This document shows positions 1 to 37,753 of a stretch of DNA of 37,753 nt, in pieces. Below the pieces are notes generated by a model that was not told the DNA's origin, searched no databases, and was given only the letters and a program-made list of their open reading frames with translations. The translations under genes and the position numbers were made by a program. The stretch is from Richelia intracellularis. Its GTDB lineage: Bacteria > Cyanobacteriota > Cyanobacteriia > Cyanobacteriales > Nostocaceae. The stretch covers positions 1-37,753 of the forward strand of contig CBZS010000649.1 of the NCBI GenBank assembly GCA_000613065.1, read 5' to 3'. How positions within the stretch are numbered: the first letter of the stretch is position 1; each line of letters opens with the position of its first letter.

Positions 1-77
1 AACAGAGAGCATTAACATCAGCCATAAAAAAAGCAAGAATTTTGGCTCTATTGCCATTTATTAATGCAGAAGGCTAA
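1..77 (+). CDS. rpsR: 30S ribosomal protein S18, C-terminal end (partial)
   Basis: The reading frame starting at base 3 ends in ARILALLPFINAEG and a TAA at 75-77. This is the C-terminus of cyanobacterial ribosomal protein S18, a small-subunit protein of the platform region. The 5' part lies outside the window. In many cyanobacteria rpsR precedes an RNase II-type gene, and the same order is seen here with about 125 bp between them. Identification rests on 25 residues, but they match the family closely and the neighbour fits. Confidence 0.85.
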   Translation, partial: QRALTSAIKKARILALLPFINAEG

Positions 78-202
78 AACAGATTAGTGAGTCAAGAGTG
101 AGGAGATGTGAATTAACTCCAAGCCCTAACTCTTTACTCCTAACCTTACAAATAAGTAATTAAAATATTTATCAGCTGTTTACCATATAGAATGCGAAGC
201 TT

Positions 203-2283
203 GTGGAGAAGGGGACCCTAGTTGAATTTAAACTACAAGGCGATCGGCGCTTAGCGGTAATAGATCGCCCAGATGGTAAAAATCGTTGGATAGTGATCGA
301 TAAACGGGAACAATCCCACAGTATCGCACCGCGACAAATAAACTATCAAATTGCTGGAGAAACCTGCAAGCCTTCGGAAATCCCCGGTTTCTTATCAGCA
401 ATAGAACCTTATTTAGATGCCTCAAGCTTAGAGGTAGCCTGGGAGTTGTTAGTGGAAGATGGGGCAGCAGTTACCCCAGAGGAAATGGCTCTGTTATTGT
501 TTTCTGAGTCTTCACAAGCCCAATCCTACGCTGCCCATTGTTTGCTCTCGGATGACACAATCTATTTCAAAAAAAAGGGAATAGCTACGAACCTAGAAGT
601 GCCTCTCAAGTTGCTGAACGTAAGCACCAACTAGAAGTAGAAGCAATTAAGGCTAAGGGTCAACAAGAATTTATTACCCGTGTCGAGCAAGCCCTGGCGG
701 GTGAAGAGATAGAGTGGCAAAAATACGAGCGCCAGCGTTTGGAAGCCTTGGAAAAATATGCAACATTCCTCGCTGAGTTGAGTGATATGACACGTAAGGG
801 GTTGGGTGATGATTCCCTTGCCCGTGCCTATCCTCCCCCAGCACCAGTTTTGGAAACGATGAATATGTTGGGACGACCAGCAACTCCCCCAGGAGCTTTC
901 CAGCTTTTGGTAGAATTGGGATGGTGGAGTCCTCATGAAAATCTATTTCTGCGTCGTTCATCAATTCCTGTTCCGTTCTCCAGTAAGGTGTTAGAAGTGG
1001 CGCGAAAGCAATTGGAATCAAGTCCACCCGATCCAGATAGCGAACGCCTGGACTTAACCCATCTCAAGGTATATACCATTGATGATGAAAGTACCACGGA
1101 AATTGATGATGGGTTGAGTTGGGAAAAACTAGATGATGTTAGGGAAAGGGTGTGGATACACATTGCCGATCCTACCAGGTGGCTAATTCCAGAAGATGAG
1201 TTAGATTTAGAAGCCAGGAAGCGGGGTAGTACCGTATATTTACCCACAGGTATGGTTTCCATGTTTCCAGAGGTACTAGCAACTGGTCCCATGAGTTTGG
1301 TGCAGGGTAAAGAGTGTTGCGCCCTCAGTTTCGGAGTAGTTTTAAGTGAATCTGGGGCAGTAGAAGAATATAGTATTCATGCCAGCTACATTAAACCCAC
1401 CTATCGGCTCACTTACGAAGATGTGGATGAAATGCTGGAGTTAGGGATACAAGCAGAAGCAGAAATTGCCGCGATCGCTAAGTGGTCAAAACAACGTCGG
1501 AATTGGCGGTATGAGCAAGGGGCAATTAGTATTAATATGCCGGAAGCCATGATTAAGGTCAAAGGCAAGGGAGAAGATATTAGTATTGATTTGTTGGATG
1601 ATTCCTCTTCTCGACAAGTAGTGGCAGAGATGATGATTCTTACCGGGGAAGTTGCCGCACGGTATGGTCAAGAACATAAAATTCCTCTTCCTTTTCGCGG
1701 TCAGCCCCAACCAGAATTACCACCGGATGAAGAGTTGCTTTTGTTACCACCGGGGTTTGTCCGTGCCTGTGCCATGCGTCGCTGTATGCCCAAGAGTGAA
1801 ATGAGCATTACACCCCTACGTCATGCAGGTTTAGGCTTGGATACTTACACCCAGGCGACTTCTCCCATTCGTCGTTATAGTGACCTCTTGACCCACTTCC
1901 AACTTAAAGCACATTTACGGGGACAATCTCCACCCTTCTCTGCAGATCAACTGAGGGAAGTTATGAGTCATGTTACCAGTGTTACTCAAGAAGTAACCAT
2001 GGTAGAAAGGCAAACCAATAGATATTGGGCATTGGAATATTTGCGTCGTCATCCCGATGAGGTTTGGCAAACTGTGGTGCTAATGTGGTTAAGAGAAGAT
2101 AGTGGTTTAGCTCTGATTCTTTTGGAAGATTTAGGTTTACAACTACCTATGTTCTTTAAGCGTCCGGCGAGTTTAGGGGAACAGATATTAGTTAAGGTTG
2201 CTTATGCTGATCCTCGCAAAGACTCAATTCAGTTTCAAGAGGTAGTGTATCAAGAGGCACAAGCAGCAAGTCAGGGTACTTAG
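203..2283 (+). pseudogene. rnb: RNase II/VacB-type exoribonuclease, frameshifted at an A8 run
   Basis: This is a 3'-5' exoribonuclease of the RNB family, which degrades RNA processively in the cytoplasm. The first 124 codons (GTG start at 203, MEKGTLVEF) read in one frame, and homology continues in the -1 frame from GNSYEP at 577. The RNB core begins near YTIDDESTTEIDDGL, with the acidic residues of the active site, and contains the signature TSPIRRYSDL near the C-terminus. Everything after the shift is open to 2283. The break is at 569-577 (AAAAAAAAG), where the sequence is one A short of a continuous frame. Either the gene is dead, or slippage at A AAA AAG rescues it, or this is a sequencing error. 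Without slippage the product stops at 634 and lacks the catalytic domain. Family identity is certain; activity is not. Confidence 0.85.
569..577 (+). other. A8G slippery tract at the rnb frameshift
   Basis: The zero frame reads AAA AAA AAG, so bases 571-577 form A AAA AAG in the phase required for -1 ribosomal slippage, the same heptamer as in E. coli dnaX. A -1 slip continues as GGG AAT AGC TAC, exactly the expected RNase II frame. I see no convincing Shine-Dalgarno-like stimulator upstream and no strong stem just downstream. RNA polymerase slippage on A8 is an equal alternative. Confidence 0.5.
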
Positions 2284-2672
2284 GGTAGAATAGAAAATTG
2301 GGGGATTCCTCCGAGACTTATAATCTTGACATTTCGTCACTCCCACACCCCCTACAGAGGTATTGATTGTTTTAAAAATGGGGTGTTTGTTTAGCTTTCT
2401 TCTCTAATTCTCGTGTCGATATTATAACTTATAAGTAGGTTCTAGGGAGTAGGTATTCACTGAGAAGCTTGCCTTGACTGTTGCCAAGAGTAGTCGAAAT
2501 AGGGTAGCCAAGAGGAACCTAAGTGCTAACTTTTTGAATTCCCAAGGCAAAGAATAGAGATAAAATCTAGCCCGAAGAGAAACTAGGGAAGCCTAACGCC
2601 GAGCAACCATTCTCCATCAGAGTTAAGGCATAATGGAACTCATAGACTATGTTGGCGTGAAAGAATAATTGA
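2284..2672 (+). other. Gene-free stretch; possible group II intron remnant (about 2480-2665)
   Basis: There is no open frame of note. From about 2500 the text (GAACCTAAGTGCTAAC, then GGGAAGCCTAACGCC, then GGCATAATGGAAC and ACTATGTTGGCGTG) resembles the folded 5' RNA domain of cyanobacterial group II introns as I remember it. I cannot align it here. No reverse transcriptase frame and no domain V follow. It runs directly into the start region of the CbiG-CobJ gene. A cobalamin riboswitch was considered but its conserved boxes are not evident. Confidence 0.3.
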
Positions 2673-4568
2673 TTGTATTGTGCAGTTTTATTAGGTAAGA
2701 CAAATTTGCTGTTAGCTGACTTTTCACCCCTCGCTGCGATCGCTACTACTCCCGCAGCAGTTAAAATATTCCAAACACTAAAAATAAATGACGCAAATAT
2801 ATGGGTTCCAGAGTCTTTGCAGGAATTTAAAGGTACTAAAATTTATGTTAATTCCCTGAAAAATCACCTAGCAATCTTATGGCAGAACCATCGAGCTTTT
2901 GTATTTTGCTTGGCAACGGGGGCGGTAGTTAGGTTAATTGCACCGTTGTTACAACATAAATCTACCGATCCGGCAGTGGTAGTGATAGATGAGTCGGGTA
3001 AGTTTGCGGTTAGTCTTTGTAGCGGACATCAAGGGGGTGGGGATGAGTTAGCAAGATTAATTGCTACCCAAATTCCTGGTTGCGTTCCTGTTCTGACTGG
3101 TAGTGCAAATAATTTAGGTTTACCAGGGGTGGATATGTTGGGTATACCCTTTGGTTGGAGTCGCGGAGAAGGTGATTGGACTGGGGTAAGTGCTATTGCT
3201 GCCCGTGGTGGAAGAATTCAGATAGTTCAAGAAGTGGGTTCTACCCTATGGCAAAATCATCTTCCTGATGGACATCCCTTTGATTTTGAACAATCTGATG
3301 ATGCTCAGGGGGAAATAATTATTACTTCTAGGTTTCTAACAGATACCTCCTCTATCTTCCCTGTTACCTCCATTCCCTCTGTATACTGGCATCCACGGGT
3401 ATTGTGGGTAGGAATTGGCTGTGAATGGGGCAGTTCTGTAAAGTTGATTTCTACGGCTGTGGCAGAGGTATTTAAACAATATAAATTAACTGAAGCTGCG
3501 ATCGCTGGGATTGCTACGATTGATTTGAAGGCTGATGAGGTGGGTTTACTGGGGTTTTGTCAGCAAAAGCATTTATCGTTGCAAACTTATACTGCTGATA
3601 TGCTGCGAACTGTAGCTGTGCCTAATCCTTCCAGCATTGTAAAAGCCGAGGTAGGAACGCCAAGTGTGGCGGAAGCTGCGGCTTTATTAGCTCAGAAACA
3701 GGAAGGAGAGGAAAGTAACTTAATAGTTCCTAAGCAGATTTTTCGGCTTTCCGGGGAACCTGGTGCAGTAACGGTGGCGGTAGCACAGGGAGAGCGGGAA
3801 TATATTGGTAGGGATGGCAAGATATTGTTGGTGGGTATGGGACCAGGAAATTTGTCACAAATGACACCAGCAGCACAAGGGGCGGTGAGTGGTGTAGATG
3901 CAGTAATTGGCTATGGTTTATACATTGATTTAATTGCATCCATATTAAGACCGGGACAGATTGTGGAGTCTTTACCCATTACCCAGGAAAGACAACGAGC
4001 ACAGAGAGCAATTGAGCTAGCCAAATGGGGATTAAATGTCGCAGTTATTTCTTCAGGTGATTGTGGAATTTATGGAATGGCAGGGTTGGTATTGGAGGAA
4101 TTACAAAGCCACGGTTGGAATGGGAAAGTTCCGGGGATTGAGCTTTTTCCGGGAGTTACCGCATTACAAGCCGCCGCCGCACGGGTGGGAACGCCCTTAA
4201 TGCATGATTTTTGTGCCATTAGTTTAAGTGATTTATTAACCCCTTGGGAAGTAATAGAAAAACGCCTTGAAGCAGCTGCTATGGGAGATTTTGTTGTAGC
4301 TTTATATAATCCGCGGTCGCAAACTCGCACCCGGCAATTAGGCATAGCTAGGGATATTTTGCTGAAGTACCGAGACGAAAATACACCAGTAGCATTAGTG
4401 CGATCGGCATATAGAGAAGATGAGCAGATTACTTTTACAACCCTAGAACAATTCTTACCATCATCTGTGGATATGTTAACCACCGTATTAATTGGTAACC
4501 AAAGTACTCGTATCTATGGAGATTGGATGATTACCCCCCGTGGTTACTTAGGTTTTGACAAGACTTAA
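2673..4568 (+). CDS. cobJ: CbiG-CobJ fusion: cobalt-precorrin-5A hydrolase / precorrin-3B C17-methyltransferase
   Basis: This is a two-function enzyme of corrin-ring synthesis (cobalamin pathway). The N-terminal half is CbiG-like: residues about 80-140 carry the CbiG core (LATGAVVRLIAPLL, then CSGHQGGGDELA), and residues about 245-345 the C-terminal CbiG domain (WVGIGCEWGSS, GIATIDLKADE). The C-terminal half, from about residue 387, is an SAM-dependent tetrapyrrole methylase of CobJ type (LLVGMGPGNLSQMTP, ISSGDCGIYGMAG, LFPGVTALQAAAARVG, VALYNPRS). CbiG opens the delta-lactone ring and releases acetaldehyde; CobJ methylates C17 and contracts the ring. The 631-aa length suits the cyanobacterial fusion. 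The start is uncertain: 2673 is TTG, and homology seems to begin near ADFSPLAAIATTP, so a start at a nearby TTG or CTG is possible. CobN lies 7 kb downstream. Confidence 0.9.
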   Translation: MYCAVLLGKTNLLLADFSPLAAIATTPAAVKIFQTLKINDANIWVPESLQEFKGTKIYVNSLKNHLAILWQNHRAFVFCLATGAVVRLIAPLLQHKSTDPAVVVIDESGKFAVSLCSGHQGGGDELARLIATQIPGCVPVLTGSANNLGLPGVDMLGIPFGWSRGEGDWTGVSAIAARGGRIQIVQEVGSTLWQNHLPDGHPFDFEQSDDAQGEIIITSRFLTDTSSIFPVTSIPSVYWHPRVLWVGIGCEWGSSVKLISTAVAEVFKQYKLTEAAIAGIATIDLKADEVGLLGFCQQKHLSLQTYTADMLRTVAVPNPSSIVKAEVGTPSVAEAAALLAQKQEGEESNLIVPKQIFRLSGEPGAVTVAVAQGEREYIGRDGKILLVGMGPGNLSQMTPAAQGAVSGVDAVIGYGLYIDLIASILRPGQIVESLPITQERQRAQRAIELAKWGLNVAVISSGDCGIYGMAGLVLEELQSHGWNGKVPGIELFPGVTALQAAAARVGTPLMHDFCAISLSDLLTPWEVIEKRLEAAAMGDFVVALYNPRSQTRTRQLGIARDILLKYRDENTPVALVRSAYREDEQITFTTLEQFLPSSVDMLTTVLIGNQSTRIYGDWMITPRGYLGFDKT

Positions 4569-4831
4569 TACCAATTGTAAAAAGAATGCTCAAGGGCGAA
4601 AAGTGGAGTCTAATCTACCTGTCGGGAACTGCTTTTGTGTAACAAAAGCTACTGCAGGACTAAGGTAACTCCCTAAATAGAGCAGCTTTTCAAGACAGAT
4701 AGATTTCTAGAAAACAGGTACAAAAGGTAACTCTCAATCCAAAATGGTATAATTCGCATTTTTCATTAATTACGGAAGAATAATATGGGTAAGCCAAAGA
4801 TTAACTAGGGGGTGTGATGACATAATTAATT
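4569..4831. other. Gene-free stretch before IS debris
   Basis: I find no gene. Around 4738-4752 the text CCAAAATGGTATAATTCG is an intergenic motif whose reverse complement recurs near 18185 (ATACCATTTTGGATT). It also contains a good -10-like TATAAT, but no gene follows it. Confidence 0.4.
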
Positions 4832-5087
4832 GGGTGCGACTCTTTTGGTAGTACGGAGTATGATATAAGAATAATAAATGACAAGTCAACCAGAGTAGTA
4901 TTGACAGCCAAAAATGTACTTAATGGAATTGGCTTGTAAAAAGTGAAAAAACAGGAACAGTTCCACACCCTATGCAAGGATCTACATCCAATCAAGGTAT
5001 GTTTTGGTCACAAGCACGAGAACTATTTGAACAGATAGTTCGTTGATTAGACTCAGACAGCATTTATGGGTTAGAACACCAGGGTAA
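4832..5087 (+). mobile_element. 5' end fragment of an ISKra4-type insertion sequence
   Basis: The fragment begins with the terminal sequence GGGTGCGACTCTTTTGGTA at 4832, followed by about 140 bp of leader. It then holds the first codons of the transposase from 4972 (MQGSTSNQGMFWSQARELFEQ). A TGA interrupts the frame at the position of the serine in the 22.9-kb copy, and similarity ends after GLEH. The same segment occurs at 22800-23070 and, leader only, at 36568-36726. The rest of the element is absent. The minus-strand open frame over it is an antisense shadow. Confidence 0.75.
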
Positions 5088-5101
5088 GCGCATCTCAAAT
5101 T

Positions 5102-5377
5102 CTATTGACAAGCGGGTTGAGAGGTATCATCATGTTGGGGTAAACAAGCACTAAGAATAGTCAGCATATAATTATTATCCATAGCGGCTCGATTAGATTT
5201 TTGGCGATTACTATGTTTCAAAGATTGCTCTAGGTTTAAAGCATTAAGAGCTATTCGCCGCAGAAGTGCCAAGTTTTGTGGAGCATGACCAGTACGGACA
5301 CGACAAGCATCTTCAGAAAAAGTGACATTTATAGTCCAATGCAACCCATTTTCCACACCCCAATGAAGACGAATCAC
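5102..5377 (-). pseudogene. ISAs1-type transposase, C-terminal fragment
   Basis: The 91 codons match the C-terminus of ISAs1-type (H-repeat-like) DDE transposases. The motif IRLHWGVENGLHWTINVTF contains the conserved tryptophan and the catalytic glutamate (WGVEN). It is followed by the characteristic NLALLRRIALNALN. The N-terminal two thirds with the two aspartates are missing, so it cannot be active. It lies next to the ISKra4 fragment, in a small graveyard of elements between the CbiG-CobJ gene and rlmN. Confidence 0.8.
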
Positions 5378-5415
5378 TTCACATTAACTAATTATATTTT
5401 CCTACGTTTGCAAAA

Positions 5416-5460
5416 GGAAAAAATGCCACCTTACAATTAGTATCTAAGTGTAAGGTGGCA
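5416..5460 (-). terminator. Rho-independent terminator of rlmN
   Basis: On the minus strand a perfect 12-bp stem (TGCCACCTTACA with its complement, 5424-5435 and 5449-5460) has a 13-nt loop and is followed by six T. It lies 75 bp beyond the rlmN stop codon. Confidence 0.85.
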
Positions 5461-5534
5461 GAAATTCAACATTTTACTGTGCTAAATCCAGAATGTATTA
5501 CTAACACAAGTGAATAATACCAAGTAATTAATTA

Positions 5535-6620
5535 CTACGTCTTACTAGCTCGTAATTGCCCGCAAGCTGCATCTGATTCTAAACCACGGGAATAGCGTAT
5601 ACTGACGGCAATGTGATGTTGCTTGAGAATTTGCTCAAAAGTTTGAATGCGATCGCTACTAGGACGCTGATAATCTACTTCAGAGATGGGGTTGTAGGGA
5701 ATTAAATTTACATGGGTTTGAAAACCCCGTAAGCATTGTGATAACTCGATTGCATGCTCTGGCATATCATTAAAACCAGCAATCAATATATACTCAAATG
5801 ATACACGTCTACCCGTAATTTCTACATATTCGCGACATTCAGCTAATAAATCAGAAATTTTATAAGGACGGGCACTGTGAATCAATTTTTCCCGTAGAGT
5901 TTGGTTTGGTGCGTGGAGGCTAACCGCAAGGGTAACTTGCAGGTGATGTTGGGCTAAATCACGGATACGTCCAGGAATACCCACAGTGGAGAGGGTGAGG
6001 TTACGTTGTCCAATACCCACATCCTGATTTAAGCAGCGAATAGCCCCTAAAACATTGTCCGTATTTAGTAAAGGTTCTCCCATACCCATGAAGACAATAT
6101 TACTTACCCGCTGCTGAAAATCTTCTTGTACAGTTAATACTTGATCAACCATTTCATAACGTTCCAAGTTACGCTGATAACCACCCTTACCTGTAGCGCA
6201 GAAATCACAAGCCATGGGACAACCAACTTGGGTAGATACGCACACAGTTAGTCTATCTAAAGCATTTGGGTTTTCCCTTCTTTCCTTCCATTTGAAGGTG
6301 GGAATTCCTACAGTTTCAATAATTTGCCCATCTTGCAGTTGCAATAAATACTTAACAGTACCATCGGGAGCAACAGAGCGGTGGTGTAGATTAGAACGTC
6401 CAATAGGAATTTCTGCTACTTGCGAACGCCATTTTTTAGGGAATACGGAAATATCAGCTAGCGATCGTACTCCTTGATGATATATCCAATCGTGCAGTTG
6501 TTTACCGCGGTAAGCTGGTTGTCCCTGTTCTTGTACCCAAGTCTTTAATTCGTCTACACTTCCACCCAGCAAGGGAGGAAGGGAAACTTTGTTCAGTTGG
6601 GGAATAGTGGTGATAGACAT
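5535..6620 (-). CDS. rlmN: Dual-specificity 23S rRNA/tRNA adenine-C2 methyltransferase RlmN
   Basis: This is a radical SAM enzyme that methylates C2 of A2503 in 23S rRNA and of A37 in some tRNAs. The iron-sulfur motif CPMACDFC (CxxxCxxC) is followed by the SAM-binding [11 protein letters not shown], and by STVGIPGRI and [11 protein letters not shown]. The C-terminal [13 protein letters not shown] contains the cysteine that carries the methyl intermediate. I choose the ATG at 6620 (MSITTIPQ, 361 aa). The frame is open 21 codons further upstream, but that extension ([12 protein letters not shown]...) is translated from a low-complexity repeat and is not family-like. A strong terminator follows. 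The frame is intact. Confidence 0.95.
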
Positions 6621-6683
6621 AAATGGAGAGAGGGAGTAAGGGAGCAGGGGGAGATGGGGAGACGCGAAGAGATAAACTATCAA
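6621..6683. repeat. Purine-rich low-complexity repeat
   Basis: This GGGAG/GGAGAC-rich stretch ends in GATAAACTATCAACTAACC. Related text occurs inside cobN at about 15261-15350 (GGAGGAGACGCGGAAACGCG then GTCAACTAACAAC). It separates rlmN from the dead tautomerase gene and creates the spurious N-terminal extension of rlmN. Confidence 0.6.
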
Positions 6684-7036
6684 CTAACCAAAAGTTGTAC
6701 CATTCCAACCCCACATTGCACCCTTAGCATCAGCAAATTCAATGTAAATCCGGTTTTTTGGTTCACCCAAGGCTTCGTTAATAGCTTGGCAAAATCTTAA
6801 CTGATGGATTGAGTTTGTTCTGACTTCATTGTCCCCACACTTTTGATTTCCAAGTCACAAACAGGAACGGTATTCCCCGCAAAAGTCATGGGTACCTCAG
6901 ATTCAAACGCTGTCATCACATAGGACTCAGGTTTACCAGTATGTTTTGCTAATTTTTCTGATAAACTTTTCAGCATTGTTTCTATGTTTGACTTCCCTGG
7001 GTTAGGTACGGATGTTTGAACTTTAATCAAAGGCAT
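6684..7036 (-). pseudogene. MIF-like tautomerase (phenylpyruvate tautomerase family), dead
   Basis: The gene starts MPLIKVQTSV, with the catalytic proline right after Met, and continues with GKPESYVMTAFES and GTMKSEQTQSIS. A TAA then stops it at 6797. Just past the stop, in another frame, the rest of the family sequence is present: FCQAINEALGEP, NRIYIEFADAKG, MWGWNGTTFG, stop at 6684. Two lesions explain it: CAA to TAA, and loss of one T in the T-run that follows. Full length would be about 116 aa. The 79-residue product lacks the C-terminal strand needed for the trimer, so it is unlikely to work. Confidence 0.85.
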
Positions 7037-7230
7037 GGTTTAAAGCTTTTGAGTGCTGCTTAGAGTAATAATTTTGATATTTAGTTTACCTCAATTACCT
7101 TTGTTTACGGTCATGAAATCAAATTGACAAAAACTCCAGTGGATAAATTATTCCACCCTACTGATTTATCATTTTTGATTTAACAACATCATTGAGGTAG
7201 TATGATTCCAAAAAGAAAAATCATAACCTC

Positions 7231-8286
7231 ATGTCAACTTATAAATTATGCCCACATCTAGCTGTGACAATGGGAGATCCAGCAGGAATTGGCGCAGAGG
7301 TGATTTTAAAAGCCTTGGCAGATCCCCATATCAGAAAAAATGGTGAAATCACGATTGTGGGTAATCGGGATTTACTTACAGAAAGCTATACAAAACTAAA
7401 TCTAGCTGCAAAAATAGCTCCACTGGCAAACCCAGAAAATTTATCAGTCTTGGATGTACGACTAGATGCAAAAATCAAAGCAGATATTACCCTGGGTAAA
7501 GGAAACAATGCTAGTGGTGCTGCTAGCTTTGCTTATATGGAGACTGCGATCGCTTGCACCTTAAACGGGGAATTTGATGGTATTGTCACTGCACCTATTG
7601 CTAAATCAGCCTGGAAAGGGGCAGGATATGATTATCCCGGTCAAACAGAGTTATTAGCACAGAAAGCCGGTGTAAATAAATTTGGCATGCTATTTGTTGC
7701 CCAATCGCCCCACACAAATTGGATATTACGTTGTTTACTCGCCACAACCCACATTCCTTTAAATCAAGTATCCCAGGCTTTAACACCAGAGTTAATGACC
7801 GAGAAACTAGATTTACTAGTAGAATGTATAGAAAAAGACTTTGGAATAAAAAATAGTCGAATTGCGATCGCTGGTTTAAATCCCCATGCTGGAGAAGGGG
7901 GACAATTAGGGTGTGAAGAGCAACATTGGTTAAGACCCTGGTTAGAAGAGCAGCGTCAACAAAGACCACATTTACAATTATTTGGTCCTACACCCCCAGA
8001 TACCATGTGGGTGGAACCTTGTAAGGCTTGGTATGGTAATACACAACAATCAAAGTCTGTCCATGGGTACTTGGCGCTCTACCACGATCAAGGCCTAATC
8101 CCAGTTAAACTAATGGCATTTGACCGTGCTGTCAATACAACCATTGGTTTACCCTTTATTCGCACCTCACCCGATCATGGTACAGCGTTTGATATTGCTG
8201 GCCAGGGAATCGCCGATGCTACTAGTATGAAAGCTGCAATTCAATTAGGTTTTGATTTAGCGTCCCAGAAGATAAAGATAAAATAA
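7231..8286 (+). CDS. pdxA: 4-hydroxythreonine-4-phosphate dehydrogenase
   Basis: PdxA oxidises 4-phosphohydroxy-L-threonine with NAD(P) in the deoxyxylulose-5-phosphate-dependent route to pyridoxal phosphate. The N-terminus has the family motif [11 protein letters not shown]. Metal-binding histidines lie in [21 protein letters not shown] and [14 protein letters not shown]. Also recognisable are [10 protein letters not shown] and [10 protein letters not shown]. The 351-aa length is normal and the frame is intact. The ATG follows an AT-rich region; it stands alone, with divergent and unrelated neighbours. The 218 bp to the next gene are very AT-rich and contain no gene. Confidence 0.95.
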
Positions 8287-8504
8287 AAAAAATTGCATTT
8301 TTTTCTCTAAATATATCTTCGGATCTATTAGAGATAAATTATTTTTATATATGTAAAAATATCATCTAATCCCCGAGATTAAACAAAAATTTACAAAAAT
8401 ATATTAATTTTTTTTACTGATTAAAAAATCGAATCAATCCCAAAGTTTATTACATGGGATGGTACTATTAGTTCGATATTTTTACTTACCCAGGGGAAAC
8501 AAGT

Positions 8505-9014
8505 ATGAGTAAATTGCGTAATGTACTAATGGGAGCTGGTATCGCTGCCGTTGGAGCTATCGGAACTAAAGCTGCTGTAGATTATTTCCGTAATAAGGGT
8601 GAAGAGGAAGTACTTGATGGAAATGAAGAGAATGATGCAGAAGCGAATTCTCCCGAAGAAGTCTCCTATGCAACTGTTGATAGTAGTTCAGTACAGAGCT
8701 TTTTAGATACAAGTTTTGGTGTTCCTGGTCGTTATGTTCCCAATCGTCCACCAAAAATTTTCGATTACCAAGGCCAACAGTATATGGTGATTTGGGCACA
8801 GGATAATAAACAAAATAAAAATCAAATGATGGCTTTTCGTTATACTGACGCAGGTCGTAAAATGCTGGCTAGTGTGGGATATACAGGCGATAAAACAGAT
8901 TACAACCTAAGTTTAGATGGAACACCTTTTGCTGTAGAAGTGAATGGCGAAAAAATGACATCTGGGCAATCAGAAACTTCTGGTGCTAATGATGTAGACT
9001 TTGTTTTAGCATAA
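8505..9014 (+). CDS. Small acidic protein of unknown function
   Basis: I do not recognise this 169-aa protein. Residues about 7-26 form an alanine/glycine-rich hydrophobic stretch (VLMGAGIAAVGAIGTKAAV) that could be a membrane anchor. An acidic linker follows (GEEEVLDGNEENDAEA), then a more ordered region with YVPNRPPKIFDYQGQQYMV and DAGRKMLASVGYTGD. A good ribosome binding site (AGGGGAAAC) precedes the ATG. It ends with a clear hairpin. The frame is intact and start signals are good, so it is probably expressed. The layout suggests an anchored protein with a soluble C-terminal part; function is open. Confidence 0.7.
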   Translation: MSKLRNVLMGAGIAAVGAIGTKAAVDYFRNKGEEEVLDGNEENDAEANSPEEVSYATVDSSSVQSFLDTSFGVPGRYVPNRPPKIFDYQGQQYMVIWAQDNKQNKNQMMAFRYTDAGRKMLASVGYTGDKTDYNLSLDGTPFAVEVNGEKMTSGQSETSGANDVDFVLA

Positions 9015-9059
9015 TCCGAATTCAATCAGAAATAAGATGTTTGTATTTGATTTTATTTC

Positions 9060-9094
9060 ATAAATTATAGGTGGTTTTTCCACCTATAATTTAT
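9060..9094. terminator. Bidirectional hairpin between convergent genes
   Basis: A perfect 15-bp stem (9060-9074 with 9080-9094) around a TTTTT loop lies between the unknown 8505-9014 gene and nanE, which converge here. There is no long T-run directly after either arm, so termination strength is uncertain, but position and perfection support this role. Confidence 0.65.
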
Positions 9095-9125
9095 TATAAA
9101 ATTAAAATTTTTCTATGAGATTCAA

Positions 9126-9824
9126 CTAATTTTTAATGTATGGATTACTTTTATTAACTGCTTGAGCATAAGCCTTAGTTAAAAAATCAACCCCTGTAAT
9201 TGCTGTCCCCACAACCACAGCATATGCACCCAGCTCCAAAGCTTGACAAGCCATCTGGGGTGAAGAAATATCTCCTTCGCAAAATACTGGTATATCTAAT
9301 TCTTTCAGCATTTGACTAAGCAGAGTAAAGCCAGGAGGAAATAGGTGTTTGGTTGCTGTGGTGTAGCCAAACAGAGTTGTACTAACAATATCAGCACCAG
9401 CTGACCCTGGGGCAATTGCTGATTCAATCGTGTCTACATCAGCCATGACTGGCTTACCCAATTGCTGATGAATTTTAGTGATTATGTCTTTTAGGGTTTC
9501 TTCTCCAGGACGATTTATTTGGGTAGCGTCAATAGCAACTATATCTGCTCCCGCTTTTGCTATAGCTTGTGCATGGCGGAATTGGGGAGTAATATAAACA
9601 TCATATCCATCTATCACCTGCTTCCATAAACCAATTATTGGCACATTAACTTTTTGCCGCACAGCAATTATGTGGTTAGGTGTATCAATACGTACTCCTG
9701 CCGCGCCATTTACAGCCGCTTGTGCCATTGCTGCAATGACTGAGGGATGATATAGGGGTGAATCAATGGGTGCTTGACAGGATACTATGATTCGGTGATG
9801 CAAATATTCGATCGCATTATTCAT
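9126..9824 (-). CDS. nanE: Putative N-acetylmannosamine-6-phosphate 2-epimerase
   Basis: NanE-family TIM-barrel enzymes convert ManNAc-6-P to GlcNAc-6-P. Recognisable family segments are IIVSCQAPIDSPLY near the N-terminus, VPIIGLWK with the conserved lysine, VYITPQF, GADIVAIDAT, VMADVDTIE, VSTTLFGYT, FCEGDISSPQMA and GAYAVVVGTAITG. The 232-aa length is normal and the frame is intact. No kinase, deacetylase or sialic-acid transporter gene lies near it, so the physiological substrate is not shown by context; in cyanobacteria it may serve amino-sugar recycling. It reads in the same direction as the histidine kinase upstream, 42 bp away, and could share its transcript. Confidence 0.9.
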   Translation of the reverse strand: MNNAIEYLHHRIIVSCQAPIDSPLYHPSVIAAMAQAAVNGAAGVRIDTPNHIIAVRQKVNVPIIGLWKQVIDGYDVYITPQFRHAQAIAKAGADIVAIDATQINRPGEETLKDIITKIHQQLGKPVMADVDTIESAIAPGSAGADIVSTTLFGYTTATKHLFPPGFTLLSQMLKELDIPVFCEGDISSPQMACQALELGAYAVVVGTAITGVDFLTKAYAQAVNKSNPYIKN

Positions 9825-9866
9825 AGCTTATGAGTGGTTGATTGATGATTAGCAAAATCACAATTT

Positions 9867-11816
9867 CTAAGTCCTTCGTTTCGTTTGTCCTGGTATCCAT
9901 ACGGTGAAAATAGAACCATCTCCCACTGTGGATTCTACTTCAATTCTGCCCCGGTGTAATTCTACTAATTGTTTGGTTAATCCTAAGCCTAGTCCTGTAC
10001 CTTCATATAAGCGGTGGTAGGGTGTATCAAGCTGGTGAAAATACTCAAACAATAATGGTAGTTTTTCTTCTGGAATACCAATTCCTGTATCTTCCACTTG
10101 TACAACTGCGGTATCGTCTTCCATCCAAATACGTAAGGTCACATCCCCAAGCTCTGGTGTAAATTTAATAGCATTACTAAGTAAATTCCATATGATCTGC
10201 CTAACACGTCTGGCATCGGCAACAAAAAGGAGAGAGGGACTCTCAATCAAATTATCCAGGCGGAGATTTACTTGTTGGGTGGTAGCTTTTTCCAGCAGAG
10301 ATTCCACCGTTGCACCAGCAATTTCTGTCAAGGAAAATTCAGTGATATTTAAAACAGCTTTTCCTGCTTCAATTTGGGATAAATCCAGGATGTCATGAAT
10401 CATTTCTAATAAATGTTCTCCACTATCATGGATAGTTTGCAGATAATCCCTCTGACGCTGGTTTAATTCACCAAAATGCCACCGTAGTAAGGTGGAGGAC
10501 ATCCCTATGACGTAAGTTAGGGGGGTAAGTAATTCATGGCTGATGGTGGCAAGAAATTCGCTTCGTAGACGGTTTGCTGCTTGGGCTGCGACTAGGGCAT
10601 CATGTAAAGCTTCTGTCCGTTCTAGAACCCTTTGCTCCAGGGTTTGTTTTTCCTGATTGAGGGATCCCATTAACTCTGATTGGTAAATAGCGATCGCTAA
10701 CTGTTCTGCGATCGCTTTGAATAATTTCTGCTCGCTAGTAGTCCATTGCCTTGGGGTGTAACATTGATGACCAATTAGTAGACCCCATAATTTGTCTTCA
10801 AAAATAATTGGTGCTGCTAGTTTAGCTCTAACCTCAATCTTTTGCAGGAATTCTAATAAACATTGTTCTTGAGCATAAGTATTTTCCACATCATCTACGA
10901 CTAAAATGAAACCTTGTCGATATTTTTCCCGACATTTTGATTGATTGACAAAACATACTTCTTCCTGGCAATTAATTACAGAAGGAATGGTTTCGCTTCT
11001 GCGGGACTCGTAAACAATACCACTAGTATTTTGGTGCCAGTTTTCTAGAGATGAAGGATAAGGGGTAGATAAAGGATTTACTTGGGCTTCCTGAAACTTG
11101 TAGATAACTAATCGATCCAAATGTAAAAAATCTCTAACCTGGGCAACTGCGGTTGCCATAATTACGTTCAAATCAAGGCTTTTACGAGTTTGGGTGGTAA
11201 CTTGATTTAATAACTGCTCTTGGGCAATTTGTTTTTTAAGGGCTTCTTCAACTGGCTGACAAACAGAGGTTTGGGGATATGTGTCGTTTGATAATGATGT
11301 GACAGGTTGGTGTGCCTGGGGTAAAAATTGCTGTAGTAACAACAGAGTAAATTGACTTTGCAGGTGGGCATCATTTACCCCAATAGCTGGCAAACATTGT
11401 TCCAAGAAAGTGCAGGTATGGGAATCTTTACTAAATAAACCTTTGAGTACCTTTAAAAAAGAAGCGATCGCACTCCCATCAAATGTTAAACTAACATCTA
11501 GTGTGTCTTCTTGTGGCGTAGATCTTGAATTATACTCATTGGTCAGAAACATTAATAAATCTTCACCTTGACTAATACCTGTTTCATTAGCAAAAGAACC
11601 TAATAACAGAGCATTAAAGTCTTGGGACACAATCACCATAAACCTTTGCCATCGCCAATCTTCAGGAATGGGAATTCTTACCAGCAAATCATCTGTAATT
11701 ATTAAGGGTTGAGTACTGTCCGCAGCTTGAGCCATTTGCTTTAATAGTTCACCAAGCTGATTAAATACACCCATGCTGATGGTGCAAGAAAAGCTCAAAT
11801 CTGGGGAAATAAGCAT
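9867..11816 (-). CDS. GAF-domain sensor histidine kinase
   Basis: This is a 649-aa soluble sensor kinase. Residues 1-190 form an N-terminal sensory region I cannot name with certainty; a DICT-like domain is possible. A GAF domain spans about 197-380. It resembles phytochrome-type GAFs but lacks the usual chromophore cysteine-histidine pair: the site reads LLEFLQKIEVRAKLAAP. A coiled coil (about 385-415) leads to the H-box FLATISHELLTPL with phospho-His427. The ATPase domain has the N-box NLLSNAIKFTP, G1 VEDTGIGIPEEKL and G2 GTGLGLGLT. No transmembrane segments and no receiver domain are visible, and no partner response regulator is adjacent. It diverges from cobN. The frame is intact. The start at 11816 or the Met 14 codons later are both possible. 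Confidence 0.9.
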   Translation of the reverse strand: MLISPDLSFSCTISMGVFNQLGELLKQMAQAADSTQPLIITDDLLVRIPIPEDWRWQRFMVIVSQDFNALLLGSFANETGISQGEDLLMFLTNEYNSRSTPQEDTLDVSLTFDGSAIASFLKVLKGLFSKDSHTCTFLEQCLPAIGVNDAHLQSQFTLLLLQQFLPQAHQPVTSLSNDTYPQTSVCQPVEEALKKQIAQEQLLNQVTTQTRKSLDLNVIMATAVAQVRDFLHLDRLVIYKFQEAQVNPLSTPYPSSLENWHQNTSGIVYESRRSETIPSVINCQEEVCFVNQSKCREKYRQGFILVVDDVENTYAQEQCLLEFLQKIEVRAKLAAPIIFEDKLWGLLIGHQCYTPRQWTTSEQKLFKAIAEQLAIAIYQSELMGSLNQEKQTLEQRVLERTEALHDALVAAQAANRLRSEFLATISHELLTPLTYVIGMSSTLLRWHFGELNQRQRDYLQTIHDSGEHLLEMIHDILDLSQIEAGKAVLNITEFSLTEIAGATVESLLEKATTQQVNLRLDNLIESPSLLFVADARRVRQIIWNLLSNAIKFTPELGDVTLRIWMEDDTAVVQVEDTGIGIPEEKLPLLFEYFHQLDTPYHRLYEGTGLGLGLTKQLVELHRGRIEVESTVGDGSIFTVWIPGQTKRRT

Positions 11817-11918
11817 TTTTTAAGAATCTGTCGAGAAGAGTTAAATGCTAACTGGTGCGACGGTTTTTGGTTTTGCCCTAAATTAACCAAAAGTTTTCAG
11901 ACGTTAACAAGTGCAATT

Positions 11919-14900
11919 ATGCATCGTATAAGTAGCATATCGGGGGAATGGAACCCTTTATCTGATGGTGTAACTTATGTAGAACAAACACCAGCTGAGT
12001 TAGTTTTGCTCACGGCAACTGATACCGATATTCAAACTTTAGCTGCGGTTGTTCCTAAATTACCAGAACAGTTTCCAGCTTTGCGGGTTGTAAATCTCCT
12101 GCAATTACAGCATCAAATAAGTATTGATGCTTATGCTGAAGAAGTGCTAGAGTTTGCCCAAGTAATTATTATACGCCTATTAGGGGGACGTTCTTATTGG
12201 GCTTATGGTTTGGAATTAGTACAAGAAGTCGTCCAGCGCCTGGGTATAAAGCTAATTCTCATGCCTGGGGATGATGTTCTAGATTCCGAACTAATTAGTC
12301 ATTCAACTTTACCCCTGGTTACTATCAACCGAATTTGGCGTTATTTCTGCGAAGGTGGTACAGAAAATATTTCCCATGGTTTGCAATTTATCACTGATAC
12401 CTGTCTTTCAACAACATATAACCCACCCCCTCCACGGGCAATTCCCAGGGTAGGGGTTTATGGGTGGAAGAGTGTAGACGCTCGGAGAGCTGATTCTCAC
12501 ACAGTAGGAGTGATGGAGGAAAATAATCATTCCATCTCCCCTGCTCCCTACTTCCTCCCTTTTACCCATAAAATAGGCATTCTCTTCTACCGTGCCCATT
12601 ACCTGGCAGGTAATACCAAGGTAATTGATGCTTTATGTACAGCATTAATAGAACGTAATTTAGAACCTCTCCCCGTTTATGTATCTTCCTTACGGGAAAT
12701 TGATGTGCAAACAGATTTACTTGAATTATTTCAACCCAAGGAAGAAATACCTGTTTCCTTAATATTGAATACCACAAGTTTTTCTGTAGCTCGTTTAGAT
12801 ACAGAAACCCCTCAAACTGATTTATGGCAAAAATTAGATGTTCCTGTATTTCAAGTAATTCTCAGTGGAGGTTCCCAATCCCAATGGGAATCTCAATGGC
12901 AGGGACTTTCACCACGGGATATTGCCATGAATGTGGCTTTACCAGAGGTGGATGGAAGAATTATTAGCCGTGCAGTGTCCTTTAAGGCATTACAAACGCG
13001 CAATTCTGATTTAGAGACAGATGTAGTAGTTTATGAACCAGTGAGCGATCGCATTAATTTTGTTGCGAATCTCGCTGCTAATTGGGCGCGTCTACGCTCC
13101 AAGTTACCACGGCAACGCCGCATAGCCCTGATTTTGGCAAATTACCCCACCCGCAATGGTAGATTAGCCAATGGAGTGGGTTTGGATACCCCAGCTAGTT
13201 GTGTAGAAATTCTCAGGGCTCTACAAGCAGAAGGTTACTGTTTAGAGAATATTCCGGCTAACGGTGATGAACTCATAGAAATTTTAACTTCTGGTGTCAC
13301 CAACGATCCCGAAGCTAGGGAATTACGTAATGTTTTCCAAAGCCTGCCCCTTTCCGAATACACTGAATACTTCGCCACCTTACCCACAGAAATCCAACAA
13401 GCAATTACACAACGTTGGGGAACCCCCAACAAACAAGCAAATTCCCGTTTTCCCTTTCCCCTTCAGCCTTCTTTCTTACCTATTTCCGGCATCCAACTGG
13501 ACAACATCTTCGTTGGTATTCAACCTGCACGGGGTTATGATATCGATCCCAGCTTGAACTATCATGCTCCCGACTTGGAGCCCACCCATGAATATTTAGC
13601 CTTTTACTACTGGATAAGGGAATGTTTTGCTGCTGACGCGGTAATTCATGTAGGAAAACACGGCAATTTAGAATGGCTACCCGGTAAAAGTATTGCTTTA
13701 TCTCAAAACTGCTATCCAGAAATCGCAATAGGAGCATTACCCCATTTATACCCCTTCATTGTCAACGATCCTGGGGAGGGTTCCCAAGCAAAACGCCGTG
13801 CCCAAGCAGTAATTATCGATCACCTTACCCCACCCCTCACTAGGGCAGAACTTTATGGGGAGTTACAAAAATTAGAAAATCTTATTGATGAATATTACGA
13901 AGCCGAAAGCTTAGATCCTAGTCGTTTACCAGCCATTAGCGATCGGATTCAGCAATTAATTACCCAAGAAAATCTTAACTTGGATTTAGGTATTGCCGAT
14001 AAATCAGGGGAGTTGCAGATCAATCGCATGGATGGGTATCTTTGCGAACTAAAGGAGGCTCAAATCCGGGATGGGTTACATATTTTTGGACAATGTCCCC
14101 AAGGTAATCAATTAAGGGACTTAATAGTTGCGATCGCTCGCCAACCCAACTGCTACCACCTCGGTATTACCCGTAGTCTCGCCACAGATTTAGGTTTAGA
14201 TTTTGACCCCCTCTCTGACGATTTGAGTACAACCCTTTCCCCCCATAGTCAGCAAAGCCTATTCAATACATATAACCAACCCTGTCGCACTATTGGCGAT
14301 GCCGTGGAGCTTCTAGAACAACAAGCCGCCATATTAGTAGAAGAAATTATAGAAGTAGGGGAGAGGACAAGACGTGGGGATGTCAACTGTCAACACTCGC
14401 GCGTTCCTTCTCTTGGTCAGCATTCCCTTGCTACTTGCCTCGTGGTGGGGTCTGACCGCTTGCCCCTGGCGGCGCGGGGTCGCTCGTCAACCATCAACTG
14501 GATACGCGAGCGTCTTTTCCCTGCCCTCAAACAAACTTACCTGGAAATAAACAATCTTCTCCGGGGTTTGGATGGTAAGTATGTCCCCAGTGCCCCATCT
14601 GGTGCACCGACCAGAGGCAGACCGGAAGTATTACCCACAGGCAATAATTTTTACTCTGTGGACATCCGCGCTCTACCCACAGAAACAGCCTGGGATATAG
14701 GCAGAAATGCAGCAGAAGCTCTCATTGAACGCTATGCACAGGACAATGGAGAGTATCCAAAAACACTAGGATTGTCTATGTGGGGGACAGCGACTATGCG
14801 AACTGGAGGGGATGATATTGCCGAAGCATTAGCATTGCTAGGAGTACAACCAGTATGGGATGGAGTAGCGCGACGGGTAGTGGATTTTGAAATTTTACCC

Positions 14901-15953
14901 CTGACAATTTTAGGTCGTCCCAGAGTAGATGTGACATTGCGAATTTCCGGTTTTTTCCGGGATGCCTTTGCCAATTTGATCGATTTATTCGATCGTGCGG
15001 TGGTAGCAGTTGCTGCCTTAGATGAGCCAACAGAACAAAACCCCTTAGCAGTCCAAGTCGACCAAGAAACCGAATACTGGACACAACAAGGGCTAGATTT
15101 CCCCACAGCCAAACAGCGATCGCAATACCGAATTTTTGGTTCCAAACCCGGAGCATATGGAGCCGGACTCCAAGGATTAATTGAGTCCCAAAATTGGACA
15201 GACGATGAAGATTTAGCCCGTGCTTATATAAATTGGAGTTGTTATGCCTACTCTAGCAGGGAAAAGGCAGGGGAGGAGGGATCAGAGGTGGAGACGGGGA
15301 GAGGAGGAGACGCGGAAACGCGGGGCTCTCAACCGTCAACTAACAACCCCTCTTCTCTAACTTGGGGAAAATCTGCCCCAGAGGCATTTGAGAAACGATT
15401 GCAAAACATGGAAATAGTCTTACACAACCAAGACAACCGGGAACATGATTTGCTCGACTCCGATGATTATTACCAGTTCCAAGGGGGATTAACAGCAGCA
15501 GTACGTTCCGCTAGGGGAAAAAACCCACAAATCTATTTTGGGGATCACTCCCTCCCCAAAAAACCCCGCATCCGCCAACTAAAGGAAGAGATTGCCCGCG
15601 TCTACCGATCCCGTGTCATAAATCCCAAATGGATTGCCGGAGTAATGCGCCACGGGTACAAAGGAGCATTTGAAATGGCAGCTACTGTAGATTATTTATT
15701 TGCCTATGATGCTACCACCAAATGTGTGGAAAACCATATGTACCAAGGCATTACGGAAGCGTACCTCATGGAACCCCAAACTTATCAATTTATTCTTCGA
15801 CACAGCCCCTATGTTTTACGTGATATTGCTGAGAGAATATTAGAAGCAAACCAACGTGGTTTATGGCAGGATGTAAATATAAAAACCTTAGAAACCTTAC
15901 GAAATATAGTTCATCAAGCCGAAGCCGCAATCGAAGCTAATACAGTGGTGTAA
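11919..15953 (+). CDS. cobN: Cobaltochelatase subunit CobN (with in-frame repeat inserts)
   Basis: CobN is the large catalytic subunit that inserts cobalt into hydrogenobyrinate a,c-diamide in the aerobic cobalamin route; it is related to the Mg-chelatase H subunit. Recognisable blocks are RLLGGRSYWAYGLE, KIGILFYRAHYLAGNTKVID, VIHVGKHGNLEWLPGK, NDPGEGSQAKRRAQAVIIDHL, GRPEVLPTGNNFYSVD, GLSMWGTATMRTGGDDIAEAL and MRHGYKGAFEMAATVDYL. The 1344 aa exceed the usual cyanobacterial length because three non-family inserts, each translated from low-complexity repeat DNA, interrupt it in frame at about residues 184-217, 815-857 and 1115-1144. All keep the frame open, so the gene may still work. Partner subunits (CobS/CobT or ChlI/ChlD) are not in the window. 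It is followed after 9 bp by the peptidoglycan-binding protein gene, which may be co-transcribed. Confidence 0.93.
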   Translation: MHRISSISGEWNPLSDGVTYVEQTPAELVLLTATDTDIQTLAAVVPKLPEQFPALRVVNLLQLQHQISIDAYAEEVLEFAQVIIIRLLGGRSYWAYGLELVQEVVQRLGIKLILMPGDDVLDSELISHSTLPLVTINRIWRYFCEGGTENISHGLQFITDTCLSTTYNPPPPRAIPRVGVYGWKSVDARRADSHTVGVMEENNHSISPAPYFLPFTHKIGILFYRAHYLAGNTKVIDALCTALIERNLEPLPVYVSSLREIDVQTDLLELFQPKEEIPVSLILNTTSFSVARLDTETPQTDLWQKLDVPVFQVILSGGSQSQWESQWQGLSPRDIAMNVALPEVDGRIISRAVSFKALQTRNSDLETDVVVYEPVSDRINFVANLAANWARLRSKLPRQRRIALILANYPTRNGRLANGVGLDTPASCVEILRALQAEGYCLENIPANGDELIEILTSGVTNDPEARELRNVFQSLPLSEYTEYFATLPTEIQQAITQRWGTPNKQANSRFPFPLQPSFLPISGIQLDNIFVGIQPARGYDIDPSLNYHAPDLEPTHEYLAFYYWIRECFAADAVIHVGKHGNLEWLPGKSIALSQNCYPEIAIGALPHLYPFIVNDPGEGSQAKRRAQAVIIDHLTPPLTRAELYGELQKLENLIDEYYEAESLDPSRLPAISDRIQQLITQENLNLDLGIADKSGELQINRMDGYLCELKEAQIRDGLHIFGQCPQGNQLRDLIVAIARQPNCYHLGITRSLATDLGLDFDPLSDDLSTTLSPHSQQSLFNTYNQPCRTIGDAVELLEQQAAILVEEIIEVGERTRRGDVNCQHSRVPSLGQHSLATCLVVGSDRLPLAARGRSSTINWIRERLFPALKQTYLEINNLLRGLDGKYVPSAPSGAPTRGRPEVLPTGNNFYSVDIRALPTETAWDIGRNAAEALIERYAQDNGEYPKTLGLSMWGTATMRTGGDDIAEALALLGVQPVWDGVARRVVDFEILPLTILGRPRVDVTLRISGFFRDAFANLIDLFDRAVVAVAALDEPTEQNPLAVQVDQETEYWTQQGLDFPTAKQRSQYRIFGSKPGAYGAGLQGLIESQNWTDDEDLARAYINWSCYAYSSREKAGEEGSEVETGRGGDAETRGSQPSTNNPSSLTWGKSAPEAFEKRLQNMEIVLHNQDNREHDLLDSDDYYQFQGGLTAAVRSARGKNPQIYFGDHSLPKKPRIRQLKEEIARVYRSRVINPKWIAGVMRHGYKGAFEMAATVDYLFAYDATTKCVENHMYQGITEAYLMEPQTYQFILRHSPYVLRDIAERILEANQRGLWQDVNIKTLETLRNIVHQAEAAIEANTVV
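12468..12569 (+). repeat. In-frame repeat insert A in cobN
   Basis: This stretch encodes about 34 residues (KSVDARRADSHTVG, then SISPAPYFLPFTH) between two conserved CobN blocks, VGVYGW and KIGILFYRAHYL, that are normally near each other. The DNA is the pyrimidine-rich text (CATCTCCCCTGCTCCCTAC) typical of Nostoc intergenic repeats. It keeps the frame. Confidence 0.6.
14361..14490 (+). repeat. In-frame repeat insert B in cobN
   Basis: About 43 residues from ERTRRGDVNCQHSR to PLAARGRSS have no resemblance to CobN and lie before the conserved block INWIRERLFPALKQTY. The DNA contains GTCAACTGTCAACACTCGCG and GGCGGCGCGGGGTCGCTCG, which look like intergenic repeat text and are richer in GC than the surrounding gene. 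Confidence 0.6.
15261..15350 (+). repeat. In-frame repeat insert C in cobN
   Basis: About 30 residues rich in Gly/Glu (EKAGEEGSEVETGRGGDAE, then GSQPSTNNPSS) lie between CYAYSS and LTWGKSAPEAFEKRL. The DNA is the same purine-rich repeat type seen at 6621-6683, including GGAGACG and GTCAACTAACAAC. It keeps the frame. Confidence 0.65.
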
Positions 15954-15962
15954 GAAGAACCT

Positions 15963-17174
15963 ATGGATAATCTTGCGTATTTACACGTAGCTTTTGCCTA
16001 CGAAGACAGTCCATCTCCTGAATTGATTTCTAGCAGCCATCTCCTTAAAGAATCAGCAGCACCTGATTGGACAAGACTTTCTAGCAAAGCCTGGAAATAC
16101 CTGTTACCCCTAATTTTCACATTATCAATCCTTAGCATTGTCAGCAGTGCCTTCGCCTTAGAAAGAGGCGATCGCGGACCATCTGTGAAAAAATTACAAC
16201 AACAATTACAAACAGCCGGTTTTTATCAAGCAAATATCACCCAACTATTTGATTTTTATACAGAAGATGCCGTTCGTCGCTTCCAAAAAGCCAACAGTTT
16301 ACCCATAGATGGTATTGTTGGCACTCAAACTTTACAAAAATTAGAAAGTCTTCGTGCTTCAACCATGGGCAACAATACACAGAAGAAACCTAATAACGCT
16401 ACTACAGTAGTTAATACAGCGAATACAGTTGTTAACACTACCAGCAAAACGAAGCCAGGTAACACCCAAGCCAAGGTAACTAACACTGTGGTGAGAACTA
16501 CCACAGTAACAACTCCTAGCAATTCTAAAACTACTACAAGTGGTAAATTCCTCTCCCGTGGTGCTGAGGGTAAGGAAGTCCGTCTTTTACAACAGCAGTT
16601 AAAAATAGCAGGTTACTACTACGGAAATACCAACGGAATTTTTGCTCCAATTACAGAAGAAGCGGTGAAAAAATTCCAAGCTGCCTACGACTTAGGTGTA
16701 GATGGAATTGTTGGACCAGCAACCAGAAGCAAATTACCTCCTGTCGGTGTCGGCTTTGGGGAAGATACACCCAACACTAAGAGAACTGATAATAACAGAC
16801 TTTATCTTGGCGATCGCGGTGAACCAGTCCGGGTTTTACAAGCACAATTAATTAAAGCCGGGTACTTGAAAGGTGAACCCAACGGTTACTTTGGACCTTA
16901 TACCGCAGATGCTGTGCGCCGTTTCCAAAAAAATAATTACTTAGCTGCAAGTGGTATTGCAGGCCCCACAACCCGTAATAAGCTTTATGGTTTACTTAAC
17001 AAAAAGAACCAAGGAAAGTTTGATGTCTTAGAAGTGCAAAGAAGACTACGTTCCAGAGGCTTTTATAAAGGACCCCTTAATGGGAAGTTAGAAAAAGAAA
17101 CGAAGCAAGCGATTAAAAATGCCCAAGAATTTTACGGGATTAGTTTGAGGGACGTTAGAAACGGTAGCTTCTAA
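15963..17174 (+). CDS. Peptidoglycan-binding repeat protein, homologue of Anabaena alr1690
   Basis: This 403-aa protein has one membrane segment (about residues 44-66, YLLPLIFTLSILSIVSSAFA), possibly a signal anchor. Four PG_binding_1 units follow, at about 67-128, 196-258, 281-345 and 350-395. Each has the pattern GDRGPSVKKLQQQL ... DAVRRFQKAN ... DGIVGTQTLQKL; the last is shorter. A Thr/Asn-rich linker separates units 1 and 2. It should bind cell-wall glycan outside the membrane; no catalytic domain is visible. It converges with furA, as alr1690 does in Anabaena PCC 7120. There, read-through past this gene makes an antisense RNA to furA. In this window a 91-bp inverted-repeat element lies between the two genes. 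The start ATG at 15963 is 9 bp past cobN. Confidence 0.85.
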   Translation: MDNLAYLHVAFAYEDSPSPELISSSHLLKESAAPDWTRLSSKAWKYLLPLIFTLSILSIVSSAFALERGDRGPSVKKLQQQLQTAGFYQANITQLFDFYTEDAVRRFQKANSLPIDGIVGTQTLQKLESLRASTMGNNTQKKPNNATTVVNTANTVVNTTSKTKPGNTQAKVTNTVVRTTTVTTPSNSKTTTSGKFLSRGAEGKEVRLLQQQLKIAGYYYGNTNGIFAPITEEAVKKFQAAYDLGVDGIVGPATRSKLPPVGVGFGEDTPNTKRTDNNRLYLGDRGEPVRVLQAQLIKAGYLKGEPNGYFGPYTADAVRRFQKNNYLAASGIAGPTTRNKLYGLLNKKNQGKFDVLEVQRRLRSRGFYKGPLNGKLEKETKQAIKNAQEFYGISLRDVRNGSF

Positions 17175-17248
17175 CGTCCATAGAATTTGTTTGTAAATGT
17201 TCTACTGCCCAAAAAGTTTTCCTAATTTGGCTCAAGTGTAAGTTTTTG

Positions 17249-17339
17249 GGCGTTGCTGAATAAGCGGATGATTTTACTAAATTTTCAACGATTTTTCAAT
17301 GGTTTCAAAAGCTAATTCATCCCGCACTTATGCAACGCT
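17249..17339 (+). repeat. 91-bp MITE-like element, copy 1 (between alr1690-like gene and furA)
   Basis: The element has ends GGCGTTGCTGAATAAG and, inverted, AGCGTTGCATAAGTGCGGG. The 8-bp target duplication AGTTTTTG stands on both sides (17241-17248 and 17340-17347). There is no open frame. It sits in the 200-bp gap between two convergent stop codons. The inner 45 bp match the four other copies in the window. This copy is asymmetric, with two different arms. Confidence 0.9.
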
Positions 17340-17374
17340 AGTTTTTGTAACTAGTTGTAAAAATTAATCAACAA

Positions 17375-17830
17375 TTACATTGGCATCAAAGCCCTTTGAC
17401 ACTTGGGGCAAACTGCATGAATTGTCAATTGACAATCCAGCAATTGATAACCTTCCTTTTGGGCAGTTTTTGCACCAATCTTCAAGATTGAATCGTTCTT
17501 AAATTCAATAGTTGAGTTACATCTGGTACAAATTAGATGGTGATGGTGATGGGGATGGGGTTGATTGATTTCATAATGTTTATGGCCTTCTCCCAACTCC
17601 AATTCCCGCAGTATTCCCATCCGTGCCATCAACTTGAGAGTGCGGTAAATCGTTGACAAACTAATGCCCTCACCCTCATGTTCTAAGCGTTCATAGAGTT
17701 CTTCTGCGCTCAGATGCTCTCCTTGAGGTAACTTTTGGAAAATTTCTAAAATTGTCTCTCTCTGGGGAGTTAAACGCCAGCCGCGCTCGTTTAATTCCGC
17801 CTTGAGTGAAGCAGCTGTGTAAACACTCAT
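17375..17830 (-). CDS. furA: Ferric uptake regulator FurA
   Basis: This is the global iron regulator of heterocystous cyanobacteria. It represses iron-uptake genes with Fe(II), and in Anabaena it also binds heme. The winged helix covers residues 8-80 (GWRLTPQRETIL, GISLSTIYRTLKLM). The metal-binding region has GEGHKHYEI and PHHHHHLIC. Cysteines are at 101, 104, 133, 141 and 144 and include both CxxC motifs (CTRC, CPKC) that give Anabaena FurA its redox activity. I choose ATG at 17830 (MSVYT, 151 aa), the Anabaena FurA length; the frame is open six codons further. An inverted repeat just upstream may be its own operator. sigC lies upstream in the same direction but is now separated by an insertion sequence. 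The frame is intact. Confidence 0.95.
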   Translation of the reverse strand: MSVYTAASLKAELNERGWRLTPQRETILEIFQKLPQGEHLSAEELYERLEHEGEGISLSTIYRTLKLMARMGILRELELGEGHKHYEINQPHPHHHHHLICTRCNSTIEFKNDSILKIGAKTAQKEGYQLLDCQLTIHAVCPKCQRALMPM

Positions 17831-17836
17831 ACTAAT

Positions 17837-17867
17837 TATTCTCAACAAAGCCTATTTATTGAGAATA
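17837..17867 (-). promoter_or_regulatory. Possible Fur box upstream of furA
   Basis: A perfect 9-bp inverted repeat, TATTCTCAA and TTGAGAATA (17837-17845 and 17859-17867), lies immediately before the furA start in AT-rich DNA. FurA autoregulates in Anabaena, and AT-rich repeats of this kind serve as operators. The arms are 13 bp apart, wider than in the classic 19-bp box, so the assignment is tentative. Confidence 0.4.
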
Positions 17868-18348
17868 TAGCAAATCATTTGCCCTTTTTGCAACAATAGA
17901 GACTTATTGCGAATTATTGTTAGTTTTTTTAGCGTTCGCCATTAGTGTTTACTTCTATTTGCATAAAGCTTGATCCCCATTAATAAAGCATATGTCAATC
18001 AAACAAGTAGGTAACATTTTGTAAAAAATGTTATTTTTTACAAGCTATTGATAATAAAAACCAAAAAGAAGGGAAGGGTTGGTTGAGAATGTGGGGTTTA
18101 TAGCTAACATCAACCTTTTGATAGTTTGTTAACTATTGACGAATTAGAAATAAATGATTAGCTTGGGAAAAGAATACTCAACCTAATACCATTTTGGATT
18201 TTTGATTCTGGATTGGCAATCAATATCTGTGTCAGGTTTATAAGTGTCCATCCATCTTAATTATTTTTTCAAATTGGTATAAACTAGCAATCAAAAAAAG
18301 CGCAATGTCTTGCGCCTTAATTATTCTGTAATTTTATAAATTTTATTT
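17868..18348. other. furA upstream region
   Basis: This AT-rich stretch has no gene. It should hold the furA promoters (minus strand) and near 18185 the intergenic motif ATACCATTTTGGATT also found near 4740. At its far end is the terminator that probably belongs to sigC. Confidence 0.5.
18293..18316 (-). terminator. Probable original sigC terminator, now 1.7 kb away
   Basis: On the minus strand the stem GCGCAA-GACA-TTGCGC is followed by seven T. It reads in the direction of sigC and would lie about 70 bp past the sigC stop if the insertion sequence at 18349-20047 were absent. Confidence 0.7.
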
Positions 18349-20047
18349 AACCCACATTTGGCAGGTGCGATCGCAAAATGTTGTATTTTTGAAATATGAG
18401 TTTTTCCGAATCACAAATAAAAGTACAAGATATCTATCACTTAGGCATAGTGGCAGAGATTATTGATGAAACGAGTTTGGTTGATTTGTTCAACCAACTG
18501 CTTGGAACTCATCCACAAGAAATAATCAGCGCAGGTCAAGTGATCAAAGCAATTATTATCAATGGCTTAGGCTTTATCAGTGCACCACTATATTTATTTG
18601 AGAACTTCTTTGAAGGGATTCCAACGCAACATTTATTGGGAGAGGGAATACAACCAGAACATTTGAACGATGAACCCTTGGGCAGAGTGTTAGACAAACT
18701 ATATGATGCAGGATTAACGGAAATTTTTATCCGAGTCGCATTATCAGGAGCAGATAGATTTGGAATGAAAATGGACAGCTTCCACTTGGATTCAAGTTCA
18801 TTTCATGTACATGGGGATTATGGAACTGGTACTGATGATGAACCATCAGCACAATCAGGATTAATTACAATTACATATGGTTATTCTAGAGACCACCGAC
18901 CAGATTTGAAACAATTTATCCTTGACTTGATGTGGAGTGGTGATGGAGATATTCCTTTATATTTAAGAGTTGCACATGGTAATGAAGTCGATTCTGCCAT
19001 GTTTGGAACACTTATGGCACATTTCCACAAACAATGGCAAATTGATGCTTTATTTGTTGCGGATGCAGCCCTTTACACTGAAGACAATTTGCAGATGATA
19101 GTCTCATTCAGATGGGTATCTCGAGTGACTGGAACCCTAACTGCCGCAAAAAAACTATTAGAAAAGAACAGTATTGATGCATTTGTACCAGGTAAAATCC
19201 CAGAATATCGTATTGCCCCCTGTTGTAATGATTCTGGTGGTGTGCGACAAGGGTGGCTAGTGATAGAAAGTGAAGCCCGTAAAGAATCTGACTTAAAACA
19301 ACCGGAAAAACGTCTGAGCAAAAAATATACCCAGGCACAATCCCAACTACTAAAATTGTGTCAACAGGAATTTGCATGTGGCGAAGATGCATTCAACCCA
19401 GCCAAATTACTTGAGAGTCAGTTGCCATTTCATCAACTTGCAAATATTGAAGTTATTGAAGATGGCCAACACCGGGAATCTGGTAGACCTCGCAAGGATT
19501 CTCAATCTACCCTAATTTCCCATATTCAAGCCGAAATTGTACCCAAAGAAACTCCAATTACCATTGCGACAGAAGAGGGTGGGAGGTTTCTTATTGCCAC
19601 CAATCTTCTTGATACCGACAAACTTAGCAACGAAGATGTTTTACCTGAATATAAAGCACAACAATCTACAGAACGTGGTTTTCGGTTTCTCAAAGAGCCA
19701 TTGTTTTTTACTTCCACTGTGTTTCTAAATTCAAGAAAAAGAGTGGCGGCTTTGGCAATGGTTATGGGTTTGTGTTTGCTAGTTTACACCCAAGCTCACA
19801 GGGCATTACGCCAATCTCTAAAACGAGGCTCCCAAACAATTCAAAATCAGTTAGGTAAACCAACTGCCACTCCTACTTTACGTTGGGTGTTTCAATGTTT
19901 CATATCAATTCATTTATTAACCTTCGCTTCTTTGAAACGAAACAGATTTCCAACCTCAGTGAGGAGCGGTGCTGGATTTTACAGTTTTTTGGTGCTCCCT
20001 GTGGTAAATATTATCTTCTTTGCTAACTAACCTGCGGAATGTGGGTT
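18349..20047 (+). mobile_element. IS1634-type insertion sequence, complete
   Basis: Inverted ends AACCCACATTTGGCAGGT (left) and AACCCACATTCCGCAGGT (right, read inward) enclose one full transposase gene and little else. I could not find a clear target duplication at the ends, so the outer limits may be off by a few bases. It lies between sigC and furA. A second, decayed copy starts at about 36915. Confidence 0.85.
18396..20030 (+). CDS. IS1634-family transposase (DUF4277-type N-terminus)
   Basis: This 544-aa DDE transposase is uninterrupted. The N-terminal 110 residues resemble the DUF4277 region seen in this family (HLGIVAEIIDETSLVDLFN). The first catalytic aspartate is probably in MDSFHLDSSSFHVHGDY, the second in ALFVADAALYTEDN. 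The late glutamate is probably in STERGFRFLKEPLFF. The C-terminus has LAMVMGLCLLVYTQAHRALR and RWVFQCF, typical of the family. ATG at 18396 lies 47 bp inside the left end. As the only transposase in the window with an open full-length frame, it may be active and may be the source of the copy at 36.9 kb. Confidence 0.9.
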   Translation: MSFSESQIKVQDIYHLGIVAEIIDETSLVDLFNQLLGTHPQEIISAGQVIKAIIINGLGFISAPLYLFENFFEGIPTQHLLGEGIQPEHLNDEPLGRVLDKLYDAGLTEIFIRVALSGADRFGMKMDSFHLDSSSFHVHGDYGTGTDDEPSAQSGLITITYGYSRDHRPDLKQFILDLMWSGDGDIPLYLRVAHGNEVDSAMFGTLMAHFHKQWQIDALFVADAALYTEDNLQMIVSFRWVSRVTGTLTAAKKLLEKNSIDAFVPGKIPEYRIAPCCNDSGGVRQGWLVIESEARKESDLKQPEKRLSKKYTQAQSQLLKLCQQEFACGEDAFNPAKLLESQLPFHQLANIEVIEDGQHRESGRPRKDSQSTLISHIQAEIVPKETPITIATEEGGRFLIATNLLDTDKLSNEDVLPEYKAQQSTERGFRFLKEPLFFTSTVFLNSRKRVAALAMVMGLCLLVYTQAHRALRQSLKRGSQTIQNQLGKPTATPTLRWVFQCFISIHLLTFASLKRNRFPTSVRSGAGFYSFLVLPVVNIIFFAN

Positions 20048-20066
20048 GCAAAAAATCTATTATTAA

Positions 20067-21341
20067 TTAGGTGAGTGACTCCATATAGTCACGAATGAGG
20101 TTGCGTCGCTTGGGTTGACGCAATTTTTGTAAGGCTTTGGATTCGATTTGTCTCACCCTTTCACGGGATAGTTCTAAGGCTCTACCAATTTCAGCTAAGG
20201 AATAGGGATGACCATCAGCCAAACCAAATCGCATCAGGATAACATCTCTTTCTCTGGTAGTTAAATCTGCCAAAAGATTTTGTAAGTCTCTTTGTAAAGA
20301 CTCCCGCATCAGCATATCTTCTGGGGTAACACTATCAGTTTCCAGTAATTCTCCTAATTCAGTGTCCTTATCTTTCCCTACTTTTGTTTCCAGAGAAACA
20401 GAACGGGGTACTCGCAATAATACCTCCCGCACTTGGGTGGGAGTCATGTCTAACTCTACTGCCAAATCTTCCAAAGTAGGAGTGCGTCCCTTCTCTTGGG
20501 AGATTTTGCGTTGAGCTTTTTTTATTTTGTTTAATTTTTCGGTAATGTGGACAGGAAGGCGAATGGTACGGCTAGAAGTAGCGATCGCTCTAGTAATACC
20601 TTGACGAATCCACCAATAAGCATAAGTACTAAAACGATAGCCCTTTGTGGGGTCAAATTTATCAACCGCTCTTTCTAAACCCAAAGTACCTTCTTGTACT
20701 AAATCTAGTAGTTCTAAACCTCGATTTTGATACTTCTTAGCAACAGATACAACTAGGCGAAGATTTGCCTTAATCATATGTTCTTTTGCCTGAAGTCCTG
20801 CGGATTGAACTTTTTCCAATTCTTCCACAGTCAACTTAGCAGTTTCTGCCCATCGACGTTTTCCTTGGGCAAGAACACGCTTGAGTTCAAATACATCCAC
20901 ATCAGCAGTTCTAGCCCAACGTTCTAAGGAAGGACGGTGTCCCAACTCCGATGATAATCTTTCTTGAGCTTCAATCAACCGTAAGTAGGGTTGTAGGATT
21001 TCATCCCCTTTTTTCGTCTTATTGGCTAACAAAACCCGTAGCTTTAAATAGCGTTGTACTTTTTGAGCTTCGGAAACTTCCTCATCTCTTCCTAACAAAC
21101 GCACCCGTCCAATTTCTTGCAGATACAGACGGACTAAATCTGTGCTGCGACGGTTTGGACTTGGTACTAGGGAAGCTTGTTCTTGTTCTATGGAAGCAGT
21201 TTCTAGCTCTTCCAATTCCTCTTGGCTGACTGACAATTCAGCTTCATCGAGGTTATCATCCATAGTGGGTTCCGTATCAAAAACCTGGGTAGGTTTTTGG
21301 GTTTCGTCGGTAGTATCTACGTAAAAAGATGTTGCTGGCAT
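20067..21341 (-). CDS. sigC: Group 2 RNA polymerase sigma factor SigC
   Basis: This is a sigma-70-type factor, non-essential group 2. In Anabaena sigC is expressed early in heterocyst development; it directs RNA polymerase to alternative promoters. Region 1.2 is DLVRLYLQEIGRVRLL. Region 2 runs from HMIKANLRLVVSVAKKYQ through LELLDLVQEGTLGL to YAYWWIRQGITRAIA. Region 3 includes LPVHITEKLNKIKKAQRK. Region 4 has ERDVILMRFGL and the helix-turn-helix YSLAEIGRALELSRERVRQIE. I choose the ATG at 21341 (MPATSFYVD, 424 aa), as in Nostoc SigC; the frame opens ten codons earlier. An IS1634-type element sits 20 bp behind its stop, so its transcript now runs into the element. The frame is intact. Confidence 0.93.
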   Translation of the reverse strand: MPATSFYVDTTDETQKPTQVFDTEPTMDDNLDEAELSVSQEELEELETASIEQEQASLVPSPNRRSTDLVRLYLQEIGRVRLLGRDEEVSEAQKVQRYLKLRVLLANKTKKGDEILQPYLRLIEAQERLSSELGHRPSLERWARTADVDVFELKRVLAQGKRRWAETAKLTVEELEKVQSAGLQAKEHMIKANLRLVVSVAKKYQNRGLELLDLVQEGTLGLERAVDKFDPTKGYRFSTYAYWWIRQGITRAIATSSRTIRLPVHITEKLNKIKKAQRKISQEKGRTPTLEDLAVELDMTPTQVREVLLRVPRSVSLETKVGKDKDTELGELLETDSVTPEDMLMRESLQRDLQNLLADLTTRERDVILMRFGLADGHPYSLAEIGRALELSRERVRQIESKALQKLRQPKRRNLIRDYMESLT

Positions 21342-21856
21342 AAAGTATCGTCTCAATGGCTCCAGGTACAATAGATTACGGTCAGCTAATTAACTGTTCC
21401 TATTATTCCCGTGATTTGCGATGAACTAACACAAGTTTTGTTTTTTTCACAGTTTTTGTCGGTATTAAATAATTAGTTATATTTTATACTAGTACTTATT
21501 TGTTCTAAATCTGTAGAAATTTGATTATGTTGTTAGGATTCCTAATATTTTATTAACAGTAATTTGAGTATTTATTCAGATTCTGGAAAAATAGGAATTT
21601 ATTTTGATTGCTTCTAGCATTTTTTGGTATAAACTAAGACACCTCGAGAAGTAAAATAATTTTTGGCATATTCCTATTTAGAGGGATATATAATTTATTT
21701 CCTGAAGATTTATGTTTTTCTCCTCACGAAATCCTATTATCGTGTATGTGTGTAATTATGTATTTTACTTTCCGAATTCTTTCATAGCTCGGAGATATTT
21801 CACGAAGGAATTGATAGCCTAGGTTTATCCTGTACAGATGCTATGGGAAAACCAAC
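21342..21856. other. sigC upstream region
   Basis: This very AT-rich stretch has no gene. It should contain the sigC promoter(s) on the minus strand. The motif GGTATAAACTA occurs here near 21627 and also near 18276; its meaning is unclear. Confidence 0.4.
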
Positions 21857-21972
21857 GGGTGCGACTCTTTTAGTAAGACGGGGAGTGGAACTTAGACAGG
21901 TATTGGAAGAGGTGGAGGAGTAGTAGAACAACGAACTTTGAGAACTTGCTTGAGCAAAGGAATACCACTAGA

Positions 21973-22930
21973 CTACAAAGCCAGGTGATTGCGTTTATGT
22001 TCTTGTTGTAGATGAAACTGCCAATACTCATCCCAATCGCCACTGATGTATAAAGAAGCCAGGGGTAAAACAGCCTCAGCACCCCTCATGGTACATCTAG
22101 CCCCAGTGATATCCATCCTGTCTTTAATCAGGTGGCGACAAGCACCCTCAATCACCCCCGTGGCTATGGGGAATCCAGCTTTTAAGTAATCGTCATATTT
22201 GAGGGATTTGGCATTGTTAAGTAAATATCTACCACAGGTATCCACGGGTTTACGTTCTTGGGGGTGAGTTTGGGTAAAGTCGCACTCCGGCGCATACCTG
22301 GGGCAACAGAACTTGATTTACCTTCAAGGATAAGCTGTAAACGTTTGCTCTCCCTAGGTTCTGCCTGTGTTGAAGTCTGAGAAAAAAAGACAAATGCAGC
22401 TTTCCACAAAAACTCAATCACATGGATAATATCCCTGTATTAATCCATGAGAATATTGCTGTGCTGGTAGATTAAACTCCCCATCCAAAGGAAATAGCGT
22501 ATTTATCTTTCTTCCTCCATAACCGATTATATTGGCGATTACTGTGCCAAATAATGTGGTCAATTTGCGGGACAATTTTTTCTTGTGTGTTCTGTTTACT
22601 GAGTCTGTGCCTGCACAGTCTCCCTCTATTTAATGTTGACTGCGTTTATGAAAATATCTTTGTTTGTAACAACCGTCTCAATAGTTCGTATCCATTCTCA
22701 GCGTTGCATAAGTGCGGGATGAATTAGCGTTTGAAAGCATTGAGAAATCGTTGAAAATTTAGTGAAATCATCCCGCACTTATGCAACGCCCCATTCTCAA
22801 GTAACTTACTCTCTATCTGGGAGTGTTCTAACCCACAAATGCTGTCTGAGTCTAACCAACTAACTATCTGTTCAAATAGTTCTCGTGCTTGTGACCAAAA
22901 CATACCTTGATTTGATGTAGATCCTTGCAT
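21973..22930 (-). pseudogene. ISKra4-family transposase, broken
   Basis: The start MQGSTSNQGMFWSQ leads to EHSQIESKLLENG, where MITE copy 2 cuts it. The reading resumes as NGYELLRRLLQ on the other side. After several stops come IEFLWKAAFVFF and the C-terminal block with VIEGACRHLIKDRMD, TGARCTMRGAEAVL and SGDWDEYW. A complete ISKra4 transposase is longer; part of the middle is missing. It cannot encode an active enzyme. Confidence 0.8.
22701..22790 (-). repeat. 91-bp MITE-like element, copy 2 (inside ISKra4 transposase)
   Basis: Both arms carry the same end, GCGTTGCATAAGTGCGGG, in inverted orientation (symmetric type). The duplication CCATTCTCA flanks it (22692-22700 and 22791-22799; 8 bp if the final A at 22700 is counted as a mutated first base of the element). 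The two halves of the transposase codons LLENG/ENGYELL join across it, proving insertion into existing sequence. Confidence 0.92.
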
Positions 22931-23099
22931 CGGGTGTGGAACTATTCCTGTTTTTTCACTTTTTACAAGCCAATTCCATCAAGTAAATTTTTGGCTGTCA
23001 ATACTACTGTGGTTGACTTGTCATTTATTATTCTTATATCATACTCTGTACTACCAAAAGAGTCCCACCCAAACCAACCGAGAATAGGAAAAAAAGAAG

Positions 23100-24014
23100 T
23101 CATTGTTGATATTCTGACTTCATATCCCGTAGCATTAATTCTTCTAGAGCTTGTTTTGGTGTAATCTGACCTTGCAGCAAGCAATAAACTTGCTCTGTAA
23201 TTGGCATGGATATATTTTGTTGCTGGGAGCGTTGCTGTAAAACCATAGTGGTATTAATTCCTTCTGCTGTTCCCCGTAAGTTAGCTAAAATTTCTGTTAT
23301 ATCTTTACCACCAGCTAAGTGATAACCCACTTGGTAATTACGGCTGAGAGGGCTATTACAAGTTGCAAGTAGATCCCCCAAACCAGATAAACCATAAAAA
23401 GTTTCCTGTTTCGCTCCCCAATGGACAGCCATACGTACCATTTCGGTTAATCCACGGGCAACCAAAGCTGCCTTTGCATTAGTTCCTAACTGTAAACCAT
23501 CACAAACACCAGCAGCGATCGCGATAACATTTTTTAAGGTTCCCCCTAGTTCGACTCCTAAGGGATCTGAGTTAGTATAAACGCGAAAGCGATGGGAAGA
23601 GAATATCAGCTGTGCTTTTGAGGCAGCACTAGCAATATTACTAGCAACAACAGTTGCCGCAGGTAGCCCTTTTTCTATCTCTTTAGATAGATTAGGACCA
23701 GAAAGCACCACTATGGGATTATAAGGAAAAGCATCTTGCCAAATTTGACAAGGAGTACAAGTTGTTTGAGGATCTAACCCTTTGGTTGCTGAAATAATAA
23801 CAGTTTGGGGAGATAGGGTTAATCCTTGAAGTTGCCCAATAACCTCCCGTACCCCTTGCATAGAAATTGCTGATACAACAATTTCTGCACCTGTGACAGC
23901 ATCAGTTAAGGACAGAGTACCCTGACGCGACCAAGTATTGACATCATAACCATTAGCTGAGGCGATGGCTGCTAAACTGCTTCCCCATGCACCTGCTCCA
24001 AGAACAGCAATCAA
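23100..24014 (-). CDS. gpsA: NAD(P)-dependent glycerol-3-phosphate dehydrogenase
   Basis: GpsA reduces dihydroxyacetone phosphate to sn-glycerol-3-phosphate, the backbone of membrane lipids. The nucleotide-binding motif GAGAWGSSLA is at the N-terminus. LSGPNLSKEI, GGTLKNVIAIAAGVCDGL (with the catalytic lysine) and GLSGLGDLLATCNSPLSRNYQVG follow in the expected order. The 304-aa length is normal. The start is a TTG at 24014, with an in-frame stop a few codons further upstream. The frame is intact; an ISKra4-type element lies just behind it. A dead pirin gene stands upstream in the same direction. Confidence 0.95.
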   Translation of the reverse strand: MIAVLGAGAWGSSLAAIASANGYDVNTWSRQGTLSLTDAVTGAEIVVSAISMQGVREVIGQLQGLTLSPQTVIISATKGLDPQTTCTPCQIWQDAFPYNPIVVLSGPNLSKEIEKGLPAATVVASNIASAASKAQLIFSSHRFRVYTNSDPLGVELGGTLKNVIAIAAGVCDGLQLGTNAKAALVARGLTEMVRMAVHWGAKQETFYGLSGLGDLLATCNSPLSRNYQVGYHLAGGKDITEILANLRGTAEGINTTMVLQQRSQQQNISMPITEQVYCLLQGQITPKQALEELMLRDMKSEYQQ

Positions 24015-24117
24015 TTTAAATTCGAAATTTTAGATACCTCAACTTAGGATTTTATCTGAAATCTGTTGCGATCAAAAATTATCCATGAATCAAATTTTAC
24101 TTTCTAGGGATGAGTAT

Positions 24118-24660
24118 TTAAACTGATTCAACAAAAGATGCATCAGGTAAAGGAATAAATTCTGTTTATTCTGGAACTTGAGGAAATTTTCCCTGTTGCC
24201 AATCATACTTTGCTTGTTCAATGTGATCGCGTCTACTAGAAACAAAGTTGCACCACTTGTAACTTTCGCCAAGGGGTTCTCCCCCAAGAATCATACATCT
24301 GCCTGGCATTGTAGAGGTAATTTCCACCTCATTAGCGGATTCCAGCACTAATAAACGATGTTCTTCTATTGCTTCACCGTCTACTTTGATTCCCTCAGTC
24401 ACGCTATAAATTGCCTGTTCGTTGTACTCTGAACTCAGTACAAATTTACAATTATTTTTTGAAATTATATCCAAAGAAACCATGGGGGAAAAAGTTGCCA
24501 CAGGAGACTTGTACCCATTAAATTCCCCAGCAATGAGAGTTAAAGATACACGATCATGGCTCCAAGTAGGTAAACTATCTGCGACATAATGCTCAAAAGC
24601 GGGGAAAACCTCTTCATATTGATTAATTGATTGCTTGTTTTGGGGTTTATTACTGGGTGA
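24118..24660 (-). pseudogene. Pirin-family protein, truncated and with a premature stop
   Basis: The C-terminal two thirds of a pirin-type bicupin are readable. They run from NQYEEVFPAFEHYVADSLP (about 24640) through VSLTLIAGEFNGYKSP, TFSPMVSLDI, EYNEQAIYSVTEG, ILGGEPLGE and NFVSSRRDHIEQAKYDWQQG. An in-frame TAA at 24166 replaces a glutamate codon, and TEFIPLPD follows to the natural end at 24118. The N-terminal cupin with the metal-binding histidines is missing, and an in-frame stop lies just upstream at about 24663. The ATG-less remainder cannot give a working pirin. Confidence 0.8.
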
Positions 24661-24942
24661 TTATTGAAAACTGCTATAAGCTATGCTTGATAGCACTAAG
24701 ACTGCCAGAATAAGCAGTAAGTGATCTGCTATAAAATACTTGATTTTCATCTTGGCTCACACCACGCTTTTTTTAGTATTCGCTGTCTGCATAACAAGCA
24801 ACACTATCTAGACTCAGAAAGTATAAAGCAGAAACTAAAATTAGCATCATCCTATTAGGAAAGACAAAAATGGTAGTTTATATATAATGCGAGCGCAAAC
24901 CCAAAAACGGCAGATGGGATAAAACCGTATCAACTGCTCAAT
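24661..24942. other. Gene-free stretch
   Basis: No gene, RNA or repeat was recognised. The missing 5' part of the pirin gene would have been here; no trace of it is visible. Confidence 0.5.
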
Positions 24943-24974
24943 AAAAAAAGAGAAGGCTATATTGTTACCTTCTC
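24943..24974 (-). terminator. Rho-independent terminator of the SLH-domain gene
   Basis: On the minus strand the stem GAGAAGG (24968-24974) pairs with CCTTCTC (24950-24956) around an 11-nt loop and is followed by seven T. MITE copy 3 lies between it and the stop codon of the gene it serves. Confidence 0.8.
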
Positions 24975-24993
24975 CCCTAAAGCTTAAATTTAA

Positions 24994-25084
24994 GGTGTTG
25001 CATAAGTGCGGGATGAATTAGCGTTTTAAACCACTGATAAATCGTTTAAAATTTAGTGAAATCATCCCCTGATTCAGCAACGCC
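24994..25084 (-). repeat. 91-bp MITE-like element, copy 3 (3' untranslated region of SLH gene)
   Basis: Ends are GGTGTTGCATAAGTGCGGG and, inverted, GGCGTTGCTGAATCAGGGG (asymmetric type). The 8-bp duplication AAATTTAA stands at 24986-24993 and 25085-25092. It is inserted 15 bp behind the stop codon of the SLH-domain gene and upstream of its terminator, so it should be part of that mRNA. Confidence 0.92.
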
Positions 25085-25099
25085 AAATTTAATATTTGC

Positions 25100-26785
25100 T
25101 TAATTTTGCATAGATGCAGCAGCTTCGGAACCAGGAACTTTAACTACATATGCAGAAGGAATCGCTTCCGCTCTACCAGCATTCACAAGTGCTTGATAAA
25201 CAAAAGCTGCAACTTCTGCTCTGGTGGCTTGATTCTTGGGTTTTAGTTGTTTAACAGTTGGGTAGTTAACCACAATTTGTTTCATTGTCGCTGCGGATAC
25301 AGGACTCTTAGCCCAAGATGGAATTTGGGAAGCGTCGTTATAGAAAGATAGGGAATTTTGATCAGGTGCAGTTAGCTCCAAGCCATTAGCCAAGGATACT
25401 AAAACCTGTACCCGAGGGATTTGTACCTCTGGTTTGAAGGTTTTGTTGGGATATCCAGAGAGGAAGCCACCACGGGAAGCAGTTTGAATTGCTTGATATC
25501 CCCAATATCTAGTGCTAACGTCACTAAAGTTGATTGCTGTGCGCTTGGCTGCAGGTGTAAAGGCTTTGTTGATGATAGCTGCAAACTGAGCACGGGTAAC
25601 CCTATCATTGGGTTTAAAAGTTCCATCAGGGAAACCTGCAATTACACCTTTTGCAGATAAAGCCTTAATGTAGTTATTTGCCCAGTGACTAGTTGGTACG
25701 TCTTTGAAAGTAACTGGCGCTCCAGGAGGTGCTTCCACATCAGAAGCGACATAATCTACGTTACCCTGGAATGTATTAATGCTATTACCAATAGCTACAA
25801 CCACATTGTTGGTAGCATTATTGAGATCATAGCGTTTGTTGTCACTAATCAAGTTCTCACCAGGATCTTCATTGGTTCCCAAATTAGGTAAACCTTGAGA
25901 AATTACAACAATACCATCGCGGCTGTTATTTTTAATGACATTCTTACGTAAAACAGGCTTTGCAGAATTGGAGATAAAAATACCATCTGTATTTTCAATA
26001 ATTCGGTTTGCTTCTAGACGAGGTGTAGAATTGTCACCAATAGCCAAGCCAAAACCTGTACTTTGGAATAAATTGTTACGAACTACGCCCTTGGAATCTC
26101 TGGCAATAGAAACCCCATTACCTTGATTTCCAGAAAAAACATTATTTTCAATAATGGGATTACCTGTACCCGTAACAAATACCCCTTCTCTGAGGCTATT
26201 AATAAATGTACTATTTTTAATGATTGGGTTAGTTGATTCTACCCAGACTCCCGTGCCGCGACTCGCAGGGTTTGTCACAGTAACGCCACTAATTACACTG
26301 TTGTTTTCAGCCAAAATCGTTACATTTTGTCGAGCAAAAGTACGGCTGATATAGTTACCACTGCCATTTATTAGTACTGCTTGTCCTGTAGTGCTGTCAT
26401 TACCTAAGAGAGTGACACCGGATTTAATATTCAGAGGGAATTGTTCTCCAGTATCTGCGCTATAGGTTCCAGGTGCAAGTTGAATGGTTGTACCTGCTTG
26501 AGCTTTGGAAAGAGCAAAGGAGATGGTTTTATAAGGAGCTTGAGCTGTAGCTCCAGCTCCATCAGTATCTGACCCAGTTTCTGGATTGACATACATTCCC
26601 GTTCCAGTGACTGGAGTCTGTGCCATTAAAATGTTGTTGCTTCCTTGCTGGTTGGCATTTACCTCAGTCGGTAATAGCATTGCTCCACCAGAAACCATTA
26701 ATAGAGCAGAAACTCCTGCAGATAAGAAGCGGAAATTTTTGCCTTGCTGAATATCTAATCCCTGACGTGTCATTTTGATTCCCAT
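25100..26785 (-). CDS. Exported beta-helix (DUF1565) protein with three SLH domains
   Basis: This is a 561-aa surface protein. Residues 1-45 are a signal peptide (basic start, then FLSAGVSALLMVSGGAMLLP, cut near VNANQ). Residues about 65-350 are a right-handed parallel beta-helix. It opens with the DUF1565-type text YVNPETGSDTD and APYKTISFALSKAQAGTTI, followed by repeating N-rich turns such as NPIIENNVFSGNQGNG. Three S-layer homology domains follow, at about 360-410 (FKDVPTSHWANNYIKAL), 420-470 (FSDVSTRYWGYQAIQTA) and 485-540. SLH domains bind secondary cell-wall polymer; the helix may bind or cleave a polysaccharide, but no catalytic residues can be assigned. The start may be the first Met or the Met four codons on. 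The frame is intact. Confidence 0.88.
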   Translation of the reverse strand: MGIKMTRQGLDIQQGKNFRFLSAGVSALLMVSGGAMLLPTEVNANQQGSNNILMAQTPVTGTGMYVNPETGSDTDGAGATAQAPYKTISFALSKAQAGTTIQLAPGTYSADTGEQFPLNIKSGVTLLGNDSTTGQAVLINGSGNYISRTFARQNVTILAENNSVISGVTVTNPASRGTGVWVESTNPIIKNSTFINSLREGVFVTGTGNPIIENNVFSGNQGNGVSIARDSKGVVRNNLFQSTGFGLAIGDNSTPRLEANRIIENTDGIFISNSAKPVLRKNVIKNNSRDGIVVISQGLPNLGTNEDPGENLISDNKRYDLNNATNNVVVAIGNSINTFQGNVDYVASDVEAPPGAPVTFKDVPTSHWANNYIKALSAKGVIAGFPDGTFKPNDRVTRAQFAAIINKAFTPAAKRTAINFSDVSTRYWGYQAIQTASRGGFLSGYPNKTFKPEVQIPRVQVLVSLANGLELTAPDQNSLSFYNDASQIPSWAKSPVSAATMKQIVVNYPTVKQLKPKNQATRAEVAAFVYQALVNAGRAEAIPSAYVVKVPGSEAAASMQN

Positions 26786-27247
26786 TTTTAAGTACTGAAG
26801 ACTAATGAATTAATTTAAGTGCAATACATGTTAATTGTTACTTACAGCTCTGTGACTGTGCAAACCCTGTAAAACTCTACGGAATCACCAGCATTCAAGT
26901 ATCTGGGTTCCTTAAGCAACAAAAGGTTTTTTCGGTTGCATTAGATACGATGTCCACAAGCAGATATGGTATGTCTGCAAGGGGAAAATCCAGGGTAATG
27001 ATTTGATTTAAAATCTGTGTACCATGCTCTCTGTTTACGCATTAGTATTGAGTTCGTCCGGTCATTTTTAGATTGTTTTTTATAGATTTGAAAAAATTAA
27101 TTGGTGTAAATGCTAGCGTAAATCAGCTACTCTCATTTAGGTTTTATTTATATTGCTATATAAGTACAAAATCTTAGGCTTACCAGCTATACTTACTTTC
27201 CGGCTAGCTTTCTTGGATAATACTTGTATACGTATACATTAAAGCTT
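26786..27247. other. Gene-free region upstream of the SLH gene
   Basis: This 460-bp region lies between two divergent genes. The part next to the SLH gene has balanced composition and small inverted repeats (for example ACAGCTCTGTGACTGT near 26846). This suggests a long structured 5' leader on the minus strand. I recognise no known riboswitch. The part near 27100 is AT-rich and would hold the promoters. Confidence 0.4.
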
Positions 27248-29433
27248 GTGAATTTCTTTCTTGGTTGTCCTATTTGGGCATATAAAGGTTGGATGGGTGA
27301 ATTTTATCCCCACGGAACTCGTCCTGGTGACTTCTTACATTTATATACTCGTCGCTTTACTACGGTAGAAGGAAACACTACTTTCTATGCCGTACCCAAG
27401 GATGAAACCGTTACCCGTTGGACAAATCAAATACCCCCAGGCTTTTAATTGTGCCTGAAATTGCCGCGAAAAATCACACATAACGGTTTACTACAACTCC
27501 ATATTCCTGACGCACTAAACTTTTTAGAGAGAATGCTTCCCTTGGGTAAACACTTAGGGCCAATGTTTGCCCAACTACCTCCCAGTTATTCACCTCAGTT
27601 CCTAGAGGATTTAAATACTTTTCTTACTGCTTGGGAAACAAATACAAGCTCTCTCGTTTTAGAGGTTAGGCATCCAGATTGCTTTCGAGAACCCCATGCT
27701 AGTAATTTGACCGCACTCTTAACAAAATTAAATATAGCCAGAGTATTGTTAGATACACGTCCTATTTATTCAGGAGATGACGATCCCCAAGTGCATTCAG
27801 AAAGACGTAAACCCAAATTACCCTTATAATTTCAAACCACAGCACCATTTACCTTAATTCCGTTAAGGTTATAAAAAAAATTACCAGCTAAAGCGGTTGA
27901 ATCAAGATATCCCATTTGGGCAACAGTGGATTTCGGTGTAATCTAGACTCGACTTGTTTCATAGCTTTCTTTGTTAGAGAAATCCCTTTTTGGTAAACAG
28001 TTTTACTTAAACTCAAGATAGGATATAAGCCTTATCAACAAGCTTCGCCCCCCCATTCCAATGCTGGTCAACAATACGCCAACAACCCTCTATGGGATTG
28101 TATTTACTATGGTAAGGAGCATAGTAAAGCAATTGAATTGGTATATTTAGCAGATCAACAAACTCAACCATCCTTTTTTTTTATTGAGTTCTTACTCCAC
28201 TACTTTCCGGACCATTATCAACTTTAATTTGTATCAGTTCGGTATCCTGCTTTTGTTCTGGTGTCATTGTCTTCCACCATTGAATTAGAGTATCAACAAT
28301 AAAATCCCTGGTTTTATAAGAACAACTACCAAAGTTAATATACAATAACTGCCCACTATCTTCATCAAGAATCCCACAGAGACTATATTGTTCTGTGCAT
28401 CCCATATGATGCTCCTCAGCTTGATTGTCTCCTCTGGTTTTTCCACCACGAGAATAACCCCCGATATTAACGGTACCTTTGCAATCCATGCTTAGTCCTT
28501 TGACTTTGAGGCTTGTTTGTTGATTGCGGCTGAAATTCTTTGATGTTGTTGAAGATATCATCCGTTTGTGCAATTTGTTTTGAGGTTTGGCTTTTACTAC
28601 TTTACGAAGACGATAGTCCATTCGATTCAATACTTGTGCCATTGTACTGGCGCAAGGCAAGTGCTCCTGGCTAAATCCCTGTTCTTTGAGTTTTTATAGT
28701 GCGGATGTTGCTGTTAACCGGGTATAGGCTAAGGAAGTTTTAGATGTTGGGTCTTGTTGAGAATAAGATTCTGCAATTTGTCCCAGGGATAATGCCACAA
28801 GAGAAGAGGTTGTTTCTCCTGGCAACGCTTTGCTGTGGTAAAGGCTGATTGTAATCCCACACAGATTATCCCTGTTCTTTTTTCCCCTAACCCTAACTCT
28901 ATATTTTCTCTACCCCAACCGAATACTGTTTGTGCTAACCTTGGTCTACCTTGGCAATATTTCAACGTTATCTGAGCTTGAAAGCCCCGATGTTCTACTC
29001 CATTCATTTTCGATGCTGGCAACAGCAAGTCTTCTATTTGTGATCTTGTTAATGATTTGGGTTCCTCTGCTGGGTCTAGCATACTCCAAAATACTTGCCC
29101 CTGTTTTTTGACTCATCAACATTACATCTTACTTTTATTGGTAAATTATTTCTTATAAATCACCTTATTTACCATCCCACCCTGGAAATGAATCAACCAT
29201 TTTTGCTGGAGTGGGTAAATTATATTCAACAGTGCTTGCAACAGGGAAAGCAAATTTACTTCTTTGTCCATTGTCCAGTAGAAGAGCGATCGCCACACAC
29301 TGCCCGTCACTTTTATAATCTACTACACCACACAGGTATTGATATTCCACCTTTCCCATGGAATCAGATTAAACAACATCCCCAGCAGTTGAGTTTATGG
29401 GAAACATTAGAGGGGTGTTACCCTACACTTTAA
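27248..29433 (+). pseudogene. DUF72 family protein, split by an ISAzo13-type element
   Basis: DUF72 proteins are TIM-barrel proteins of unknown function. The N-terminal part begins at a GTG (VNFFLGCPIWAYKGWMGEFYPHG) and continues FTTVEGNTTFYAVP to TAA at 27446. It resumes in the same frame as CLKLPRKITHNG, MFAQLPPSYSP and LEVRHPDCFREPHASN. A second TAA at 27827 replaces a glutamine codon, and homology goes on to FTLIPL at 27865. An insertion sequence follows. From about 29163 the C-terminal part continues as HPTLEMNQPF, EWVNYIQQCLQQGKQIYFFVHCPVE and TARHFYNLL. Three independent lesions make it dead. Confidence 0.88.
27866..29165 (-). mobile_element. ISAzo13-type insertion sequence, decayed
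   Basis: Both ends begin AGGT and carry a related inverted text (TTATAAAAAAAATTACCA at 27869-27886; TTATAAGAAATAATTTACCA read inward from 29158). The length is about 1.3 kb. Transposase pieces lie on the minus strand: 29082-28729 (SKMNGVEHRGFQAQITLKYC, FGWGRENIELGLGEKRTGI), 28660-28181 (TMAQVLNRMDYRLRKVVKAKPQ, SMDCKGTVNIGGYSRGGKTR, IQIKVDNGPESSG), and beyond to about 27900 (QLLYYAPYHSKYNPIEGCW). Stops and shifts break it in several places. It interrupts the DUF72 gene. Confidence 0.85.
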
Positions 29434-29851
29434 TCCTGTGATATTTAACTAAGATCAAAGAGGATTTGTCAAAGCGATCGCTATTCTTCTATATTCTCTA
29501 ATATTCATGTATTAACTGTGGGTACTTATCACATAAGTTAAATCATAATAATGGTTATCTATGGTTATATTTAAAAATATATCTATAGAAATCAAAATAT
29601 TTTAATGTATCACTGACATTTATATTTTTGTGATAGGTTGATCCTAGATTTCATTGGATTCATTACATCATTCATACAAAGGTGATAGATATACTACAAC
29701 CTTACGACGTTACTGTAGGGCACCTCGATTAATCAAGTCTTAGGTAATCTGAGGGGGATCGAAGAACTACAAGAAAGTGAAGTTGGGCAAAAAATAGCTC
29801 AACCGGAACTATTTATAGTTGAAATCTGGCTCAAGAGAGCTAATTTAGACG
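29434..29851. other. Gene-free AT-rich stretch
   Basis: One HIP1 site is near 29475. A plus-strand open frame of about 50 codons (VLGNLRGIEELQESEVGQ, then FIVEIWLKRANLDA) runs from about 29723 to a TAG at 29869-29871. It may be a gene remnant but has no start codon and I do not recognise it. Confidence 0.35.
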
Positions 29852-29854
29852 CAA

Positions 29855-30720
29855 TTATCCCACAGCTTTAGGATTTTTATTCTCCCAAAATCCATCACGT
29901 TTGAAGTTGTAAACTAAATGATTCACTCCAATAGTCGCCTTTACTGACTGCTTACCAATGGAACCCATTAACTTGCCTCCCATTTCATTAACCCATTGAC
30001 TAAAAACGAGTTCGACCTTAGCTCTGACTTGAGAATGGTCTCGATTATCTTCTTTGTGTTTTGCAGTCAATGGATGATTGCGGTAGGCTCGTTCATGAAT
30101 GTGACTGAGGAATTGTAAAATCTGTAGAATCCATTCAATAGATTCACTACCATAGGCAGTATCTGCCCAAACCTCTTGCCCCTGGTTTTGCTCATCCAAC
30201 AGTGCCCCTAACACTTGGAAATCATGCACTGAGGCATCCGTGACTTGATAGCGACGAATCAAACCGTACTCCACATCGATACTGATGTGGTTTTTATAAC
30301 CAAAGGAACTCTGACCATTCTTTTTTGTCCAGGAGCATCGGTATCATTCTGGGACAAGCCATGAGGCTTTTGCTACCAACTTTCGGGAATTTCTCCTTGG
30401 GCAAGTTTTTGCTTCTCTTCCTTAGTATTATCCTGCTTGGGAACTGGAATCAGTGTGGCATCTACTATTTGACCCCCCTTAGCTTGGTAGCCTTGGTCTC
30501 TCAGGTGGCTATCAAATTAATTGCTCAAACAGTTCTTCAATAAGACCCTGCTGCTTCAACTGCTGCCGAAATAACCAAACTGTAGTTGCATCTGGTACTG
30601 GTTCTGCTAGTCCCAAGCCCAAAAATATCATGAAAGATAGTCGGTTATTGAGCTGGTACTCCAGTTCTTCATCACTCATGTTATGTTGTACAGTTGTTGC
30701 AGCACAAGCATTTTGAACAT
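29855..30720 (-). pseudogene. IS5-family transposase (IS5-group type), broken
   Basis: On the minus strand the pieces occur in order. MFKMLVLQQLYN starts at about 30720; SDEELEYQLNNRLSFMIFLGLGL and PDATTVWLFRQQLKQQGL follow in a shifted frame. A stop interrupts EELFEQLI. GGQIVDATLIPVPKQDN comes next, with another stop after IPESW. The uninterrupted tail 30274-29855 reads RRYQVTDASVHDFQVLG, VWADTAYGSESIEW, HERAYRNHPLTAKHKEDNR and RAKVELVFSQWVNEMGG, with the late DDE residues. At least two stops and one shift make it inactive. Confidence 0.8.
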
Positions 30721-30797
30721 AACTATTACATGAACCTATACCACTAATAGCAGAAGGTGATAATATGCCTGTTGAGTAAGAGTGGTTATATCATCTG

Positions 30798-31625
30798 ATG
30801 GCTGGAGGTTTTGAAGGACTGAGTAATTTGGAGTGGTCTTTGTTTGAGGATATTTTTCCGAAACCGCCAGAGAAACGCGAACGAGGAATGCCACATTCTT
30901 CATTTCGTTATGTACTCAATACCTTACTGTATATATTGATAACAGGGTATCGTTGGTGTGACGTTCCAAAAGGAGAAATATGGGGATCAAACAGCTCTGC
31001 ACATCGACGGCTCAAACGTTGGCAGTTGGACGGGAGCTTAGAGGCTTTACAAGCACGAATATTGAAAATTGGACAAGAGAAAGGGTTAATAAAGTGGAGT
31101 TATGGCGCGCTGGACGGGTCTTTTTCCCCCTGGAAAGGGCGGTGGTGATGGTGTTGCTTACGGTGGAAGAGGAAAGTGTATTTTTATTACACACTCTTAC
31201 TGAAGGCTCAGGAATGCCTTTATCCAATCGCACCACACCTGCCAATGGTAGTAAAATAGATCAGGTGATGCCACTTCTAGACAGTGTAAAGGTTAAGACC
31301 AACAAACGGGGTAGACTCCGTAAACCCCTGAAAGTGCTTGCTGCTGACAAAGGGTACGATTCTAAGGATAAGCGCGCTGCTTTACGTAGAGGTGGTATTA
31401 GGCCGCAATGGCCCAAGCTGGTTTGGAAGACAAAGAAGAACAAGGGCAGACCCATTAAAATTTCCGTGCCATGTGACAACAAGAAGGTTGTTTCCCATGG
31501 GTTCAAAAAAAATATCGTCGTCTTGTTTGTTGTCACATGGGAAAGAATTTCAGCGTGTTTTGATGCTTTTTTGTCTCTTGCAACAATCTATATTTGGATT
31601 AACAAAACTATATTAGTGGGATATA
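30798..31625 (+). pseudogene. IS5-family transposase (second type), frameshifted
   Basis: It starts MAGGFEGLSNLEWSLFEDIFP and reads YVLNTLLYILITGYRWCDVP, then YGALDGSFSP. One extra C in a run near 31125 shifts the frame; GKGGGDGVAYGGRGKC continues in the next. A further shift leads to MPLSNRTTPANGSKIDQV, LAADKGYDSKDKR, RPQWPKLVWKTKKNKGRPI and, after more indels, ERISACFDAFLSLATIYIWINK near 31600. These are the catalytic blocks of an IS5-type DDE enzyme. It lies back to back with the minus-strand IS5 pseudogene. Confidence 0.82.
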
Positions 31626-31952
31626 TTCATCTATGGGCTTTCGCCCAGCATTATTTTTTCTGGGCTTGTCATGCACTTGTTCTAAAATTGGACGAAATTA
31701 TGACCACGGAACCCTCTCGTCTAACTTCATCAACAGGGTCTTCTTGCTTTTTAACTTCTGGTATCGCTGTTCAAGTTCCCCTATTTTTTTGAATTCCATG
31801 GCGATTAAACCTCAGCTTCTGCTCTCCCTATACTCTCATCTCGCGAGCTACTTGCTCAATTTTTCGAGGTGCCCATTAATTTATAATAGTTATTATTACC
31901 GCTATACAAAAGTCCAGCTTTTAACCGCTCTTAGTCTATATATGGTAACAGC

Positions 31953-33117
31953 GTGGAAAATATTATTACTCTTGCCAAAGAACATCTAGATATAAACTTA
32001 GAAGCGATTGCTCAAATAGATTACTTTAAATCTCGTTATGTCTATCGCCATAACTTAATTGTTATTGATCATGAGAATGATAAATATTTTTATGAACATT
32101 ATGCACCAGACTCACTTAATAATATTGCTGCACCTAAGAGGATGTTTTAAAAGGTGGGAGGTATCATCAAAAAGCTCACAAGGCATATGCTGAGAATTAT
32201 AGAAAACACCACCCCGTGAGCAAATGACTAAGAATTATCCTAGCTATTTAACGTGGGAACAGTGGGAGTTAATCCCAGAGCTGTTTCCAGAGGCAAAACT
32301 AGGTGGTCGTGCACCTACAACAAGATGTATGTAGCCAGTAGTAAACCCGATTTTATACCTACTGTGTCAAGGATGTACATGGCAGGTATTACCAGGAGAT
32401 TTACCACTTTGGTCTACAGTCTATGGCTATTTCAGAACATGGGGCAAAGACCGTACTAGGCTTCAGGTTTATGACAAACTATATCAATGGGTTCGGGTAG
32501 GAGCCAGTCGAGAACCAAGTCCATGGGAAGCAGCCTTTGATAGCCAATCAGTTGAAACCGCAACCATGATTTGTACGGATGTTAGTTTCGACCCAGGAAA
32601 ACAAATACATGGATGTAAGCGATTTATTACGGTTGACTTGTTAGGGCTAGTTTTGCGAGTCTTGGTTACTTCTGCAATTGTGCCAGAACCTGCAGGGGCT
32701 AAACTAAACGTGCACGTTCTGGCAGCTTTATCAGATGAAAGATAAAGTTAAAAGACTGCACACTATCTGGATGAATGGAGGATATCGGGGGGAAGATTTT
32801 GCCCACTGGATAATCGATGTTTTTCGTTGGATTGTGGAACTGGTTCTCAGACCCTTAGAAAAGAAGGGTTTTACCCTTTTACCAAAACCTTGGGTTGTAC
32901 AACGAACTTTCGGGTGGCTCAATTGGTGTAGAAGATTAAGTAAGGACTATGAAAGGCTACCTGAAACTTCTGAGACTTTAATCTATATTGCAATTATACG
33001 TATCATGGTCAGGCGACTTGCATGATTTGTAACTCACTTCGACTTTTAAAACATCCTCTAAGCTATTTTACTCAGAATATGAATGCATTGATTGGATTCG
33101 TCAGGGATTAGATATTC
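31953..33117 (+). pseudogene. Small unknown gene cut by an IS5-type element and a MITE
   Basis: A GTG at 31953 opens a frame (ENIITLAKEHLDINLEAIAQ, then YFKSRYVYRHNLIVIDHEN) up to AAP at 32135. An insertion sequence follows. If the sequence after its target duplication (33059) is joined on, the frame continues without a break: KLFYSEYECIDWIRQGLDI. It then runs into MITE copy 4 at 33118. The reconstructed part is 83 codons. I do not recognise the protein and cannot say how long it once was. Confidence 0.6.
32138..33058 (+). mobile_element. IS5-family insertion sequence, 921 bp, with TAA target duplication
   Basis: Perfect inverted ends GAGGATGTTTTAAAA at 32138 and 33058 are flanked by TAA on both sides, a TNA-type 3-bp duplication typical of IS1031-like IS5 groups. 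The transposase starts at 32224 (TKNYPSYLTWEQWELIPELF) and stops early (TTRCM, TAG at about 32329). It continues in frame as LYLLCQGCTWQVLPGD, PSPWEAAFDSQSVETATM, GCKRFITVDLLGLVLRVLV. It shifts near 32730 and ends KDKVKRLHTIWMNGGYRGED, FRWIVELVLRPLEKKG, RTFGWLNWCRRLSKDYE. The ends are well kept while the gene is dead. Confidence 0.88.
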
Positions 33118-33208
33118 GGCGTTGCTGAATCAGGGGATGATTTCACTAAATTTTCAACGATTTCTCAATGCTTTAAAAAGCTCATTCATCCCGCACTTAT
33201 GCAACCCC
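33118..33208 (+). repeat. 91-bp MITE-like element, copy 4
   Basis: Ends are GGCGTTGCTGAATCAGGGG and, inverted, GGGGTTGCATAAGTGCGGG (asymmetric type). The inner part matches the other copies closely. Unlike them it has no matching flanks: AGATATTC on the left, TCCGAAAC on the right. A later deletion or recombination on one side is likely. Confidence 0.85.
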
Positions 33209-33649
33209 TCCGAAACAAAGGGTTTAAACCTATATTCCGCAGGGTTCATTAGTAAAAGACACCAAACTTTCTCTAGTGGTAGCATTTTTTCTCCTACCCA
33301 AGGCAAGCACAAAGGTTCGGGACTCGCTCATTGTCTTCCTTCTCGAGACGTTCAATCTTGATCGGAAGTGTAAATATTTCCATAAGATAAGGGGTACATC
33401 CATATTGATTTAAACCTGAGTTGAAAGCTGACTCTAAAATACTTCTATCAATTACACAAGTAGCTGGGAGTTGCGGGTTAATAGTATAACAATCAATTTA
33501 TGTCAGTAATACATAGAAAAGCGATCGCAATTAAGTAAGCTACAAGCAGCTACGCAACGACATTGTGTAATTAATTATGTTTAATAGTCAATATCATCAG
33601 AAGAACTGTTGGGCTTAGCAGGAATAGACTTTATCTATTGATAAGGTAA
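33209..33649. other. Stretch without a recognised gene
   Basis: A minus-strand open frame of about 65 codons (about 33490-33285) contains PQLPATCVIDRSILESAFNS and YGCTPYLMEIFTLPIK. It has no good start and ends in several stops. I do not recognise it. One HIP1 site lies near 33520. Confidence 0.35.
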
Positions 33650-34711
33650 TTAATACAGATTGTGTATGTGGTTTGCCACTTCAAGCCCCGACAAAAAAGC
33701 ATTCTCGAAGTTGGAAGTACCTTCATCCCTAGAGGGGAAGGAATTACCAGCTATATAAAGTGGTCCAATATGTTCAACTGAGTCAGATAATCTTTGAGGT
33801 GAAAAGAATACGTCATTAAAGTGGTTTATGGGAGTACTATATCGCCATAAATGTACTTAGTAATCAATAATACTTTCACGGGTAAAATATCTTGTTGCTG
33901 CATCAATTAGTTCCTGAACAGCTTGTTCTCTCTTAGACATATCATAATGACATTCACTAAAGTTTGGATTGGCATGTAGAGTAATAGCATAACAATCTGG
34001 TGAAATACCCTTCTGATGATTACAAGAAATCCAAAGTAATTTATCATCCTGAATACTACAACCTCCTGAATGATTAATTTGAATCGGCTCAGAAGCTATA
34101 GCCAACACAGCCATACAGATCCTGTATGAAACCCTGCCCAACTCTTGTAATGAATTACTAGGCAGTGAAATACCTGATTCCCCTAGCAATTGAAGAGTTT
34201 GACGTAACGGAGGAGTCATAATAAGAATATTTCAGCAGATGATGTAAGAACTTTCATCATCTGCTGAAATATTCCAACTAGTTCCATCCCAGCTTAAACT
34301 CGTAATTTTCTTCGAATTATAAGTATTCAAATCTACAGCAATATGTTGGGCAATACTTCTCATGCTTTTGATGCCACCATACTTCTGGATATTCATATCT
34401 TCTGAACTTCGAGACTCCCAGTTCCATATACTCACAAGCCCAACAGCTTCCCAATCACCCAACCAACGCTTTAACTCTTGACTAACATCTGTAATATATT
34501 GTATTCCATAATCGAATATCCCCTCCCCAGCTCCAGTATTACGAATGCGGCGAGTTACGATGCGTCCCCCCAAACCGCGCCCTTTGTCTAAAATAGTTAG
34601 ATTGAATCCGTATTGCTGAAGTAGTTTCCCAGCAATCAAACCAGAAATTCCTCCACCGATAATTGAGCATGATAGACTCTTTTTAGTAACCCCAACGGAA
34701 AATCGATTCAT
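33650..34711 (-). pseudogene. FAD-dependent amine-oxidase/renalase-like oxidoreductase with two in-frame stops
   Basis: The gene begins MNRFSVGVTKK and has the dinucleotide-binding motif IIGGGISGLIAGKLLQ, followed by LDKGRGLGGRIVTRR, a GG-doublet motif of this flavoprotein group. A TGA at 34232-34234 interrupts it, then NILIMTPPLRQTLQLLG continues in the same frame. A TAA at 33857-33859 follows, then VHLWRYSTPINHF and GPLYIAGNSFPSRDEGTSN to the natural end at 33650. The full frame would be about 353 aa. The first stop lies inside a perfect 20-bp inverted repeat. Substrate unknown. Confidence 0.85.
34225..34274. repeat. Perfect 20-bp inverted repeat inside a pseudogene
   Basis: Arms 34225-34244 and 34255-34274 are exact reverse complements around the 10-nt loop TAAGAACTTT. 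The repeat lies within the coding frame of the flavoprotein pseudogene, and one arm supplies its TGA stop. It has no T-run. Confidence 0.9.
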
Positions 34712-34795
34712 ATTGCACAATTTTCAATATTAAGTGAATCATCAAATGGGTGGAGTTGTTTTTTTTATATGGCATAGAAATTTGCCAAACCTCTT

Positions 34796-35462
34796 TTACT
34801 CCCTAACTTTCTCAATGGTTTGTTTCATGGGAATTTTAATCATAAATTCCGTACCTTGACCTGAACGATAATTACAAATTATTTTACCACCATCTTTTTC
34901 CACAATAATCTGATAACTAATAGACAATCCTAATCCGGTACCTTTCCCTATTTGCTTGGTGGAAAAAAATGGATCGAATAACTTAGGGCGTATTATTTAC
35001 TTGATTCCAATTCCATTATCATAAATGTGAATTGCAACCCAATTACTGTCAATTTGATGAGTACGAATGATAATCGGAGGAAGAGACTGTCAGTCTGTAC
35101 ATACTTTTTCCTCAAGAGCATCAATCGCATTACCAATAATGTTCATTAAGACTTGATTTATCTGACTGTGCTAACATCCTAATGGACGTAAATTTCCATA
35201 ATCTTTGATTAATTAAATATCAATCTCTTGTTGATGAAATTTATGGCTGAGAATTATTAATGTACTCTCAATTCCTTGATTGAAATCAACTGCTTTATAC
35301 TCAGCTTGATATAATCTGGAAAAATTTCGTAAAAATATCACGATTTTGCCAACTCTTTCAGCTCCTACCTCTATAGAGTTGATAATTTTTGGCAAATCTG
35401 TGTATAAAGAATCAAGGTCTATGTCTTCAATCTTTTTTTGAATATATAGAGGAGTTTGAGTA
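34796..35462 (-). pseudogene. Sensor histidine kinase, C-terminal remnant
   Basis: On the minus strand the text IEDIDLDSLYTDLPKIINSI, RVGKIVIFLRNFSRLYQAE and the dimerisation-domain tail are followed by a stop at 35213. Then come INQVLMNIIGNAIDALEE (N-box), YDNGIGIK (G1) with another stop, DPFFSTKQIGKGTGLGLSIS (F and G2 boxes), DGGKIICNYRSGQGTEFMIK, and the end at 34796. At least four stops are present. The H-box and all sensor domains are missing; IS5 remnants begin where the upstream part should be. Confidence 0.82.
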
Positions 35463-35486
35463 TATTATAGTTCTTGCAAAAGTTAT

Positions 35487-36065
35487 TTAGGCAAATTCAG
35501 TTTTTGGGAAACGAAGTTCATAGTTGCGCAAACCAGCTATGAGATTAAATCTCAAGCTAAATCTTTTTCTACGATTACAATAACGGTCGGAGAAAATTTT
35601 CAATATCTTCAGTTTCCGACCAATATGCTCACCCACAACTCGAACTTTGGGCAACTGTTGATTACTCTTTTTCTCTTCAGGACTAAGGTCACCACCCCTG
35701 GACTTCTTTTTTGGGCGTTGCATAAGTGCGGGATGATTTCACTAAATGTTCAACGATTTCTCAATGGTTTCAAACCCTAATTCATCCCGCACTTATGCAA
35801 CGCCCTTTTTTGGTATTCTACTGTTGGTATGAAGTTTACCAATTCCTTGATATCCTTTATCGCCTAACAATTCAATATCTTTTCTTAACCTAACTTGACT
35901 GTTTGAAAATATGCGAAAATCATGCTTTTTCCCCTTCCCATGGGAAGTACATAGGATTTCTCTCGTACTTTGCCCGGATTTCTCACTTGTGAGAAAAAAA
36001 CACTTGGATGAGCCAGATTTAGGATAAATTAATTGGCACATTGTCAAATTCCTTGCAGATGACAA
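35487..36065 (-). pseudogene. IS5-family (DDE_Tnp_4-type) transposase, cut by a MITE
   Basis: The minus strand reads SREILCTSHGKGKKHDFRIF-like text and LLGDKGYQGIGKLHTNSRIP up to MITE copy 5. Beyond the MITE it continues KKSRGGDLSPEEKKSNQQLP, VRVVGEHIGRKLKILKIFSD and RRKRFSLRFNLIAGLRNYEL. These are the late catalytic blocks of the family. The N-terminal half is absent. Its right end is close to the broken histidine kinase, which it may have disrupted. Confidence 0.82.
35714..35804 (+). repeat. 91-bp MITE-like element, copy 5 (inside IS5 transposase)
   Basis: Both arms carry GGCGTTGCATAAGTGCGGGA (symmetric type). The 8-bp duplication CTTTTTTG is at 35706-35713 and 35805-35812. It splits the lysine-rich segment between NSRIPKK and KKSRGG of the IS5-type transposase remnant. 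Confidence 0.93.
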
Positions 36066-36255
36066 GGACTACGAAGTAAAAACCGAGTATACAAAAGATA
36101 TATAAAATACATGGAAATTGAAATATACTTAAATTAGAACAAAATAGTCATAAAATTTGACACAACAAATTGTTGGGTTCAATCAAGTAAATTAACCCAG
36201 CAGGACGGTTATTTCAAATCACAGAGCGCTATTACTTATTAATCCAATCATCTCA
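36066..36255. other. Short stretch without a recognised feature
   Basis: AT-rich; no open frame or repeat could be assigned. It lies between two transposase remnants. Confidence 0.4.
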
Positions 36256-36530
36256 TTAAGCAGGGCAAGGTAGTCGAGATAAACCCTCATAAATCATTGC
36301 AAAAACTTCCTTCTAAGGGCAAGCACTACTAATTGCAATTAAAACTCGTTGTTTGCAAATCGTAATCACAGCCTCTAGCTTTAATCATTTTGTGCGTATA
36401 GTTCCAATTGTTGCATTTTTGAATTCTGTATTTACTAAGCACTTTTCTCCCAGGTTATTCAGTAAAATGTAGGCAATAGCTGTAAAGCATAAACGTAATT
36501 GCTTCCCCTCAAATGTATGTGTACTTGTTC
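36256..36530 (-). pseudogene. IS1380-like transposase, C-terminal fragment
   Basis: The minus-strand frame reads RTSTHTFEGKQLRLCFTAIA, YILLNNLGEKCLVNTEFKNA, TIGTIRTK, stop, LKLEAVITICKQRVLIAISS, ACP, stop, KEVFAMIYEGLSRLP. This is the C-terminal end of an IS1380/IS4-type transposase. Two internal stops and the missing N-terminus show it is dead. Confidence 0.7.
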
Positions 36531-36567
36531 TATCACTTTGTAAATCTAAATCAAATCAAGATATGTT

Positions 36568-36726
36568 TTGATGTAGATGCTTGTATAGGGTGTGGAACTG
36601 TTCCTGTTTTTTCACTTTTTACAAGCCAATTCCATCAAGTATATTTTTGGCTGTCAATACTACTCTGGTTGACTTGTCATTTATTATTCTTATATCATAC
36701 TCCCTACAACCAAAAGAGTCGCACCC
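36568..36726 (-). mobile_element. 5' leader fragment of the ISKra4-type element
   Basis: The text from GATGTAGATGCTTGTATAGG to AAAAGAGTCGCACCC is nearly identical to 22914-23070 and, inverted, to 4832-4988. It contains the terminal sequence and the leader, but almost none of the transposase. Open frames seen here are antisense shadows. Confidence 0.75.
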
Positions 36727-36914
36727 TAACCAAAACTGGTTGAGTCAGTGCTTTAATACTTATAGGGTACACAAAAGCTTTCATCACTTACCCTTCTTCT
36801 GTCTACGGTAAGCCCAAGGTTCCTGGTAGCTCTCACTCCACACCCCCAAACGCAGTTCCTTTACAGAATGTTGGGCCCTCTTTACCATCTGCCAGGAGAA
36901 ACAATGTTTATTTT
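36727..36914. other. Short stretch, possible gene remnant
   Basis: On the minus strand about 37 codons (QMVKRAQHSVKELRLGVWSE, then PWAYRRQKKGK and two stops) may be the C-terminus of a lost gene or transposase. It is not recognised. Confidence 0.3.
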
Positions 36915-37753
36915 CCCCACATTCGGCAGGTGCGATCGCAAAATGTTGTATTTTTGAAGTATGAGTTTTTCAGAATCACAAATCAAACTACAAGATATCG
37001 ATCACTTCGGCATAGTGGTAGGGATTATTGATGAAATGAGTTTGGTTGATTTGTTCAACCAACTGCTTGGAACTCATCCCCAATAAATAATCAGCGCAGC
37101 CCAATTGGTCAAAGCAATGATTCTCAATGGCTTAGGCTTTATCTGTGCACCACTATATTTATTTGAGAAGTTCTTTTAAGGGATTGCAACGGAACATTTA
37201 TTGGCAGAGGGAATACAACCAGAACATTTGAACGATGAACCCTTGGGCAGAGTGTTAGACAAACTATATGATGCAGGATTAACGGAAATTTTTATCCGAG
37301 TCACACTATCAACAGCAGATAGATTTGGAGTGAAAATGGACAGCTTCCACTTGGATTCAAGTTCATTTCATGTACACGGGGATTATGGAACTGGTACTGA
37401 TGATGAAGCATCAGCACAATCAGGATTAATTACAATTACATATGGTTATTCTAGAGACCACCGACCAGATTTGAAACAATTTATCCTTGACTTGATGTGG
37501 AGTGGTGATGGAGATATTCCTTTATATTTAAGAGTTGCACATGGTAATGAAGTCGATTCTGCCATGTTTAGAACACTTATGGCAGATTTTTACAAACAAT
37601 GGCAAATTGATGCTTTATTTGTTGCGGATGCAGCCCTTTACACTGAAGACAATTTGCAGATGATAGTCTGATTCAGATGGGTATCTCGAGTGACTGCAAC
37701 CCTAACTGCCGCAAAAGAACTATTAGAAAAGACAGTATTGATGCATTTGTATC
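36915..37753 (+). mobile_element. Second IS1634-type element, decayed, runs off the window
   Basis: It begins with CCCACATTCGGCAGGTGCGA, the same end as the copy at 18349, and stays closely similar to it for 840 bp to the window edge. The transposase frame opens at ATG 36961. It has TAA at 37084 and 37177, TGA at 37669, and loses one A in the AAAAGAACAG segment near 37730. It therefore cannot make transposase itself, but its left end is intact and could be moved by the enzyme from the other copy. Confidence 0.9.

Follow-up and report, generated by a model that had tools for sequence, protein, structure and literature searches.

An IS1-type MITE between an alr1690-like gene and furA in Richelia intracellularis, likely a passive insertion

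Does a mobile element that lies between furA and its convergent neighbor interfere with the control of furA, or is it a passenger there? This question is raised by a 37,753-nt stretch of Richelia intracellularis DNA (analysed at its full length and referred to below as the window), which contains the gene pair of the alpha-furA system of Anabaena PCC 7120. According to the account of that system in PMC6202907, the convergent alr1690/furA pair yields an antisense furA RNA, alpha-furA, whose disruption leads to higher FurA. The convergent gene pair is common to both loci, whereas in the window a MITE lies between the genes and the antisense RNA is putative.

The ORF at 15963-17174 (+ strand) encodes a peptidoglycan-binding protein (PG_binding_1, E-value 1.3e-68) and is identified as alr1690-like by its position and its convergence with furA, which is located at 17375-17848 on the - strand (FUR family, PF01475, E-value 1e-43). 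The stop codons of the two genes face each other across a gap of 200 bp (17175-17374). The initial annotation of this DNA had reported both the convergent pair and a MITE with its duplication between the two stops, and our analysis confirmed both: a 91-bp imperfect palindrome at 17249-17339, with the termini GGCGTTGCTG...GCAACGCT, is bounded by perfect 8-bp target-site duplications AGTTTTTG at 17241-17248 and 17340-17347 (+ strand), the right one of which yields AGUUUUUG immediately downstream of the hairpin when the alr1690 strand is read. The left arm of the palindrome belongs to type A (GCGTTGCTGAATAAGCGGATGA) and the right arm to type B (GCGTTGCATAAGTGCGGGATGA, - strand), two types that are described below. 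A comparison of the window with Rfam gave no match that reached a gathering score, and among the papers listed on Richelia transposons, cyanobacterial MITEs, IS1-family MITEs and the motif GCGTTGC, no title or opening of an abstract describes the element. Judged by its sequence features, it is an IS1-derived MITE, new but of an ordinary kind, and this genome abounds in such elements.

The surroundings of furA were compared among 60 genomes of the family, 59 of which (own included) contain a furA match; the best furA of 58 relatives is 82-91% identical. The combination of furA with a convergent alr1690-like gene, which characterizes the alpha-furA system, was found at the locus in question and in 54 of the 58 relatives; in the other four (L152, L190, L195, L197) no convergent peptidoglycan-binding gene was found within 1.5 kb of furA. 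The gap between the two genes varies from 9 to 571 bp in relatives, with a median of 125 bp (n = 55, own included), and from this spread we judge that the junction is a permissive site. In the window, subtraction of the MITE and one repeat leaves 101 bp, and a same-genus relative (G001, locus L144) has a gap of 96 bp with related sequence and without the insert. A search with an 11-nt arm motif (at most 1 mismatch, so that a strongly decayed copy would escape) identified the arm pair at the junction in none of the 54 relatives with the gene pair; the only trace was an unpaired, imperfect match of 11 nt that resembles an arm, in one of them (L133).

A 22-base arm pattern has 710 matches in the own genome (G000; 5.49 Mb in 857 contigs), and a strict pattern of the whole element identifies 247 copies there, with no matches to the reversed control pattern in either case; at least 41 own-genome matches to the MITE were listed in the first search, and 40 of 732 first-look candidates were scored. 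The same whole-element count in six relatives gave 2 copies in G021, 4 in G010 and none in G001, G024, G034 and G030, and less stringent BLAST matches, in many cases to a single arm, occur in 29 of the 60 genomes (own counted). The contrast of 247 copies with 0-4, together with the spread of the BLAST matches, indicates that the family is shared and has been amplified in this lineage. A search of plasmids reported 25 records with a match to the MITE, 12 of them covering at least 80% of it, and apart from one partial match in Cetobacterium the 25 are from cyanobacteria; these plasmid matches provided the clue to the IS1 family.

A sample of 95 copies (from the window and the loci L001-L030, L155-L174 and L204-L223; copies were admitted if neither arm had more than 5 mismatches and 20 nt of flank was available) was used to characterize the family. 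All of them have paired 22-nt arms, and each spans 89 bp when measured from arm end to arm end. An 8-bp duplication with at most one mismatch flanks 55 of the 95, among them 39 with a perfect one, and frames of 7, 9 or 10 bp almost never match. In the other 40 copies the would-be duplication has more than one mismatch, which may be due to rearrangement or recombination between copies, to decay, or to misassembly of the draft. Of the 95 copies, 19 (12 of the 55 with a duplication) have a run of TTTTT no more than 10 nt from one end, compared to 601 (4.8%) of 12600 insertions mimicked at intergenic sites, which suggests that T-run targets are favored and that terminator-like layouts can be a by-product of this preference.

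The arms fall into two 22-nt types, A and B, different at 6 positions, and the 95 copies comprise 68 AB, 18 BB and 9 AA combinations; 157 of the 190 arms are pure at the six diagnostic positions. Three of the 14 most frequent core sequences listed are seen with AB, BB and AA arms alike. Four homotypic copies (L159:933, L204:18611, L212:9198, L218:1097) have a private variant common to both arms, a number of shared variants reached in 41 of 5000 permutations of all copies and in 6 of 5000 permutations restricted to homotypic ones, and in one copy (C17:2278) the arms are in the reverse order. In yeast, inverted repeats undergo homogenization of arms and inversion of the spacer via template switching, as reported in PMC8604942. 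By analogy, the block switching in the MITE likely reflects template switching within the palindrome, and the copies document, as a natural archive, how sequence has switched from one arm to the other within palindromes.

The ends of the MITE lead to the IS1 family. The IS1 transposase domain (PF03400) has 53 matches in the own genome, 52 of them above the cut-off, and at 13 of 20 IS1-type loci that were read there we found GGCGTTGC-type ends 749-762 bp apart (L158 was left out of the 13, its right end being that of a MITE). In a count of duplications over 14 IS1-type pairs, six of these 13 showed a perfect 8-bp one and seven did not. The relative G034 contains four 754-bp elements, in each of which one end is A-like (GGCGTTGCTGAATAAAGGGATGA) and the other B-like (GGCGTTGCATAATAGAAGGATGA), two of them with perfect 8-bp duplications (L225, CATTAATG; L227, AGATTTTC) and two without (L224, L226). 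The reading frames of L224, the only one of the four that was scanned, include PF03400 (E-value 3.5e-13) and, below the Pfam cut-offs, an InsA-type zinc ribbon (E-value 4.6e-4) and another zinc ribbon. In the genome G012, an element of 778 bp (L118:2479-3256) has ends of the same type and a reading frame that resembles the InsA-type one of L224, and is apparently a decayed IS1-type relative.

The MITE thus shares with cyanobacterial IS1-family elements of ~750 bp (PF03400) the GGCGTTGC..GGGATGA termini and the 8-bp duplications, but it is only 91 bp long, has no transposase, and its arms are not identical to the IS1 ends that were read. A parent IS whose arms equal those of the MITE was not found at the loci read, the arm pairs of L157 and L158 ending in MITE copies, and the core of the MITE matched none of 17 IS1-type elements except for the MITE in L158. 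Only the ends tie the MITE to IS1, because the core is unmatched in the IS1 interiors compared. The element is short and non-coding, with inverted ends, a duplication of fixed length and many dispersed copies, and its termini are similar, not identical, to those of an autonomous IS; this set of features corresponds to a type I, IS1-derived MITE, and the element resembles a pair of IS1 ends from which the gene is missing. A very abundant cyanobacterial MITE is thereby given a likely parent family, IS1, and its mobility becomes testable.

Further MITEs are known from cyanobacteria. Nezha and the MUST set of Anabaena variabilis are cited by name in the reference list of PMC10969869. The MITEs of Anabaena sp. 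90, in the account given in PMC3542288, are likewise small many-copy repeats with inverted ends, intergenic in 132 of 147 cases; they are however presented there as type II, without a parent IS, whereas the MITE in the window has IS1-type ends. Similarly, the 187-bp MITE of Microcystis PCC 7806 is described in PMC11448079 as present in many copies, with inverted ends and mostly intergenic, but the ends reported there are of the ISL3 type rather than of the IS1 type.

We considered whether the junction with furA belongs to a preferred class of sites. In 421 kb of sequence with 60 MITEs, we counted 11 between convergent, 25 between tandem and 10 between divergent ORFs, 11 within ORFs and 3 at edges, while random points fall 5.6% in convergent, 16.5% in tandem and 9.0% in divergent gaps and 65% within ORFs of at least 90 aa, which were used as a proxy for genes (the stretches were picked for contigs holding copies, so the density is biased). 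There is no clear enrichment between convergent ORFs in this sample, and a clear preference of the MITE for convergent junctions was rejected, the 11/25/10 split being close to that of the control.

A further hairpin, located outside the MITE, spans the stop codon of the alr1690-like ORF on the + strand (GGACGTTAGAA/TTCTAACGTCC, 17150-17160 and 17169-17179), with a predicted energy of -18.9 kcal/mol (z -4.7) on the + strand and -19.8 kcal/mol (z -8.1) on the - strand. A stem of the AGCGGA/TCCGCT kind is present at the corresponding place in 33 of 58 rows compared (including the own locus, L032, L034 and L035). Of 79 loci from a scan of genome contigs, L031-L036 were used for the junction, and L031, L033 and L036 were dropped ahead of this count as duplicates of contigs in the set. 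The stem score averages 10.5 over the 58 rows, 9.5 when arms are swapped between genomes and 8.3 when the right arms are shuffled, hence the conservation of its position is clearer than its covariation. Such a stem is also present in the same-genus relative, where the MITE is missing, which suggests that the native hairpin is probably older than the insertion. It is not followed by a U-run in the window; nonetheless, we regard it as the better candidate for a general 3'-end signal.

The reading that we favor, with considerable confidence, is that of a non-autonomous MITE with IS1 ends, moved in trans and likely passive at the furA junction. According to this model, an IS1-type transposase would act on an element that consists of two IS1-family ends and has no gene, and would insert it into the AT-rich target AGTTTTTG in a short convergent gap, with duplication of 8 bp; the insertion would then have been kept because convergent 3' ends tolerate it. 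The effect would be nil or slight, at most a hairpin and a U-run that trim the alr1690 read-through toward furA. We infer this neutrality from the context of the element. The alternative that the palindrome could be a local structure or an artefact of assembly, not a transposed element, has some basis in the draft character of the assembly, with its 857 contigs and short repeats, and in the 40 of 95 copies that lack a clean duplication, but the copy next to furA has a perfect one and both of its flanks belong to a single syntenic junction common to 54 relatives, so that we assign to this explanation a practically negligible probability.

The arrangement on the antisense strand does resemble a terminator. 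On the + strand (that of alr1690 and of the antisense RNA), the MITE is predicted to fold with -24.0 kcal/mol (z -2.5) into a 91-nt hairpin that is followed by AG and then by UUUUU (in AGUUUUUG), while no U-run follows the hairpin on the furA strand. To our knowledge cyanobacteria lack Rho, which would lend weight to layouts of this type. The insertion could accordingly have built an intrinsic-type terminator that halts the read-through of the alr1690-like gene before furA and abolishes or lowers the furA antisense RNA. Its position between the two stops would fit, the excess of T-runs near MITE ends implies that insertion often gives a hairpin with a U-run, and in Anabaena FurA goes up when the antisense RNA is disrupted, as stated in PMC6202907. 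On the other hand, the hairpin is long and interrupted, a scan of the junction for terminators (which allows only loops of 3-8) found none, the native hairpin is positioned upstream at the stop codon, and the antisense RNA in this lineage is putative. We therefore consider this explanation unlikely, and equally doubtful, if not slightly more so, is its extension, namely that these MITEs tend to land in T-runs and to duplicate them, so that insertion frequently creates a hairpin with a U-run, with the new terminator cutting the alr1690 read-through and removing the antisense control of furA here and the MITE burst scattering many such terminators over the genome. If some copies do work as terminators, the burst could alter transcript ends genome-wide, and the furA junction would provide one clean test case. 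A selected role of the MITE as a regulatory part (a processing site, a source of sRNA or a stabilizer of the furA 3' end) appears very improbable: the fold on the furA strand is stable (-25.6 kcal/mol, z -3.3) and a sigma-70-like site is present inside the copy (17299-17271, - strand), but the count of promoter-like sites in the region is that expected by chance (7 vs 6.1), and the arm search found no MITE at this place in the 54 relatives. Moreover, this copy departs from the AB consensus at 5 of its 89 inner positions, and the 68 AB copies have on average 3.0 differences, with at least 5 in 16 of them, which gives no sign of special constraint.

With respect to the passive reading, the proposals of the initial annotation about function fared differently. 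The suggestion that the hairpin arms could terminate read-through is retained in part, in that AGUUUUUG does follow the hairpin on the antisense strand and lends it weak support, whereas the terminator scan did not return the hairpin. The idea that the element could rewire iron regulation found no sequence evidence, considering the ~250 copies, the lack of a clear preference for convergent sites in the sample, the permissive junction and the native hairpin already in place; a regulatory effect of the MITE on furA is possible and testable, its support going no further than the suggestive layout. Finally, the inverted repeat that the insertion had been said to complete is indeed present (GCCCAAAAAGTT at 17207-17218 and AAGTTTTTGGGC at 17240-17251, + strand, the final GGC being derived from the MITE), but when 3000 junctions were shuffled and the MITE was placed at random, 4.2% gave a perfect repeat of at least 9, hence it is not notable. 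Its left arm is kept in the same-genus relative (L144) with the partner absent, and the repeat was rejected as a functional stem.

Several other elements are found in the window. An IS element at 18336-20060, with a DUF4277 transposase and 42-nt inverted ends, lies between furA and a sigma-70 gene (20067-21371); we take it to be IS1634-like. Its transposase has no match in the corresponding region of the same-genus relative G001 (L229), and it was rejected as the parent of the MITE, as its ends differ. A copy of the MITE at 24995-25084 is positioned ~15 bp past the stop of an SLH-domain ORF (25100-26785, - strand), between that ORF and what appears by eye to be a hairpin followed by a T-run on the - strand. 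Further copies are located at 22701-22790, 33118-33207 and 35714-35804, the last of them flanked by the duplication CTTTTTTG.
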